Positions 1 to 64,000 of a stretch of 64,000 bases of DNA are shown here, piece after piece (position 1 is the first letter of the stretch; every line of letters starts with the position of its first letter). The stretch comes from Polynucleobacter sp. AP-Sving-400A-A2. Lineage in GTDB: Bacteria > Pseudomonadota > Gammaproteobacteria > Burkholderiales > Burkholderiaceae. Below the pieces are notes generated by a model. It saw only the letters and a list, made by a program, of their open reading frames with translations, was not told the origin of the DNA and ran no database searches. The DNA lies in assembly GCF_018688155.1 (NCBI RefSeq), contig NZ_CP061312.1, positions 1,364,001-1,428,000 on the forward strand, in the 5' to 3' direction. The translations under genes and the position numbers were made by a program.

Positions 1-214
1 CCGGTATGGGGTCAGCAAAACCGGCCCCAAAAGTTGGTTCACGCGCACTTCGCTCAGCGGCGTAATACTCAACACTCGCATTTGCTTTACGCAGTGCGCG
101 AGCATATTTAATATTCAGAATAGCCACTAAAATCAGAATCAGTAGGCCGATAACAGCTAAAGCAAATTGCAAGTCAGACAAACCTAGCATTGTCATGAAT
201 TGCTCTAGAGCCAC
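1..214 (-). CDS. zipA: ZipA-like cell division protein, N-terminal part (runs off the left edge)
   Basis: Only the first 71 codons lie in the window. The reading frame begins with GTG at 214, directly after the smc stop codon (215-217), so the two genes are almost certainly co-transcribed. The product has a short periplasmic start, one strongly hydrophobic segment at about residues 14-35, then a basic stretch (KYARALRKA), as expected for ZipA, the single-pass inner-membrane protein that tethers FtsZ. The smc-zipA order is common in betaproteobacteria. The C-terminal FtsZ-binding domain is outside the window, so the assignment rests on topology and gene order. ATG codons at 196 and 190 are alternative starts. 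Confidence 0.7.
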   Translation of the reverse strand, partial: MALEQFMTMLGLSDLQFALAVIGLLILILVAILNIKYARALRKANASVEYYAAERSAREPTFGAGFADPIP

Positions 215-3200
215 TTAAGCTGCCTCCACCATCGATACTGCAGAAGAAATATCCACTGCCACAATGCGAGACACACCCTGCTCTTGCATGGTGACACCAA
301 TCAACTGATGAGCGATTTCCATAGTGATCTTATTATGAGAAATAAATACAAACTGCGTCTTATTAGACATTTTGGCAACCATCTGCGCATAACGCAAGGT
401 GTTCGCATCATCTAATGGCGCATCAACCTCATCGAGTAAGCAGAACGGCGCAGGATTGAGTAGGAAGAGAGAAAAGACTAGGGCAATTGCGGTTAGGGCT
501 TTTTCGCCGCCGGATAACAAATAGATGGAGCTAAGCTTCTTGCCAGGAGGCTGAGCCATGACCTGAACACCAGCATCCAAGATCTCCTCACCAGTCATGA
601 CTAACTCCGCATGACCACCACCAAACAGCTCGGGGAATAACTTACCGAAATGGATATTGACCTGATCAAAGGTGCCCTGCAATAGATCACGGGTTTCCGC
701 ATCAATTTTAGCAATCGCGTCAGTCAGAGTTTGCATTGCTTCATTTAAGTCAGCAGATTGGGCATCCAAGAACTGCTTACGCTCACGTGAACTAGAGAGC
801 TCATCCAAGGCAGCCATATTGACTGGGCCTAAAGATTGAATCTCAGAATTGAGGCGATTGACTTCGGTTTGCAATGCCCCAACCTTCAAATCCGGGCTAA
901 AGCTGGCTTCTAATGAAGTTAAGTCTGCTTCAGCGTCTGATAGCAAGGTCGCAAACTGCTCAAAGTTCAGACGGGCAGCCTGTTCTCGCAACTGTAAGTC
1001 AACTACTTTGTCACGCATAGGTTGAAGACTGCGTTCAATCTGCAAGCGCACTTCATCTGCTTCACGTAATTGATGCAACAGTGCATCTTGTTCTGTACGG
1101 GCATTTGCCAATGCGGCTTCGCGAGCACTGCGAGCCAGCAAGAGTCCCTGCAATTTATCTTGAGCCTCTTCATCACTCAGAGTTTCAAGCTCTTGCTCAG
1201 AGGTAGCTTGCTTATCCTGAATCTCCATGATCTGTACACGCGCAGTACTTTGATCACGCTGTAAGTCAGCAATCCGCTGCTGTAAAGAACGGGTTGTAAA
1301 TGCTGCTTCTTGAGCTGACATCTCGGATGAACGCAAAGATTCGCGAAGACGATCGCGCTCTTGAGTGGCTAACTCCAACTTTTCTTGCGCGATGGCGAGA
1401 TTTTCTTGCAAGCCTTGCTTAGATTCTTCTGACTGAGCGAGCTCCTCAGAGGATTGCGCTTGAGTTTGGGTCAATTGCTCCATTTGCTGACGCAACTCAC
1501 TTAACTCACCCTGGATTTGTTCAGCGCGTTGGCTATACTTTTCTTCAGCCTGAGTTAACTGCATTCTTTCTACTTCAAAGCCGTGTACTTCTTGTACGGC
1601 ATGCTCTGCGGCAATGCGGGTTTGTTCAGCAGCTTGATGGGCAGCTTGGTAATTGGCAACACATTGATCCAGCTCACCTTGCAACTCACTCTGAATTAAC
1701 TTCTGTGCACGCAATTGCTTCTCGAGACCCTCCATCTCTTGAGCACGTGCCAACATACCGGCCTGCTCGGAGTCCGCTGCATACAACTGCACACCCACAC
1801 GGCTCACTAAGTGACCTTGCTGAGTAACAAAAGCACCGCCAGCAGGTAACTTCTCGCGGCGATGTAATGCATCTTCCAAACTATTAGCAATATAAATATT
1901 ATCTAACCACTCCTGCAATACAGCAGCTACGCGTGGTGCACCCGCGCTTTGAACGCGAGTTAATAATGGTGTGAAATCGGCTGGCACAGTAGTGTGAGCA
2001 GGAGAAATATCTTCTGTGAGCAAAATCGCCAAACGACTTGGAGGCGCATCATTCGCTAAGGCTAAAGTTTCTTGAACACTCTTAGCGGTAACCGCAGCTA
2101 AGCGCTCGCGCAAGACGGACTCCAAGGCAGCTTCCCAACCACTCTCCACCTTGAGCTCTTGCCACAAACGCTTGCTCTCTTTTAAGCCTTTGCTCTCGAG
2201 CCATGGACCAATCTTGCCTTGAGCTTGAACGCTCGCTTGTAAAGCAGTCAGTGCAGTGAGTTTAGCTTCGGTTTGTGCCAACTCTTGGTTAGCAGATTGA
2301 ATCTGTTGTTGTGCGGTATTACGAGCTTCATCAGCTGCAGGAACGCGTTGTTGCGCCTCGCTTGCTTTTTGTCTCGCTTCGTCTACCTTGCGTTGCGCCA
2401 TCGCATGACGATCAATAGCCATTTGCAATGCTTCGGCATCAGGTCTACGCATACCTGCAAGCTCAGCTTCAAGACGGGTATCGCGCCCCTTGAGTTCTTC
2501 TACTTGTGAAGTGATAGCTTTCACACGCTCGCCTAAACTGGCTAAGCGCTGGTCAATCGTAGCTAAGTTCTCGCGCGCATCATTGAGCTCGCGCACATGA
2601 ACTTGATAGGCCTCTTCGCAGGCTGGCATTTGCTCTTGCAGGCCAGATAAATCCGTGATTAATGTTTGCTCTTTTTCTGCAGCTAGGCTGAGCTCATGCT
2701 CAGCAGTGCGCTGTGCTTGCGCTGCATCGGTTTCTTGAACGGTCCAACGTTGCAGTTGAGCTAGTAAATCTTGAGATTGTTGTTGTAGACGCTGGCGCGC
2801 TTCTTGCACATAACGAATTTGTGACTCTACCTGACTGACATCAGCATTGGTTTGATACAGATCACCTTGAGCTTGAGAGACTTTATCTTGTAGGGCGTAC
2901 TGCTCGGTACGCATTGTCTCGAGCTCGGTCTCCACGTGGCGCATTTTGGCAGTCTGCTCTTCCAAGCTGACTTGCGTGTCACGAATACCGTTGGCGTGAC
3001 GCTCTTGCTCCTTGCCAGCTTCGGTCTGACGTACAAACCAGAGTAACTGCTGTTGCGATTTCATTGAAGCAGATAATTCAGCATGGCGCTCAGCAACAGT
3101 GGCCTGCTTCTCTAAACGAGTCACTTGCTGATCGAGCTCACGCAGAATATCTTCTACGCGTACTAGGTTTTCTTTTGTATCTTCAAGGCGGGATGCAGTT

Positions 3201-3736
3201 TCTTTACGGCGCTCTTTGTATTTAGAAACACCAGCCGCTTCCTCTAAAAACACACGCAACTCTTCCGGCTTTGCTTCTAAGATGCGGTTGATGGTGCCCT
3301 GTCCAATAATGGCGTAACCTCTGGGGCCCATACCGGTACCCAAGAAAATATCTTGAATGTCTTTACGGCGCACAACTTGATTATTAACGTAATAACTAGA
3401 ATTACCATCACGTGTCAAAACGCGTTTGATGCCCAATTCTGTAAAAGCACTCCACTGACCTTGAGCGCGTCCTTCTGAATTATCAAAAATGAGTTCCACG
3501 CTGGCACGACCCGAAGGTTTGCGCAAACCAGAGCCATTAAAGATCACGTCTTGCATCGATTCGCCACGCAATTCACTAGCGCGAGACTCACCCAAAACCC
3601 AGCGTACGGCGTCAATAATGTTCGACTTCCCGCAACCGTTAGGACCCACAACACCAATCAATTGACCTGGCATTTCAAAATGGGTTGGATCGACGAAGGA
3701 CTTAAAGCCGGAAAGTTTGATGGATTTCAGTTGCAC
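215..3736 (-). CDS. smc: Chromosome segregation protein SMC
   Basis: Full-length SMC ATPase (1173 aa), which with ScpA/ScpB compacts and segregates the chromosome. The N-terminal head carries Walker A GPNGCGKSN near residue 32. Two long coiled coils rich in Q, E, A and R flank a hinge at about residues 500-660. The C-terminal head has the signature LSGGEKALTA and Walker B CLLDEVDAPLDDAN. Length and domain order are normal for the family. It is the first gene of a leftward unit with zipA and diverges from dapD. Several long antisense frames over it are shadows. Confidence 0.97.
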   Translation of the reverse strand: MQLKSIKLSGFKSFVDPTHFEMPGQLIGVVGPNGCGKSNIIDAVRWVLGESRASELRGESMQDVIFNGSGLRKPSGRASVELIFDNSEGRAQGQWSAFTELGIKRVLTRDGNSSYYVNNQVVRRKDIQDIFLGTGMGPRGYAIIGQGTINRILEAKPEELRVFLEEAAGVSKYKERRKETASRLEDTKENLVRVEDILRELDQQVTRLEKQATVAERHAELSASMKSQQQLLWFVRQTEAGKEQERHANGIRDTQVSLEEQTAKMRHVETELETMRTEQYALQDKVSQAQGDLYQTNADVSQVESQIRYVQEARQRLQQQSQDLLAQLQRWTVQETDAAQAQRTAEHELSLAAEKEQTLITDLSGLQEQMPACEEAYQVHVRELNDARENLATIDQRLASLGERVKAITSQVEELKGRDTRLEAELAGMRRPDAEALQMAIDRHAMAQRKVDEARQKASEAQQRVPAADEARNTAQQQIQSANQELAQTEAKLTALTALQASVQAQGKIGPWLESKGLKESKRLWQELKVESGWEAALESVLRERLAAVTAKSVQETLALANDAPPSRLAILLTEDISPAHTTVPADFTPLLTRVQSAGAPRVAAVLQEWLDNIYIANSLEDALHRREKLPAGGAFVTQQGHLVSRVGVQLYAADSEQAGMLARAQEMEGLEKQLRAQKLIQSELQGELDQCVANYQAAHQAAEQTRIAAEHAVQEVHGFEVERMQLTQAEEKYSQRAEQIQGELSELRQQMEQLTQTQAQSSEELAQSEESKQGLQENLAIAQEKLELATQERDRLRESLRSSEMSAQEAAFTTRSLQQRIADLQRDQSTARVQIMEIQDKQATSEQELETLSDEEAQDKLQGLLLARSAREAALANARTEQDALLHQLREADEVRLQIERSLQPMRDKVVDLQLREQAARLNFEQFATLLSDAEADLTSLEASFSPDLKVGALQTEVNRLNSEIQSLGPVNMAALDELSSSRERKQFLDAQSADLNEAMQTLTDAIAKIDAETRDLLQGTFDQVNIHFGKLFPELFGGGHAELVMTGEEILDAGVQVMAQPPGKKLSSIYLLSGGEKALTAIALVFSLFLLNPAPFCLLDEVDAPLDDANTLRYAQMVAKMSNKTQFVFISHNKITMEIAHQLIGVTMQEQGVSRIVAVDISSAVSMVEAA

Positions 3737-3847
3737 GGCGTACTTTGCAGGGAAAAAAGGGGTTCAAATAAGGGGGTAAAAATTATTACTAAAGTGGGAA
3801 GATGATAGCAAGCTTAAGGCTCCCCACACGGGTTTTTGCCCCACCGA

Positions 3848-3853
3848 TATAAT
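3848..3853 (+). promoter_or_regulatory. Probable -10 box upstream of dapD
   Basis: A perfect TATAAT lies 58 bp before the dapD start in the divergent smc/dapD spacer (3737-3910). No good -35 sits 16-18 bp upstream, so the promoter may be weak or activator-dependent. Position and consensus are the only evidence. Confidence 0.45.
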
Positions 3854-3910
3854 GATCAATCTATATCCAGGGACAAAACCCCTTAACAATCTGATAGTTA
3901 ACTGAAAAGC

Positions 3911-4738
3911 ATGAGCAAATCACCACAAAGCATCATCGATCAAGCCTGGGAAAACCGCGCAAACCTGTCTCCAGAGGCCGTTTCTGGGGAAATCCGCAAC
4001 GCTGTGAACGCCGTACTCGAGGGCCTAAATACAGGCAGTATTCGCGTGGCCGAGCGCCGTAGCGTTGGCAAATGGGAAGTAAACCAGTGGGTCAAAAAGG
4101 CAGTTTTGCTGTCTTTCCGCTTGGAAGACAACAAACCGATGGGCGCTGGTGGCTATACCCAGTTCTACGATAAGGTACCGAGCAAGTTTGAAAACTACAC
4201 CGCAGAGGACTTCGCCAATGGCGGTTTCCGTGTGGTTCCACCTGCAATGGCTCGTCGCGGCTCATTTATCGGTAAGAATGCCGTTTTAATGCCTTCCTAT
4301 GTCAATATCGGCGCTTATGTCGGTGAAGGCACCATGGTCGATACCTGGGCAACCGTAGGTTCATGTGCCCAAATCGGTAAAAACGTGCATCTTTCTGGTG
4401 GCGTTGGCATTGGTGGTGTTTTGGAGCCAATCCAAGCCGGTCCAGTGATTATTGAAGATAACTGCTTTATTGGCGCCCGCTCTGAGGTGGTTGAAGGCGT
4501 GGTCATTGAAGAAAATGCTGTTCTCTCCATGGGTGTTTACATTGGTCAAAGTACCAAGATCTACGACCGCGAAACCGGTGAAATCCATTACGGTCGTGTA
4601 CCAGCAGGTTCTGTTGTAGTTCCAGGCTCCCTTCCTTCTGCTTGCGGTAAATACAGCCTGTACGCTGCAATCATCGTGAAAAAGGTGGATGCCCAAACTA
4701 GAGCTAAGACTGCGATTAACGAACTCTTACGTGATTAA
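3911..4738 (+). CDS. dapD: 2,3,4,5-tetrahydropyridine-2,6-dicarboxylate N-succinyltransferase
   Basis: Catalyses succinylation of tetrahydrodipicolinate in the succinylase branch of lysine and meso-diaminopimelate synthesis. The protein (275 aa, the usual length) has a helical N-terminal domain and a left-handed beta-helix made of hexapeptide repeats from about residue 110 to 225 (for example [18 protein letters not shown] and [15 protein letters not shown]). The next gene of the pathway, dapE, starts 17 bp downstream on the same strand, which supports both calls. Confidence 0.97.
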
Positions 4739-4755
4739 GTTTTAAAGCTAATTAC

Positions 4756-5907
4756 ATGAGCGCTACCCTAGAGTTAACACAAGCCCTTATCTCCTGCCGT
4801 TCGGTAACCCCGGCGGATGGAGGTTGCCAGGAACTCATTGCCAAGCGCCTTCAAGCCATTGGTTTTCATACTGAGAGCGTTGTGAGTGGGCCTGAGAACT
4901 TTCAGGTTACGAATTTGTGGGCAATCAAAAAGGGTGCATCTGGAGATCAGGGCAAGGTTCTAGTGTTTGCCGGTCATACTGATGTTGTGCCTACTGGCCC
5001 GCTGGAAAAATGGACCAATGATCCATTTACTCCAACCATTAGAGATGGGGTGCTTTACGGTCGTGGCGCTGCGGATATGAAAACCTCTCTTGCAGGATTT
5101 GTGATCGCTACTGAAGAGTTTGTCATCACCCACCCAGATCACAAGGGCACGATTGCCTTTTTGATTACTAGTGACGAAGAAGGTCCTGGGAACGATGGTA
5201 CTGTCATCATGTGCGAGCGCTTGCAAAAACAAGGTCAGCGTTTAGATTACTGCGTGATTGGTGAACCAACTTCAGTTGATCAACTCGGTGACATGATTAA
5301 GAACGGTCGTCGCGGCTCCCTCTCAGGCAAGCTTAGGGTGAAAGGTATTCAGGCGCATATCGCATACCCTCACCTTGGTAAAAACCCGATTCACCTCTCA
5401 GCGCCTGCGATTCAGGCGCTTGTTGAGACTGAGTGGGATAAGGGTAATCAATATTTCCAGCCCACAAGCTTTCAGATTTCGAACATACATGCAGGCACTG
5501 GCGCGAATAACGTCATTCCTGGTGAGCTGGCGATTGATTTCAACTTCCGCTTCTCCACTGAGAGCAAGCCAGAAGAGTTGCGCAGTCGCCTAGAGGGCAT
5601 TCTCAGTGGCGCAGGTCTTGATTTTGAAATTGATTGGGTCTTAGGTGGTAGTCCATTCATTACCGGTGATGGTGCTCTTGCTGACGCCCTTCGTAAAGCT
5701 ATTAAAGCTGAAACCAAAATTGATACAGAACTCTCCACCACTGGCGGCACTAGTGATGGTCGATTCATTGCAAAGATCTGCAAAGAAGTGGTTGAGTTTG
5801 GCCCGCTCAATGCGACTAGCCACAAGATTGATGAGTGCGTGATTGTGGACGATGTGGTGCCACTCAAAAATATTTATCGCAAGACACTCGAGCAACTTGT
5901 TGCTTAA
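4756..5907 (+). CDS. dapE: Succinyl-diaminopimelate desuccinylase
   Basis: Zinc-dependent M20 peptidase-family enzyme that hydrolyses N-succinyl-LL-diaminopimelate. Visible metal-site motifs are [11 protein letters not shown] (His ligand), [10 protein letters not shown] (bridging Asp) and TSDEEGPG (catalytic Glu plus Glu ligand), with a late His in [10 protein letters not shown]. The dimerisation domain lies around residues 180-290. Length of 383 aa is normal. It follows dapD closely and precedes prmB by about 40 bp, so a three-gene transcription unit is likely. Confidence 0.97.
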
Positions 5908-5947
5908 GCCTGTTTCGTCAATTACTTTTCAAATAAAAAAACTCTTC

Positions 5948-6844
5948 ATGGACCCTGCGCCCCAGCAATCTCTGACGCTTGATCAATGCATTGATCAGAT
6001 TGCACAAGAACTAGAAACAGCAGATTTACATTATGGTCATGGTGCTATTGATGCGCAAAGTGAAGCCCTCTGGATTGCCAGTAAACAGCTTGACTTAAGC
6101 CCTACAGATGCACTAGATCACTTAGAGCAAGTGATGAGTGCCGAGCAAATTGCGCAGGCGCTTGAGGTGACACAAACTCGCATCTCCACACGCAAGCCAC
6201 TGGCTTATATCCTGGGTGAAGCCTGGTTAATGGGTGTACCTTTTTTCTCTAGCGAGCAGAGTATTGTTCCTCGCTCCTGGATAGCTGAGCTCATCGTAGA
6301 TGGTTCCCTGGAGCCTTGGTTACCGGCTGACGGCAAAGCACTCGATCTTTGTACTGGTAATGGCTCTTTAGCAATTTTGTTAGCTTTAACTTGTCCCGAC
6401 ATTCGTGTAAGTGCTTGTGACATCAGCATGCCTGCATTAGCAATAGCATCTCGCAATCTCGATCGTCATGGCCTTACTTCTCAAGTAGAGCTTTTTGAGG
6501 GTGATCTCTGGGATGCGCTGCCAGAACCCCATGAAGATAATCTCTTTGATCTCATCATTTGCAATCCGCCTTACGTCAATACCAACTCGATGAACGCCCT
6601 GCCCGCTGAGTACCATGCAGAACCTGCTCTTGCATTAGCCGGTGGCGATGATGGCATGGATCTGATTCGGAAGATTGTTGCTGGCGCACCAGACTATCTA
6701 TCTGAGCGTGGCGCCATTCTGATTGAGATTGGCAATGAGTATGAATACTTTAAAAAAGCTTTCCCTCAAATTCCTGTCATCTGGATGGAAGTGTCTGCAG
6801 GAAATGAGCAGGTACTACTGATTCAAGCGGAAGATTTGCGCTAA
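5948..6844 (+). CDS. prmB: 50S ribosomal protein L3 glutamine methyltransferase
   Basis: SAM-dependent methyltransferase that modifies the glutamine side chain of ribosomal protein L3. The class I methyltransferase fold shows ALDLCTGNGSLAI (SAM loop) and the N5-glutamine methyltransferase signature NPPYVN. The ATG at 5948 (MDPAPQQ) is preferred: an in-frame ATG at 5843 lies inside dapE and would add 35 residues unlike the family. The resulting 298 aa matches PrmB. PrmC (HemK) is the main alternative, but the N-terminal region fits PrmB better. Confidence 0.9.
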   Translation: MDPAPQQSLTLDQCIDQIAQELETADLHYGHGAIDAQSEALWIASKQLDLSPTDALDHLEQVMSAEQIAQALEVTQTRISTRKPLAYILGEAWLMGVPFFSSEQSIVPRSWIAELIVDGSLEPWLPADGKALDLCTGNGSLAILLALTCPDIRVSACDISMPALAIASRNLDRHGLTSQVELFEGDLWDALPEPHEDNLFDLIICNPPYVNTNSMNALPAEYHAEPALALAGGDDGMDLIRKIVAGAPDYLSERGAILIEIGNEYEYFKKAFPQIPVIWMEVSAGNEQVLLIQAEDLR

Positions 6845-6856
6845 ATTATTAGCGCC

Positions 6857-8221
6857 TTAACTGAGCTCTGCTGCTGCAGAGATGGCCTGATCAATACGTT
6901 CTACTGGTATCACTCTTAACCCTGGGATCTTGGTCCTAGGCATATTGGCCTTCGGAATAATGGCTACAGTAAAGCCCAGCTTAGCCGCCTCTTTCAGGCG
7001 CTCCTGACCACGTGGGCATGGGCGAATCTCTCCAGCTAAACCAACCTCACCAAATACGATCAACTCTTTAGGCAAGGCCTTATTGCGAATAGAAGACTGA
7101 ATTGCTAGTAATACCGCTAAGTCAGCAGCCGGCTCTGAGATCTTTACACCACCTACTGCATTTAAGAAGACGTCTTGATCAAAGCAGGCAACACCAGCAT
7201 GACGATGTAGTACCGCTAAGAGCATCGCTAAACGCGCTTGCTCTAAACCAACTGCCAGGCGACGTGGATTAGGAATGTGCGCCGTATCTACCAGCGCCTG
7301 AATTTCGACTAAGAGCGGTCGACTACCCTCTTGCGTAACCAATACGCAGGCACCTGGCACCATCTCCGCATGCTGCGATAAGAAAATGGCTGAAGGATTG
7401 GCGACGCCACGCAGACCTTTTTCGGTCATCGCAAATACACCTAACTCGTTGACTGCGCCAAAGCGGTTTTTAATCGAGCGTACTAATCTAAATGAGGAGT
7501 GGGTATCACCCTCGAAATATAAGACGGTATCTACAATATGCTCGAGCACACGAGGGCCAGCTAAATGGCCATCTTTAGTCACGTGCCCCACCATTAACAC
7601 GCAAATGCCGCTAGATTTAGCGGCTCTGGTTAATTGCGCAGCGCACTCTCGCACTTGGGCAACCGAGCCTGGAGCTGAGCTGAGCACCTCTGAATACAAA
7701 GTCTGAATGGAATCGACCACCAAGACCTGTGGCTTCACTGTATCCATAATAGATAAGAGCTTTTCCAACTGAATCTCAGCCAGCACTTCTAATTGAGGTG
7801 CATCGAGTGCAATACGTTTTGCGCGTAATGCAATCTGAGCGGCAGACTCTTCGCCACTGCTGTAGAGCACGTTCATGCCAGCAGCACTCATCTCAGCAAG
7901 GGCTTGGAGTAAGAGGGTAGATTTACCAATCCCAGGATCGCCGCCTAAAAGAACAACGCCACCAGGAACTAATCCGCCACCCAATACGCGGTCAAACTCT
8001 TCTACGCCAGTACTAAAGCGTGGGAGATCTTCAGCCGAAATAGCGGATAGTTTTTGACGGGGAAGTGACTGTGCCAGCCCCTGAAAGCGGGAATTTGAGC
8101 TGGCCTCGGGAACACCCTCTTCCAAGGTATTCCATGCCTGACATGAGGGGCACTGTCCCTGCCATTTAGCAGAGCTGCCACCACACGACTGACAGATATA
8201 GATTGTTTTTATTTTGGCCAA
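6857..8221 (-). CDS. radA: DNA repair protein RadA
   Basis: RadA/Sms is a RecA-like ATPase that drives branch migration in recombination. Visible are an N-terminal zinc finger (CQSCGG...CPSC), Walker A GDPGIGKST, the RadA-specific KNRFG motif (SIKNRFGAVNE) and a C-terminal Lon-like domain. The family normally begins MAKIKTIYICQSCG; here that point is a TTG codon at 8221, just downstream of the previous gene's stop (8226-8228). The in-frame ATG at 8275 would add 18 atypical residues overlapping that gene, so I take TTG. Length is then 454 aa, standard for the family. Confidence 0.93.
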   Translation of the reverse strand: MAKIKTIYICQSCGGSSAKWQGQCPSCQAWNTLEEGVPEASSNSRFQGLAQSLPRQKLSAISAEDLPRFSTGVEEFDRVLGGGLVPGGVVLLGGDPGIGKSTLLLQALAEMSAAGMNVLYSSGEESAAQIALRAKRIALDAPQLEVLAEIQLEKLLSIMDTVKPQVLVVDSIQTLYSEVLSSAPGSVAQVRECAAQLTRAAKSSGICVLMVGHVTKDGHLAGPRVLEHIVDTVLYFEGDTHSSFRLVRSIKNRFGAVNELGVFAMTEKGLRGVANPSAIFLSQHAEMVPGACVLVTQEGSRPLLVEIQALVDTAHIPNPRRLAVGLEQARLAMLLAVLHRHAGVACFDQDVFLNAVGGVKISEPAADLAVLLAIQSSIRNKALPKELIVFGEVGLAGEIRPCPRGQERLKEAAKLGFTVAIIPKANMPRTKIPGLRVIPVERIDQAISAAAELS

Positions 8222-8225
8222 GAGA

Positions 8226-8735
8226 TTAATCGAGCTGAGTGCCCGCTTTGTTTTCTTGAGCACGCTTAGGTGCATCTTTGCGGCGTTGCTCTACATCTGC
8301 TGCACGAGCAGCAGCTGCTTTTTGCTTCTCTTCAAATTCTTTTTGATTGGCTGAGCGCTCAGCTGCTTTTTCAGCAGAAGCACGTTCAGCAATCTTAGTG
8401 GCATCGCGTTGATCTTTAATACTGGCGCGTAACTTGCGCTGCACTTCATGTAACTCAACCTCTTGCACACGAATGGGATCGATTTCTTTACGATATAGCG
8501 CACGTGAATCTTTTAGGCAGTCATTAACCCAATACTTTTGATAACACTCTGAATTGGTTTTATCCCAGCGATACTTAGCCCAATCCCGTTGCAACTCCAG
8601 ATCACGTTCAATCTTATCCAACTGCTCCAACTGCGCTTCTTCAGCAGGAGTTGCCAGCGACAGAGAGTTGAAGGAGCAAGCCAACAGGAAAACCCCGAAT
8701 GAGCATAGGGAGCGCAAAGAAAGCAGCTTTATCAA
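8226..8735 (-). CDS. Putative lipoprotein or exported coiled-coil protein, unknown function
   Basis: A 169 aa protein I do not recognise. The N-terminus is a signal sequence with a possible lipobox (LLAC, Cys 20); an alternative signal peptidase I site is SLA just before TPAEE. The rest is charged, rich in K, E, A and R, with four cysteines ([10 protein letters not shown] among them) and a strongly predicted coiled coil from residue 100 to the end. It lies between kup and radA on the same strand, overlapping kup by 4 bp, so all three may be one transcription unit. Confidence 0.75.
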
Positions 8736-10672
8736 ATCTCTACCTTTGCACCGAGCTCAACCAGACGATTGGTAGGAATCTTAAAGAAGTCCGATGGTTT
8801 GGCTGCGTTTTGCATCATCCAACCAAACAGTTTCTCTCTCCATAAGGCCATCCCAGGGTTTGCCGACGGAACAATAGTGTCACGTGCAACAAAGAATGAG
8901 GTATCCATTAAATTAAATTGAATATTTTTCTGCTCACTGAGCAATGACAATACCTTATTAATGTCAGGCGATTCCTTAAAGCCATACACCGCCCTAACTA
9001 AAAATATATTGCCACCCAAATCGTTAATGCTCAGACGCTCCTGATCATTGACGTAAGGCACATCCCAAGTGCTGAGCTTCACAAAAAAGATGCGCTCATG
9101 CATTACTCGGTTATGTTTTAAGTTATGCAACATCGCGATTGGCACATAATCAATGTGCGCAGTTAAAAAGATGGCTGTTCCCTCAACACGGTGTGGGGGG
9201 TGGGCCAATAAACTAGCCACAAATTCTTTCAAATGGATCGATCCTTCAACTAATTTATCGCGCAAGAGTTTGCGTCCTCGATACCAAGTAATCAAACAAG
9301 TAAAAATGATGAGGCCTAAAAATAAAGGGTACCAACCACCATCTTTAATTTTAATTAAGTTAGCACTCCAAAAAGCAAAATCTAAAGTAAAGAAAATGGC
9401 CGTCAAAGATAGTACTAAGAAGAGATTCATCTTCCACTCACGATACATGACCACGCCCAATAAAATTGCAGTAATCATCATGGTAGATGTCACAGAAATT
9501 CCATAAGCAGCTGCTAAATTAACTGATTCCCTAAATTCAATAATGGTGACAACCACCATAAATAAGAGGGCCCAATTCACTACTGGAATATAAATCTGTC
9601 CTTGCTCAGAATCAGAGGTGTGCATGATGGTCATGCGCGGCATGAAGCCCAGTAAAATTGCTTGACTCACTAAAGAGTACGCACCTGAAATCACCGCTTG
9701 CGATGCAATGACTGTAGCTGCAGTAGCAAGACCAACAACAGGCCATAAAGCCCAATCTGGAACCATTAAATAAAATGGGTTAGAAGCAGCCTCTGGATTC
9801 GATAACAATAGTGCGCCTTGCCCAAGGTAGTTAATTAAAAGGCTAGGCAAAACAACAATGAGCCAAGCATATCGGACAGGGTTTCTTCCAAAGTGCCCCA
9901 TATCCAAGTACAGAGCTTCAACACCAGTAACAACTAAGACAACAGCACCCATCACAATATAGGCTGTGGTTGGGTGATCCATTACAAACTGCACCGCATA
10001 CATTGGATTAATTGCGCCGATGATTTGAGGCGCTGCGCCAATATTAATAACACCTAATACTGCAAGAGTAATAAACCAAGTGAGGGTCACTGGACCAAAT
10101 AGATTGCCAACAGCCGCCGTGCCATATTTTTGAATCATAAATAAGGCTACTAAAATCACTAGTGAAATAGGGATGATGAATTTATGTAAGCCAGGTGCTG
10201 CAATTTCAATACCTTCAACAGCAGATAAAACAGAAATCGCCGGGGTAATGACAGACTCACCAAGAAGCATGCAAGCACCGAGCATGCCCAGGATCATTAA
10301 GAAGAAATAGCCTTTTGATTTGCTATCAAATGATCTGAGCGCTAAGGCCATCAAAGATAAAACACCACCTTCACCTTTGTTATCCGCCCGCATCACAAAT
10401 AAAACGTATTTAAAGGTCACGATCAAGATCAAAGACCAGATCATCATCGCAATCACACCAAATAATGCTTCTGGAGAAAATGGGATGCCGTGCTGCGGAT
10501 CAAAGCACTCTTTGAGGGCATACAAAGGGCTGGTACCAATATCACCAAACACCACACCAATGGCAGCTAACATCATCGTTGCCAAGCCTTTTTTATGACT
10601 ATCGTGATCACCATGCAGATCAACGGGCTTTAATAAATCAGAACTTGAAAACTCAGGATTGCTAATGGACAT
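8732..10672 (-). CDS. kup: Low-affinity potassium transporter Kup
   Basis: Inner-membrane K+/H+ symporter of the KUP/HAK/KT family. The sequence shows the diagnostic start of the first helices, [19 protein letters not shown], then about twelve hydrophobic segments to residue 450 and a C-terminal cytoplasmic domain. Length (646 aa) is normal. It precedes the putative lipoprotein and radA on the minus strand and faces away from the tRNA. Confidence 0.96.
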
Positions 10673-10786
10673 CTCATCACCTTTGAGTAATATTGCGTTG
10701 CGGTATGTTACACCTTATGCAGACTGACTCTCAAGTCATATCTTTGTTTAAAAATCGTTTTTTTAAGCACCAAATTAAGGAATATC

Positions 10787-10816
10787 TCGACAGAGAGGTT
10801 GAAAAAATGGTAGAAT
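10787..10816 (+). promoter_or_regulatory. Promoter of tRNA-fMet
   Basis: A -35 box TCGACA (10787-10792, five of six matches to TTGACA) and a -10 box TAGAAT (10811-10816) are separated by 18 bp. Transcription would start around 10823, a few bases before the mature tRNA end at 10829. Confidence 0.7.
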
Positions 10817-10828
10817 CTGACCTTCAGA

Positions 10829-10905
<77 letters not shown>

Positions 10906-10913
10906 AACAGTAG

Positions 10914-10948
10914 AAGGCTTCTAGGTCAATTGACTCAGAAGCCTTTTT
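10914..10948 (+). terminator. Rho-independent terminator after tRNA-fMet
   Basis: Perfect 9-bp stem AAGGCTTCT / AGAAGCCTT with a 14-nt loop, ending in a T run, starting 9 nt after the tRNA CCA end. Confidence 0.85.
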
Positions 10949-11001
10949 GCTTTCTTGGAATCATGTAGTTGCCATGCAACGGATGCATGGCAACTTTAGA
11001 C

Positions 11002-11643
11002 CTAATGCGTGTGATTTTTTGGATTCATGGGCATCTTATTGGGATTGCTATTGGGCATATTCCCACTATTCATCATCTGCTGATGCGCCCCCTTCATCTC
11101 TTGGTGCATTTCTGGGTGGCAGAACTCATGGTCAGCGCTACTTGTACCGCCACCCATATGATGTGTATTGGCACCTTTGTAACCCAATAAAGCAGGATCC
11201 AGCATGCCAACAATCATGGCAATGTGTCCAAAGACCAAAAACAATGCAACGCAGATCGCATGAATTTTCAACTTACCCATTTGATCTAAGGCTTTGTTCA
11301 CAAAACCAAACTCCTGCAGAGCAATCCAAATCAAAGGCAGGCCACCAATGAGATAGCTAGCAACCGCAATCACATCAATAGCGGTACGCCATTCATTATT
11401 TTTAGTAATAGGTAGCACCGCAGTTACCATCAAGTATGCGATCACGCCAATGAAATACAACCCAACCGTCGTGCCCGCAAATCGATTAAGGTGGTAAAAA
11501 AAACCATCGAACTTTCGGGTAAATAAGATATATAACTCAGTAATTGCTAAAGTTTCAGCAAGCACTATCGGTATAGCCATAAAAATTAATAGATTCCACG
11601 GCTGATTGTCAGCTAACAACTCCATGTAGTGAGTCATGTTCAT
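11002..11643 (-). CDS. Multi-pass membrane protein with His/Met-rich tail, possible copper-related function
   Basis: A 213 aa inner-membrane protein with about four hydrophobic segments between residues 17 and 155, followed by a roughly 50-residue tail rich in His and Met (for example HHMGGG, HPEMHQEMKGAHQQMM, ending KNHTH). Such tails typically bind Cu(I)/Cu(II) or Ni. I do not recognise a characterised family; it resembles conserved DUF-type membrane proteins of betaproteobacteria. The neighbour at 11702-12037 encodes a small exported His-containing protein on the same strand, which fits a metal-handling pair. Function is inference. Confidence 0.7.
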   Translation of the reverse strand: MNMTHYMELLADNQPWNLLIFMAIPIVLAETLAITELYILFTRKFDGFFYHLNRFAGTTVGLYFIGVIAYLMVTAVLPITKNNEWRTAIDVIAVASYLIGGLPLIWIALQEFGFVNKALDQMGKLKIHAICVALFLVFGHIAMIVGMLDPALLGYKGANTHHMGGGTSSADHEFCHPEMHQEMKGAHQQMMNSGNMPNSNPNKMPMNPKNHTH

Positions 11644-11701
11644 TACGATTCTCCAAAACGAAAATTATCAAAAGGCATCTCAATACCACAATCAAAAGTG
11701 A

Positions 11702-12037
11702 TTACAGATAATTTCTGGGAGGTTTGTAAATGGATTCAGAAATATTGGATGCAGGCGTTGAAGCATCGCTATGTAAGTGCACATCGACCTGCTGTGATGC
11801 AAAAAACTCAGACGAAACATTCAGAATGGCAACTGCAGCATAGCAATAGTGGGTAGCGCTAGCATTGGTACTAGACTTACCATCCTCAGTAAGGCTAGTA
11901 GATGCAGCCTCTTGGCAATGATCATGACTCGAGGCTACAACAACACTGCTGGCTACATTTAAATCAACAGGCATCATCGCAGCGTTGATTTGGCTAACGA
12001 AAAAACTGAGGAGGAGAAATGTGATGAATTTCTTCAT
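11702..12037 (-). CDS. Small exported His/Cys-containing protein (CopL-like in style)
   Basis: A 111 aa protein with a clear signal peptide (cleavage expected after QINA). The mature part has potential metal ligands in SSHDHCQEA, THYCYA and VHLHSD and ends SESIYKPPRNYL; a Pro-Pro-Arg ending also occurs in some small copper-induced proteins (CopL/DUF2946 type). Only 58 bp separate it from the His/Met-rich membrane protein downstream, so co-transcription is likely. Family placement is tentative. Confidence 0.6.
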   Translation of the reverse strand: MKKFITFLLLSFFVSQINAAMMPVDLNVASSVVVASSHDHCQEAASTSLTEDGKSSTNASATHYCYAAVAILNVSSEFFASQQVDVHLHSDASTPASNISESIYKPPRNYL

Positions 12038-12081
12038 ACTTTTAGTTTACGCTCAAAAGTGATGTGATTCCCAAGCAATTT

Positions 12082-12396
12082 TTATGCAGGGTTTGACTTA
12101 AGTCCACTTGCAACGACGCTTAAGCGAAGACCAACAGAATGGAGGATTCTATTCATAGTTTCGAGAGTTGGGTTTCCATCATCACTCAAAGACTTAAAAA
12201 GCGTTTTTTCGCCAAGGGCAGCATTACGTGCAACCTCGGCCATGCCATGCGCTTTTGCAACCTGCCTAAGAGCCAGCAATAAAGCAGCCCTGTCTTCAAG
12301 CTCCATTACCGCATCTATGTAGGCTGCAGCCTCCTCAGGATCGAGCAATGATTCCATTAAATTAACTTCGTAGCTCTTATCTCGCTTGACCATCAT
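12082..12396 (-). CDS. Addiction-module antidote protein (HTH, HI1420-like family)
   Basis: A protein of about 104 aa resembling the HTH antidotes usually paired with a RelE/HigB-type toxin. The recognisable core is DPEEAAAYIDAVMEL followed by the HTH region VAKAHGMAEVARNAALGEKTLF and DGNPTLETMNRIL. ATG at 12396 overlaps the stop of the upstream ORF (TAATG) and has GAGG just ahead, so translation is coupled; an upstream ATG at 12414 lies inside the neighbour. No toxin ORF is visible beside it: the upstream partner is a short HicB-like ORF instead. Confidence 0.75.
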   Translation of the reverse strand: MMVKRDKSYEVNLMESLLDPEEAAAYIDAVMELEDRAALLLALRQVAKAHGMAEVARNAALGEKTLFKSLSDDGNPTLETMNRILHSVGLRLSVVASGLKSNPA

Positions 12397-12554
12397 TATC
12401 CTCGACGTTTCCAATCTTTTAAATAGTCTATTGCTTTTTCAATAGCCTCATCAAAACCACCGTCAGCAGCAGAGAAGCAGCCCGGTAAATCCGGAACAAT
12501 AACTCCCCATGCTTTGTCATCTCCACCTAACTCAATTGCAATTGGATATTTCAT
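12396..12554 (-). CDS. Truncated HicB-like antitoxin domain
   Basis: A 52 aa ORF matching only the N-terminal HicB fold (MKYPIAIELGGDD, then GVIVPDLPGCFSAAD). Full HicB proteins continue with more of this domain and a C-terminal DNA-binding part, and pair with HicA; both are missing. The start at 12554 is chosen for its strong Shine-Dalgarno (GGAGGG). An in-frame ATG at 12602 overlaps the comEC stop. It is coupled to the antidote ORF downstream, so the pair could act as a split repressor, or be a decayed toxin-antitoxin locus. Confidence 0.6.
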   Translation of the reverse strand: MKYPIAIELGGDDKAWGVIVPDLPGCFSAADGGFDEAIEKAIDYLKDWKRRG

Positions 12555-12598
12555 CTTCCCTCCTCTAGGCCGATATTTTTTCACACTAGTACCAGCAA

Positions 12599-14314
12599 TC
12601 ATTTACCCACTTCTATCGGAGGGCGATGCCACAGCCTTTGCGCATACCTTCTCTGAAGCAGGGGTTCTTCATTTAACTTGTTTGCTTTATAAAAACTCCA
12701 AACCTGTGCACCAGTAGTTGGTGTTTGATAAAACGGAATATTCATGCTTTGGTATCGGGCGGTGACTGTAGGATGCGGATGGCCGTATCGGTTGCGATAC
12801 CCGTTTTGAGCAAATGCTTCATCAGGACTGAGCGCTGCTAAGAGTTCTTGAGATGAGGATGTTTTGCTACCGTGGTGCGGTGCCATGAATATCAAATTCT
12901 GATTCTTTAAATGATTGAGAGCTGTTTGGGTTAAGCGCTCAGTGATTTCGGCCTCACCCTGCTTCTCTACATCACCTGTTAACCAGAATGAAGTGGTTTG
13001 ATTGCGAACTTCTAGAACGCAACTCACTTCATTAGGCTTTCTGGGATGTTGGTCATCAAAAATTGTGTTTTCATGCGGATGCCATATATGAAACTCCACC
13101 CCATCCCATGACCAGTGCTGACCAAAGCGACAGGGAATAGCGGGTATTTTCCTTTCTTCTAAATTGGCTAGCAATGGATTGGTACTTGGAAGAGATCCCA
13201 TCATGGAGTCGAGGTTAATTTCTTTCAGCAGAGTTGCGGCGCCTCCAATGTGGTCGCTATCACTATGACTAATTACCATGCGATTAATATGATGAATTCC
13301 TCTGCCCCTCAAATACGGCAGGATGATTCTTTGACCAGCATTATCTTTTCCCTGAATAGGTCCGGTGTCGTATAGCAGTTTTTTTGTTTTGGTTTCGATC
13401 AGAACTGCCGTGCCTTGGCCGATATCAAGCACCGTTGCGCGAAACTCGCCTTTTGCCAAATGGTGATTAGTCAGCGGCTGAATAAATAGGGTTGTGCACA
13501 ATAAGAGACCTGCTACTCTTGAGAACCAGCTCTCCTGAATAGCACCAGGACGAATCGCTACGAGGATTCCGATAGTAGATAAGGCTAGCGCCCACGAGTC
13601 AGGCTGGCTAGACCAAGCGATTGACCATTTCCAATTAGCCATCCATGCAAGCATGATTGCCAAGTAGTCCATCGTGGCATGTGCTGGTATCAATAAGCAC
13701 TTACCAATGAAATCAGGCAATAAGGCGCCAGCAATAGCTAGTGGTGTCACGATATAACTCACTACAGGAATAGCAATAGCATTTGCCAGGGGTGAAACAA
13801 TTGAGACTTGATAAAACCAGAACAAGGTTAAGGGTAGAAGTGCAATGGTGACAACCGCTTGAACTCGGCATGCTTCACGGAGCGCTTGAATCACTCTATC
13901 TCTCCAATACACCTCCAGCTCTCTACCGGTAGGCAGTCCGAGCAAACCATCAGAATCCTGCATGGCATACAAAATCGCAGCTACCGCTCCAAACGAAAGC
14001 CAGAAACCCGGCGTATAAGGTGCCATCGGATCGATGACTAGTACAAAAAATAGAGCCCACCACCAGATATCAAATGAGCGAGGATTTCTGCCGGACCATA
14101 AAGCAAAGGCAACTACCCCAACCATATACATCGTTCGCTGCGCTGGAATCTGAAAGCCTGCCAACCACGCATACAAGAAGGCTGTCAAAAAACCTACTGC
14201 AGCCGCGACCTTGCCAACCGGAACCCAAAGTGGCAGAGTGTTGCGACGCCAGAGAAAAGTAGCCAGCATGGCACCAAAACCAGCTAGCATCGTTACATGC
14301 AAACCGGAAATCGA
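12599..14314 (-). pseudogene. comEC: comEC, 3' part (C-terminal 571 codons), separated by an inserted element
   Basis: C-terminal portion of ComEC/Rec2, the inner-membrane channel that takes up single-stranded DNA in natural transformation. It begins inside the conserved ISISGLHV motif of the competence domain, continues through many membrane segments and ends with the metallo-beta-lactamase-like domain (ISHSDSDHIGG, MAPHHGSKTSS). The frame runs on into the element, giving an apparent ATG at 14428, but those first ~38 codons are element DNA. The matching 5' part is at 19529-20313. Joining 19529 to 14312 across the shared TC gives one frame of 832 codons plus stop. Whether this fragment is expressed is unknown. 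Confidence 0.93.
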
Positions 14315-14334
14315 GATTACATGCAACAAATACC
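14301..14334 (-). other. Attachment site (attR-like junction, comEC 3' side)
   Basis: In the comEC sense this reads element arm GGTATTTGTTGCATGTAATC, core TC, then comEC sequence GATTTCCGGTTT encoding the rest of ISISGL. The core TC is 14313-14314. Core assignment comes from symmetry of the two element arms; an alternative shared triplet ATT, four bases away, cannot be excluded by sequence alone. Confidence 0.8.
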
Positions 14335-14509
14335 TGTGATTAGTATCTAAACAGAGACTCAACCTAAAGCAACACGGGGGAGTGGGCAGAGCCACTAAAG
14401 CAAAGTAACAGAACCTTCCTCCATGCACAAAAAGGAGAAATTAGAAAATTGCTTATAAAAATTAAAAATGGAATTAAACTGAGTAAAAACAGTTAAAAGC
14501 ATAAAGATA

Positions 14510-14899
14510 ATGAAAAAAATCATACTAATTGCAATCTTTGCAACCTTGCTTCCTATTCAAGCTAATGCTAGCTGGGTAATTTGGGGAGGGAATGACCAAA
14601 AAGAAGTCTATTTTGAAAATACTAGAGTAGTAAAAAACTTAAAAAGTATTGATTTTTGGATTAAGGTTGTATGGCTCAAGCCATGGGCATCCATTGAAGG
14701 CAAGATGCTTATCTCTAGCATGCAAAAGTATCGTATAGACTGTAAAAATGAGCAGATTGCACTGCTCGCAACAAATGAGTTTGCAGATGCTGAAGCAACT
14801 AAATACATTGGGGAGCAAAAGTTTCCAAATCCTGAATTTAAACATATAGCACCAGGCTCGGATGATGAGTTTTATATGAAGAAGATTTGCAATAGATAA
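14510..14899 (+). CDS. Secreted protein, surface-adhesin E-like domain
   Basis: A 129 aa protein with a clean signal peptide (cleavage after ANA). The mature part, WVIWGGNDQKEVYFENTR to HIAPGSDDEFYMKKIC, follows the pattern of small exported proteins assigned to the Adhesin_E-like family: an opening Trp, two conserved cysteines (IDCKNE and KKIC) and an APGS stretch before the last one. It is the only plus-strand gene of the element and sits at its comEC-3' end, so it is probably cargo. Function is unknown; no strong ribosome binding site is visible. Confidence 0.6.
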   Translation: MKKIILIAIFATLLPIQANASWVIWGGNDQKEVYFENTRVVKNLKSIDFWIKVVWLKPWASIEGKMLISSMQKYRIDCKNEQIALLATNEFADAEATKYIGEQKFPNPEFKHIAPGSDDEFYMKKICNR

Positions 14900-15017
14900 A
14901 GAAAAGCTTTAGGTGCTATTCGCAATATATGCACAGGATACTTCAAGAGTAAGGATAAGTGAGCTATTTAATACTTATTTGTGCTTGCCAAGGATGCCAT
15001 AGTAAAAAACTTAATCA

Positions 15018-15542
15018 TTAGACCATTACTCCATAAACATGATTGGTGCCGAGACTTAACCTATCTCTTAGCGAAAAGAGTGAAAAAAACTTTTCAGCAT
15101 CATATTTTATTTCGCCATAATCAGAACTGAAAAAAGCACCTTCAAACGTATCAATAGACTTACACGTTACAAATAAAGAAGGATAGAATTCAGAAATACT
15201 TGCGTCATAGTCCGTACAAAAATAATTGGTATTACCAGAGCAAAACTCACTATCACTGAGGTTCTTATATGCACCAATCAGAAGACTTCTTATTTTCAAT
15301 GTATTAACTTCACCATAAGGATGCTCCCAGAAAAAATCATCTATCACCTCTTCAAAAAACTTCTTTTCAAAGATTTTTTCTTCATCAAGATGGCTTTCAA
15401 GGACTAGGAATTCGCTATTACGTCCAAATACGGCGACAGCTAAACTCCAGTCTTTAAGCAAAGACCTCTCAAAAGTTTCACCGACCCCATCATCAACTCT
15501 GCCTAGTGAGAGGTATGCAATTCTATTTATAGGCTCAAACAT
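15018..15542 (-). CDS. Unknown protein of the element
   Basis: A 174 aa acidic protein with no signal peptide and no motif I recognise. It has many aromatic residues and a cysteine pair in EFCSGNTNYFC. It begins 12 bp after the stop of the ORF at 15555-15896 on the same strand, so the two look like a gene pair. AT-rich codon use matches the rest of the element. A defence, immunity or regulatory role is possible for such cargo, but nothing in the sequence shows it. Confidence 0.55.
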   Translation of the reverse strand: MFEPINRIAYLSLGRVDDGVGETFERSLLKDWSLAVAVFGRNSEFLVLESHLDEEKIFEKKFFEEVIDDFFWEHPYGEVNTLKIRSLLIGAYKNLSDSEFCSGNTNYFCTDYDASISEFYPSLFVTCKSIDTFEGAFFSSDYGEIKYDAEKFFSLFSLRDRLSLGTNHVYGVMV

Positions 15543-15554
15543 TAAGATGAAATA

Positions 15555-15896
15555 TTAATAAACTTGTTCACCATTGACGAAAACTGTAGTTCCGTCATGA
15601 AAACCACGTACTAAGTCGACCTCATCTTCTGAATTGGCACTCTGTAGTAACTCAAAAAACTTATCGGAAATTTCATCTGCTATCTCTTCGCCATCAGATT
15701 CGGAAACTTTCTTTTTTGTTGAGAAATCTGCTGCTATTGAAAAATATTCATTATCTTCATGCGGTATCAAGCGAATATAAGCTTCAGAAACCTTGCCCAT
15801 CTTTGATGGAAAGTAGTTCCCTTCAAGGTCTTCTCTAGCTGAATCTGCAACGTCCTGCAAACCATATTTCTCTTCTAAGGCTTCAAATGGAGTCAT
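15555..15896 (-). CDS. Unknown small acidic protein of the element
   Basis: A 113 aa, strongly acidic protein (acidic residues outnumber basic ones more than two to one), with no hydrophobic segment and no recognised domain. The C-terminus (GFHDGTTVFVNGEQVY) looks like a small beta hairpin. It is the first member of a tight pair with 15018-15542 (12-bp gap). Acidity and small size would suit a DNA mimic, immunity protein or antitoxin, but this is speculation. Confidence 0.5.
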   Translation of the reverse strand: MTPFEALEEKYGLQDVADSAREDLEGNYFPSKMGKVSEAYIRLIPHEDNEYFSIAADFSTKKKVSESDGEEIADEISDKFFELLQSANSEDEVDLVRGFHDGTTVFVNGEQVY

Positions 15897-15950
15897 TTAG
15901 TGCTCACTTTCTTCGTTGGTTTTTAATTAAAACTTCTCATGAAACAACAA

Positions 15951-16454
15951 TTAATTAATCTTAGCTATCGGCAGTAATTCAATGCTATTGGCTCGATAGA
16001 CTGCCTGCCAATCTGCTCTATCAGTCTTGGGTAACAATTTTTCCTCATCCCTGGTAATCCAAGCTATCTCAGCCTGACTTACGACTCGCAGTATTTCCTC
16101 GGCAGTTGGCACAGGCTTTAGTTTAAGTAAGGCTCTTCTGATATCGACCACAGGTTTAGCATGCTCCCAATATAAATCTCCACCCCCAACCCATGCCTTA
16201 GGTGTCCTATATCTTTGTTTCGTTAAGTCACCCAGATTGTTAGCATCTGCAATTTTTTGAGCATTTACCGATACTCTGGGCTCTATAAAATATTCCAGAT
16301 GGCGAATTGCCGTATCAAACATTTTCTTATGCCAAAGCATCTCAGACTCTGTTTGGTCTTTTTGATTAACCAATTTAAGTAAATTTTGAATTTCTAAAAT
16401 CACACTGCTCGGTAGCTCTCTTACGGGCATAGGAATAAGTTCAGATATTAACAA
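15951..16454 (-). CDS. Unknown protein of the element
   Basis: A 167 aa soluble protein that I cannot place in a family. Residues around 90-130 (NLGDLTKQRYRTPKAW, then DLYWEHAKPVVDIRRALL) look like a conserved core. No helix-turn-helix, metal site or membrane segment is evident. It lies 123 bp downstream of the polymerase-like gene on the same strand, with a long inverted repeat in the gap. Confidence 0.5.
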   Translation of the reverse strand: MLISELIPMPVRELPSSVILEIQNLLKLVNQKDQTESEMLWHKKMFDTAIRHLEYFIEPRVSVNAQKIADANNLGDLTKQRYRTPKAWVGGGDLYWEHAKPVVDIRRALLKLKPVPTAEEILRVVSQAEIAWITRDEEKLLPKTDRADWQAVYRANSIELLPIAKIN

Positions 16455-16500
16455 TAGCCTAATTTAGCCTACTTTCAGGAATGCTTATATTTTATATTAT

Positions 16501-16560
16501 GAAATTTGCAGCACATAAGCAATAACTAGTTGCGAAAAGTAGTTTTTTGCTGCGAAATTC
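16501..16560. repeat. 60-bp inverted repeat between element genes
   Basis: Arms GAAATTTGCAGCA (16501-16513) and TGCTGCGAAATTC (16548-16560) are inverted copies matching at 11 of 13 positions. The motif GCGAAA also occurs twice inside (around 16532 and 16552). It lies downstream of the polymerase-like gene. It could be an origin-type, regulatory or terminator structure; there is no T run to favour a terminator. Confidence 0.5.
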
Positions 16561-16577
16561 CCTGTTCAGGTCAAATA

Positions 16578-17951
16578 TCATTTACATGAATCTATTTTAA
16601 TAGCTGGCTTAAATTTCACATCTAGCACTGCCATCCAAGCCTTTTCTAATGCTTTTTTGGCTTTGCTCTTATGTCTACGCTGAACATAAATAGCATCATG
16701 TATTGGTAGTGAAGGGATGTCTTGTTCAATTAGGCTGAGCATAGCCTTCATCAGAATATCCCCTTCTAATCCTTGTAGATAAATTCCATTTCCTTTAAAG
16801 AACTTGCTGTAAAGGATTGGGTAGTCAGATTCAATTGCACTCCAAATAGCATCTCTTTCTGGGTAGGTCAAAATAAAGTCTGTCACATACCAATCTTTCT
16901 CATCGACATCAGGCTTTAATGAGATTCTTCTATCACTAGCACCAATCGACCTAGTAACTAAAAACTTCACTTGCTCCCTAGATGTATTGGATTTGGCAGC
17001 AATATCATCGTAGAAGTTCGCTGGTAGTTTCTTGTTTTCCAATGCCATTAGCATTCTTGGATGATTGGCTGATAAGTCTACTTCTACTACTGGTTTTCCA
17101 TTCAAGAGGGTATTAATTCTGACCCTTGCACGACGGTCAGGAAGACCCTGTAGACGCACATAAACACGTCCGCCTTGCATGGGGTCTTCATAGCTAAATA
17201 TGCGTTTAACAGGTGATTTAAGGGCGTAGGTGACATCTTTTAAATACTCATTAATACGCTTTAATCCAGCTCTGTCTGGGTGGTCTGGTAGTAGCTCTGG
17301 CGAGTAAGAACGTCTTCCCATAGTATGGTTCTGGGAAGGACTGTGAACTGGGTTTTGAGGATTGTTTACTGCAACTAGACCCAGTTTATCTTTCTTCTTA
17401 GCCTTCTTCTCTAGCTTTGGTTTATAGATAATTAAGTGTTCATCATCACCCAAATACTCTTCTTGTATTTCATAAATTAAAGGCAGCAATAGTAGCTCTA
17501 ACTTCTTCGTAGGCTCATAGCTGTTTACTTCTTGTTTTATCTTGCTACCTTTCTTAAAGACCAGATACCTATTCTGTATTAAGGCATTAGTTACAGTATT
17601 TACTGCTCTTAATGTAAACCGAAGTTTCTTATACGTTGCTTCTTTGGTATAGTCCTTGTCCCTACCTGACAGAGACAATCTATGTCTACTCAGAACACTC
17701 ACCACTAGATTACAGATTATTAATCTAAAGGCATGATTTACCATAATTTGAGCATCTTTCCTAGCTTGTTTAAGTAGTGGGTCTAATTCATTCCTAAGTG
17801 CTTGAATGGTGCTTTTAGCAAAGCCTATATTCTTCATTGCTATGGGTCTAGGTAACTCACCTTTTGCATAGGTCAGAGCCATGAGCTTTTTAAGTTCCTT
17901 AACAGGAATACCTGTTTTATCGCTAGCTTCTTGCAGGGATTGAGTGGTCAT
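16578..17951 (-). CDS. Family-A DNA polymerase-like protein of the element
   Basis: A 457 aa protein whose C-terminal half shows, in order, three motifs in the arrangement of family-A (Pol I/T7-type) polymerases: motif A-like VEVDLSANHPRML (Asp 292), motif B-like R325-x3-K329 in REQVKFLVTRSIGAS, and motif C-like LPIHDAIYV (His 418, Asp 419). An ordered stretch before motif A (VRLQGLPDRRARVRIN) binds the region together. The N-terminal 220 residues are helical and basic, with no exonuclease motifs I recognise. Similar proteins occur in other proteobacteria as hypothetical ORFs. The polymerase assignment is my motif-based inference, not a family match. Confidence 0.6.
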   Translation of the reverse strand: MTTQSLQEASDKTGIPVKELKKLMALTYAKGELPRPIAMKNIGFAKSTIQALRNELDPLLKQARKDAQIMVNHAFRLIICNLVVSVLSRHRLSLSGRDKDYTKEATYKKLRFTLRAVNTVTNALIQNRYLVFKKGSKIKQEVNSYEPTKKLELLLLPLIYEIQEEYLGDDEHLIIYKPKLEKKAKKKDKLGLVAVNNPQNPVHSPSQNHTMGRRSYSPELLPDHPDRAGLKRINEYLKDVTYALKSPVKRIFSYEDPMQGGRVYVRLQGLPDRRARVRINTLLNGKPVVEVDLSANHPRMLMALENKKLPANFYDDIAAKSNTSREQVKFLVTRSIGASDRRISLKPDVDEKDWYVTDFILTYPERDAIWSAIESDYPILYSKFFKGNGIYLQGLEGDILMKAMLSLIEQDIPSLPIHDAIYVQRRHKSKAKKALEKAWMAVLDVKFKPAIKIDSCK

Positions 17952-18010
17952 TTATATCTTAATAAGTAGTGAATAAATACCATTAATTCAAACACAGTTT
18001 AGGGTGCTTT

Positions 18011-19489
18011 TCAGGCATACACGTTGCTTAAATCAATCTTTTCCTCCAACATAGTGCCGTCATGCCCAGTAACGATAAGACTTCTCTCGTTAAAGTTAAT
18101 CGCTATCTTCCTGACCACCTGCTTGAAGCACTTATTGTTAAGCAGCCCTTCATTAAGCAAAGCCTTTAAACCACCTTCAACCTCTCTAGCAATGAACGGT
18201 CGCGATAGCATCTTTAACCTAGCTTCTTCAGCCTTCAACTCATCGTATTCAAGCATCTTTGCTGTTAGCTCCTGCCTTAATGTAGGGCTGCCCTTATTTA
18301 CCTTAATGCTGTCTTGTAGTTCTATGATGTCGTCACTCAAGAAGCTAATCGCTTCACCAACTTGCCAAAGCTCACCACCAATATCATCCTTTGGGGGAAC
18401 ATATTGGTAACCCATCAGAGCCATTAAGACCGCCTTAACAATCTTGTCGTAACTAATCGACTGATAGGAACAAGCACTTCTAGCACCCATGCTGTTCGCA
18501 CAAACTAGAGTTCTCCAGATATTCTTAGTGCCATCTTGCCTAACTCGTCCACTCTTACCACTTCGTGTCGCTGTAGCCCCACAAACCGCACAAACGCACA
18601 GTCCACTCAATGGATGAACGCTGTGACTGTCTCTGGTGCTCTTTGAAGTTACACCTTGAAACCTAGTCTTAATCCAGAGTTTCTCAGAGATAACTCTAGG
18701 GTAATAATTCTCATGCCTTACACCATCAGCAGTATTCAGCACCCCTAGTACGGCTTCAGAATTCAACACCTTCTTAACGCTGGATATTCCCCACTTAGCA
18801 GCCTTGGTTGTCGGAGGCTCAACACTTTCATTATTAAGCAGCGTAGCAATCCTTTGTCCACCCAAACCATCAGCTGATAACTTAAAGATTTTCTTTACTA
18901 TTGCAACCTTATCAGCGATAGATTTAGTCCTGTCTTCCTTAACAATCCAGAAAGGCACTCTCTTTGTAAGCTGTACACCATCAGCAACCCTAAGCATCTT
19001 TTGTCGCCAAGCTCTACTTACTCTGTCTGCTTTCGTTGCAGATTCCTCATGAGCTCTAGACATCAGCATGATTGCAAACATCAAACTCATACCGCTATCT
19101 TCATCCATCGACACGCTGGTATAGACCTTATTGTCATTAAGTGTCACGACAACAATACCTTCATCAATCAAGGCACTAAGTTGAGCCAAAGCTTTTCTGG
19201 GTGTCTGTCTGCTTAATCGGTCTAAGGACTCAACCAAGAGATATGAACCTCTCTCAATCTTCCCATCCTCAACTAAGCGGTTAAACACTCCCAATGAGCC
19301 TTTGGTCTGAGCAACCCCTTTGTAGGCACTCAACCCTTCATCAGTAAGCTGTAGGCTTGTGTCCAGTTCTAAACCTAGCTGAGGATTACGCTCTATGTAC
19401 TCAGAAGCTAAGTCTTTCTGCCTGCGAATACTGTCACCCTTAGCCTGCTTCTCAGAGCTAAATCTAATGTACGAATAAGCAATTGGCAT
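18011..19489 (-). CDS. Large serine recombinase (integrase) of the element
   Basis: A 492 aa site-specific recombinase. The N-terminal catalytic domain has the nucleophile in YIRFSSEKQ (Ser 11) and the arginine motif SLDRLSR (residues 88-94). A recombinase domain follows (about 175-285), then a zinc ribbon with Cys 298/300/303, Cys 330 and Cys 340, and a coiled coil near 375-420. Start at 19489 has AAGGGA upstream. The gene begins 20 bp from the element arm at 19509-19528, typical for an integrase beside its attachment site. It should catalyse integration into, and with a directionality factor excision from, comEC. Confidence 0.93.
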   Translation of the reverse strand: MPIAYSYIRFSSEKQAKGDSIRRQKDLASEYIERNPQLGLELDTSLQLTDEGLSAYKGVAQTKGSLGVFNRLVEDGKIERGSYLLVESLDRLSRQTPRKALAQLSALIDEGIVVVTLNDNKVYTSVSMDEDSGMSLMFAIMLMSRAHEESATKADRVSRAWRQKMLRVADGVQLTKRVPFWIVKEDRTKSIADKVAIVKKIFKLSADGLGGQRIATLLNNESVEPPTTKAAKWGISSVKKVLNSEAVLGVLNTADGVRHENYYPRVISEKLWIKTRFQGVTSKSTRDSHSVHPLSGLCVCAVCGATATRSGKSGRVRQDGTKNIWRTLVCANSMGARSACSYQSISYDKIVKAVLMALMGYQYVPPKDDIGGELWQVGEAISFLSDDIIELQDSIKVNKGSPTLRQELTAKMLEYDELKAEEARLKMLSRPFIAREVEGGLKALLNEGLLNNKCFKQVVRKIAINFNERSLIVTGHDGTMLEEKIDLSNVYA

Positions 19490-19508
19490 AAATGTTTCCC
19501 TTATGATG

Positions 19509-19545
19509 GGTATATCTTACATACAATTGATATGAGGTGTCCAAT
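19509..19545 (-). other. Attachment site (attL-like junction, comEC 5' side)
   Basis: In the comEC sense this reads comEC sequence GGACACCTCATA, core TC (19529-19530), then element arm AATTGTATGTAAGATATACC. The comEC frame ends seven codons past the junction in element DNA (stop at 19501-19503). Confidence 0.8.
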
Positions 19546-20313
19546 TCCGGTTGCATTAAATACCCGCCAATCATCTTGGTCGATTGCATTTTGATCACCC
19601 ATCACCAAAGCTGCAATTACTCCACCATAGCGCGCATCTCTGGGTAATAGGCGCTGAATCTTTTGCCTTAACTTCCAACGTTGATACTCCATAGCTAGAG
19701 CAAATTCTGTAAAGGCAATATCTTTCTCAAGGATTAACTTTCCTGACCTAACTGATCCACTGGCGCCAAAGTCTTGATGGAAGGACCAACGCTCAAAATC
19801 AAAAGTATGGGGATTGAGGGATCCATAAGGTCTTTTGATTTTGACCTTCAATTCCCAACGCTGACCTGGAATGACTTCGGGCACATCCTGAGGATTACGC
19901 CATGCGGGCTGCCAACTCAAATAGATCTGCGGAGGAAATGATTCAATCGAATCTTTACCTGAGAATGCCTGATCTACCTCAAAAGAAAACTTTGCACCAC
20001 TGGAAGAGCTCTGTGGCAAAGAATTGACTCTTCCCTCAAGCACAAGGTCTTTGCCTTCATGCTCGATTGAAAGGACATTAGCCAGTCGACTTTGTGCGTA
20101 ATTTGCATTCCAAGAAAACCCTAAGGTGAAACTACAAACTGCTATCAATACAATATTTGTACGAGGATATTGGATCGATGCGTAATTGATATAAATACCC
20201 AACAAGGAGATCGTGATCGATGCTATACAAATCCAGCCCCAATACTCTGGCACAGCAGGTAAAAATAGAAGTAGCGATCCCCCGGCGATAAACGCCGCAA
20301 TATTGGTGCGCAA
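19529..20313 (-). pseudogene. comEC: comEC, 5' part (N-terminal 261 codons), separated by an inserted element
   Basis: N-terminal portion of ComEC: three hydrophobic segments near the start, the DUF4131-like soluble domain (about residues 60-200), then MGDQNAIDQDDWRVFNATGIGHLIS leading into the competence domain. After the junction it reads seven element codons and stops at 19501. The start used is TTG at 20313, just after the tatD stop. Without the C-terminal channel and nuclease-like domains this fragment should not support DNA uptake. Rejoining with 12599-14314 would restore the full protein. Confidence 0.93.
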
Positions 20314-20317
20314 GTTT

Positions 20318-21178
20318 TTAAGAGGCGGATAGTAGGTTTGGGTTGTCAGTCATGAGGGATGACCAACGGGGTAATACTTGCATGGCGTTTTGCCAAACTG
20401 CTTTTGAAAATACATCCTCACTCATTCCACGAATCCTCGCTAATTGGGTAGCGATTCTGGGGAGCAAAGCAGGTTGATTGAACTTGCCGCCCTCCTCTTT
20501 CAACCAGGCTGGCGGAATGTCAGGAGCATCGGTTTCGGTAACGATGCAATCTAATGGCATCTCCTGCAGAAGTCGTCGAATTTGCAAAGCGCGATCGTAG
20601 GTTGCCGCCCCACCAAATCCCAACTTAAATCCAAGCTCAATAAATTGCTCAGCTTGCTGATGACTACCATTAAAGGCATGTGCGATACCGCTAGGAATAG
20701 TTCTTTTACGTAGTGCTTTCAGAATGGCATCCTGTGAACGACGCACATGCAAAATCACTGGCAACTGAAATTGCTGCGCCAAATCCAATTGCTTATGAAA
20801 GAAAAACTCTTGACGTTGGGGATCAAGCCCTTCGACAAAGTAATCAAGTCCAATCTCTCCAATACCCACAAATCGAGGATCACTTAAAGATTGTTCAATT
20901 TGATTTTTAAGAGTATCGATATCGCTCTCTTGAGCGCGATTGATATACAGCGGATGAATACCTAAGGTATAGACCAACCCTGGGATTTGATTGCCATACT
21001 GCTTTGCTAAATTTTTGGCTGGGCCCCAATCAGAAGCCTGAACAGTAGGTATCAAAATAGCTTTAACACCTTTATCTGCCGCACCTGAAATGATCTCTGG
21101 AAGAGTATCTTTAAACTCCGGAGCATCTACATGGCAATGGGTATCCACCCATGTAAGTTCTTTATTCACTTCGCTCAT
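20318..21178 (-). CDS. TatD family metal-dependent hydrolase
   Basis: A 286 aa amidohydrolase-fold nuclease. Metal-site motifs are visible in order: DTHCHVD (HxH), IGEIGLD (Glu), ILHVRRS (His), GIAHAFNG (His) and TETDAPDIP (Asp). The family includes TatD, YcfH and YjjV, reported as 3'-5' DNases or D-aminoacyl-tRNA deacylases. The C-terminal extension carries no extra domain. Its start overlaps the end of lolD by 4 bp and it precedes comEC, so lolC/E-lolD-tatD-comEC looks like one unit. Confidence 0.9.
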
Positions 21179-21870
21179 TGTGCGAAAGTCTTTAATACTC
21201 CGCGCTCTAAATGTAAAATCCGGTCACAACGTTTTGCGCGAATGGGATCATGAGTGACGATCACAAAAGCTGTGCCCTGCTCACGAGCAATATCTAACAT
21301 CAAATCAAATACGCCATCAGCAGTTTCGGTATCCAGATTACCCGTCGGCTCATCTGCCAGCACACAAGAGGGATTGCCGACTAGTGCACGGGCGACTGCA
21401 ACACGCTGACGCTCACCACCAGACAGTTCACCTGGCGTATGTTGAACACGCTTTGCTAGACCAACTGCATGCAACATTGCGCTTGCTCGCTCCATGGACT
21501 CTTCATTACTTAGGCCGCGAATACGTAAAGGTAATGCTACATTTTCAACAGCGCTGAATTCATCTAGGAGATGATGGAACTGGTAAATAAAACCTAGATT
21601 GTGATTACGTAGTTGATCTAGTTTTCTTACGGGCAGCTGATGAAGATTCTCGCCAGCCAGAATCACAGTACCAGCACTGGGAGTGTCTAGACCACCTAAT
21701 AGATGCAATAAGGTACTTTTACCTGAGCCAGAAGATCCTACGATGGCGACCTTCTCAGAAGCGCTTACCTGTAAATCAATTTCCTTCAGGACGTCGACAG
21801 CCGTCGGCCCTTTGCCATAAGTCTTTGCTAGACCTGATGCACTCAGAATAATTGGATTGGAATTACTCAT
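21175..21870 (-). CDS. lolD: Lipoprotein-releasing ABC transporter ATPase LolD
   Basis: ATP-binding subunit of LolCDE, which extracts outer-membrane lipoproteins from the inner membrane. It shows Walker [13 protein letters not shown] signature [13 protein letters not shown], Walker B CVLADEPT and a switch His in VIVTHDP. The ATG at 21870 (MSNSNPIIL) overlaps the end of the permease gene by 8 bp and gives 231 aa, the normal length; an ATG 25 codons earlier lies inside the permease. Confidence 0.95.
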
Positions 21871-23125
21871 AGCGCAATGCCTCCGCAGGCTGAACTTGGG
21901 CGGCTCGTCGACTTGGATACAGGGTAGCCAGTACAGAGAGGCCAAAAGCCATTAGACCTACCGTAAGCACGTCGGATAAACGAACATCCGATGGCAACTC
22001 GCTAATAAAGTACACATCGCGTGGCAAGAAGCGCACGCGAAAGATGGCTTCAATTGCAGGAACGATCACATCAATGTTTAAAGCAATTAGGAGGCCCAAG
22101 CCAACACCGGCTAGAGAGCCTAGTAAGCCGATTGCTAAACCTTGTACCAAGAAGATTCTCTGAATGAGTCCAGGACTTGCGCCCATCGTTCTCAAAATTG
22201 CAATATCAGCCTGCTTCTCATTTACCGTCATCACCAGGGTGGATACTAAATTAAAAGCAGCAACCGCAATAATCAAGGTCAGAATGATGAACATCATCTT
22301 ACGTTCAGTTTGAACAGCCGCAAACCAATTTCGATTGGAACGTGACCAGTCGCTCACCCACAAAGCTTGTGGCACAACTTGAGCTAACTCAGCAGCAATC
22401 TCTGGAGCACGCTGCATATCGTCCACTTTCACGCGCAAGCCGGATGGATCTTGCAAGCGCAGTAAAGCAGCGGCATCTTTCCAATGCATGATGGCTAAAG
22501 AGCTGTCGTATTCATAATGACCACTATCAACAATGCCCACTACTTGTAGTGTTCGCATTCTAGGCATAGCGCCTGCTGGAGTCAGATCACTCTCTGGCAC
22601 GATCAAATTAATACGATCACCAAGGCGAGCTCCGACCATATTGGCAAGCTGTGCACCTAAGGCAACTCCAAAGGCGCCTGGTTTTAAATCATCGATGCTG
22701 CCGGTAACAAACTGCTTAGGCAAATCAGAGACCTTACCTTCTTCGCTTGGCAGCACTCCCCGAATAGACACGCCACGCATGACATTCTCGCGACTGAGTA
22801 AGCCTTGCGAGCTAACCATCGGAGCGACACCGACTACGTGGGGCTGGGCGGCTACCTTGAGTGCAATCGGCTCCCAATTGGCTAAGCCATCTGGGGCAGT
22901 AATTTCAACGTGAGAAAGGACGGATAACATGCGATCGCGCACTTCTTTCTGAAAGCCATTCATAACTGAGAGCACCACAATCAAGGCGGCAACACCCAAA
23001 GCGATACCTGCAGTGGAGATTCCAGAAATAAAAGACAGGAAGCCATCACGCTTACCCACCGTCTTACGACGCTTAGATCGGGTGTAGCGTAGGCCAATTT
23101 CTAGCTCGATAGGAAGTCTCAACAT
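21863..23125 (-). CDS. lolC: Lipoprotein-releasing ABC transporter permease LolC/LolE
   Basis: A 420 aa MacB/LolE-type permease: one membrane helix near residue 35, a periplasmic domain to about 270, then three helices ([20 protein letters not shown] and others). The start RYTRSKRR...[30 protein letters not shown] is typical of LolC/LolE. Only one permease gene is present with lolD, as in betaproteobacteria where it probably works as a homodimer. Confidence 0.92.
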
Positions 23126-23171
23126 GCTTACAGTTTAGTGAATTAAACGAGTAAACCGATGGATTCTGTAA

Positions 23172-24152
23172 ATGCCACCTAAAATCAAGGGAATGACTGC
23201 CAAATTAGCTCCCCATACAAGCTCATCGCAACGCTTTACCTTGATGGTTTCAGGGGAAGATACTGTTGACACTGGATTAGAGCGGGATACCCCGCCCAGC
23301 GGACTGCCGCAAGAGCGCTTTCTAGTGGGCGATCGACTGCCGATTGCCCCAATCTTGCTATTGGGCCAAAGCGACCTAGGAGTTAACCCAAACGAAGTGA
23401 TTGCCTGTCTACAGCCAGTCCACCTTCATGCCACCCGAGATCATTTAATCCTGATGGCCCAAAGTCAGATTGATCTGACAGCACATGAATCTGCCAACTT
23501 GCTACAAGCTGCCCTCCCCTTCATTGAAGAAGACTTTAGAAACAAGGTGTTATTCCAAGGGCAGCGTGATTGGTTTATTTCAGCCGGTCCATTTACTAGT
23601 CTTGCAACGCACTCCATTGATCAAGCGCATGGTCGCAATATTGATTGGTGGATGCCGCGCGATACAAACGTGACTGGGGTTGCTAAGCTCTGGCGCAAAC
23701 TCCAAAATGAAATTCAGATGCTCTGGCATATTGACCCGGTCAATCAGGAGCGAGAACAACGCGGATACCCCAGCATCAACTCCTTATGGATTAGCGGTAT
23801 TGGCAAACTGGCTGATATTCAGACCCCTCCATTACTTGAAAATGTAAATCAGATATACGGAAATCACCCCCTTTTAGCTGGGCTAGCTAAATACCTTGCA
23901 ATCCCTCAACAGCATGAAATTGATTTCTCAAATCTGCAAAATACCTTTGCATGGATTGATCACCCTGAGAGTATTTGGGATAACTTAAGAGTAGCACTCT
24001 TGGGTAATGAGTTAGATGAAATCGAAGTAATCGATTTTCCCAAGGGTCAAACTCGCCATAGAATCTTCACACCCAAAGACTTCAATAAAAAGTCATGGGC
24101 TTTTTGGAAAAAATCAGAGCCCTTAACTTGGCAAGAAATCATTTCAGCATGA
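23172..24152 (+). CDS. RpfE-type / phosphoglycerate mutase-like conserved protein
   Basis: A 326 aa soluble protein of a family found next to recJ in betaproteobacteria, often annotated as a regulatory protein of RpfE type or as a phosphoglycerate-mutase-like protein. The conserved segments I see are SINSLWISGIGKL and NIDWWMPRD. I find no clear catalytic site and do not assign a reaction. It overlaps recJ by 4 bp (ATGA), so the two are translationally coupled. The ATG at 23172 gives a plausible start, although ATG at 23193 is also possible. Confidence 0.65.
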   Translation: MPPKIKGMTAKLAPHTSSSQRFTLMVSGEDTVDTGLERDTPPSGLPQERFLVGDRLPIAPILLLGQSDLGVNPNEVIACLQPVHLHATRDHLILMAQSQIDLTAHESANLLQAALPFIEEDFRNKVLFQGQRDWFISAGPFTSLATHSIDQAHGRNIDWWMPRDTNVTGVAKLWRKLQNEIQMLWHIDPVNQEREQRGYPSINSLWISGIGKLADIQTPPLLENVNQIYGNHPLLAGLAKYLAIPQQHEIDFSNLQNTFAWIDHPESIWDNLRVALLGNELDEIEVIDFPKGQTRHRIFTPKDFNKKSWAFWKKSEPLTWQEIISA

Positions 24153-25894
24153 GCCTATTCTCTCAGCGCCCCTTCTCTGATCGCACGGCTAGCTGGTTAC
24201 AGCAAAGTGGTCTACACCCATTACTAGCAAGGCTTTATGCAGCTCGCGGCATTGATAAGCCAGATGAGCTCTCTTTAGATCTAAAGCAACTACTCTCACC
24301 AGTCGAACTCAAAAACTGCATCAGTACTGCCACCCTGCTAGCCGATATTTTGGAGCGCAAAGAGTCTATGCTGGTAGTAGCAGACTATGACTGCGATGGC
24401 GCTACTGCCTGTGCTGTTGCTCTGCGTGGATTAAAAATGTTGGGTGGACCAGATACTCCCATTCAGTTCTTAGTGCCCAATCGCTTTACGATGGGCTATG
24501 GACTAACTCCCGAGGTTGTTGATCTTGCCGCTCAGCAAGACCCTAAACCAAAATACCTCATCACAGTCGATAACGGCATTGCCAGCGAAGCTGGAGTAGA
24601 CCGAGCTCGCGAGCTAGGAATGGAAGTCATCGTGACCGACCATCACCTTCCAGGCGATCGACTCCCTAAAGCCACTGCAATCGTCAATCCCAATCAACCG
24701 GGTTGCAGTTTCCCAAGCAAAGCGCTTGCCGGTGTAGGTGTGATGTTCTATTTATTAGTTGCTTTGCGAGCAGAACTTCGACAGCGTGGAAAATTTACTG
24801 CTGAGACTCAACCTAAGATCGAAAGCCTATTGGATCTCGTGGCCTTAGGCACCGTAGCGGATGTGGCACAGCTGGATCGCAATAACCGCATCTTGGTTTC
24901 TAATGGCCTGAAGCGCATTCGTACAGGCGCATCACAAGCAGGTATTCAGGCACTATTCCAGGCGGCTGTACGCGATCCCCGTAAGGCCAATACTTTTGAC
25001 TTGGGTTTTGCTATAGGGCCGCGCTTAAATGCAGCAGGACGTCTAGCGGATATGACTCTAGGTATTCGCCTATTAATTTGCGACAAGCCCGAAGAGGCCA
25101 TTGAGCTAGCTTATGAACTCGATCGCATCAATCGTGAGCGGCGTGTCATTGAAGGCGGCATGCAAGAAGCTGCCCTCGCTCACCTTGCTGAGGATCAATT
25201 GGCAGGCACGATGGCAGAGCGCTCTAGCATCTGTCTTTGGAATGCAGAGTGGCACCAGGGAGTAGTTGGCATCGTGGCCTCTCGGCTAAAAGAACGCTTT
25301 AACCGACCTGCGATTGTCTTTGCTCCAGCTGATGGCGCCAACGGTGAGGAGTTGCGTGGCTCCGGTAGATCATTGACAGGCTTTCATCTGCGTGATGCCT
25401 TAGATATTGTCTCCAAACGTGAGCCGGGTCTGATTCTCAAATTTGGTGGCCACGCCATGGCGGCAGGGCTCAGTATTAGAAAATCTGATTTTGAAAAGTT
25501 TGACACCGTGTTTCAGCAGGTTGCCAATGGTTTACTCAATGATGAATTGTTAGAGCGTCGCCATATTCATGATGGGCCACTAGATCTATCTGAATTCACG
25601 CCCGAAACCGGCGATCTCCTGGCTGAAGAAATCTGGGGTCAGGGCTTTCCTCAACCCATTTTTTATGGGGAATTTGAGATTGAGCAGCAAAGCCTCATGA
25701 AAGATAAACATCTGCGCCTACAGCTTCGTCCGATTGGAGATGGTCAACTGGCTAGCAAGCCATTTACTGGAGTCTGGTTTAACCACACCCAATCCTTGCC
25801 GGCCAAGGCCAAGCTGGCCTATCGCCTAGTCACCGACCGTTTTCAAGGGCAGGCACGCGTACAACTCATGATTGAGGCCCACGACGAGGCTTAG
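24149..25894 (+). CDS. recJ: Single-stranded-DNA-specific exonuclease RecJ
   Basis: 5'-3' exonuclease of recombination and mismatch repair. The DHH-family motifs are present: [28 protein letters not shown] (DHH), and the DHHA1 domain with [12 protein letters not shown]. The start at 24149 (MSLFSQRPF) overlaps the upstream stop as ATGA; an earlier ATG at 24095 lies inside the upstream gene. The 581 aa length is usual. Confidence 0.95.
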
Positions 25895-25922
25895 GCTGTA
25901 ATAACCCCCTTATAATCAGGGG

Positions 25923-27027
25923 ATGGAAGCCGAACAACTCAACATTATTTCAAATACCCTGTCCGATCTACTCACCCGTGAGCAAGCACTTCGGGGGTAT
26001 CTTTGACTTCGAAGTAAAGTCACGACGCCTTACTGAAGTTAACTCTATTCTGGAAGATCCCACCATCTGGGACGATCAAAAGAAAGCTCAAGCCCTCGGC
26101 AAAGAGAAGAAATTGCTCGATGGTGTTGTTGCCACCCTCACCGATTTAAATAGCAATATCACTGGTGCCCTCGAATTATTCGACATGGCTAAAGAAGAAA
26201 GTGATTTTGAAACTATTACTGCTATAGAACAAGACGTTGTGGGCTATAGCAAGATCATTCATGATCTCGAGTTCCGCCGCATGTTCCATAACGAAATGGA
26301 TTCCTGCAATTGCTTTATCGATGTTCAGGCGGGCGCCGGCGGAACAGAAGCGTGTGACTGGGCCAGCATACTACTACGCCAATATCTTAAATATTGCGAG
26401 CGCAAAGGTTACAAGACAGAAATCCTAGAAGAATCCGATGGCGATGTTGCCGGCATCAAGAGTGCCACTATCAAGGTGGACGGTGAATATGCATACGGAC
26501 ACTTGCGCTCAGAAACTGGTGTGCACCGCTTAGTGCGCAAGTCACCTTTTGATTCCTCCAATGGTCGCCACACTTCGTTTGCCAGTATCTATGTATACCC
26601 AGAGATTGACGACTCGATTGAGATTGACGTTAATCCAGCAGATATTCGTACCGACACCTATCGCGCCTCTGGTGCGGGTGGTCAGCACATTAATAAAACC
26701 GACTCTGCTGTTCGCTTAACTCACCTTCCCACCGGAATTGTGGTGCAGTGTCAGAATGATCGAAGCCAACACCGCAATAGGGCTGAAGCGATGACGATGC
26801 TCAAATCTCGCTTGTATGAGCACGAGATGCAAAAGCGTCGTGCTGAACAGGATAAGCTTGAAGCCAGTAAAACCGATGTGGGCTGGGGTCATCAAATCCG
26901 CTCCTACGTGCTGGACCAAAGTCGGATTAAAGACTTGCGCACTAACGTTGAGATCTCGAACACACAAAAGGTATTAGATGGTGATCTCGATGCCTTTATT
27001 GAAGCCAGCCTGAAGCAAGGCGTCTGA
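25923..27027 (+). CDS. prfB: Peptide chain release factor 2, with programmed +1 frameshift
   Basis: RF2 recognises UGA and UAA stop codons. The gene starts at ATG 25923; after 27 codons the zero frame meets TGA (26004-26006) in CTT TGA C, preceded by the SD-like CGGGGG three bases upstream. This is the classic autoregulatory site: low RF2 favours slippage of the CTT-decoding tRNA by +1, continuing as Asp-Phe-Glu-Val. The second frame carries the GGQ motif ([15 protein letters not shown]) for peptidyl-tRNA hydrolysis. The full product is 367 aa. It lies between recJ and lysS, as in many gamma- and betaproteobacteria (prfB-lysS pair). Confidence 0.97.
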
Positions 27028-27061
27028 TTTAATACCCTTATTCCAGTTATTAATACTCCAT

Positions 27062-28618
27062 ATGAACGATCCAGTGAATTCCAATCCTAGCCAAGCCCCT
27101 GCAACCGAGCTGGTTGATGAAAATCACATCATTGCAGAGCGCCGCGAAAAATTAGCAAAACTTCGTGAAAGTGGCATAGCGTTCCCGAATGATTTTGTGC
27201 CTACACATTTAGCCAGCAATTTGCATACCCACTATGACAGCCTCACCAAAGAAGAATTGGCTGCCAAAAAGGTTCATGTGAAAGTTGCAGGTCGCATGGT
27301 GCTTAAGCGCGTCATGGGCAAAGCGAGTTTTGCCACAGTTCAAGACCGCAGTGGTCAGATTCAGTTCTACATTAATGATGAAATCAGTGGAGCTGATACC
27401 CACGGAGCTTTTAAGCACTGGGATATGGGTGACTTTATCTCTGCTGAAGGCCATTTATTTAAGACCAATAAAGGCGAGCTTTCTGTTGAGTGCAGCAATC
27501 TGCGCTTATTGAGTAAATCCTTGCGCCCTTTGCCAGATAAGTTTCATGGCCTCTCTGATTTGGAGACTAAATATCGTCAACGCTATGTTGATTTGATCGT
27601 CAATCCAGAGAGCCGTAATGCCTTCAGAGCGCGTAGTAATACGATTGCCTCCTTACGTCGCCATATGCTCGATGCAGATTTTATGGAAGTTGAAACGCCG
27701 ATGCTCCATCCCATTCCTGGTGGTGCAACGGCTAAGCCCTTCATTACGCACCACAATGCTTTAGATATGCAAATGTTTTTGCGGATTGCGCCAGAGCTTT
27801 ATCTCAAGCGCTTAGTTGTCGGTGGTTTTGAGCGCGTGTTTGAGATAAACCGCAACTTCCGCAATGAAGGCGTAAGTCCACGGCACAATCCAGAATTCAC
27901 GATGATGGAATTCTATGCGGCTTATACCGATTACCGTTGGCTGATGGATTTTACGGAGAGCTTAATTCGTGCTGCTGCAATGGATGCACAAGGCACCGCT
28001 GTTCTAACCCACCAAGGTCGTGAACTAGATCTCAGCAAGCCCTTCCAGCGCTTAACAATTACTGAAGCCATCCTGAAATATTGTGGCCAGTCAAACAAGA
28101 GTTATGAAGCGGCTCAATTAGAAGATGCTGCATTTATTCGCTCTGAATTGAAAAAAGGTGGTGAGAACCCAGATTCCCCTTCCTTGAAGAACGCTGGTAT
28201 TGGCGCTCTTCAACTCGCTCTGTTTGAATTGGTGGCTGAGTCACACCTTTGGGAGCCAACTTACATCATCGATTACCCAATCGAAGTAAGCCCTCTTGCC
28301 CGCGAATCGGATACCCGCCCTGGCATTACCGAGCGCTTTGAATTATTCATTACTGGTCGCGAAATCGCCAACGGCTTTTCAGAGTTAAACGATGCCGAAG
28401 ATCAAGCTAATCGCTTCCGCAAGCAAGTAGAACAAAAAGAAGCGGGTGATGAGGAAGCCATGTACTTTGACCATGACTTCATTCGCGCTCTGGAATATGG
28501 CATGCCCCCAACTGGCGGTTGCGGTATCGGTATTGATCGCTTGGTGATGCTACTAACTGACGTACCCAATATTCGTGATGTGATCCTGTTCCCGCATCTA
28601 CGTCGCGAAGAAGAGTAA
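27062..28618 (+). CDS. lysS: Lysine-tRNA ligase (class II)
   Basis: Charges tRNA-Lys. The N-terminal OB fold (about residues 60-180, [23 protein letters not shown]) is followed by the class II core with motif 1 ([19 protein letters not shown]), motif 2 ([26 protein letters not shown]) and motif 3 ([14 protein letters not shown]). Length (518 aa) is slightly over the E. coli enzyme because of a longer N-terminus. It is co-directional with prfB. Confidence 0.97.
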
Positions 28619-28646
28619 GTAGCTCGAATATCTTTCTCCAGAAATC

Positions 28647-28682
28647 AAAAGCCGCAGAATTGAACTTCTGCGGCTTTTTTCT
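28647..28682. terminator. Terminator between lysS and the OsmC gene
   Basis: Stem GCCGCAGAA / TTCTGCGGC with a 6-nt loop, flanked by AAAA and a T run on the plus side. The convergent position suggests it serves both directions. Confidence 0.85.
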
Positions 28683-28699
28683 TGACCATATCTAGGCAG

Positions 28700-29152
28700 T
28701 TAAGTCGCTGGATATAGCTTCGTGCTCTCACTATCAACTACGGTTACATTCACTGGAATACCCAAGCTCACGCTAGAAGATACGGTACAGAAATCTTGAA
28801 ACTGAGCCAATACACGCTCAAGATTCTCAAGGGTATTACCTGGAACGCCAATCCGAATCTCCACATTGATAGCCAAGATACGTAAACGGTTTTCTGCATT
28901 TCTACCGATTTCGCAACTGGCCTTTGTTTCGATTGGCTCAGGATTTTGCTTAAACTTTCTGAGCGCGAAGAGTAGCGAGTCAGATAAACAATTAGCGACA
29001 CCCGCCAGCAAGAACTGGGATGGTGTAGCACCTTGTGATTTTCCCAGGGGTGGCGGCTCATCTCCATAAATGGGGTCACGCTCTTCGTTGTAATAAATAG
29101 CAAACTGGTAATCAGCTTGCTGAACTAGTCTTACGGAAGGCTCGCTACTCAT
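28700..29152 (-). CDS. OsmC family protein
   Basis: A 150 aa protein of the OsmC/Ohr fold. The conserved redox cysteines appear in GVANCLSDSL and FQDFCTVSSS. Members reduce organic hydroperoxides, though many OsmC paralogues have unknown substrates. The spacing and the GATPSQFLLAGVANC helix fit the OsmC (YhfA-like) branch better than Ohr. It is followed closely by small membrane genes on the same strand. Confidence 0.85.
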   Translation of the reverse strand: MSSEPSVRLVQQADYQFAIYYNEERDPIYGDEPPPLGKSQGATPSQFLLAGVANCLSDSLLFALRKFKQNPEPIETKASCEIGRNAENRLRILAINVEIRIGVPGNTLENLERVLAQFQDFCTVSSSVSLGIPVNVTVVDSESTKLYPAT

Positions 29153-29180
29153 AAAAACTCCAATAACTTAAAACACCATA

Positions 29181-29666
29181 TTAATAGATAGTAGGAATTA
29201 ACTTTTTGACTCTACGCTGATAGTCTTGATAATCTGGAAAACGTTCTACCAGCCACACTTCTTCTCGCCTTGCTTTGATATCAAATAAGAAAAATAGGCC
29301 AATGGCATAGAGCAATATATAAATCCCGGGGGAAATGAGTAGCCAAGCCAGTGCTGCCAAGAGTACTCCAAAGTAGATCGGGTGCCTTACAAATTGATAT
29401 AAGCCATTTTTAATCAGAACAGCATTGTCTTTTGGGCAAGGCAAGGGGGTAAGATTTTTACCCAGATTAATGACGGCAATGGCCATGATCAAGCAAGCTA
29501 GCAAGCCGATGGCAATGCCACAGGATTGCAGAATGGAAGCAGTTGGTTCTGAGCTAATTAAAAGAGGGCCTTGGGGACCAAACAAGATGAGGCCAATCAG
29601 AATTCCTTGAACCACCACATACCATGCACCTCTTTCAAAGATCGATTTGTGTGGCAGTGAACTCAT
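29181..29666 (-). CDS. Isoprenylcysteine carboxyl methyltransferase-family membrane protein
   Basis: A 161 aa integral membrane protein with four hydrophobic segments and the family signature near its C-terminus (GLYQFVRHPIYFGVLL, then ARREEVWLVERFPDYQDY). The His-Pro and the late Glu belong to the SAM-binding pocket of ICMT/PEMT methyltransferases. Bacterial members methylate diverse lipophilic substrates or are uncharacterised, so no substrate is assigned. It lies 29 bp upstream of the OsmC gene. Confidence 0.8.
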   Translation of the reverse strand: MSSLPHKSIFERGAWYVVVQGILIGLILFGPQGPLLISSEPTASILQSCGIAIGLLACLIMAIAVINLGKNLTPLPCPKDNAVLIKNGLYQFVRHPIYFGVLLAALAWLLISPGIYILLYAIGLFFLFDIKARREEVWLVERFPDYQDYQRRVKKLIPTIY

Positions 29667-29706
29667 GGTATGGCCTTAATAAGATAAGATCACAGTCTAG
29701 CTTGAT

Positions 29707-30000
29707 TTAGTACAGTAAGGCCTGATTAAAGTGCTCATCAACGCTGCCCTCGTCTTGGGTCAATACATGTTGTGCAATCAAGAAAACGCCCGAAATGAAA
29801 CTCAGGCAAACCAGCACTCCAAAAGCATGATATTGATTCAGGCCGTTCTGATTAAGGGCATCAAGATATAGGGCGCTTTCTAGGGCCAAGTGGGTGGACA
29901 AGCTCAGTAGAGCCAAACCCAAAAATATCTGGATGATGGTTACAAATAAGGGCTTTTGAACTGCAGGCTTGGCGGACATAGGATTCTCTCGATTGGGCAT
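29707..30000 (-). CDS. Small two-helix membrane protein, unknown
   Basis: A 97 aa protein with two hydrophobic segments (about residues 18-38 and 62-80) joined by a loop containing ALYLDALNQNGLNQYH. I do not recognise the family. It is the first gene of the minus-strand group that continues with the ICMT-like and OsmC genes, divergent from fpr. Confidence 0.6.
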   Translation of the reverse strand: MPNRENPMSAKPAVQKPLFVTIIQIFLGLALLSLSTHLALESALYLDALNQNGLNQYHAFGVLVCLSFISGVFLIAQHVLTQDEGSVDEHFNQALLY

Positions 30001-30078
30001 AAAAGGATCATAGGGGGCCAGCCGATATAAGTAAAAGACTCCCTATTTATATGCTAAATACTTTTTTATCTATGGAAC

Positions 30079-30097
30079 TATCCTCAGAATGAGGATA
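30079..30097. promoter_or_regulatory. Operator-like perfect palindrome upstream of fpr
   Basis: TATCCTCA-GAA-TGAGGATA: perfect 8-bp arms around a 3-bp centre, 32 bp before the fpr start codon. Too short and T-poor for a terminator; a dimeric regulator site is more likely. The cognate regulator is unknown. Confidence 0.55.
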
Positions 30098-30128
30098 ATT
30101 AGGATTTACACCCAAATAATTCGTATTT

Positions 30129-30905
30129 ATGGCTGCCTACAACACTGAAACCGTCCTCACTGTTCATCACTGGAATGACACCCTATTTAGTTTCACGACC
30201 ACCAGAAACAAAGGTCTACGCTTTCGTAGCGGTCATTTTTTGATGATTGGCCTAGAAGTTGAAGGGAAGCCATTGGTTCGCGCCTACAGTGTGGCGAGCC
30301 CTAACTATGAAGAGCATTTAGAGTTTTTAAGTATCAAGGTTCAAGATGGCCCCCTCACCTCCCGTCTTCAGAAGATTCAGGTGGGCGACCCGATTTTGGT
30401 CAGCGAGAAATCCGTAGGTACCCTAGTCATCGACGACTTAAATCCAGGTAAGCACCTCTACTTATTTAGTACCGGCACAGGACTGGCACCCTTCATGAGC
30501 ATTATTCGTGATCCGGATACCTATGAGAAGTTTGAAAAAGTAGTGTTGATTCATGGTGTTCGTTTGGTAAGTGAGCTGGCCTATGGTGAGTACATTAAAG
30601 ATGAACTCACTCAAAACGAATATATTGGTGAAATCATTCGCGAGAAGTTAATTTATTACCCAACCGTGACGCGCGAAGCTTTTAAGCACACGGGTCGTTT
30701 AACTACCGCGATTGAATCAGGCCAACTCTTTAAAGATATTGGTTTGCCTCCATTAGACCCAGCAGTAGATCGCGCCATGATCTGTGGTAGCCCATCCATG
30801 CTAAAAGAAACTGCGGAGATGCTCGATTCCAAAGGCTTTAAGGTATCTCCTAGCCTTGGTCAATTAGGTGACTACGTATTTGAGCGCGCATTCGTAGAAA
30901 AGTAA
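30129..30905 (+). CDS. fpr: Ferredoxin-NADP reductase
   Basis: FAD-containing enzyme of 258 aa that exchanges electrons between NADPH and ferredoxin or flavodoxin, often induced by oxidative stress. The FAD-binding domain has RAYSVASPNYEEHLEF (RxYS motif); the NADP domain has STGTGLAPFMSIIRD and CGSPSMLKET; the C-terminus YVFERAFVEK is typical of bacterial Fpr. It stands alone on the plus strand with a palindrome upstream. Confidence 0.93.
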   Translation: MAAYNTETVLTVHHWNDTLFSFTTTRNKGLRFRSGHFLMIGLEVEGKPLVRAYSVASPNYEEHLEFLSIKVQDGPLTSRLQKIQVGDPILVSEKSVGTLVIDDLNPGKHLYLFSTGTGLAPFMSIIRDPDTYEKFEKVVLIHGVRLVSELAYGEYIKDELTQNEYIGEIIREKLIYYPTVTREAFKHTGRLTTAIESGQLFKDIGLPPLDPAVDRAMICGSPSMLKETAEMLDSKGFKVSPSLGQLGDYVFERAFVEK

Positions 30906-30910
30906 AAAGC

Positions 30911-30964
30911 CTATATATCCAAAAGTAATTTAGTTATCGCTATATGTTTCTTGTGGATATATAG
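30911..30964. repeat. Perfect 10-bp inverted repeat downstream of fpr
   Basis: CTATATATCC (30911-30920) and GGATATATAG (30955-30964) are exact inverted copies 34 nt apart. There is no trailing T run, so a terminator is unlikely. Together with the hairpin at 30968-31004 it forms a structured leader ahead of the small ORF at 31012. Confidence 0.55.
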
Positions 30965-30967
30965 ACA

Positions 30968-31004
30968 CCTTGGTAAATTAGATCTCAGAAGATATTTACC
31001 AAGG
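30968..31004 (+). promoter_or_regulatory. RNA hairpin overlapping the ribosome binding site of the small ORF
   Basis: CCTTGGTAAAT (30968-30978) pairs perfectly with ATTTACCAAGG (30994-31004) over 11 bp around a 15-nt loop. The 3' arm contains AAGG of the Shine-Dalgarno AAGGA (31001-31005) for the ATG at 31012, so folding would block translation. Confidence 0.55.
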
Positions 31005-31011
31005 AATTGAG

Positions 31012-31176
31012 ATGTCCCCCGTCCAAGTGCACTACAACCCTATCATTACGCAGTTACTACGTGAGCATGATCGCTTGCCACATGAGAATGTGACTGAACG
31101 AAAAAACTTCCAACGCAGGATTCTGTTCTTGATGACTACTATCAAGATGGAAGAGTTTGAGGACTCTTACGCTTAA
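31012..31176 (+). CDS. Small protein of 54 aa, unknown
   Basis: ATG at 31012 with Shine-Dalgarno AAGGA six bases upstream opens a 54-codon frame ending TAA at 31174-31176. The product begins MSPVQVHYNPIITQLLREHD and is charged and helical, with a basic middle (ERKNFQRRILF) and an acidic end (KMEEFEDSYA). No family is recognised. The good ribosome binding site, the structured leader and the isolated position between fpr and the yeiH-like gene suggest a real gene. Confidence 0.5.
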   Translation: MSPVQVHYNPIITQLLREHDRLPHENVTERKNFQRRILFLMTTIKMEEFEDSYA

Positions 31177-31185
31177 AAATCTTCC

Positions 31186-32181
31186 TTACAGAGAGCTACT
31201 AATGAAGATTAATCCGATTGCAGCAATAAATATTGTCTCAACAACTAACATCACAACAGGCTGCCAACCCAATTTGGCCAGATCTTGAAAATTGGTTTTT
31301 AACCCAGCAGCAGCAATAGCAATCACTAGCATCCACCGGGAAATACCACCTATCGAATGAGTTATCGAGCTTGGCAAGATCTGCATGGATGCAACAACCG
31401 ATAAAGCCACAAATCCCAATAGGAATGTTGGTATCAGGCGTAAGCTGCCCCATCCTAAGCGTTGAGATGATTTTTCAGCACCAAAGAAAATAGAGATAAA
31501 TAAAACGACAGGTAATAAAAGAGCGACACGGAAAAGCTTAACTACAGTAGCTACATCACCTGCCTCAGGGCCAAACAACATACCCGCAGCCACTACCTGC
31601 GCAACATCATGAATAGTAGCCCCTAGAAAGATGCCTGCAGGTAAGGCGGTGATATTGATCAACTGCAATGCGAAGGGATACACCACCATGGCAATGGTGG
31701 AGAGGACGGTTACCCCTACCACTACAAGCAGAGTAAAACGCTCATTCTCTTTTGTTTTTGGCAGAACTGAAGCTACCGCTAAGGCTGCTGAAGCTCCGCA
31801 AATACCAACGGATCCACCCGCAATCAATCCAAAGTCTGGGGATAGCTTTAAGAGCTTAGCTAAAAAGAATCCCAGGGCTACCGTAGCAGCAACTGCAAAC
31901 ATCACCATTAATCCGGTATTCAAACCAATTGCGCCAATATCAGCAAATGTAATCCGAATACCCAGAAATGCGACACCCAAACGCAAAACCGTTTTGGCGC
32001 AAAAATCAATTCCCGGCTTTACTGCCTCATTGAGATAGAGAAAATGGAGCGACAAGCCAATCAGTAATGCGTACAACAACTGTGGGCCACCATAATTCTC
32101 AGAAAGAAAACTGGTGGACATGGCAATGAGCAAGCAAACCAACAGTCCTGGAGTATTTTTCCGAATGGTGGTCAACATCAA
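31186..32181 (-). CDS. YeiH/UPF0324 family putative sulfate/sulfite exporter
   Basis: A 331 aa membrane protein with about ten hydrophobic segments. Family signatures include LRLGVAFLGIRI, GSVGICGASAALA and GATIHDVAQVVAAG. Members of this family have been proposed to export sulfite or sulfate during organosulfonate degradation (SuyZ/TauZ-like roles). Here it ends a minus-strand unit of SuyA/SuyB-like subunits, a dehydrogenase and a GntR regulator, starting 2 bp after the regulator ends, which supports the exporter idea. Confidence 0.8.
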   Translation of the reverse strand: MMLTTIRKNTPGLLVCLLIAMSTSFLSENYGGPQLLYALLIGLSLHFLYLNEAVKPGIDFCAKTVLRLGVAFLGIRITFADIGAIGLNTGLMVMFAVAATVALGFFLAKLLKLSPDFGLIAGGSVGICGASAALAVASVLPKTKENERFTLLVVVGVTVLSTIAMVVYPFALQLINITALPAGIFLGATIHDVAQVVAAGMLFGPEAGDVATVVKLFRVALLLPVVLFISIFFGAEKSSQRLGWGSLRLIPTFLLGFVALSVVASMQILPSSITHSIGGISRWMLVIAIAAAGLKTNFQDLAKLGWQPVVMLVVETIFIAAIGLIFISSSL

Positions 32182-32182
32182 A

Positions 32183-32902
32183 CTAAGCTACCAACTCACT
32201 GAAATACTCATGTTGAGTAGTATTTAACGTGGAAACACGCCACTCTAGAGGCTCATCCTGAATGCCCAGCGCCACTCTTCTGATCACTAGTACGGGAGAC
32301 TCTGGACTTAATCCAAGCCACTCAGCATGTTGCTTCCCCGCTAAGCCGGCACGTAAACGCTCACTACTTCGCACAACGGTCTGGCCGTATTCCATTTGAT
32401 ACATTTGATAAATGCTGCCCTCGCGCTCAATAAAGTCGGCACGGGTTAATTCCTTAAACCGCTGTTTATCTAGCGTAATCTGATCAATCATCACGCACTG
32501 CCCTTCCAATGACAGGCGATTGGTAATTCTCCAAACGGGTGCACCCTCTTTTATTGCCAGCTTACTCGCCTCTTCCTTATTGGCAGTAGCGCTATTTAAG
32601 GAGACTAGCTCAACTTTGGGGTAAACCTTTTTCTCAGCATCGTGTTTAACAATGTGGAAAAAATAATATAGAAGTCTTTTGAGATCATGCTCAACAACAT
32701 AGGTGCCCCTGCCCTGGCGTCGGACTACGATACCTTCAGCAACCAACTCGTCCACCGCTTTGCGCAGGGTACCTATAGATACATCTAACTCTTTTGATAA
32801 ATCCTTTTCGGCAGGCAACGCCTGCCCCATAGGATATCGACCCCTGACCAGATCTTCGGTGATCTTTTGCTTGACTTCCTCGTAAGCGGTCAGGTTTCTC
32901 AT
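32183..32902 (-). CDS. GntR-family regulator (HutC/UTRA subfamily)
   Basis: A 239 aa transcription factor: N-terminal winged helix (QALPAEKDLSKELDVSIGTLRKAVDELVAEGIVVRRQGRGTYV in two overlapping parts, residues ~22-68) and a C-terminal UTRA ligand domain (residues ~90-235). It lies between the SuyB-like gene (10 bp away) and the exporter gene, so it is most likely the local pathway regulator. The palindrome at 35536-35565 is a candidate binding site. Confidence 0.88.
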   Translation of the reverse strand: MRNLTAYEEVKQKITEDLVRGRYPMGQALPAEKDLSKELDVSIGTLRKAVDELVAEGIVVRRQGRGTYVVEHDLKRLLYYFFHIVKHDAEKKVYPKVELVSLNSATANKEEASKLAIKEGAPVWRITNRLSLEGQCVMIDQITLDKQRFKELTRADFIEREGSIYQMYQMEYGQTVVRSSERLRAGLAGKQHAEWLGLSPESPVLVIRRVALGIQDEPLEWRVSTLNTTQHEYFSELVA

Positions 32903-32911
32903 GCTGCAGTC

Positions 32912-34084
32912 TTATGCTGATTCGTATAAACGAGTCAATACAAACTCACGGTGACCAAGAATTTCAGAAGCAGTCAATTCACCATCAGCTGTACGCTTCA
33001 AGCAATCCAATAGCTTATCTCCCGCCTGATCCATGTTCTCTTCGCGACGCAATAAGCCAGACACATCAACATCGATATGCTCACCCATAGTACGAACAGT
33101 CTTTGGATTAGCGCAAATCTTAATGACTGGAAGAATTGCATTACCGATCACATTACCCTGACCTGTTGGGAAGAAGTGGGCTGTAAAACCTGCAGCTGCG
33201 CACAAGGTAACCATTTCAGCGGCAGCTGATGATGAGTCCATGAAATGCAGTCCAGGAATCTTTGGCTCTTCACCCTTATCCAGCACGCTATCCACAATAC
33301 ATTTTTTACCAATTTTTTGGATATTGCCCAAAGCCTTCTCTTCGATAGTTGTTAAACCACCTGCAATGTTGCCCTTGGTTGGCTGAGAGTCAGATAGATC
33401 GCTTGTCTTATGACGCTCAATCACATCCTGGTAGCGATCAAACATCTCGCGGAACTTTTTCTTAACCTCAGGAGTACGGCAACGCGCTTCAACTAAATGC
33501 TCGCCACCAGTCAATTCAGTAGTTTCACCAAAAACCATGGTGGAACCAATTGCATACAACTTATCAAAAGCATCACCTACGGTTGGATTTGCACCACAAC
33601 CAGAAGTCGTATCGGATTCACCGCATTTTGTAGAAACCCATAGCTCAGACAATGGAGCGGAAACACGTTTTTGCTTTGATGCATGTTTCATCATGCTGTA
33701 GGCAGCCTTACTAGCGGAAGCAATAGTTGCTGTATCGCCATTGCCTTCAATCCAGAAGCCTTCAACTGGCTTGCCAGATGCCTTGATGCCATCAACGATA
33801 ATTTTTGTCCACTGTGGCTCAATACCAATCACCACTACAGCAGCTACGTTTGGATTAGAACCTGTACCAATTAAGGTGCGAAAGTGTAAATCCAAGTCAG
33901 CTCCGAACTGTAAACGACCATAGGAGTGAGGAATCGCCATCGTTCCTTTGATATTGTTTGCCACTGCTTCACAGGCTGCATTGGATAGGTCGTCCAAAGG
34001 CAAAATCAATACGTGATTACGAATACCCATGCGGCCGTTTTCACGGCGATAACCTAAAAAGGTCGCGTCTTTCAAATTAGTCAT
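32912..34084 (-). CDS. suyB: UxaA-family lyase large subunit, probable (2R)-sulfolactate sulfo-lyase subunit beta
   Basis: A 390 aa protein of the altronate/galactarate dehydratase C-terminal family. It opens [24 protein letters not shown]; that [15 protein letters not shown] stretch resembles SuyB rather than altronate dehydratase UxaA, as I recall those sequences. Cysteines in [14 protein letters not shown] and later segments may bind the iron centre. SuyAB splits (R)-sulfolactate to pyruvate and sulfite. Support comes from the separate 93-residue SuyA-like subunit upstream, the Ldh-type dehydrogenase and the YeiH-type exporter. Another hydroxyacid lyase activity remains possible. Confidence 0.72.
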
Positions 34085-34125
34085 TTTTTTATCTCTCTCA
34101 ATGAATAGGTAGGTAAGGTGCCGGA

Positions 34126-34407
34126 TTACCAGCGCTTAGTTTTTACGTTTTGGACGTGAAGGTGTTCGCCCTTTTTGATTGGGGCTACTACCTTGCCAAT
34201 ATCAACGCCGTATTTCATTACCGTGTCACCTGGCTTGAAATCGTTCAATGAAATTTTGTGACCAATAGGAATATCACTTTCAGACTTGATATTCAAAGTA
34301 AGGTCGCCATCCATTACCCAACCAATTAAGTCGGTTCCGGCCTTGACGCCCTCAACTACTACTACACCTACGCCATCTGCTGGCTCATGCACGACAAAGT
34401 GGATCAT
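34126..34407 (-). CDS. suyA: UxaA-family lyase small subunit (SAF domain), probable SuyA
   Basis: A 93 aa SAF-domain protein ([49 protein letters not shown]). In fused dehydratases this domain is the N-terminus; a free-standing version with a separate large subunit is the SuyA/SuyB layout of sulfolactate sulfo-lyase. It lies 41 bp upstream of the large-subunit gene on the same strand. Confidence 0.72.
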
Positions 34408-34440
34408 TACTATCTCCTCAATAATCTCGTTTATAAAAAA

Positions 34441-35451
34441 CTACTCAGTCCATGACTGGCGGATACCAGTCTGAATTTCTTCCACAACCACATCTGAAAC
34501 TGTGACGCCATTACTAAATCCTGTAGCACGCTGCTGAAAACGACGTTGTCCAGGAAGACGAGTTCCTGCATCGGCACTTAAGACATCGATAAAGTCTTGG
34601 ATGCGACTGGCAAAAACAGACTTACCTGCCAAACCTGTATCAATAGTCAATATCAGTTGACCAATACGCGGACGATTGCCTTTAGGGTCAAAAAAGGAAT
34701 CCGCTTCATAAGAAAAGCGGCTGCCTGAAAGTCCGACTACTAGCAATTCAACGATGAGGGCTAGTAAGGCCCCTTTATCGCCACCCAAAGGAAGCATTAA
34801 ACCCTTTAAGCCTTCTTGTGGATCAGTAGTTGGCTTGCCATCTGCAGTCAATGCCCATCCTTCTGGAATCGCTTGACCATTTTTTGCTGCAACCAAGAGT
34901 TTTCCGCGGGCTACTGCAGAAAGTGACATGTCTATAACTAAAGGGTCGCCGCTGGGGGTAGGAAAAGCTGCAGCCAATGGGTTGGTTCCAAAGATTGCTT
35001 TTGTACCACCAACCATAGGCATAGCAGCTGGCGTATTTCCAAACAGAAGAGAGACATAACCTGCTCGGGCTGCAGCCTCAACATAATGCCCTGCAACACC
35101 AAAATGATGGCTATTAGTTATAGCTACTAAACCAAGGCCATTTTTGGAGGCTAGGTTCACTGATAGGTCAGTTGCAAAACGAAGTGCAGGAAATGCAAGG
35201 CCATCACGTGCATCGACCAAAGCGGCTGCTAATTTAAATGGACGGACCCTTAACTTGGGATCAAGCTCAATTCGGCCATTTTTCGCATGCGCAGCATATT
35301 GCGGAACTCTCGCCAAACCATGCGAGGCTAGCCCATCCAATTCCGCCAGCGCCAGAAACTGTGCAGTCTCATAAGCCGCTTTTGAATTGATCCCAGCAGC
35401 CTGAAGGCCTGAGCTTGCCAAGGCAAGAATCTCTGGATAGCTCAGATTCAT
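34441..35451 (-). CDS. Ldh-family (malate/L-lactate/sulfolactate type) dehydrogenase
   Basis: A 336 aa NAD(P)-dependent oxidoreductase of the malate/L-lactate/ureidoglycolate dehydrogenase family, unrelated to Rossmann-type lactate dehydrogenase. Visible are HFGVAGHYVEAAARAG (catalytic His region), FGTNPLAAAFPTPSGDPLVIDMS and a C-terminal helix. The family includes ComC, an (R)-sulfolactate dehydrogenase, so with SuyAB-like subunits downstream a role in interconverting sulfopyruvate and (R)-sulfolactate is plausible. The substrate is inferred from context only. Confidence 0.8.
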   Translation of the reverse strand: MNLSYPEILALASSGLQAAGINSKAAYETAQFLALAELDGLASHGLARVPQYAAHAKNGRIELDPKLRVRPFKLAAALVDARDGLAFPALRFATDLSVNLASKNGLGLVAITNSHHFGVAGHYVEAAARAGYVSLLFGNTPAAMPMVGGTKAIFGTNPLAAAFPTPSGDPLVIDMSLSAVARGKLLVAAKNGQAIPEGWALTADGKPTTDPQEGLKGLMLPLGGDKGALLALIVELLVVGLSGSRFSYEADSFFDPKGNRPRIGQLILTIDTGLAGKSVFASRIQDFIDVLSADAGTRLPGQRRFQQRATGFSNGVTVSDVVVEEIQTGIRQSWTE

Positions 35452-35535
35452 GAATACTCTCCACGAATAAGGTCGCTCAAAAGCAGGGTTTTCAGGGCTT
35501 GACTAGATCTAGCTTTAGGGAACAAAATAACTGAC

Positions 35536-35565
35536 ATATCTGAATCATATAGATGATTTAGATAT
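35536..35565. promoter_or_regulatory. Large operator-like palindrome in the divergent suy/Bug spacer
   Basis: ATATCTGAATCAT (35536-35548), 4 bp, ATGATTTAGATAT (35553-35565): 12 of 13 arm positions are symmetric. It lies in the 287-bp spacer between the dehydrogenase (minus) and the Bug-type gene (plus), a natural place for the GntR regulator encoded in the same unit. Confidence 0.6.
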
Positions 35566-35683
35566 CTTGCAATGCCCAATTTGTAATGCAGAGCAGGGAA
35601 TGCCTTGAAGTGCTGCAGGAACTATGGGGGAGACAACAACAATGAATAAGCATATAACTATTAAATAGCAGTTGAGTATATTT

Positions 35684-35712
35684 TTTACATAGCGAAGTAG
35701 CTAAGATATAAA
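35684..35712 (+). promoter_or_regulatory. Probable promoter of the Bug-type gene
   Basis: TTTACA (35684-35689) and TATAAA (35707-35712) are 17 bp apart; the start codon follows at 35739 after a GGAGG ribosome binding site. The palindrome at 35536-35565 lies about 120 bp upstream of the -35. Confidence 0.5.
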
Positions 35713-35738
35713 GATCAAATTACCACTGGAGGTCATCG

Positions 35739-36725
35739 ATGTTTGAGAATAAAAAATATAAGTTCAGTAGACGTTTAGTTTTACTTGCAGGAGCGCTTAC
35801 CCTTGCATTACCTCAATTAGCAACAGCGCAATCCTGGCCAACAAAGCCGATTAAATTAATTATTCCTTTTGCAGCCGGCGGTACCACCGATATTCTTGGT
35901 CGACTGCTAGCTCAGCAGTTAACAAAAGATTTAGGACAAAACGTCATTGTCGAAAATAAGGGCGGTGCTGGTGGAAATATCGCCGCTGAATTTGTAGCGC
36001 AATCGCCCGCAGATGGCTACACCATCATGCTTGCCTCTGGAAGTATGCTGACCGTAAATCCTAGTTTGTATAAAAAATTGCCAGTTAATTACAGTAAAGA
36101 TTTTGTGAACATCACCAATGTGGCTAGTGGCCCAATGTTGCTATCTGTGAGTACCAAAATCCCAGTCAAGAATTTAAATGAATTTATTACCTATGCAAAA
36201 ACTAAGGATCTGAATTTTGGATCGGCAGGTATTGGTAGCCAGGTTCATATGGCAGCTGAAAACTTAACCTATTCCGCCAATATCCCGGCGACCCATGTGC
36301 CTTATAAGGGTGAATCTGCTGCTATCAATGATTTAGTGTCAGGACAAATAGACTTTATGGTTGGCAACCTCACTGCTGCAACGGGTTTTGCAAAAGCTGG
36401 GCAGATTAAGCCGATTGCTGTAACTAGCGCTAAACGCGTAAAGCAACTTCCCGATGTTCCAACGGTTGCCGAAAGTGGCATCCCTGGCTTTGAAAGTACT
36501 GGTTGGTTTGGCTTAGTGGCACCGGCCAATACTCCAAAAGTCATTACGGACAAAATCTATGACGCTACTGTTAAGGCCGTGAAGTCAGAAGCCATGCAAA
36601 AAAGTTTAGAGCTAAACGGCTTATCCCCGGTGGTGAATTCTCAGAAAGACTTTGATGCTCAGATTAAAGCTGAGTTAGCTAACTGGGAAAAGGTGATTAA
36701 GGGTCGCAATATTAGTGCCCAGTAA
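35739..36725 (+). CDS. Bug-type tripartite tricarboxylate transporter substrate-binding protein
   Basis: A 328 aa periplasmic protein with a signal peptide (cleavage after ATAQ region) and the Bug/TctC signature starting SWPTKPIKLIIPFAAGGTTD, followed by GKTL-like elements, ANTPKVITDKI and the usual C-terminal helix. Ligands of Bug proteins are small carboxylates or related acids. No TctA/TctB membrane genes are in the window. Divergent placement from the suy-like unit suggests it binds a compound of that pathway. Confidence 0.9.
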   Translation: MFENKKYKFSRRLVLLAGALTLALPQLATAQSWPTKPIKLIIPFAAGGTTDILGRLLAQQLTKDLGQNVIVENKGGAGGNIAAEFVAQSPADGYTIMLASGSMLTVNPSLYKKLPVNYSKDFVNITNVASGPMLLSVSTKIPVKNLNEFITYAKTKDLNFGSAGIGSQVHMAAENLTYSANIPATHVPYKGESAAINDLVSGQIDFMVGNLTAATGFAKAGQIKPIAVTSAKRVKQLPDVPTVAESGIPGFESTGWFGLVAPANTPKVITDKIYDATVKAVKSEAMQKSLELNGLSPVVNSQKDFDAQIKAELANWEKVIKGRNISAQ

Positions 36726-36742
36726 TGATTGCAAGCTGAATG

Positions 36743-36775
36743 TAAAAAGCGAAGATTTATCCTCGCTTTTTTCTT
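36743..36775 (+). terminator. Terminator after the Bug-type gene
   Basis: Stem AAAAAGCGA / TCGCTTTTT around a 10-nt loop, with a T run; it lies between convergent genes and may act in both directions. Confidence 0.7.
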
Positions 36776-36791
36776 TTCCAATAAATTATTT

Positions 36792-37535
36792 TTATGTAAT
36801 CTGCCTAATTAATAACATCGAGCCAGCAAACACCAATATTGACCCATAGGCAATACGCATAGAAGCGTTGCTAAGCTTGGTGTGAACATGGGACCCCGCC
36901 CAAATTCCCAAGAAAGTCACAGGCATTAAACAAATAGCAAGGCCGATGACCTCCCAGCTCAGGATGAGTCCCGTAACTAGCATTAAGGTCAGCCGCAAAA
37001 ATGTCAGCATAAAAATAGCGAATGCCATAGTCGCACGAAGTACCTTGGGATTATTAATTCTTAAACCGAGGTAAGAAACGTACACCGGTCCGCCTGTAGC
37101 AAAAAGGGCTGTAAATACACCGCCAAAGAATCCAAATGGTACTGCCCACCACCTGTTAATTGGATCTCGAGACTCGACATTTCTCTGAACCAAAACACGA
37201 AAACCGTTAATAGCTGCAAATAGCCCAAGGATTAAGAGCAAGGGTTCGCTTGGCGCTCTTATCAATAAAAAGATACCCAATACCATTCCAATTAAGCTAA
37301 AGGGGAATAGCCATTTCAATTCTTGAATATTTGCATCGCTAGATGACTTCCTGCCGACATAAAGTGAGGCACAGATATCAATGATGACCATCATTGGTAC
37401 TACAACCTTTAGTGGATACATCTGAACCAATAAAGGTACAGATACTATTGACGAGCCGAATCCAGAAATTCCAAAGATGAAGAATCCGCAAAGAACTATT
37501 ACAGCTGCTAGCGCAAGTGAGGCCGGCTCAATCAA
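36792..37535 (-). CDS. TauE/SafE family permease
   Basis: A 247 aa membrane protein with about eight hydrophobic segments and the family opening GFFIFGISGFGSSIVSVPLL. TauE/SafE members are anion permeases, several proposed as sulfite or sulfonate exporters. It is the last gene of the succinate dehydrogenase/fumarase-like operon, 10 bp after the flavoprotein gene. Proximity to the suy-like unit allows a sulfite-export role, but operon membership could instead point to a carboxylate. Confidence 0.85.
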   Translation of the reverse strand: MIEPASLALAAVIVLCGFFIFGISGFGSSIVSVPLLVQMYPLKVVVPMMVIIDICASLYVGRKSSSDANIQELKWLFPFSLIGMVLGIFLLIRAPSEPLLLILGLFAAINGFRVLVQRNVESRDPINRWWAVPFGFFGGVFTALFATGGPVYVSYLGLRINNPKVLRATMAFAIFMLTFLRLTLMLVTGLILSWEVIGLAICLMPVTFLGIWAGSHVHTKLSNASMRIAYGSILVFAGSMLLIRQIT

Positions 37536-37545
37536 TTCAAAAATA

Positions 37546-39264
37546 TTAGGCCTCTACCAAAATAGTCTCGCCAGGCTTAATCATCGTAAATTGAACGGGT
37601 CTATTTTCAATTTTTAAACATCGAGACTGCAGATGGACTGCCGTGAAATAAGACTCTTCCAAAGATCCTGCATCGGGAAAATCCTCGCGATAGTGTGCCC
37701 CTCTTGAGTTTTCACGAGAAAGAGCGGCCTCTGTGACAGACTTGCTCACCAAAATGAGATTATTCAGGTTCATCCAATCCTGCCATGTAACACTGTACTG
37801 CCTTTGGATATCACCCACTCCCATTTGGTCTAACTGCTGACCTAACTGATCTAACTTAGTACGGGCACGTAATAAGCTGTCCTTAGTTCTGGATATACCT
37901 ACGTCATCCCACATGCACTCTGCAAGAGCATCTCGAATCGATTCGATATCACCTGCTGGTCGCTCTAAGGGAGCCTCGTGCGCTGCAATACTCGTGCGCA
38001 CCTCATCCATATTGCACTCTTGTAAAGTTTGGGACATCACCCAATGTGCCATTTCCTCGCCAGCTATACCACCATAGACCGTTGAGTTTGCAACACCATT
38101 ACCACCTAGTCGATTGGCTCCATGCACCCCTCCAGTATCTTCACCTGCTGCAAATAAACCTGGTAACTCGGTACTGCAGTCCGCCTTGAAGATTAATCCC
38201 CCCATCATGTAATGTGCAGTTGGAACTACCTCTACTAGATCTCCTGCCAAGTCAAAGCCACTATCTGCACATCGCTCGACCATACCTTTAAATTGCTTAC
38301 GCACATTTTCGGGGCCAAGGTGACTCATTTGAATATAGACACCGCCATTAGGAGTTGCTCTACCGGCTCTTATTTCAGAATTAATCGATCTAGAAACAAT
38401 GTCTCGAGTGGCGCGTTCATTGCGCGGATCATAGTTACCCATAAAGCGCTCTTGATTGCCATTCAAGAGGTAGCCACCAGCGCCACGTAAACCCTCCTCT
38501 AAAACCGTGCCTGTCATGCGAGTGTCTGAGCCAGCAAGAAGTCCAGTTGGGTGAAATTGCACCATCTCCATGTCGCGCAAAGTAAGACCCGCACGCAGTG
38601 CCATAGCCAGGCCGTCACAACTCTTATCACCCGAAGGTGTGTGGTACTTGTACATGGTGGGTCCGCCACCTGTAGCTAACAGAACCGCTTTAGCTCGTAC
38701 CAGTGTGAACTGACCAGTCGTCATATTAAGCATTAATACGCCAGCAAGTGACTTTCCATCAGCACTATGAATTAACTCGACCGCCCTATGCTCCTCAAGA
38801 CGATGAATTCCCCTAGCCCATACCTGCTCAGCCAGTCGACTGATAATTTCAATTCCAGTTAAATCGCCCTTGTGGACTGTGCGGTCAAAAGTTTGTCCAG
38901 CGAATGCTTTTTGATGAACTGTGCCATCCGGATTGCGATCAAAGAAACAGCCGAGCTCATTCTCAAGTTCACGAATACGTTCAACCGCCTTATTTACAAG
39001 TGTCCATGCCAACTCTTGGTCCGACAACCACTTGCCACCTTCGATTGTGTCCATAAAATGACGTTCAACAGAGTCGCCCTCTGCCAGTGCTACGTTATAA
39101 CCACCTTGCACCATGCGAGTACAACCGCATTTACCCAGCAGCCCCTTTACGGCAATAGTGATATGCAGATCTGGGTTAGTTTGGTGTGCATGCAAGGCTG
39201 CAAACAGTCCTGCGCCGCCAGAACCTAGAATGAGAATGTCTGTCTCAAGTGTGGCGATATTCAT
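37546..39264 (-). CDS. Succinate dehydrogenase/fumarate reductase-type flavoprotein subunit
   Basis: A 572 aa FAD-binding protein. Seen: dinucleotide fold LGSGGAGL (residues 13-20), substrate-site MVQFHPTG, the catalytic Arg/His regions around GARTR-like RNERATRDIVSR and VVPTAHYMMGG, and GLFAAGEDTGGVHGANRLGGN. At the usual covalent FAD attachment site (His-Thr-x-x-x-Gln-Gly-Gly) this protein has Cys 48 in CTRMVQGG, so FAD is probably non-covalent. Partner Fe-S and membrane subunits are upstream, so a quinone-linked complex is likely. Direction (succinate oxidation, fumarate reduction or another dicarboxylate) is not shown. Confidence 0.85.
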   Translation of the reverse strand: MNIATLETDILILGSGGAGLFAALHAHQTNPDLHITIAVKGLLGKCGCTRMVQGGYNVALAEGDSVERHFMDTIEGGKWLSDQELAWTLVNKAVERIRELENELGCFFDRNPDGTVHQKAFAGQTFDRTVHKGDLTGIEIISRLAEQVWARGIHRLEEHRAVELIHSADGKSLAGVLMLNMTTGQFTLVRAKAVLLATGGGPTMYKYHTPSGDKSCDGLAMALRAGLTLRDMEMVQFHPTGLLAGSDTRMTGTVLEEGLRGAGGYLLNGNQERFMGNYDPRNERATRDIVSRSINSEIRAGRATPNGGVYIQMSHLGPENVRKQFKGMVERCADSGFDLAGDLVEVVPTAHYMMGGLIFKADCSTELPGLFAAGEDTGGVHGANRLGGNGVANSTVYGGIAGEEMAHWVMSQTLQECNMDEVRTSIAAHEAPLERPAGDIESIRDALAECMWDDVGISRTKDSLLRARTKLDQLGQQLDQMGVGDIQRQYSVTWQDWMNLNNLILVSKSVTEAALSRENSRGAHYREDFPDAGSLEESYFTAVHLQSRCLKIENRPVQFTMIKPGETILVEA

Positions 39265-39872
39265 GAGGAAATTCCTAAGCTCTTTAATACGGCCTCTTTA
39301 TTGCGCGCAACATCACTTTTCACTTCTTGATAAATACTGCCACCATGACTATCCATAGCCACTAACAAAGGGCCAAAGTCTTTAATCTTGAAACGCCAGA
39401 GAGACTCCGGATTGAGATCATCCATATCCACGTCTTCAATTTGCTCAATCCACGTTGTCTCTAGCGCTGCTGTACCCCCAATAATTGCTAGGTACACGCC
39501 GCCAATTTCCTGAAAAGCTGCTGCAGATTCTTCGCGCATACCGCCCTTGCCTACAATCATTCGTACACCATTCTCAGTCATTAATGGACGAGTAAAGCGC
39601 TCCATCCGATCTGATGTGGTTGTACCAATACAGATTGCTTGATACCCGGCCGGGAATTCTTCACTCACCGCTACCTTGCGCACATTAGGAGCCGTATGAA
39701 TCACCGCATGACCATGCAGATCAAAGCGAGTTTTTCGGCCCTTATCAAACATATGAATTTGCGTAGCATCCCGAATACCGAATAAAGTATTTTGCAAAGT
39801 CACTGTGTCATTAATGCGCAGTTTTCGAATATCTGATTCGCTAACAGGAGTGGGAAGGTTGTAATGGGCCAT
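39261..39872 (-). CDS. Class I fumarase / tartrate dehydratase-type beta subunit
   Basis: A 203 aa protein matching the C-terminal domain of Fe-S class I hydrolyases (YNLPTPVSESDIRKLRINDTV, MIVGKGGM, DSHGGSIYQE). It overlaps the flavoprotein start by 4 bp and follows the alpha subunit by 7 bp. Together the two subunits would hydrate fumarate to malate or dehydrate tartrate; next to a fumarate-forming complex, fumarase is the better guess. Confidence 0.88.
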   Translation of the reverse strand: MAHYNLPTPVSESDIRKLRINDTVTLQNTLFGIRDATQIHMFDKGRKTRFDLHGHAVIHTAPNVRKVAVSEEFPAGYQAICIGTTTSDRMERFTRPLMTENGVRMIVGKGGMREESAAAFQEIGGVYLAIIGGTAALETTWIEQIEDVDMDDLNPESLWRFKIKDFGPLLVAMDSHGGSIYQEVKSDVARNKEAVLKSLGISS

Positions 39873-39879
39873 CTTTTTC

Positions 39880-40755
39880 CTAGAATCCGTAAGTCACACC
39901 ATCAGGCGTGAAGGTTGCTCGCGCTCTACGCGCTGAGTGGCACTGCATATTGACGGCCACTGGATTTAAGGTGATGTGAGTGTGAGCAAGCTCTACATGA
40001 ACGGCAAATGCTGTACCGTCACCACCCAGGCCTTGCGGGCCAATGCCTAATTTATTCACAGCGGTAGTTAATTCTTGCTCTAACTTGGCACCCTCTTCAT
40101 CACTACAGATGCTACCTAATGCTCTTGTAGCGGCACGCTTAGCCATCGCAACACATTGCTCAGAGGTGCCGCCGATACCAACACCAACAATGGTTGGCGG
40201 ACAAGTCTTGCCTCCAGCAGAAACAACGCTCTCGATAACAAAAGCTTTAACGCCATTAATTCCATCAGCAGGAATAGCCATCTTCAAAAAAGAATTATTT
40301 TCTGAACCACTGCCTTTTGGAACCATCTCGATTTCAAGCGTCTCGTCCTCATCACAAAAATCGATGCTGATTGCTGGCATATCAATACCGCAGGATGTGT
40401 GATTATTCTTACGCGTGATTGGATGCACTACAGAAGATCTCAATGGGTATTCCGTAGTTGCACGCTCGCAACCTTTGCGAATCGCCGCCTTGAGCTCCAT
40501 GCCATCTAGCTGCACATTACGGCCAATCTTGACCTTGTAAATGGGTAAACCAGTATCTTGGCAAAGTAGATTGTCTTCGCGCTCTGCAACAGCAATATTG
40601 GTGATCATGGTTTTGAGAACCACCTGTGCACGTGCATCTGATTCACCCTGATTTAAGCGCTCAATACCGGCTTTAACATCATCTGGCAGCACCTTTAAAG
40701 CACGAATATAGAGCTCCTTGCAAGCCTCTTCAACTACTTTCATTTGTAACTGCAT
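39880..40755 (-). CDS. Class I fumarase / tartrate dehydratase-type alpha subunit
   Basis: A 291 aa protein equivalent to the N-terminal domain of FumA. Cluster-binding cysteines are visible in LLCQDTGLP, TSCGIDMPAI and SAGGKTCPPT (three conserved positions for a 4Fe-4S cluster). The split alpha/beta layout is shared by archaeal-type fumarase and TtdAB tartrate dehydratase. Context with a succinate dehydrogenase-like complex favours fumarase. Confidence 0.88.
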   Translation of the reverse strand: MQLQMKVVEEACKELYIRALKVLPDDVKAGIERLNQGESDARAQVVLKTMITNIAVAEREDNLLCQDTGLPIYKVKIGRNVQLDGMELKAAIRKGCERATTEYPLRSSVVHPITRKNNHTSCGIDMPAISIDFCDEDETLEIEMVPKGSGSENNSFLKMAIPADGINGVKAFVIESVVSAGGKTCPPTIVGVGIGGTSEQCVAMAKRAATRALGSICSDEEGAKLEQELTTAVNKLGIGPQGLGGDGTAFAVHVELAHTHITLNPVAVNMQCHSARRARATFTPDGVTYGF

Positions 40756-40766
40756 AAATTACCCAA

Positions 40767-41126
40767 TCAATTTGCCAAATACAAAAATAGAAGGCCGCAA
40801 GCAATACCAAACAAGATAGCCACCTGGGTCCAAGCCTTACGTAGCCCGCGCCATGGACCGAACTCAATCATGATGAGTCGAATTCCGCCCACCAAATGGA
40901 TCGCTAACAAAATAACCAGCGCCCATTCACCGAATTTAAAAACCCAAAAGTCCGTTAAGCCTAGATAGCGCTCAAACTCGCTAGCGCCACGCAATGACTG
41001 AGAGAGCATTAAGAAATGTAAGGGAATGAAGCAAGCCAGCAGTAAACCGGAGAATCGATGGCATGCGTATGCAAAATAAGAGAGATGAGACTTCGCGCGT
41101 AAATCAAGCTTTGGCCTAGAGCTCAT
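40767..41126 (-). CDS. Succinate dehydrogenase/fumarate reductase-type membrane subunit (SdhD/C-like, second)
   Basis: A 119 aa protein with three hydrophobic helices. AYACHRFSGLLLACFIPLHFL fits the first cytochrome b helix of SdhC-type subunits (His-Arg-x-Ser-Gly motif), and LLAIHLVGGIRL supplies another candidate heme His. It overlaps the preceding membrane gene by 4 bp and precedes the fumarase alpha gene by 11 bp. Confidence 0.82.
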   Translation of the reverse strand: MSSRPKLDLRAKSHLSYFAYACHRFSGLLLACFIPLHFLMLSQSLRGASEFERYLGLTDFWVFKFGEWALVILLAIHLVGGIRLIMIEFGPWRGLRKAWTQVAILFGIACGLLFLYLAN

Positions 41127-41473
41127 AACGCACCTCCGGTGTAGACACCAATCACTGCTGTGCTTCCTAAAACGAGTATGAGGACTGCTAGGAGCGAAGA
41201 TAAGGCCTTAGAGATGAATCCCTTAGAAAACGTTTCTTCGAGAATATTAGCCAAACCAATCGGCGCATGCACAAAGCAGGCTAAAACAAAAATCTCATAA
41301 AAAATAGCGAAAGCAATATTGCCTTGGGTGCGACCCAGAATTTCCTCAGCAGTTAAGCCGCCGCGTATTGCGTAGAAAATAATGATGAGGTGAATGGTGA
41401 CACAAAGACCCAAAACCATGGCGCTGATTCTTTGGGCATACCAGAGCTTTGCCTGAAATACAGCTTCGCTCAT
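41123..41473 (-). CDS. Succinate dehydrogenase/fumarate reductase-type membrane subunit (first)
   Basis: A 116 aa protein with three hydrophobic helices (about residues 15-38, 50-75 and 88-110). KLWYAQRISAMVLGLCVTIHLIII has the Gln-Arg-x-Ser-Ala arrangement of the quinone/heme helix. It overlaps the Fe-S subunit by 4 bp upstream and the other membrane subunit downstream, so the operon is tightly coupled. Confidence 0.82.
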   Translation of the reverse strand: MSEAVFQAKLWYAQRISAMVLGLCVTIHLIIIFYAIRGGLTAEEILGRTQGNIAFAIFYEIFVLACFVHAPIGLANILEETFSKGFISKALSSLLAVLILVLGSTAVIGVYTGGAL

Positions 41474-42201
41474 AACTTACCCCACTTACTTCCTCGTACA
41501 GCAGCTCTTGCTACTAACTTTTTTAATCCAGAAATACTGGCTGTAGGTTCTAGCTTCTTAGGACAACGCTCAGTACAGGATCCCTGCGTATGGCATGCAT
41601 GGCAACCTTCATCACCAGCAACGGCACGTAGGCGATCTAATTGCTGCACATCGCGAACATCATTTGTTAAGGTCCAAGCGCGATTCAGTGCGGCTGGGCC
41701 TAGGTAGTTGGGGCGGTTCTGAACAACTTCACAAGAGGAATAGCACACTGCACAACCAATGCATTCGATTCCAGCATTGGCTAATTGACGTTCAGGTGAC
41801 TGCGGCTCCACTCTTGCAAAGTCATCGTGACGAGTTTTATCGCCTTTGAAGAAACCAACAGCACCCTTCCACTTATCAAAGAACTCTCGCATATCAGTAG
41901 CAAGGTCTTTAATAACTGGTAGATTGTTCAGAGGGGCGATTTCCAGGGAGTCCCCTTCAACAATCTGGGAAACGTGAGTACGGCAGGTCCAGCGAGCAAC
42001 ACCGTTCACTGTCATAGCGCAAGAACCACACATACCCACCCGACAGGCGAATCGGTAGCTCAGGGTTGGATCTAGCTTACGCTGAATAAAGGTAACGACA
42101 TCCAGTACCGTTTGATTTGAATTTCGAGGCACCAAATACTCAACAAACTCACCCTCTTGAGCGCCGCGCCAGACTTTGACTTTGAGATCTGTATTAGACA
42201 T
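41470..42201 (-). CDS. Succinate dehydrogenase/fumarate reductase-type iron-sulfur subunit
   Basis: A 243 aa protein with the SdhB/FrdB layout: a 2Fe-2S domain with Cys 53, 58, 61 and 73 (CRVGMCGSC...C), then CIGCAVCYSSC for 4Fe-4S and CHACHTQGSCTERCP for the remaining cluster. It transfers electrons between the flavoprotein and the membrane anchor. It is the first gene of the minus-strand operon and diverges from the LysR gene. Confidence 0.92.
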   Translation of the reverse strand: MSNTDLKVKVWRGAQEGEFVEYLVPRNSNQTVLDVVTFIQRKLDPTLSYRFACRVGMCGSCAMTVNGVARWTCRTHVSQIVEGDSLEIAPLNNLPVIKDLATDMREFFDKWKGAVGFFKGDKTRHDDFARVEPQSPERQLANAGIECIGCAVCYSSCEVVQNRPNYLGPAALNRAWTLTNDVRDVQQLDRLRAVAGDEGCHACHTQGSCTERCPKKLEPTASISGLKKLVARAAVRGSKWGKL

Positions 42202-42208
42202 GTGGTTA

Positions 42209-42248
42209 ATTATATCGATAGATAGTAAAAAATAAATCGAATATAATT
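42209..42248. promoter_or_regulatory. Wide dyad in the divergent spacer before the LysR gene
   Basis: ATTATATCGAT (42209-42219) and ATCGAATATAAT (42236-42247) are near-perfect inverted copies (one base inserted) separated by 16 bp. The position between a LysR gene and its likely target operon fits a LysR binding region. Confidence 0.4.
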
Positions 42249-42284
42249 TTCTTTGAGATAAATAAATACTTTATATTAAATTTC

Positions 42285-43169
42285 ATGTCTAGCATCAAAG
42301 TACTCAAGAATTTTTTAGCTATTTCTCGCCATAAGAGCGTGGCGGCGGCTGCACGTGAAATAGGCCTTACCGCTGCTGCCGCAGGACAGCAATTGCAGCA
42401 ACTAGAGGCAGATATTGGAGTGGAGCTATTTGATAGAACCAAACGCTCTATGACCCTCAATCACCATGGCAGATCCTTAGTTGAGCCAATTCAAGAAATC
42501 ATTGCACGCTACGAGGCCCTAGGATCGGACTTTAAATCCGAACTCAGTGGCACCATTGTTCTAGGCGCGCTAGTCTCAACCTTAATGGGCGCCTTTGGAA
42601 ATACATTAAATGAGCTCAAGCAAAGCTACCCAGGACTAGAAATCAAGCTTATTGCAGGTCTCTCAAACAACTTCTTAGAACAAGTGATTGAAGGCAGTCT
42701 AGATGCAGCAATAGTGACTGAGTCACCCTATGCCTTACCTCAAAATGTGCAGTGGACGGAGTTATATTCAGAACCTATGGTGCTGATTTATCCAATAACC
42801 AAAAGTAGAAAAAACTTTGTCGCCGAAAACACATCGAACGATCTGCCATTCATTCGATTTGAGAGAAACACCTGGACGGGCCACCTTGTAGATCAAACCA
42901 TTCGCGCAAACAAAATGGTGATTAAGGAAAGCATGGAACTTAATTCAGTGGAGGCGATCATTGAGCTAGTCAGACAAGGACTGGGCTTCGCAATTGTTCC
43001 GAGGCTAGCTAATATTGCCTGGGAGACTGACAAAAAATTGCATATTTCAGAATTAGCAGGAAAGACTATTTTTCGTAAGGTTGGCTTGCTAGAACGAAAA
43101 AAGCATAGCCGCCAAAATGTCACTCAAATTATTAAACAACATTTTTTATCCATCTTAATCAATAAATAA
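42285..43169 (+). CDS. LysR-family transcriptional regulator
   Basis: A 294 aa regulator with an N-terminal helix-turn-helix (HKSVAAAAREIGLTAAAAGQQLQQLEADIGVELFDRTKRS in overlapping parts, residues ~14-55) and a periplasmic-binding-like ligand domain. It is divergent from the succinate dehydrogenase/fumarase-type operon, which it probably controls. Residues GLTAAAAGQQ replace the more usual GLTQPAVSRQ-like recognition helix, an alanine-rich variant. Confidence 0.9.
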   Translation: MSSIKVLKNFLAISRHKSVAAAAREIGLTAAAAGQQLQQLEADIGVELFDRTKRSMTLNHHGRSLVEPIQEIIARYEALGSDFKSELSGTIVLGALVSTLMGAFGNTLNELKQSYPGLEIKLIAGLSNNFLEQVIEGSLDAAIVTESPYALPQNVQWTELYSEPMVLIYPITKSRKNFVAENTSNDLPFIRFERNTWTGHLVDQTIRANKMVIKESMELNSVEAIIELVRQGLGFAIVPRLANIAWETDKKLHISELAGKTIFRKVGLLERKKHSRQNVTQIIKQHFLSILINK

Positions 43170-43210
43170 CCTCCTAATTTGAGGCAGTCAATTGGATGTA
43201 TTGAAGACGA

Positions 43211-43239
43211 AAAAAGTCCGACATTGCCGGACTTTTCCA
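43211..43239. terminator. Terminator between the LysR gene and the Bug-type gene
   Basis: Stem AAAAGTCCG / CGGACTTTT with a 7-nt loop between two convergent genes; A and T runs on either side allow use in both directions. Confidence 0.75.
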
Positions 43240-43257
43240 TGAAGTAAGATCAAAACT

Positions 43258-44241
43258 CTATTTTTTAAGATTCAACTCAGAACCCAATTTGCTATAGAGA
43301 TCATATTGTTCTTTTGCAAAGGCTTCAGTTTCTGCCTGCGTGCGAATAGCTGAGAGTGCGCCAACCATATCATTGCCATTGATCCATGTAGGATTTTTTG
43401 CTACCTCTTTGAGGATAGTCTGCCACTTTTCAACCACTTCAGGGGCCAGCCCAGGAGGTCCGTATAGGCCGCTCCATCCCATCACCTTTTCAAGACTACC
43501 CATACCCTCCTCTTTTGCAGTGGGGATATTTGGAAAATCCTTTAAGCGCGAGGATGAAGATGTTACTAGAGGCCGCATTGCATTTCCTTTCAACTGCCCA
43601 GTAATCGTTGTTAAGTTATTGCATAAAAAATCTACTTCTCCGCTTAATAATGCAGTAGTGGCAAGTCCAGCACTCTTATAGGGAATCATGGTTGCAGCTG
43701 TAGATGGCAAACCAACATCACGCAAGAGCACTTCGACGGCCAAATGTTGTGTTGTACCTGCACCTGCGGTGGAATAATTAAGTTTCGTTGGATTTGCCTT
43801 AATTACCGCTATCAATTCCTTCATATTTTTATATGGTGCGTCAGGCTTCACAACGCAAACCAAAGGATTGAAGTCAAGCAAGGAAATGAACGTGAAGTCA
43901 TTCCATTTGTAAGGAGTGCTACTCTCAAGTGCCGGCACAATCGCCTGAGAACCCGCTCTAGAAACTAATAAAGTGTAGCCATCGGGCGGGGATGTACGAA
44001 CCTTTTGCGAGCCAATCGTACCCGATGCGCCAGCAATGTTTTGCACAATCACATTTTGACCCAATAGCTTGCTAGCGATAGGAGCTAAATTTCTAGCGGA
44101 AAAGTCGCTATCACCACCAACCCCATAAGGTGCGACAAGCGTAATAGGTCTATTTGGATAATTTTGGGCTGTTGCAATTTTAATCGCCAACGCCATCAAA
44201 AATAATGCCGGAACAAATCGTTTTTTAACTAACCGCAACAT
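43258..44241 (-). CDS. Bug-type tripartite tricarboxylate transporter substrate-binding protein
   Basis: A 327 aa exported solute-binding protein: signal peptide ending ATAQ, then NYPNRPITLVAPYGVGGDSD. The ATG at 44241 has GGGAGG seven bases upstream and gives a normal signal peptide; the longer frame from 44271 does not. It lies downstream of the TauD-like dioxygenase on the same strand, so it may bind that pathway's substrate. Confidence 0.9.
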   Translation of the reverse strand: MLRLVKKRFVPALFLMALAIKIATAQNYPNRPITLVAPYGVGGDSDFSARNLAPIASKLLGQNVIVQNIAGASGTIGSQKVRTSPPDGYTLLVSRAGSQAIVPALESSTPYKWNDFTFISLLDFNPLVCVVKPDAPYKNMKELIAVIKANPTKLNYSTAGAGTTQHLAVEVLLRDVGLPSTAATMIPYKSAGLATTALLSGEVDFLCNNLTTITGQLKGNAMRPLVTSSSSRLKDFPNIPTAKEEGMGSLEKVMGWSGLYGPPGLAPEVVEKWQTILKEVAKNPTWINGNDMVGALSAIRTQAETEAFAKEQYDLYSKLGSELNLKK

Positions 44242-44352
44242 GCTACCTCCCTGATATTTAAGACATGGCATTCCATGGACGTATAACTTAATGCTAAAGA
44301 CTATTGATAAAAAACAAAAGTAAGGGTTTTAACCAGTAAGTGCATTAATTCA

Positions 44353-45426
44353 CTACACAGTTAACTCAACAGAAAGCTTGGTTCCAGGAACTAATATTCC
44401 ACCCCTATCCCCCGGCATGACACCCCCCCAGCGAGAAGAAAAATAGGCTGGCAATGGTCTTCCTGATGGAGGCGCAATCCAAAGGCGTAGCAGATGGCGT
44501 TGGAGCTTAGGATCAGGCCAATTCTCAAAATCGTTTCTCGAATGAAGAATTTGATGGTTATGTAAGAGTTGAATATCACCCGGCTCAAAAGCCATTTGCA
44601 GCGCAAATCCCGGCTCTTGCAAAATAGAGTCAATTTCATCCATTACTTCAATTTGCTCAGGAGTTAGCCTTGGAGCTTGCGGATAGAGTCGCTGCGCCTC
44701 TTCAATGTAGTGCCTCAAGTAAACGCAAGACAAATGTCCTTCATGCCAATTAAAGATGGGGATCTCAAACCAGGGATCCCGGCCTTCAGGAACCTCTCCT
44801 CTGCGATCAGTTGGATATGAGGCAAACATGGCAGAAATTAAATCAGGCCTGCGTTCGACCATCTTGTTATAGAGCGTCATTGAGCTTGCAATGAAAGACT
44901 CACCGCCGATCTTGGCTTTTTGTAGGCAGAGTAAGCCAACAATATCAGCTGAGTCGGTATGGTAATCAAGCTTTCTATTGGTTTGATAAAAACGTACGCC
45001 AGCTTCAACCTTGACACCTTGATCGCGCACATGTCCCAAAAGATGACCTTTGCCATTACTACTTCTTAAGCTACCCATATGACGGCCAAGCCCCATATAA
45101 ACAGCAGCAGCCTTTTCTATTGACCAGCTACTAACTGGAAGTCCTCGTAACATCAGAAATCCACGTCCAGCAAGAAGTTCATTTAATGCTCCAGCAATAA
45201 AGGGAGCGAGCTTTTTCAATGGGAATGACTCAGGGCTAATATCTTCCAAAGCATTACCTGAGCTAAGAAAGTGATCGGCGGCAGCCTCAAGCTCAGCAAT
45301 TTGTTCAGAGTCCCAATGCACAATCCAGCTGGGATCATTTTGAATAACCCCACCCAGCCATGCGCCAGCCCCCTCAATCATGCGCGGAGTACCGTCTACT
45401 TTATTTTCGATGTGTTCTGCATGCAT
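44353..45426 (-). CDS. TauD/TfdA-family Fe(II)/2-oxoglutarate dioxygenase
   Basis: A protein of about 357 aa with the facial triad visible: His 156 and Asp 158 in DYHTDSAD, and a late His in LLHNHQILHSRNDF (around residue 300), plus a C-terminal Arg in RHLLRLWIAPPSGRP for 2-oxoglutarate. Family members hydroxylate taurine, sulfonates, aryloxyacids and other small acids; the substrate here is unknown. The ATG at 45426 is favoured because GAGGG lies seven bases ahead; ATG at 45432 and 45450 are alternatives. Confidence 0.87.
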   Translation of the reverse strand: MHAEHIENKVDGTPRMIEGAGAWLGGVIQNDPSWIVHWDSEQIAELEAAADHFLSSGNALEDISPESFPLKKLAPFIAGALNELLAGRGFLMLRGLPVSSWSIEKAAAVYMGLGRHMGSLRSSNGKGHLLGHVRDQGVKVEAGVRFYQTNRKLDYHTDSADIVGLLCLQKAKIGGESFIASSMTLYNKMVERRPDLISAMFASYPTDRRGEVPEGRDPWFEIPIFNWHEGHLSCVYLRHYIEEAQRLYPQAPRLTPEQIEVMDEIDSILQEPGFALQMAFEPGDIQLLHNHQILHSRNDFENWPDPKLQRHLLRLWIAPPSGRPLPAYFSSRWGGVMPGDRGGILVPGTKLSVELTV

Positions 45427-45773
45427 ATTCATTCCCTCATTTATATACATTCATTTAGATCTTGATTGCGCTTGAATGAAAACTAGTCTATCCGAAAAGA
45501 TATGGAAAATAAATCTTAAATTCACCTTTTCAGATCAATTTATTTTCTTTTTAAAATCCTCATATAACCAAACTCTATAGATGATGTTGAATGATTAAGG
45601 GTTATCACTCATTTTTACCCAGGACCATGCACATTCTGTGTCACCTAAACATTCAGGAATGAATTAGTTTAAGCAATACAACGTAAACTGTTTTTGATGA
45701 AATGCAATTGACAAAATATCGTATCCTGCACTGACTAATATCTACACTGAAAAAAATTTAGGGATTTAATTTT
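45427..45773. other. Divergent intergenic region (347 bp) without a gene
   Basis: AT-rich spacer between the dioxygenase and the ThDP-enzyme genes. A TTGACA (45708-45713) is followed by TAATAT at 45736-45741, but the 22-bp gap is too wide for a standard sigma70 promoter. A ribosome binding site AGGGA lies just before the ATG at 45774. I see no strong palindrome, RNA gene or small ORF with a good start. Confidence 0.4.
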
Positions 45774-47411
45774 ATGGCTACAAAAATTACCAATGGTGCC
45801 GATAACTTTATCAAAGCACTTGAGCTTGCTGGTGTCACTAAAGTGTTCACACTTTCTGGAAATCACATCATGCCAGCGTATAACGCAATATTTGATTCCA
45901 AAATTGAACTGATACATACTCGGCATGAGGCTGCGGCTGTCCATATGGCAGATGCATGGGCGAGACTGACTGGCGAAGTTGGTATTGCTTTGGTTACAGG
46001 CGGTCCAGGACATGCAAATGCAGTCTCAGCCCTTTATACTGCGTCAATGGCCGAATCGCCGGTCGTCCTTATCTCCGGCCATGCACCTTTAAATCAGCTG
46101 GGTATGGGCGCTTTTCAAGAGATGGCTCAAGCAGATATTGCCGCACCCCTAACAAAAGCATCTTGGACATGTCAAAACGTTGAGGATATTGCTTTCGATA
46201 CGGCAAAAGCAATACGAATAGCAAAATCAGGAAGGCCTGGCCCCACTCATCTCAGCCTACCTAGCGATATCCTAGAATCCACTTCTGCGCCAAATATCTC
46301 GATGCCCTCAAGCGAGGACTTTTTAGAAGAGCATAAGCCCGCTAAATTATCAGATATTTCATCGACCTTATCGCTCTTAATGGCCGCAAAGAAGCCGCTC
46401 ATACTTGTTGGGCCAATGATGCTTTCAAAATCTGGAAGAAAAAAATTACTTCACCTTCAGGAAGTATTAAATATTCCTGTTATTGGCATGGAAAGTCCTA
46501 GAGGTATAGGTGACCCAAGTCTTGGCGCCTTTTCTGAGGTTCTATCGCAGGCCGATTGCATTCTCTTGCTTGGCAAAAAGCTCGACTTTACTTTGAAGTT
46601 TGGTAATAGTCCTGACATTAATCAAGCATGTACCTTTTTACAAATCGACCCCGAAGAAAAAGAAATTGAGCGCCTAAAAAATGCAGTGGGCGATCGCTTG
46701 AAGTCCGCATTCATATGCGATACCCCTATCGCCATTAGCGCACTAATTGCTGCTAAGCCTTTAAAAAATTTAAGCCTGGATGACTGGTTAAAAGAAGTAG
46801 GGTCAGCCATTACATATCGCCCTGCTGCCTGGAAAGATTTAGAACCACGCGAGGGTGGAATTCATCCAGCACAAATATTTTTACCACTCCAAGAAATATT
46901 GGATAGTCACCCCGATTCCATACTGGTTAGCGATGGGGGAGAGATTGGGCAATGGGCACAGGCATGCTTGAGGGCGCCGAATCGTGTTCTTAATGGTATC
47001 GCTGGCTCCATTGGAGCCGGCTTACCTTTTGCATTAGCCGCAAGAGTTGCAAAACCAAACGTGCCCATCATTGCAGTAATGGGGGATGGTACTTTTGGCT
47101 TTCATAGCGCTGAGATTGATACGGCCGTTCGTTATAACTTGGATTTTGTCCTTTTGGTTGGTAATGATGCTCGGTGGAATGCTGAATATCAGATCCAACT
47201 AAAGGATTACGGCAAAGAAAGGACTATTGGGTGCGAACTACTGCCATCTAGTTATGAAAAAGTTTGCCAAGCTTTTGGTGGTTACGGTGAGCTGGTCACA
47301 AACTCGGATGCGATACTGCCCGCGGTAAAACGAGCAATTGCGAGCAAGTTACCGTCTTGCCTCAATATCATGATCGAAGGGCTAGCGGCACCTAATATCA
47401 AAAGGAGCTGA
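45774..47411 (+). CDS. Thiamine diphosphate-dependent enzyme (acetolactate synthase-like)
   Basis: A 545 aa enzyme of the POX/AHAS superfamily. The N-terminal PYR domain carries the catalytic Glu in HTRHEAAAVHMADAWAR; a middle domain follows; the C-terminal PP domain has the ThDP motif starting GDGTFGFHSAEID and ending in VGNDARWN. No regulatory subunit gene is adjacent and the chain lacks features of true IlvB, so a specialised decarboxylase or carboligase is likely. The FAD-linked oxidase follows at once, suggesting sequential steps. Substrate unknown. Confidence 0.8.
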   Translation: MATKITNGADNFIKALELAGVTKVFTLSGNHIMPAYNAIFDSKIELIHTRHEAAAVHMADAWARLTGEVGIALVTGGPGHANAVSALYTASMAESPVVLISGHAPLNQLGMGAFQEMAQADIAAPLTKASWTCQNVEDIAFDTAKAIRIAKSGRPGPTHLSLPSDILESTSAPNISMPSSEDFLEEHKPAKLSDISSTLSLLMAAKKPLILVGPMMLSKSGRKKLLHLQEVLNIPVIGMESPRGIGDPSLGAFSEVLSQADCILLLGKKLDFTLKFGNSPDINQACTFLQIDPEEKEIERLKNAVGDRLKSAFICDTPIAISALIAAKPLKNLSLDDWLKEVGSAITYRPAAWKDLEPREGGIHPAQIFLPLQEILDSHPDSILVSDGGEIGQWAQACLRAPNRVLNGIAGSIGAGLPFALAARVAKPNVPIIAVMGDGTFGFHSAEIDTAVRYNLDFVLLVGNDARWNAEYQIQLKDYGKERTIGCELLPSSYEKVCQAFGGYGELVTNSDAILPAVKRAIASKLPSCLNIMIEGLAAPNIKRS

Positions 47412-47412
47412 T

Positions 47413-48828
47413 CTGACTAAGTACAATAATTTCCTGGAGCAATGCAGTGGAATCATTGGATCAGACTTTGTATCCAACTCAAACGCCGATAAACAATCCC
47501 ACTTAACGGACTGGAGCAAACGGTTCTCAGGGAATGCGATTGCTGTATTGAAGCCAAAAAATGTTGGTGAGGTCGCCTCCTTAGTTTCATTATGTAATCA
47601 AAATAGAATACCAATTGTGCCGCAAGGTGGAAACACTGGTCTTTGTGGAGGCGCAACTCCTATGGATGAGCACCCATCAGTTGTGATTGTCACAACTAGA
47701 CTCAATCAAATCCATGAAGTTAATCTTGAAAACTCTACGATTACTCTTGATTCTGGAGTGCTGCTAGCTAGTGCCCAGGAGGCTGCAAAACAATCAGGAA
47801 AGTTATTTCCTTTAAGTCTAGCATCCGAGGGGAGTTGCACTATTGGCGGAAACTTATCCACTAACGCAGGAGGAGTTCAAGTTCTTCGTTATGGGAATAT
47901 GCGCGACCTTACCCTGGGTCTTGAGGTAGTTACACCATCCGGGGAAATATTCAATGGATTACGCGGACTGAGAAAAGATAATACGGGGTATTCTTTGAAA
48001 GATATCTATGTTGGCTCTGAAGGGACGCTTGGAATCATTACCGCTGCAACACTAAAGCTATTTTCATTGCCTCGCTCAAAAGCTACCGCCCTAGTTGCAC
48101 TTAAAGATGTCCAATCCAGTATCAAGCTCATTGAATTAATCAACCAGCATTGCAATGTAGATTTAACTGCATTTGAGATTATTTCATCTTCAGCGCTCAC
48201 TCTTGTATCTACTGGAATAGAAAAATTATCCAGACTAATTAATGATCAATCCCATTGGACGGTACTAATTGAATTATCTAGTATGGAGGATGAAGAAAAA
48301 TCGTATGCCCAGCTTGAGACTTTGCTTGAGAAAGCCTTTGGTATAGGGCTAATTAACGATGCTGTTTTATCTAAATCTCTCCAGCAGTCAAAAGATCTCT
48401 GGAGAATAAGGGAAGGCATACCAGAGGCGCAGTTTATCCTGGGGACAATCGTGAAGCATGATATTTCGTTACCAATATCAGAACTAGCAAAATTTGTTGC
48501 ATCTACAGAAGTGAAATTGAGAAAATTTTGGCCTCATTTGCAAACAGTCATTTTTGGACATATTGGTGATGGCAATCTACACTACAACATTGCTCCCATT
48601 GCCCCCGAACTTTCTAAAGATCTTGAAATAAGACGAAAAGATATCAATCAATTAGTTCATGACGAAGTATATAAATATTCTGGCTCATTTTCAGCTGAAC
48701 ATGGAATTGGGCAATTAAAACGAAATGAGCTAATAACAAGAAAAAGTTCTATAGAACTGGAATTGATGAGAAGTATAAAAAGAGCTCTTGACCCACAGGG
48801 AATTATGAATCCTGGAAAGATTCTCTAG
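47413..48828 (+). CDS. FAD-linked oxidase (D-2-hydroxyacid dehydrogenase, GlcD-like), probable CTG start
   Basis: Flavoprotein of the FAD_binding_4/FAD-oxidase C family (D-lactate or D-2-hydroxyglutarate dehydrogenase type). Motifs: PQGGNTGLCGGATP, STNAGGVQVLRYGNMRDL, YVGSEGTLGIIT, FGHIGDGNLHYN and SAEHGIGQLKR. The first standard start in frame is TTG at 47548, which would remove the conserved opening (LTDWSKRFSGNAIAVLKPKN). The open frame continues to CTG at 47413, five bases after AAGGAG and 1 base past the previous stop, giving 471 aa, the family length. CTG is therefore my preferred start. Confidence 0.8.
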   Translation: MTKYNNFLEQCSGIIGSDFVSNSNADKQSHLTDWSKRFSGNAIAVLKPKNVGEVASLVSLCNQNRIPIVPQGGNTGLCGGATPMDEHPSVVIVTTRLNQIHEVNLENSTITLDSGVLLASAQEAAKQSGKLFPLSLASEGSCTIGGNLSTNAGGVQVLRYGNMRDLTLGLEVVTPSGEIFNGLRGLRKDNTGYSLKDIYVGSEGTLGIITAATLKLFSLPRSKATALVALKDVQSSIKLIELINQHCNVDLTAFEIISSSALTLVSTGIEKLSRLINDQSHWTVLIELSSMEDEEKSYAQLETLLEKAFGIGLINDAVLSKSLQQSKDLWRIREGIPEAQFILGTIVKHDISLPISELAKFVASTEVKLRKFWPHLQTVIFGHIGDGNLHYNIAPIAPELSKDLEIRRKDINQLVHDEVYKYSGSFSAEHGIGQLKRNELITRKSSIELELMRSIKRALDPQGIMNPGKIL

Positions 48829-48884
48829 AAAATAATAGATATTTCTGAGATTTTCTACGATCCATTAATTGAGAACTTGCTTAT

Positions 48885-50039
48885 CTATAGTGCTTCTTTA
48901 TACAGAGCAGCAGCATCTGCCAGTTGAATTTCCCGCGGACTATTCATCAAAAGACGGGTTTGCAACATAGCATCTTTAGCCAATTGATCTATGTCCTTTT
49001 CAGCAATCCCAACATCTCTTAAGCGCGTAGGTAGCCCCAATTCTCCAGCCAGAGAGCCCAGGTAATCTACCAATTGCTCGGCTTGTTGCATGGTTGAGCC
49101 TTGCAAACCAGGCTTGATAATCTGCCCAAGCTCGGCATACATCGCATGCGCCACCTTTAAATTGAAGCGCATCACTGGGGACAGCACTAGAGAATTCGAG
49201 AGTCCATGGGGCACATGAAATCTTGCCCCTATTGGATAAGCCAAAGCATGTACTCCAGCGACTGGTGCATTGGTAAATGCCATTCCACCTAAACATGCTC
49301 CGAGCAGCATATTTTCCCGAGCTTCAATATCTCCCCCAGTGAAGACTGCACGATGCAGGTTTTTCGACAGCAATTGCAGCGCTTCTTTTGCGAGGCAATC
49401 GGCTATGGGATTTTTTAAATGCTTCGTTGTAAATGCCTCAATTGCATGCACCATCGCATCAATTCCAGTTGCTGCAGTGACATGCGCAGGAAGACCCAAT
49501 GTTAATTCAGCATCTAAAAGCGCAAGGTCCGGCAATAGATGCGGAGACAGGACGCCCTTCTTTTCACTCTCACTCACTGTCACCACCGAACTTTTAGTCA
49601 CCTCTGATCCGGTGCCTGCGGTGGTAGGTACCAATATCAAAGGTAGCCTTGGCCCCTTAGCATTGCCGATACCGTAGATATCAGCTAATTTCTCATGGCC
49701 CAGTGATAGCAGTGCAACTAGTTTTGCCACATCCATCGAACTTCCACCGCCAAAGCCCACAATGCAATCAACCTGATAGTCTTGCGCCGCCTTGACTGCC
49801 GCCTCAATTATTGAAACTGATGGATCAGCCTGAACTTCTGAAAAAATATGCACCGGAATATGCAGTGTCTCAAACTGAGGCAGCGCTTTTTCAAGTAATC
49901 CCGCAGCAAGAACACCGGGATCTGTAACAATCAAGACTTTACTAGCGCCCTGATCACGAGTGATTCTTGCCAGCTCGGTGGAGCCTCCCCGCTGAACCAA
50001 TATGGAGCGAGTGGAATGAAAATCAAATTGCATGGGCAA
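48885..50039 (-). CDS. Iron-containing alcohol dehydrogenase
   Basis: A 384 aa group III alcohol dehydrogenase. It shows the NAD site GFGGGSSMDVAK, the family signature PTTAGTGSEVTKSSVV and the metal-binding region HAIEAFTTKHLKNP and GVHALAYPIGARFHVPHGLSN. Substrates in the family range from ethanol and 1,2-propanediol to lactaldehyde and maleylacetate. It lies 36 bp downstream of the zinc dehydrogenase gene, so it probably serves the same catabolic route. Confidence 0.9.
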   Translation of the reverse strand: MPMQFDFHSTRSILVQRGGSTELARITRDQGASKVLIVTDPGVLAAGLLEKALPQFETLHIPVHIFSEVQADPSVSIIEAAVKAAQDYQVDCIVGFGGGSSMDVAKLVALLSLGHEKLADIYGIGNAKGPRLPLILVPTTAGTGSEVTKSSVVTVSESEKKGVLSPHLLPDLALLDAELTLGLPAHVTAATGIDAMVHAIEAFTTKHLKNPIADCLAKEALQLLSKNLHRAVFTGGDIEARENMLLGACLGGMAFTNAPVAGVHALAYPIGARFHVPHGLSNSLVLSPVMRFNLKVAHAMYAELGQIIKPGLQGSTMQQAEQLVDYLGSLAGELGLPTRLRDVGIAEKDIDQLAKDAMLQTRLLMNSPREIQLADAAALYKEAL

Positions 50040-50075
50040 TCCCTTGATAATGATTTAAAGCAATCAGCAATGCCA

Positions 50076-51080
50076 TTAGAAGGGCTTCAATAGAACCTTT
50101 GCAGCAGCAGTCTTGCCGGCATGTAAATCCATGAATGCTTGAGGACCATCATCTAAAGATCGCTTTTCCACCCAAGACAAATCACCAAAAGCATTACGAG
50201 CCAATAAGTTAACCGTGGCCTGCAAATCAACTGTTGAGTAGGTATAAGTTCCTAGTAGCGTAATTTCTGCAAGAGTTAATTTACGCATATCAATTTCGCT
50301 TGACCAATCCTGTAGGCCGACATGCATGATTACGCCCCCAGGCTTGATAGCAGCCATGGCAGTATTGCTAGTCACAGCAGCACCAACGCAATCCATTACA
50401 AATTCATAGGCATTCTCAGTTACCTTCTCTTCAACTGGATTGTAGGTTTTACAAGCAGCGTGGAGTTCAACCGCTTTTCTTCGCAATGGATTTACTTCGG
50501 CAACAGTCAAATCACCAACCCCATAGTGCCTCAGAAGCAAGGCTGCCAACATTCCAATCGCTCCACCACCGATGATCAAGACGCGACACTCCTGAATCGG
50601 TCGCTCAAGTGCGCGCATCGATAAATTAATCGCATGAACCGCTGTTGCAGCTGGCTCAGTAAGGGCTGCTGCATCTACAGAAAGACTTTCTGGGATGGCA
50701 ATCAAGGAACTTGCGGGAATACTCATATACTCCGCAAATGCTCCAGGCCTAGTCATCCCAACCATCGTGCGGTTGGCGCATAAATTATTTCTACCCTGCA
50801 AACAATACTCACAAGATCCACAGGTAATTAGCGGATTTCCCGTCACTCTTTGACCAGTAGAAAATAATGGGGTGCTAGCCTCTGCTACTGTTCCAGCAAA
50901 TTCGTGCCCCAACACAAGGCCTGGATTTCTTCTGGGGTCATGCCCATGAAAAGCATGCATATCACTACCGCAAATTCCAACCGACTCAATTTTTAAAATA
51001 ACTTCTCCATCAACCAAGATGGGATGTGGTCGATCTAAGATTTGCATCTCATTAGGTTGCGTATAAACCAAGGCTTTCAT
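50076..51080 (-). CDS. Zinc-dependent alcohol dehydrogenase (MDR family)
   Basis: A 334 aa medium-chain dehydrogenase: catalytic-zinc site GICGSDMHAFHGHD and GHEFAGTV, the structural-zinc loop with CGSCEYCLQGRNNLC, and a Rossmann motif IIGGGAIGMLAA. It resembles sorbitol/idonate dehydrogenases. ATG at 51080 (MKALVY) is preferred because AAGGAGAG precedes it; the longer frame starts inside the upstream SDR gene. Next to an HpsN-like gene and an SDR, a role like the HpsO/HpsP dehydrogenases that interconvert sulfopropanediol enantiomers is plausible. Confidence 0.88.
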   Translation of the reverse strand: MKALVYTQPNEMQILDRPHPILVDGEVILKIESVGICGSDMHAFHGHDPRRNPGLVLGHEFAGTVAEASTPLFSTGQRVTGNPLITCGSCEYCLQGRNNLCANRTMVGMTRPGAFAEYMSIPASSLIAIPESLSVDAAALTEPAATAVHAINLSMRALERPIQECRVLIIGGGAIGMLAALLLRHYGVGDLTVAEVNPLRRKAVELHAACKTYNPVEEKVTENAYEFVMDCVGAAVTSNTAMAAIKPGGVIMHVGLQDWSSEIDMRKLTLAEITLLGTYTYSTVDLQATVNLLARNAFGDLSWVEKRSLDDGPQAFMDLHAGKTAAAKVLLKPF

Positions 51081-51090
51081 AGCTCTCTCC

Positions 51091-53177
<2,087 letters not shown>

Positions 53178-53190
53178 TTAACCTTCATTT

Positions 53191-53204
53191 TGTAAGCGCT
53201 TACA
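53191..53204. promoter_or_regulatory. LacI-type operator before the hpsN-like gene
   Basis: TGTAAGCGCTTACA is a perfect 14-bp palindrome with the central CG typical of LacI/GalR operators. It matches 13 of 14 bases with the site at 56731-56744 beside the LacI gene. Confidence 0.8.
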
Positions 53205-53213
53205 GATTGTTTT

Positions 53214-53243
53214 CTAAAAAATGAGGTTTCCCCCATTTTTTAG
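53214..53243 (-). terminator. Terminator after the ABC transporter operon
   Basis: CTAAAAAATG (53214-53223) and CATTTTTTAG (53234-53243) pair perfectly around a 10-nt loop; on the minus strand a T run lies in the 3' arm. It follows the solute-binding gene and precedes the hpsN operator, so the downstream unit probably has its own promoter. Confidence 0.6.
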
Positions 53244-53259
53244 ATTTACCAACTAACTA

Positions 53260-54324
53260 CTACTTACTGTTATTTGCAAACTCTCGGAGTTTCTTGTCTG
53301 CGTTGACCATTTTCATAAACTCGTCAGTAATATATTCATTAGCTGGCGGAATAGTTTGAATGGCTCCAGTAGATTGCATAAATGCGGCTATGGAATTAAA
53401 CCAACCGTCAACTTGTGAGGGCCCTTTAGAGCTGTCCATAATCTTCAATTCACCAGCAAGATCAAAAGTTGGACGAGTATCGAACTCTTTCTTCATTGAT
53501 GCTTCAGAAATCGTTACGCCACCCTGCTCATAAAACTTTTTCATCATGGCAATAGCTTGTGGCTTATTAGCATTCATCCACTTCCAGGTACGCAAATAAA
53601 TTGCCAAGAATTTAGCCACATTTTGTGGATTTTCTTTTGCATAATCACCACGCACAATCAAGGCTCCGGGTACGATTGCCCCGCCGTCTTTGCCGCTACA
53701 AATTACCTTAGCACCAGCCTTTTCTTCTAAGGTATAGATATTAGGTGCCCATACGCCACCAAAATCTGCGTTACCTGATGACATCGCAGAAATAATCTCG
53801 CCCTGGCCCATATTTTTAATGGTGACATCGGTTTTAGATAAACCATACTTCTTCAAGCAAGATTGGACAGCATAATCACCAGTCGAGTTGCCTGTAAGAA
53901 CAATCGTCTGTCCTTTGAGTGACTGCGGATTCGCAGCAAAGGCTTCAGCAGCTTTTGGAGTTGCTAATAAAGCATTACCCATGGACTCGTCATTAGAAAG
54001 TCCAATAGTCTTAATTCCGAAGCGCACATAGCCCAATACCGCCGGCACTGATCCAGTACCCCCTACATCCCAAGACTTTGAGGCGGAAGCAGCAATTTGA
54101 GGCACTCCGGCTGGAAATGTACTGAATTCAGGCTTGAGACCTAGTTCAGCCCACCAATTTTTCTCAGTAGCAACATAAAATGGCAGCGCCCAATAAAGCG
54201 CAGGCTGATAACTCACCTTAATTTCCGTTAAGGCAGGCTTTGCTTGCGCCTGCACATGACTAATGCTGACTGCCGTTAGGACAGTTGCCCCCAAGATACT
54301 TGCTAATGTTTTTTTAAATTGCAT
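53260..54324 (-). CDS. ABC transporter solute-binding protein (sulfonate/taurine/nitrate type)
   Basis: A 354 aa exported protein: signal peptide ending VQAQA, then an SsuA/TauA-like fold (EIKVSYQPALYWALPFYVATEKNWWAEL in two parts, FPAGVPQIAASASKSWDVGGTGSVPAV, GNSTGDYAVQSCLKKYG). Ligands of this class are sulfonates, nitrate and some other anions. With the ATPase and two permeases upstream it completes an importer; next to HpsN-like and dehydrogenase genes its ligand may be a C3 sulfonate. Confidence 0.88.
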   Translation of the reverse strand: MQFKKTLASILGATVLTAVSISHVQAQAKPALTEIKVSYQPALYWALPFYVATEKNWWAELGLKPEFSTFPAGVPQIAASASKSWDVGGTGSVPAVLGYVRFGIKTIGLSNDESMGNALLATPKAAEAFAANPQSLKGQTIVLTGNSTGDYAVQSCLKKYGLSKTDVTIKNMGQGEIISAMSSGNADFGGVWAPNIYTLEEKAGAKVICSGKDGGAIVPGALIVRGDYAKENPQNVAKFLAIYLRTWKWMNANKPQAIAMMKKFYEQGGVTISEASMKKEFDTRPTFDLAGELKIMDSSKGPSQVDGWFNSIAAFMQSTGAIQTIPPANEYITDEFMKMVNADKKLREFANNSK

Positions 54325-54355
54325 TTTTGTCTCCCTCGTTATTTACCAAAATAAA

Positions 54356-55153
54356 TTAATGATCAACGCCTAGGTTTTGCTCCCGTAACAACTTCCAAAT
54401 CTGACTACGTAACTGCACAAACGAACTTAAATCCATCACATCTTCAATGCGTGTATGGGTATCCCAGCCCTCTTGTTCACGAATAGGCTTAATTTCAATT
54501 ACATCCCGAATCAGACCAGGCCTTCGCGACATCACCACTACACGATCCGCGAGATATACCGCCTCTTCAACTGCATGCGTAATAAATAAAACCGTCTTAG
54601 GATTTTTACGAGCAAGTCTTACGAGCTCTTCCTGCATCACTACTCGTGTTTGCGCATCCAATGCACCGAACGGTTCATCCATCAAAAGCACCTCTGGCTC
54701 GAGCACATAAGCGCGTGCAATGGCGACGCGTTGTTGCATGCCACCAGATAATTGATGGGGATAAGCCTTCTCATAACCCTCTAAACCCATTAAGGAAATT
54801 AATCGGGCTGTCTTATCGCGCTTTTCTTCAGCACCCATACTCATCGACTTCAAGCCAAACTCAATATTCTCTTGAACTGTCTTCCAGGGAAATAAGGCAA
54901 ATTGCTGAAAAACAACCGCGCGATCGGGACCTGGACCTTTTACTTCTTTGCCGCCAACCAGAACACGCCCCTTAGTCGGCATCTCTAAGCCAGCCACCAT
55001 ACGCATGCAAGTAGTTTTACCGCAACCAGATGGTCCAACAATCGCCACGAACTCCTTGTCTTTCACTACCAAGTCAATACCGCCCACGGCTAAAAACTCT
55101 TTACCGCCCTGCTTGAAGCTTCTCTCTACGGAATCAAAAACAATATCTGCCAT
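54356..55153 (-). CDS. ABC transporter ATP-binding protein (sulfonate/taurine/nitrate type)
   Basis: A 265 aa SsuB/TauB-like ATPase: Walker A GPSGCGKTT, Q-loop VFQQFALFPW, signature LSGGMQQRVAIARAY, Walker B VLLMDEPFGALDAQTR and the switch His in FITHAVEEA. It sits between the permease and solute-binding protein genes. Confidence 0.93.
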   Translation of the reverse strand: MADIVFDSVERSFKQGGKEFLAVGGIDLVVKDKEFVAIVGPSGCGKTTCMRMVAGLEMPTKGRVLVGGKEVKGPGPDRAVVFQQFALFPWKTVQENIEFGLKSMSMGAEEKRDKTARLISLMGLEGYEKAYPHQLSGGMQQRVAIARAYVLEPEVLLMDEPFGALDAQTRVVMQEELVRLARKNPKTVLFITHAVEEAVYLADRVVVMSRRPGLIRDVIEIKPIREQEGWDTHTRIEDVMDLSSFVQLRSQIWKLLREQNLGVDH

Positions 55154-55156
55154 AAA

Positions 55157-55945
55157 TTAAATTTCTTTATAGTGAACAGCAAACTTTTCGGCTTGCCTTA
55201 AAAGTACATCAATGAATAAACCGATCAGGCCAATTGCGATCATGCCGCTCATCACAATATCTGTCTGGATACTTGCCTGACCCTTAACCATCATGTAGCC
55301 AACCCCGCTAGATGCCACGATCAATTCAGCACCCACCAAGGATTGCCAGCCCAGCCCCGCGGAAATCCTCAGCCCAGCAATAATGGATGGAATGGCAGCG
55401 GGAAATAAAACCTCGGTCATAAGGCGTAATTTGCCTGCTCCAAGCATTTTTGCAGCTTCAAGATATTTTTTATCGACGTGGATAGCGCCTCGGTAGGTAT
55501 TAATTAATACTGGTGGAAATGCCCCCATAAAAATAACTAAGACAGGGCCACCAATACCAGTTCCAAACCAAAGTGCTGCAAATGGAACCCAGGCAATTGG
55601 CGCCACAAAACGAATACTTTCAAAAAACGGGGTAATTAATTGATTCGCAAATCTAGATAAAGCCATCAATGGACCAAGTGGTACACCAATGACAACCGCC
55701 AATACAAAGCCATACAGGAATCGTTGAAAACTAGAGGTGATGTGCGTAAATAGCGTGTATCCAGAAAATGGCTCTTTCGTTAGCTGAATAAATTTAAAAA
55801 GAACCTCGTGTGGCATTGGCAGAAATTGTTTAGGTACAAGACCTAGCATTGCTGAGAGATACCAAAACCCAATAAAACTAGCCACACCCAGTCCAGTCCA
55901 AAATATAAATGCGCCTCGGCTTAAACGCTCTTGGTGCGCCATCAT
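55157..55945 (-). CDS. ABC transporter permease (sulfonate/taurine type), second
   Basis: An inner-membrane permease of about 262 aa with six helices and the EAA loop (YLEAAKMLGAGKLRLMTEVLFPAAIPSI in overlapping parts). The ATG at 55945 overlaps the stop of the first permease gene (ATGA); an ATG three codons earlier is possible. Two different permeases suggest a heterodimeric channel, less usual than the SsuC/TauC homodimer. Confidence 0.9.
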   Translation of the reverse strand: MMAHQERLSRGAFIFWTGLGVASFIGFWYLSAMLGLVPKQFLPMPHEVLFKFIQLTKEPFSGYTLFTHITSSFQRFLYGFVLAVVIGVPLGPLMALSRFANQLITPFFESIRFVAPIAWVPFAALWFGTGIGGPVLVIFMGAFPPVLINTYRGAIHVDKKYLEAAKMLGAGKLRLMTEVLFPAAIPSIIAGLRISAGLGWQSLVGAELIVASSGVGYMMVKGQASIQTDIVMSGMIAIGLIGLFIDVLLRQAEKFAVHYKEI

Positions 55946-56661
55946 GCTCTCCATGGCATTGCAGTGCGCTCAGCCTTAGCCAAAATCTGCGTCATCAACC
56001 ATCCAGAAATGGCGACGCTAATCATGCCAACTAAAATCATGGCGGGATTAATGTCTTGTGCTGCCTGATTTAAGATTGATCCCAACCCTAGTGTCGCCCC
56101 CACTAATTCTGCAGCAACTAAGGTAGTCCATGAGGCTTGTAGTGAGAGTCTTAATCCCGTAAAAATAAGTGGCAAAGCCCCAGGAATCAAAACCTCACGG
56201 TAATAAGCAAAGCGGCTAATCCCCAGCATAGCCGCTGCTTCACGTTGCGGAACTTCAATCGACCTCACCCCGGTAAAACTATTAATAACAGCCGGCACAA
56301 AAGCAGCCACAAAGATCACCATGACCTTAGCTGAATTACCCAATCCCAGCCAAACAATTGCCAATGGTATCCATGCCAGAGGAGGAATAGGTCTTAAGGT
56401 TAAAAAGATAGGGTTTACAAAAGCTTCAACTTTTTTATTGGCCCCCATCAAAATTCCCAGCAGGATTCCCAAAGAAGAGGACACCAGAAATCCCGTGGTA
56501 ACTAAGAGCATGCTTTGTAAAACATGCTGATACAAGTTGCCGTTGCCGTATCCATGTAACGCAATAATCTTGAATGAATTCCAGGTCTCGGTTGGCGTAG
56601 GAAATCTCGCGCTCGATATAGCACCCGTCCATTCGGTCAGCCCAAACCAAACGAAAAGCAA
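55942..56661 (-). CDS. ABC transporter permease (sulfonate/taurine type), first
   Basis: A 239 aa permease with the EAA loop (PQREAAAMLGISRFAYYREVLIP) and five to six helices. The first standard start is TTG at 56661, without a ribosome binding site and cutting into the first helix. The frame stays open upstream to an ATT at 56703 placed seven bases after AAGGA, which would restore a full first helix (FSLFLFFGLLLFVWFG) and 253 aa. The true start is therefore uncertain. A LacI-type operator lies 27 bp further upstream. Confidence 0.85.
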   Translation of the reverse strand: MLFVWFGLTEWTGAISSARFPTPTETWNSFKIIALHGYGNGNLYQHVLQSMLLVTTGFLVSSSLGILLGILMGANKKVEAFVNPIFLTLRPIPPLAWIPLAIVWLGLGNSAKVMVIFVAAFVPAVINSFTGVRSIEVPQREAAAMLGISRFAYYREVLIPGALPLIFTGLRLSLQASWTTLVAAELVGATLGLGSILNQAAQDINPAMILVGMISVAISGWLMTQILAKAERTAMPWRA

Positions 56662-56730
56662 AAGACCAAAAAATAAAAAGAGGGAAAAAATTCTGCTAAA
56701 AATTTCTAATTCCTTATAGAATCTTTAAAA

Positions 56731-56744
56731 TGTAAGCGCTTTCA
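56731..56744. promoter_or_regulatory. LacI-type operator between the ABC transporter and lacI-type gene
   Basis: TGTAAGCGCTTTCA differs by one base from the perfect palindrome at 53191-53204. It lies in the 165-bp divergent spacer, so it could control both the transporter operon and the regulator itself. Confidence 0.75.
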
Positions 56745-56826
56745 CAACTTCCTTTAATTTACCAGCAATATAAAATCCGTCTACATACTTGTTTAAGTAT
56801 TTACCCGAACTAATGATAAAAAATCT

Positions 56827-57873
56827 ATGAGCACGGTCACAATCCATGATGTTGCAGCCGCAGCAAAAGTTTCCACTGCAACTGTATCGCGAGCCTTAAA
56901 TCGTCCAGAAACGGTCAGTACCGCGCTTAAGGAAAAAATTAACGGCGTTATTAAAAGATTGGGTTACATCCCCAATGCTGGAGCGCGCGCACTGATGCTG
57001 AAGCGCTCAGGGACAATCGGCGCGATAGTGCCTACTCTTGATAATGCTATTTTTTCTCAAGGCCTTGCAGAGTTTCAGAAACAATTAAATCAAGCCGGTT
57101 ATCAGCTTTTGGTTTCCAGCACTAATTACGACCCCGTCATTGAATCAACCCAGATAAAAAACCTCCTAGCGCGAGGAGTCGAAGGAGTGGTTCTTTTTGG
57201 GACTAGCCAGGAAAGAGATGCCCTCAAGCTATTAAAAACTCGGAATATTCCTTATATTCATGTTGGCTCGCTCTCAACTCCTTTTAATGGGTTTGCATCA
57301 GGGTTTGATAATAAAGAGGCTATCAAGCTAGGCGTTCAACACCTTCTGGAGATGGGACATAAACATTTCGGCATCCTGACTGGCATCACCGCAGATAACG
57401 ATCGTGCAAAAGATCGCGTTTTGGGAGCCCTAGAATTACTAGCTCAGAAAAAAATTCGCCTTAAATCTGAGGTGATCGTGGAATGTCACTACGAACTTCA
57501 GGAAGCAAGGTTGGGATTGAAAAAGCTGCTACTATCCGATCCCAAAATTACCGCTATCATATGCGGACAGGACGTACTTGCCCTGGGCGCACTGCTGGAG
57601 GCTCAAAACCAAAATATTAAAGTTCCCAAGGACCTATCGATTATCGGCTTTGATGATCTAGAAATATCCAGGCACATACTACCAAGCTTAACAACTATAC
57701 ACATTGATGCAATTAGTATGTGGGCTCAGGCAGCTAATCATTTAATTTCACAAATAAATGGTGTCGAAAATTTACCAAAAAAGATTAGGACGGGAGTCCA
57801 TCTAGTAATACGCGGATCGACAGCCACTGCTCCAAAATATAAAAAAATAAGTCAAAGAAAAACCACCCCGTAG
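56827..57873 (+). CDS. LacI-family transcriptional regulator
   Basis: A 348 aa repressor: N-terminal HTH and hinge (TIHDVAAAAKVSTATVSRALN, then GYIPNAGARALMLKRSGTIG) and a periplasmic-binding-like effector domain. It is divergent from the sulfonate-type ABC operon; two near-identical operators (56731 and 53191) define its likely regulon, the transporter and the hpsN-dehydrogenase unit. The effector is probably a pathway sulfonate, by inference. Confidence 0.92.
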   Translation: MSTVTIHDVAAAAKVSTATVSRALNRPETVSTALKEKINGVIKRLGYIPNAGARALMLKRSGTIGAIVPTLDNAIFSQGLAEFQKQLNQAGYQLLVSSTNYDPVIESTQIKNLLARGVEGVVLFGTSQERDALKLLKTRNIPYIHVGSLSTPFNGFASGFDNKEAIKLGVQHLLEMGHKHFGILTGITADNDRAKDRVLGALELLAQKKIRLKSEVIVECHYELQEARLGLKKLLLSDPKITAIICGQDVLALGALLEAQNQNIKVPKDLSIIGFDDLEISRHILPSLTTIHIDAISMWAQAANHLISQINGVENLPKKIRTGVHLVIRGSTATAPKYKKISQRKTTP

Positions 57874-57880
57874 GGTGGTT
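57855..57880 (-). terminator. Terminator for the leftward Rap1a/DUF3300 unit
   Basis: Stem AACCACCC / GGGTGGTT around CGTA, overlapping the lacI-type stop codon. On the minus strand it is followed by TTTTTC, so it best serves leftward transcription arriving from 58024. Confidence 0.55.
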
Positions 57881-58023
57881 GAAAAAAATTCATGGAGGTA
57901 CTACCTAAGAATGAACAACAACCTCATCGTATTCAATTGAAAACCTCATCTAATCAGGCATTGCTTAATTAATGTGCGTAATGCCTCATATTGGTGCAAT
58001 GGGCGTAGGTAGCTTAGCGCCCG

Positions 58024-58392
58024 CTATTTACAGGAGTACTTTGCCTCAAAGAATCGGATCAGCGTCTTAGCTGCACGCTCTTGATTGAATTGGGGATTGT
58101 TTTGATTCCAAGCCAAGAACTCCTGGAGAATGACTTCTCTTGTACCAGCTTCCGATGAGAAACAAATACTCGGCTTTTGTTTTGAATTGCGCTTAGCAAG
58201 ATAGGTCTGATAAACACCCTCACCAAAGCCAAAGCAAAAGTTCTGCGCATCCGCGTCGTTGAGGTTTTTGCATAGCTCAACCAATGCAGCAGTAGAGGCA
58301 TCATTCTTTGGAAGTTCAGACTGAGCAAAAGTATTGACCTGCAACAGTAAAACTGCACTAATGACGAGTAAGATTTTCCAAAATAGTTTCAT
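58024..58392 (-). CDS. Secreted Rap1a/Tai-like protein
   Basis: A 122 aa exported protein with a signal peptide (cleavage after TFA) and four cysteines arranged LCKNL, NFCFGF, SICFSS and KYSCK. This pattern fits the Rap1a/Tai family, whose founding members are immunity proteins of type VI secretion effectors, though many members occur without a T6SS. No effector gene is nearby. It follows the DUF3300 gene by 17 bp on the same strand. Confidence 0.65.
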   Translation of the reverse strand: MKLFWKILLVISAVLLLQVNTFAQSELPKNDASTAALVELCKNLNDADAQNFCFGFGEGVYQTYLAKRNSKQKPSICFSSEAGTREVILQEFLAWNQNNPQFNQERAAKTLIRFFEAKYSCK

Positions 58393-58409
58393 AGTATCTT
58401 CTTTATAAA

Positions 58410-59525
58410 TTAGCGCCTAAATCCACCCATGCGGCCAGCACCAAAACCGCCACGCCCACCGAATCGATCATCATTCATTCGATCAGCACGCGCTTGCTCT
58501 CGCATCGCATTTTCTTGGGCAGCCTCACGATAGGTATTTGGATTGCTACGATCCTGCTGGTAATCATTTTTTGCCTCTTGATTTAGACGGTCAGCTTGAG
58601 CGCGCTCTTGTGGCGTGGCATTTTTCTGAAAGGCGCTATCTGCGCGCTGCCCCGCCGTTCTTGCCGCTTGTCGATCTTGCGGGGTCGCATTATTTTTCCA
58701 GTCATTTAGAAGGCGCTGTTGGTTCTGAATGCTACTAGGGCCAATCAGCCCCCTATTCGTTCTTCCGGGAGAATTTGTATTGTTCACATTAATCGTGCCA
58801 TCAGACCAGCTAGGCGTGGACCAAAATGCACCACCTACTGCCATCCCGAGACCAAATGACATCATTCCCCAGGCGGGGTTATAAGCAGGATATGGTGGGT
58901 AATCTGGATAAGGCCACGCTCCATAAACAACGGTGGGGTTATAGCTCGGCACATAGACAACTTGAGTATTTGCGGGACTAATTAATACGTTTGAATTAGC
59001 GTCAGTGCTCACTGTAATTTGCTGATTTGTTTTCAGGGTTCCAGCTTGAACGGCACGCTTGCGTAAAACCTGTACCGCCTTCATCGTATCTGCTGGTTGC
59101 AGCTTATAAGCATTTCCCAGATTTTGAGTCCACTGTAACTTACTACCCATCATATTGAATGCTTGCGGGAATGAGATTAGTGACTTCACGCTATCGTTCC
59201 ACGATTGTGCTTTGAGAGCATCCTCTAATGCGGTGCCACTCAGCTTGGAATTACTATTACGCCAGTTATAGGCTTCAGCCACCTCTAGTGGGTAAGTGGA
59301 TGCCAATAGCATTAAAGAAAGTAAGGGGTCTGGATATAAAGCAATCGGAGAAAGTAAAGACTGTAATTGCTCTGATGAAATCAACTGCGGTGAACTGTTA
59401 TAGCCACCACTTTGGGTATAGGATTGTGGATAGTCTATATTTTGATAGGGATCACTATTATTTGAACAAGCACTCAAGAGCGCTGTAAGCCCAATCAAAT
59501 ATCCTGCTTTATTCTGAATATTCAT
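58410..59525 (-). CDS. DUF3300 lipoprotein
   Basis: A 371 aa protein with lipobox LSAC (Cys 20) and a DUF3300 domain (LLSPIALYPDPLLSLMLLASTYPLEV in parts, residues ~50-260, ending with VVYVPSYNPTVVYG). The C-terminal third is Gln/Asn/Arg-rich and coiled (RAQADRLNQEAKNDYQQ) and ends in a Gly/Arg-rich tail (GGRGGFGAGRMGG). Function of the family is unknown; an envelope location is expected. Confidence 0.88.
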   Translation of the reverse strand: MNIQNKAGYLIGLTALLSACSNNSDPYQNIDYPQSYTQSGGYNSSPQLISSEQLQSLLSPIALYPDPLLSLMLLASTYPLEVAEAYNWRNSNSKLSGTALEDALKAQSWNDSVKSLISFPQAFNMMGSKLQWTQNLGNAYKLQPADTMKAVQVLRKRAVQAGTLKTNQQITVSTDANSNVLISPANTQVVYVPSYNPTVVYGAWPYPDYPPYPAYNPAWGMMSFGLGMAVGGAFWSTPSWSDGTINVNNTNSPGRTNRGLIGPSSIQNQQRLLNDWKNNATPQDRQAARTAGQRADSAFQKNATPQERAQADRLNQEAKNDYQQDRSNPNTYREAAQENAMREQARADRMNDDRFGGRGGFGAGRMGGFRR

Positions 59526-59574
59526 ACACTCATTAATCCTCTTGTATTTCTAGAGTGTAATACCGAGCCAGAAA

Positions 59575-59913
59575 TTAGTGATTTTCTTTAGCGTGGTTAA
59601 TGGAGTATTTTGGGATCTCAATGACTAGGTCCTGGCGCGCCACAATAGCCTGACAAGATAAGCGAGACTGGGGATTGAGGCCCCATGCACGGTCTAACAA
59701 ATCTTCTTCATTCTCATCAGGCTCATTCAGACTCTGATAACCCTCTTTCACGATTACGTGACAGGTAGTACAAGCGCAGACCATATCGCAGGCATGTTCA
59801 ATCGGAATATTATTTTCTAGCAAAGCTTCACAAACGGAGGTGCCTGGAGTCACTTCAAGCACGGCACCTTCAGGGCAATACTCGCTATGGGGTAGAACAA
59901 CGATCTGAGTCAT
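59575..59913 (-). CDS. fdx: ISC-type 2Fe-2S ferredoxin
   Basis: A 112 aa adrenodoxin-type ferredoxin that supplies electrons to ISC cluster assembly. Cluster ligands are in CDMVCACTTCHV and the later Cys in SRLSCQAI. It is the last gene of the iscSUA-hscBA-fdx operon, 18 bp after hscA. Confidence 0.95.
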   Translation of the reverse strand: MTQIVVLPHSEYCPEGAVLEVTPGTSVCEALLENNIPIEHACDMVCACTTCHVIVKEGYQSLNEPDENEEDLLDRAWGLNPQSRLSCQAIVARQDLVIEIPKYSINHAKENH

Positions 59914-59931
59914 TTGGGTAATTTTCTTTTC

Positions 59932-61797
59932 TTAAATTTCTGCAACATTCTTACCAGCCAATGCCCTCTTAATACTGGCATTCATGCGCTTTTGGGCAAA
60001 CTCGTCGGTGGCCTTGGCGGCATGATCGACTGCTTTTCTGAGAATGGCGCTATCAGTTTCTTCCACGAGTATCTTTTGCAAGGCGCCCATTTCTTGATCA
60101 ACCTCAGCCTGTTCTTGAGAATTCAATAATTCACGATCAGAATCTAAAGCAGTTTGTACAGCATCTAATAAACGTTGGGCATTCACTTGCTCTTCACGTA
60201 AAGATCTTGAGAGGAGATCTATTTTGGCTGAGGCAAAACCATCTTGCAGCATGCGTGCAATTTCGGCATCAGTCAAACCATATGATGGTTTGATATCAAT
60301 TGAGGCTTGTACGCCTGAACCTTGCTCCATGGCACTTACAGAAAGCAATCCATCTGCATCCACTTGATAGGTCACCCGAATGCGAGCAGCTCCAGCAGCC
60401 ATTGGTGGTATGCCACGCAATTCAAACTTGCCTAAAGAGCGACAGTCTTGTGCCAACTCTCTCTCGCCCTGAACCACCTGAATCGCTAAGGCAGTTTGGC
60501 CATCTTTAAAGGTCGTGAAATCCTGAGCACGCGCTACCGGTATAGGTGTGTTGCGAGGAATAATTTTTTCCACCAAGCCACCCATAGTTTCAATACCAAG
60601 CGACAGTGGAATGACATCCAATAGGAGCCACTCATCATCCTTACTTTGATTGCCAGCAAGTAAGTCAGCCTGCATTGCTGCGCCTAAAGCGACAACTTGG
60701 TCTGGATTGAGATTGTTTAAGGGTTTAGTGCCGAAGAGTTCACCAACCGCACGTTGTACATGAGGCATGCGAGTTGCACCACCAACCATCACAACACCTT
60801 TGACTTCATCAGCCTTAAGGCCTGCATCGCGCAAAGCCTTCTTTACAGCAACCAAAGTCTTATTGATTAAGTTTTGCGTGATTTCAAAAAACTGGGCTTG
60901 GCTAATGCCCACATTAATCACAGTTCCATCTGCAAGAGTTTCATGAACGCGAGCTAATGGGTTATGACTTAATTGCTCTTTAGCATGTCTACAAGAGAGT
61001 AAGAGCTTACGGTGATCTTGAATCGACAGCGGTGAAAGCTTAGCTTGCTCGATTACCCAACAATAGAGACGATGGTCGAAATCATCGCCACCCAATGCAG
61101 AGTCGCCGCCTGTGGAGAGTACTTCAAATACCCCTCTGCTCATACGCAAAATGGAGATATCAAAAGTACCGCCGCCCAAATCGTAAACCGCATAGATTCC
61201 CTCGGAGGCATTATCTAAACCATAAGCAATGGCAGCAGCAGTAGGCTCATTGAGCAGACGTAAAACTTCAATGCCAGCTAGCTTCGCAGCATCTTTAGTT
61301 GCCTGACGCTGAGCATCATCAAAATAAGCAGGCACAGTGATCACTGCACCAACGATGTCGTCATTTACTGAGTCTTCCGCTAACTGGCGCAAGCGTGCCA
61401 GAATTTCTGCAGAAACTTCAATCGGACTCTTGTCACCTGCCACTGTTTTGATCTTTAACATCCCGGGCTCATCAACAAAGTCGTAGGGAGTGCTTTCGAT
61501 ATTCTCTACATCAACGATACCCCGACCCATGAAACGTTTAACAGACACGATCGTATTTTTGGGGTCCGAGACAATACTTTCGGCAGCCTCGAAGCCCGCT
61601 TGAGTTCTACCATTTGGGAGATATCGCACCACCGAAGGAAGTAACTCGCGCCCTTCTGAATCAGGGAGAACCTTAGGCAAGGCATCCCGCACAATTGCGA
61701 CTAAAGAGTTAGTAGTGCCTAAATCAATACCTACCGCAATCCGACGCTGATGCGGAGCAAGTGATTTACCAGGTTCGGAGATTTGTAATAAGGCCAT
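59932..61797 (-). CDS. hscA: Fe-S assembly chaperone HscA
   Basis: Hsp70-type ATPase (621 aa) specialised for transfer of clusters from IscU. N-terminal nucleotide-binding motifs are [25 protein letters not shown] and [13 protein letters not shown]; the substrate-binding domain follows from about residue 385. Works with HscB, encoded just upstream. Confidence 0.96.
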
Positions 61798-61815
61798 GGG
61801 GTCTAGAGTGTAAAG

Positions 61816-62355
61816 CTATACTAAAGCTGAGATGGCATCATCTAGCTCTAGCGCAAACTTATCAATAAAAAGCAAGCCTCTGAGTAACTCAGCTGCGCGC
61901 TCATAGTTCTGAGCTCCATCGATAGCCTGTGTAATTTCTACCAAAATATCTCGTTTAGCTTGATCAACCTCTTCAGCTAGAGCTTCGAGAGCACTGAGAT
62001 CCTCATCTTGATCTTCGAGACTTTCACGCCATTCCATCTGCTTCATCAGAAAAGCGGCTGGCATAGCCGTATTAGTCTCGAGACGTGCATCCACTTTGTG
62101 GAGCTGGCAAAGGTAAAGCCCACGCTGAATTGGATTTTTCAAAGTATGAAACGCAGTGTTTGCTAAGGTAGCCATTTGCATAGCCAATCTTTGCTCGGTA
62201 TCGCTACCGCGAGCATGGCGATCAGGATGTACTTCTTTTTGGATCGCCAAATAGGCTTGATCTAATGCAGACAAATCCAGGTTGAATTGTTGCTCTAAGC
62301 CAAAGAAACGAAAGTAATTATCAGACGCGGAAGGATTCACCACAACCACACTCAT
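61816..62355 (-). CDS. hscB: Fe-S assembly co-chaperone HscB
   Basis: A 179 aa J-domain protein ([14 protein letters not shown] contains the HPD motif) with a C-terminal helical domain that binds IscU. The ATG at 62355 overlaps the end of iscA by 35 bp; a GTG a few codons later is an alternative start. Operon position supports the call. Confidence 0.94.
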
Positions 62356-62644
62356 CTTTTACGTTCGGGTTTTGGAACTTAAAGCCTTCGTTCAAACCTT
62401 CACGTACAAAGTCTAATTCGGTGCCATCTAAATAGGCCAAACTCTTAGGATCAATAAAGATGGTGATGCCATTAGATTCAAATTTCGCATCTTCAGGAGC
62501 AGCTTCATCCACGTATTCCAGTTGATAGGCTAAACCCGAGCAACCGGTGGTGCGAACACCTAAGCGTAAGCCGCAACCTTTTCCACGCTTATCTAAATTG
62601 CGCTGAACATGTTTTGCTGCTTTGTCGGTTAAGGTAATTGCCAT
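62321..62644 (-). CDS. iscA: Iron-sulfur carrier protein IscA
   Basis: A 107 aa A-type carrier with the three conserved cysteines ([12 protein letters not shown] and ECGCGESF). The start is the ATG at 62644 ([10 protein letters not shown]), 20 bp after the iscU stop; the frame extends further up into iscU but those residues are not IscA-like. Confidence 0.95.
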
Positions 62645-62663
62645 GATGAAAGCCTCTTTATCT

Positions 62664-63050
62664 TTACAGGGCTGGATGCTTTTCTTTGTAATCGGCCACT
62701 GCTGCCTTGATGGCATCTTCAGCCAAAATAGAGCAGTGAATTTTTACTGGCGGCAAAGCTAACTCTGCAGCAATCAAGGAGTTCTTGATCTCTAAAGCCT
62801 GATCCAAAGTTTTGCCTTTAACCCACTCAGTAACTAATGATGAGGATGCAATCGCAGAACCACAACCGTAGGTCTTGAACTTGGCATCTTCAATCACGCC
62901 CTGATCGTTTACACGAATCTGTAACTTCATCACGTCACCGCACGCGGGTGCACCGACCATGCCAGTACCTACTTGGTCATCGCCTTTTTCAAAAGAACCC
63001 ACGTTGCGGGGATTTTCATAATGATCAATTACTTTGTCGCTATATGCCAT
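62664..63050 (-). CDS. iscU: Iron-sulfur cluster scaffold IscU
   Basis: A 128 aa scaffold on which clusters are built. It has the three cluster cysteines ([32 protein letters not shown]) and LPPVKIHC, the site recognised by HscA. Located between iscS and iscA. Confidence 0.97.
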
Positions 63051-63114
63051 GGTATTTTCTCGCTATCTCTTTTGTCTTTTATCTTTTATCTTGCTTAAAT
63101 ATATTCAGTACTGC

Positions 63115-64000
63115 TTAGTGCGCTGCCCACTGGATGGTGCTGAGATCAATACCATCCTTAAACATTTCCCACAAAGGTGAAAGTTCGCGTAACTTCGCAA
63201 TCTTCTCTTTCACCAACTTAATTGTGAAATCCACTTCTTCTTCAGTAGTAAAGCGTCCCAAAGTAAAACGAATTGAGCTATGTGCTAATTCATCATTGCG
63301 ACCAAGGGCGCGCAATACATAAGATGGCTCTAAGGATGCTGAAGTACATGCAGAACCAGAAGAGATAGCTAGGTCTTTCAAGGCCATCAACATCGATTCG
63401 CCTTCAACATAGTTAAAGCTGATATTCAGGTTATGCGGAACACGATGATCCATGTCGCCGTTAACGTAGACCTCTTCAATATCCTTCAAACCATTGAGCA
63501 AGCGATCGCGCAAAGCACGAATACGCGCATTGCCCGAAGCCATCTCAAGGCGTGCGATGCGGAAAGCCTCACCCAAGCCAACGATTTGATGAACAGCTAA
63601 TGTGCCAGAACGCATACCGCGCTCATGACCACCACCATGAATCTGCGCCTCAATACGAATACGGGGCTTACGACGCACAAACAAGGCGCCGATACCTTTA
63701 GGACCATAGGACTTGTGAGCAGAAAAGCTCATTAAATCTACTTTAGTTTTCTCTAAATCAATTTCAACTTTACCGGTAGCTTGCGCAGCATCCACATGAA
63801 AAATCACACCACGTGAGCGGCATAACTCGCCAATACCTGGAATATCTTGGATCACGCCAATCTCGTTATTGACATACATCACTGACAACAAAATAGTACC
63901 TGGCTTCATTGCCGCTTCTAGCTGAGCGAAATCAATCAAACCGTTTGGCAGGACATCCAAGTAAGTGGCTTCAAAACCTTCGCGCTCGAGCTCACGAAAA
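63115..64000 (-). CDS. iscS: Cysteine desulfurase IscS, C-terminal part (runs off the right edge)
   Basis: PLP enzyme that releases sulfur from cysteine for cluster assembly. The frame stays open to the window end ([20 protein letters not shown]), so the ATG at 63960 is internal. Seen are the PLP lysine in [12 protein letters not shown] and the active-site cysteine loop [14 protein letters not shown]. Operon partner iscU starts 64 bp downstream. Confidence 0.96.

Follow-up and report, generated by a model that had tools for sequence, protein, structure and literature searches.

Integration of mobile genetic elements into competence genes, including comEC of streptococci, is already known. Phi1207.3/Tn1207.3 and Phi10394.4 are described as integrating site-specifically in comEC of Streptococcus at a GA dinucleotide, which is duplicated at their ends (PMC4260502), while the prophage VAI-C_pp_2 was found in comEC of Variovorax (PMC9658991). 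Disruption of comEC by transposons is also mentioned (PMC12637031) and has been reported for Piscirickettsia (PMC12955456). Other mobile elements disrupt comYC, comFA and comM (PMC4774983, PMC11472951), the Listeria comK prophages are named as competence-gene insertions, and insertion in comEC is stated to block transformation, in connection with the argument that an element thereby avoids deletion (PMC4774983). Phage satellites such as PICIs, finally, measure 7-20 kb (PMC13376191, PMC10111431). The above follows the accessible portions of the cited papers. Literature searches on competence or comEC in Polynucleobacter, and on comEC together with serine recombinases, returned no title on the former topic or on the element family described below, most subscription journals being outside the coverage of these searches. 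What is new here is the host group, i.e., the abundant freshwater genus Polynucleobacter, and a family of small elements.

The window analysed here, i.e., the whole 64,000-bp stretch G000:C1:1364001-1428000, derives from a Polynucleobacter genome (G000) that consists of a single contig of 2.03 Mb. A 5,216-bp element interrupts its comEC gene inside a single codon, with copies of the dinucleotide TC located at 14313-14314 and 19529-19530 on the minus strand. The 5' part of the gene (N-half, 19529..20313, minus strand) encodes a DUF4131 domain and positions 1-28 of the PF03772 (Competence) profile, while the 3' part (C-half, 12599..14314, minus strand) encodes PF03772 from profile position 22 and a metallo-beta-lactamase domain. 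The N-half frame (ORF 19501-20313, minus strand) terminates within the element at 19501, 8 codons beyond the core, and the C-half frame is open up to 14428, running through the right attachment site (ORF 12599-14428, minus strand). A GC fraction of 0.39 was found for the element versus 0.46 for comEC. When the flanks are joined at the TC, the motif LISISGLHV and a ComEC of 832 residues (counted from a TTG start) are obtained, and this protein resembles the ComEC of the nearest element-free relatives. A preliminary description of the locus had proposed both the split and the motif-restoring, 832-residue join, and each is borne out, the former by two halves that share PF03772 across TC copies 5,216 bp apart, the latter by the computed join. 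The splitting of comEC at a TC core by a serine-recombinase element is supported at the sequence level. Directly downstream of comEC, ORFs for a HicB-like antitoxin and a HI1420-type antidote are present (window positions 12082-12602, minus strand).

The explanation that best accounts for this arrangement, and which is considered very probable, is that a small satellite-like element integrates by means of its own large serine recombinase (LSR) at the TC within the LISISGLHV-encoding region of comEC, from where excision would restore the reading frame. The predicted integrase of the element is the product of the gene at 18011..19489 (minus strand), an intact LSR of 492 residues with Resolvase, Recombinase and zinc ribbon domains and a match to the phrog_95 integrase family (4e-63). 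Comparison of the junctions places the attR core TC, between element and C-half, at 14313..14314 and the attL core TC, between N-half and element, at 19529..19530, while pairing of the arms assigns 14315..14344 and 19499..19528 (all minus strand) as the element-side arms of attR and attL, respectively, which represent the two arms of an inverted repeat in attP. At attL, wobble bases to the left of the TC vary according to the host, and the bases to its right are shared within element groups; at attR this pattern is reversed, with the element side on the left and the host side on the right. The dyad axis falls exactly between T and C, where 66% of bases are paired compared to 21-37% at 15 other axes (five elements pooled), the arms being complementary at 16-20 of 30 bases in each of the five elements (shuffle p 5e-5 to 1.7e-3). 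Little palindromic character is seen in the unoccupied comEC site, with matches at 3-8 of 20 bases. Inverted arms centred on TC fit an LSR with a TC core and are to be expected from recombination by such an enzyme. The attR arm pattern was detected in five of 186 genomes, each time at comEC and with no hit for a reversed control (the arm variants of the window and of genome G050 fall outside this pattern). A 2-bp shared core, taken alone, fits a target duplication as well as a crossover core, and a transposition event that duplicated 2 bp of the target, or else a misassembly, was considered as an alternative; however, the genome is a single contig, the same site is used in eight genomes, the element-side arms are conserved and inverted about the core, an LSR lies at the element end, and no transposase is present among the six ORFs examined. 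This alternative is consequently regarded as extremely improbable, and IS-type transposition and assembly error were both rejected on account of the shared site, the inverted arms, the LSR and the missing transposase.

Across 186 genomes of the genus, a PF03772 match was obtained in 161 and none in 25 (13 of the 144 high-quality genomes). The PF03772-positive set, as read from these matches, comprises 153 genomes in which comEC is continuous at the site, seven in which the site is occupied (G000, G093, G105, G110, G146, G176 and G180) and one (G051) in which it has been lost. An eighth occupied genome, G151, was identified although it lacks a PF03772 match, and an element is thus located at the same TC, within the first Ser codon of LISISGLHV, in eight of the 186 genomes, with variable cargo. 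Both flanks are available for six of these, while G151 and G176 show the N-half side only. Element lengths are 5,216 bp in the window, 11,720 bp in G093, 15,141 bp in G105 and 8,523 bp in G146, and a related recombinase is present in seven of the eight. The exception is G110, whose site is occupied but in which no related LSR was matched; its attL arm differs, no LSR was found at the N-half end, and a contig break separates the two ends. An arsenic-type cassette (ArsR-like HTH, LMWPc, SBF and FMN reductase) directly follows the comEC N-half of this genome (L068 10252-13843). As judged from these sequence comparisons, the observation is broader than first claimed, extending to several Polynucleobacter species at the same site.

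The comparison with element-free relatives, which had been proposed at the outset, is provided by the uninterrupted site of the 153 genomes. Of the 59 uninterrupted loci that were read, two encode shorter products, of 586 and 748 residues, and the remaining 57 encode 828-867 residues. GHLISISGLHV does not vary among the 43 distinct sequences that these loci comprise; its first Ser is encoded by TCN in 41 of them and by AGC in two. The nearest relatives of the window genome, G074, G071, G014 and G011, are uninterrupted, with C-half identities of 89-91%. A search of a database clustered at 90% found no uninterrupted ComEC of the same species; the best matches covered 88-100% of the query at 89-91% identity. 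In G051, G031, G036 and G037 (L077-L080) comEC is broken and no LSR of the window-element family was found; the latter three carry no element at the site.

In all six genomes for which both flanks are available, a join at the shared TC preserves the frame and yields a full-length product (844, 828, 828, 841, 829 and 815 residues from stop to stop), which is more than would be expected by chance. The earlier prediction that precise excision would restore the frame is supported. The attR sequences of these genomes also invite the reading that the split gene still works: all six contain TTG-CAY-(TTA/GTA)-ATC-TCN in frame with the C-half (as read from the alignment), so that the C-half could be translated from the TTG, with Met-His-(Leu/Val)-Ile-Ser preceding ISGLHV, and assemble with the N-half, and the ORF lists indeed start the C-half at TTG in G093, G105, G110, G146 and G180. 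The bases that contain the TTG, however, belong to the attP inverted repeat as part of one of its arms, which accounts for them; the same bases recur in G050, in a different target gene, and the break falls inside the Competence domain, making this reading very unlikely. Since the N-half frame of the window runs for just 8 codons beyond the core and the N-terminal domain is missing from the C-half, ComEC is inferred to be non-functional, and the uptake channel is likely to be off while the element is integrated.

Related LSRs were located at nine places in eight of the 186 genomes, seven of these places being at comEC. The second LSR of G146, which is 45% identical, lies inside an amino acid permease gene, while a remnant of an LSR in G050, with 93% identity over 336 residues, is found inside another gene, which we take to be of the BKACE type. 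The latter remnant is likewise positioned at a TC that is followed by a stretch similar to that in comEC. This G050 locus (L076 7359-9660), with its truncated LSR and a FkbM methyltransferase gene, represents an alternative attachment site. Over 1,581 nt, the LSR genes of G176 and G180 share 98.1% identity, in contrast to 49.1% for the upstream neighbour proteins of these hosts and 65.8% of bases for their comEC N-halves; such similarity in very distant hosts points to recent horizontal spread. In a tree of 101 LSRs those of the genus form one clade, with a support of 100 when the permease LSR is included and 96 when it is not, and the comEC label (10 rows) undergoes five changes compared to 9.7 in shuffles. 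At least four of the five changes are forced by starred branches, and one corresponds to the other target in G050. Public genome and metagenome sets contain many related LSRs, with 171 proteins at E <= 1e-60 and identities of 39-94% among the best 120 of these. Neither 93 phage records nor 47 plasmid records contained a close copy of the window LSR, identities being below 60% throughout. Within the host family, LSR relatives occur in 19 of 398 genomes, 15 of which are outside the genus, and comEC was not found within the ~1.5-kb flanks of the relatives in this search.

Three of 74 LSR loci from outside the genus (L113 from Variovorax, L138 from a Verrucomicrobiia MAG and L144 from a proteobacterium MAG) directly adjoin a comEC fragment, compared to an expectation of ~0.04 by length alone (a rough estimate); no such neighbour was seen in 24 viral loci. 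Their LSRs fall outside the genus clade in the tree, which was obtained with a quick method and in which these branches are long. The break occurs at or near SISGLH in L113 (9860-11760) and L138 (9850-10050), and further upstream in L144 (3200-3640), with L138 and L144 showing one side of comEC only. At the far end of L113 ~70 comEC codons are absent, and this locus may therefore be decayed. These cases hint that other LSRs target comEC independently. A wider proposal, i.e., that SISGLH is a convergent docking site for unrelated LSR lineages, that small satellites repeatedly and independently silence DNA uptake, and that precise excision would render competence in natural freshwater populations reversible and element-controlled, is put forward as speculation and with considerable doubt.

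In addition to the LSR, the window element encodes a 129-residue cargo protein of the Surface-adhesin protein E family (Adhesin_E, PF16747; 14510..14899, plus strand), proteins of 174, 113 and 167 residues with no assigned family (15018..15542, 15555..15896 and 15951..16454, respectively, all minus strand), and a Pol I-like protein of 457 residues (16578..17951, minus strand). The latter belongs to phrog_4756 and its assignment derives from motifs and from a remote fold match to family A DNA polymerases. Its structural model has a pLDDT of 76, and all 50 PDB matches listed are of the Pol I type, albeit remote (best E 1.1e-3, TM 0.23-0.29 by query). Among viral structures 18 matched at E <= 0.001, a few of them named as DNA polymerase and the best being uncharacterized; a phage protein named DNA polymerase matched the model at E 5.6e-12, with better matches uncharacterized or unnamed. 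The scored candidates included 198 homologues, and D292 (VDLSANHPRM) and D419 (PIHDA) are invariant in 47 sequences (46 relatives and the window protein), presumably as the catalytic carboxylates of family A polymerase motifs A and C. The protein is likely a replication protein of the element.

Other members of the family carry different genes. A PriCT_2/AAA_25 primase-helicase is encoded by the G093 and G146 elements, with look-alikes recognised by eye in G105 and G180, while family searches identified a D5 primase in the G151 element and an HTH regulator among the genes of other members. The G093 element furthermore encodes an Mrr-type endonuclease and a protein with a weak small-terminase match (phrog_309, 4.2e-8; GP3_package, 0.0026, below its cut-off), and that of G146 a NOV_C protein. 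In G151 (L075 3437-7047) an ABC transporter gene and two neighbouring ORFs with no Pfam match were observed as cargo. The second element of G146 (L071 2101-9904), which occupies the permease site, combines a 688-residue primase resembling (by eye) that of G093 with a different LSR, which suggests module exchange. No phage structural gene, terminase, capsid or transposase gene was found in the six ORFs of the window element using Pfam and PHROGs, nor any PADLOC defence model in the four window ORFs examined. Given that these six ORFs include no terminase or capsid gene, the satellite label is weakly held and is borrowed from relatives.

Of the four elements measured, that of the window is the shortest. 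No excision factor was recognised in it, other species have a disrupted comEC or none, and G050 retains a truncated LSR. These facts would suit an immobile remnant, in which the element can no longer leave and comEC, now a pseudogene, is set to decay. Against this stand the intact three-domain LSR, an intact 457-residue protein whose polymerase motifs are conserved with its 46 relatives, intact att arms and undecayed comEC halves, and the remnant interpretation is accordingly considered unlikely. Both comEC halves of G000 are free of frameshift, stop or other decay, and the dN/dS of this gene against the four nearest empty alleles shown is 0.115-0.142, slightly above the mean of 0.100 (sd 0.016) for 32 pairs of empty alleles with similar dS. 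An undecayed comEC is equally compatible with a young insertion and with repeated excision.

The preliminary description had gone further in proposing that excision turns competence on. In the corresponding interpretation, a regulated competence switch (active lysogeny), precise excision triggered by the host or the element restores ComEC under certain conditions, as would be in keeping with the exactly restorable frame in six of six genomes, with the intact comEC halves and their dN/dS, and with the retention of other competence genes: the open frames of DprA (PF02481) and of a ComEA-like HHH_3 protein (the ComEA name being derived from the HHH_3 family alone) do not differ in length between G000 and three empty relatives. 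G180 gave no DprA match. The same picture would, however, be expected of any element recently inserted by a site-specific recombinase, and carriers are sporadic (eight of 186) with no empty allele found in the same species. Furthermore, a pattern fitting six arm variants with up to three mismatches detected no attP junction in the 186 assemblies, and none was present in viral_contigs, where a narrow pattern was followed by the pattern fitting six arm variants. The attR arm pattern also gave no match in viral_contigs, in a narrow form that misses the arm variant of the window. With neither the excised junction nor an excision factor detected, the claim of regulated excision is not supported, and a regulated switch was set aside as the main reading; a host-serving switch is possible, and its regulated form is judged improbable. 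As no excised junction and no close phage or plasmid copy of the LSR was found, mobility is inferred from relatives.

Returning to the favoured explanation of integration by the element's own LSR, the recombinase would insert the element at the TC of the codon for the first Ser in LISISGLHV, leaving ComEC non-functional. After excision, for which a directionality factor would be needed, the element may replicate with the help of the Pol I-like protein, and other members carry primase-helicases. Two benefits could be obtained from this target, i.e., the conserved motif would offer a dependable attachment site, and the block of transformation would keep recombination with imported DNA from deleting the element; together they are the most likely payoff of comEC targeting. 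The integrated elements probably disable a process that could delete them. The fact that comEC is also broken or missing in the absence of an element elsewhere in the genus leaves the anti-deletion benefit as a proposal. Small elements that home to one comEC codon would allow the hypothesis that mobile elements disable transformation to escape deletion to be examined in nature and in non-pathogens, and the family supplies serine recombinases with mapped core and att sites.

The Listeria comK prophage is known for a serine recombinase and for regulated excision on demand, and the parallel drawn to it in the preliminary description stands in part. Target choice and enzyme class agree, as in both cases a competence gene is interrupted in a restorable manner following single-site insertion by a serine recombinase; the comK element, however, is a full prophage in a regulator gene with reported regulated excision, whereas the six ORFs of the window element include no phage structural gene. 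Variovorax belongs, like Polynucleobacter, to the Burkholderiales, and VAI-C_pp_2 shares with the present elements the use of comEC of such a bacterium as integration site, while being, in the accessible account, a 42-kb prophage with a tyrosine integrase and another att sequence. PICIs resemble these elements in having an integrase and replication genes, attL/attR flanks, variable cargo and, in the sources available, no structural gene found; the window element is smaller than their 7-20 kb, uses a serine recombinase and has no packaging gene found in the window. The mobile elements in comYC, comFA and comM differ in gene, host and integrase, and are alike, as far as the accessible texts describe them, in a target position conserved across species and in the proposed benefit of avoiding deletion by transformation. 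Phi1207.3/Tn1207.3 and Phi10394.4 are, according to the available excerpts, streptococcal prophages of 52-59 kb with resistance cargo, in contrast to Polynucleobacter elements of 5-15 kb in which no structural gene was found, and the likeness between them consists of comEC as the target and of one dinucleotide, GA being TC on the other strand (compared by dinucleotide).
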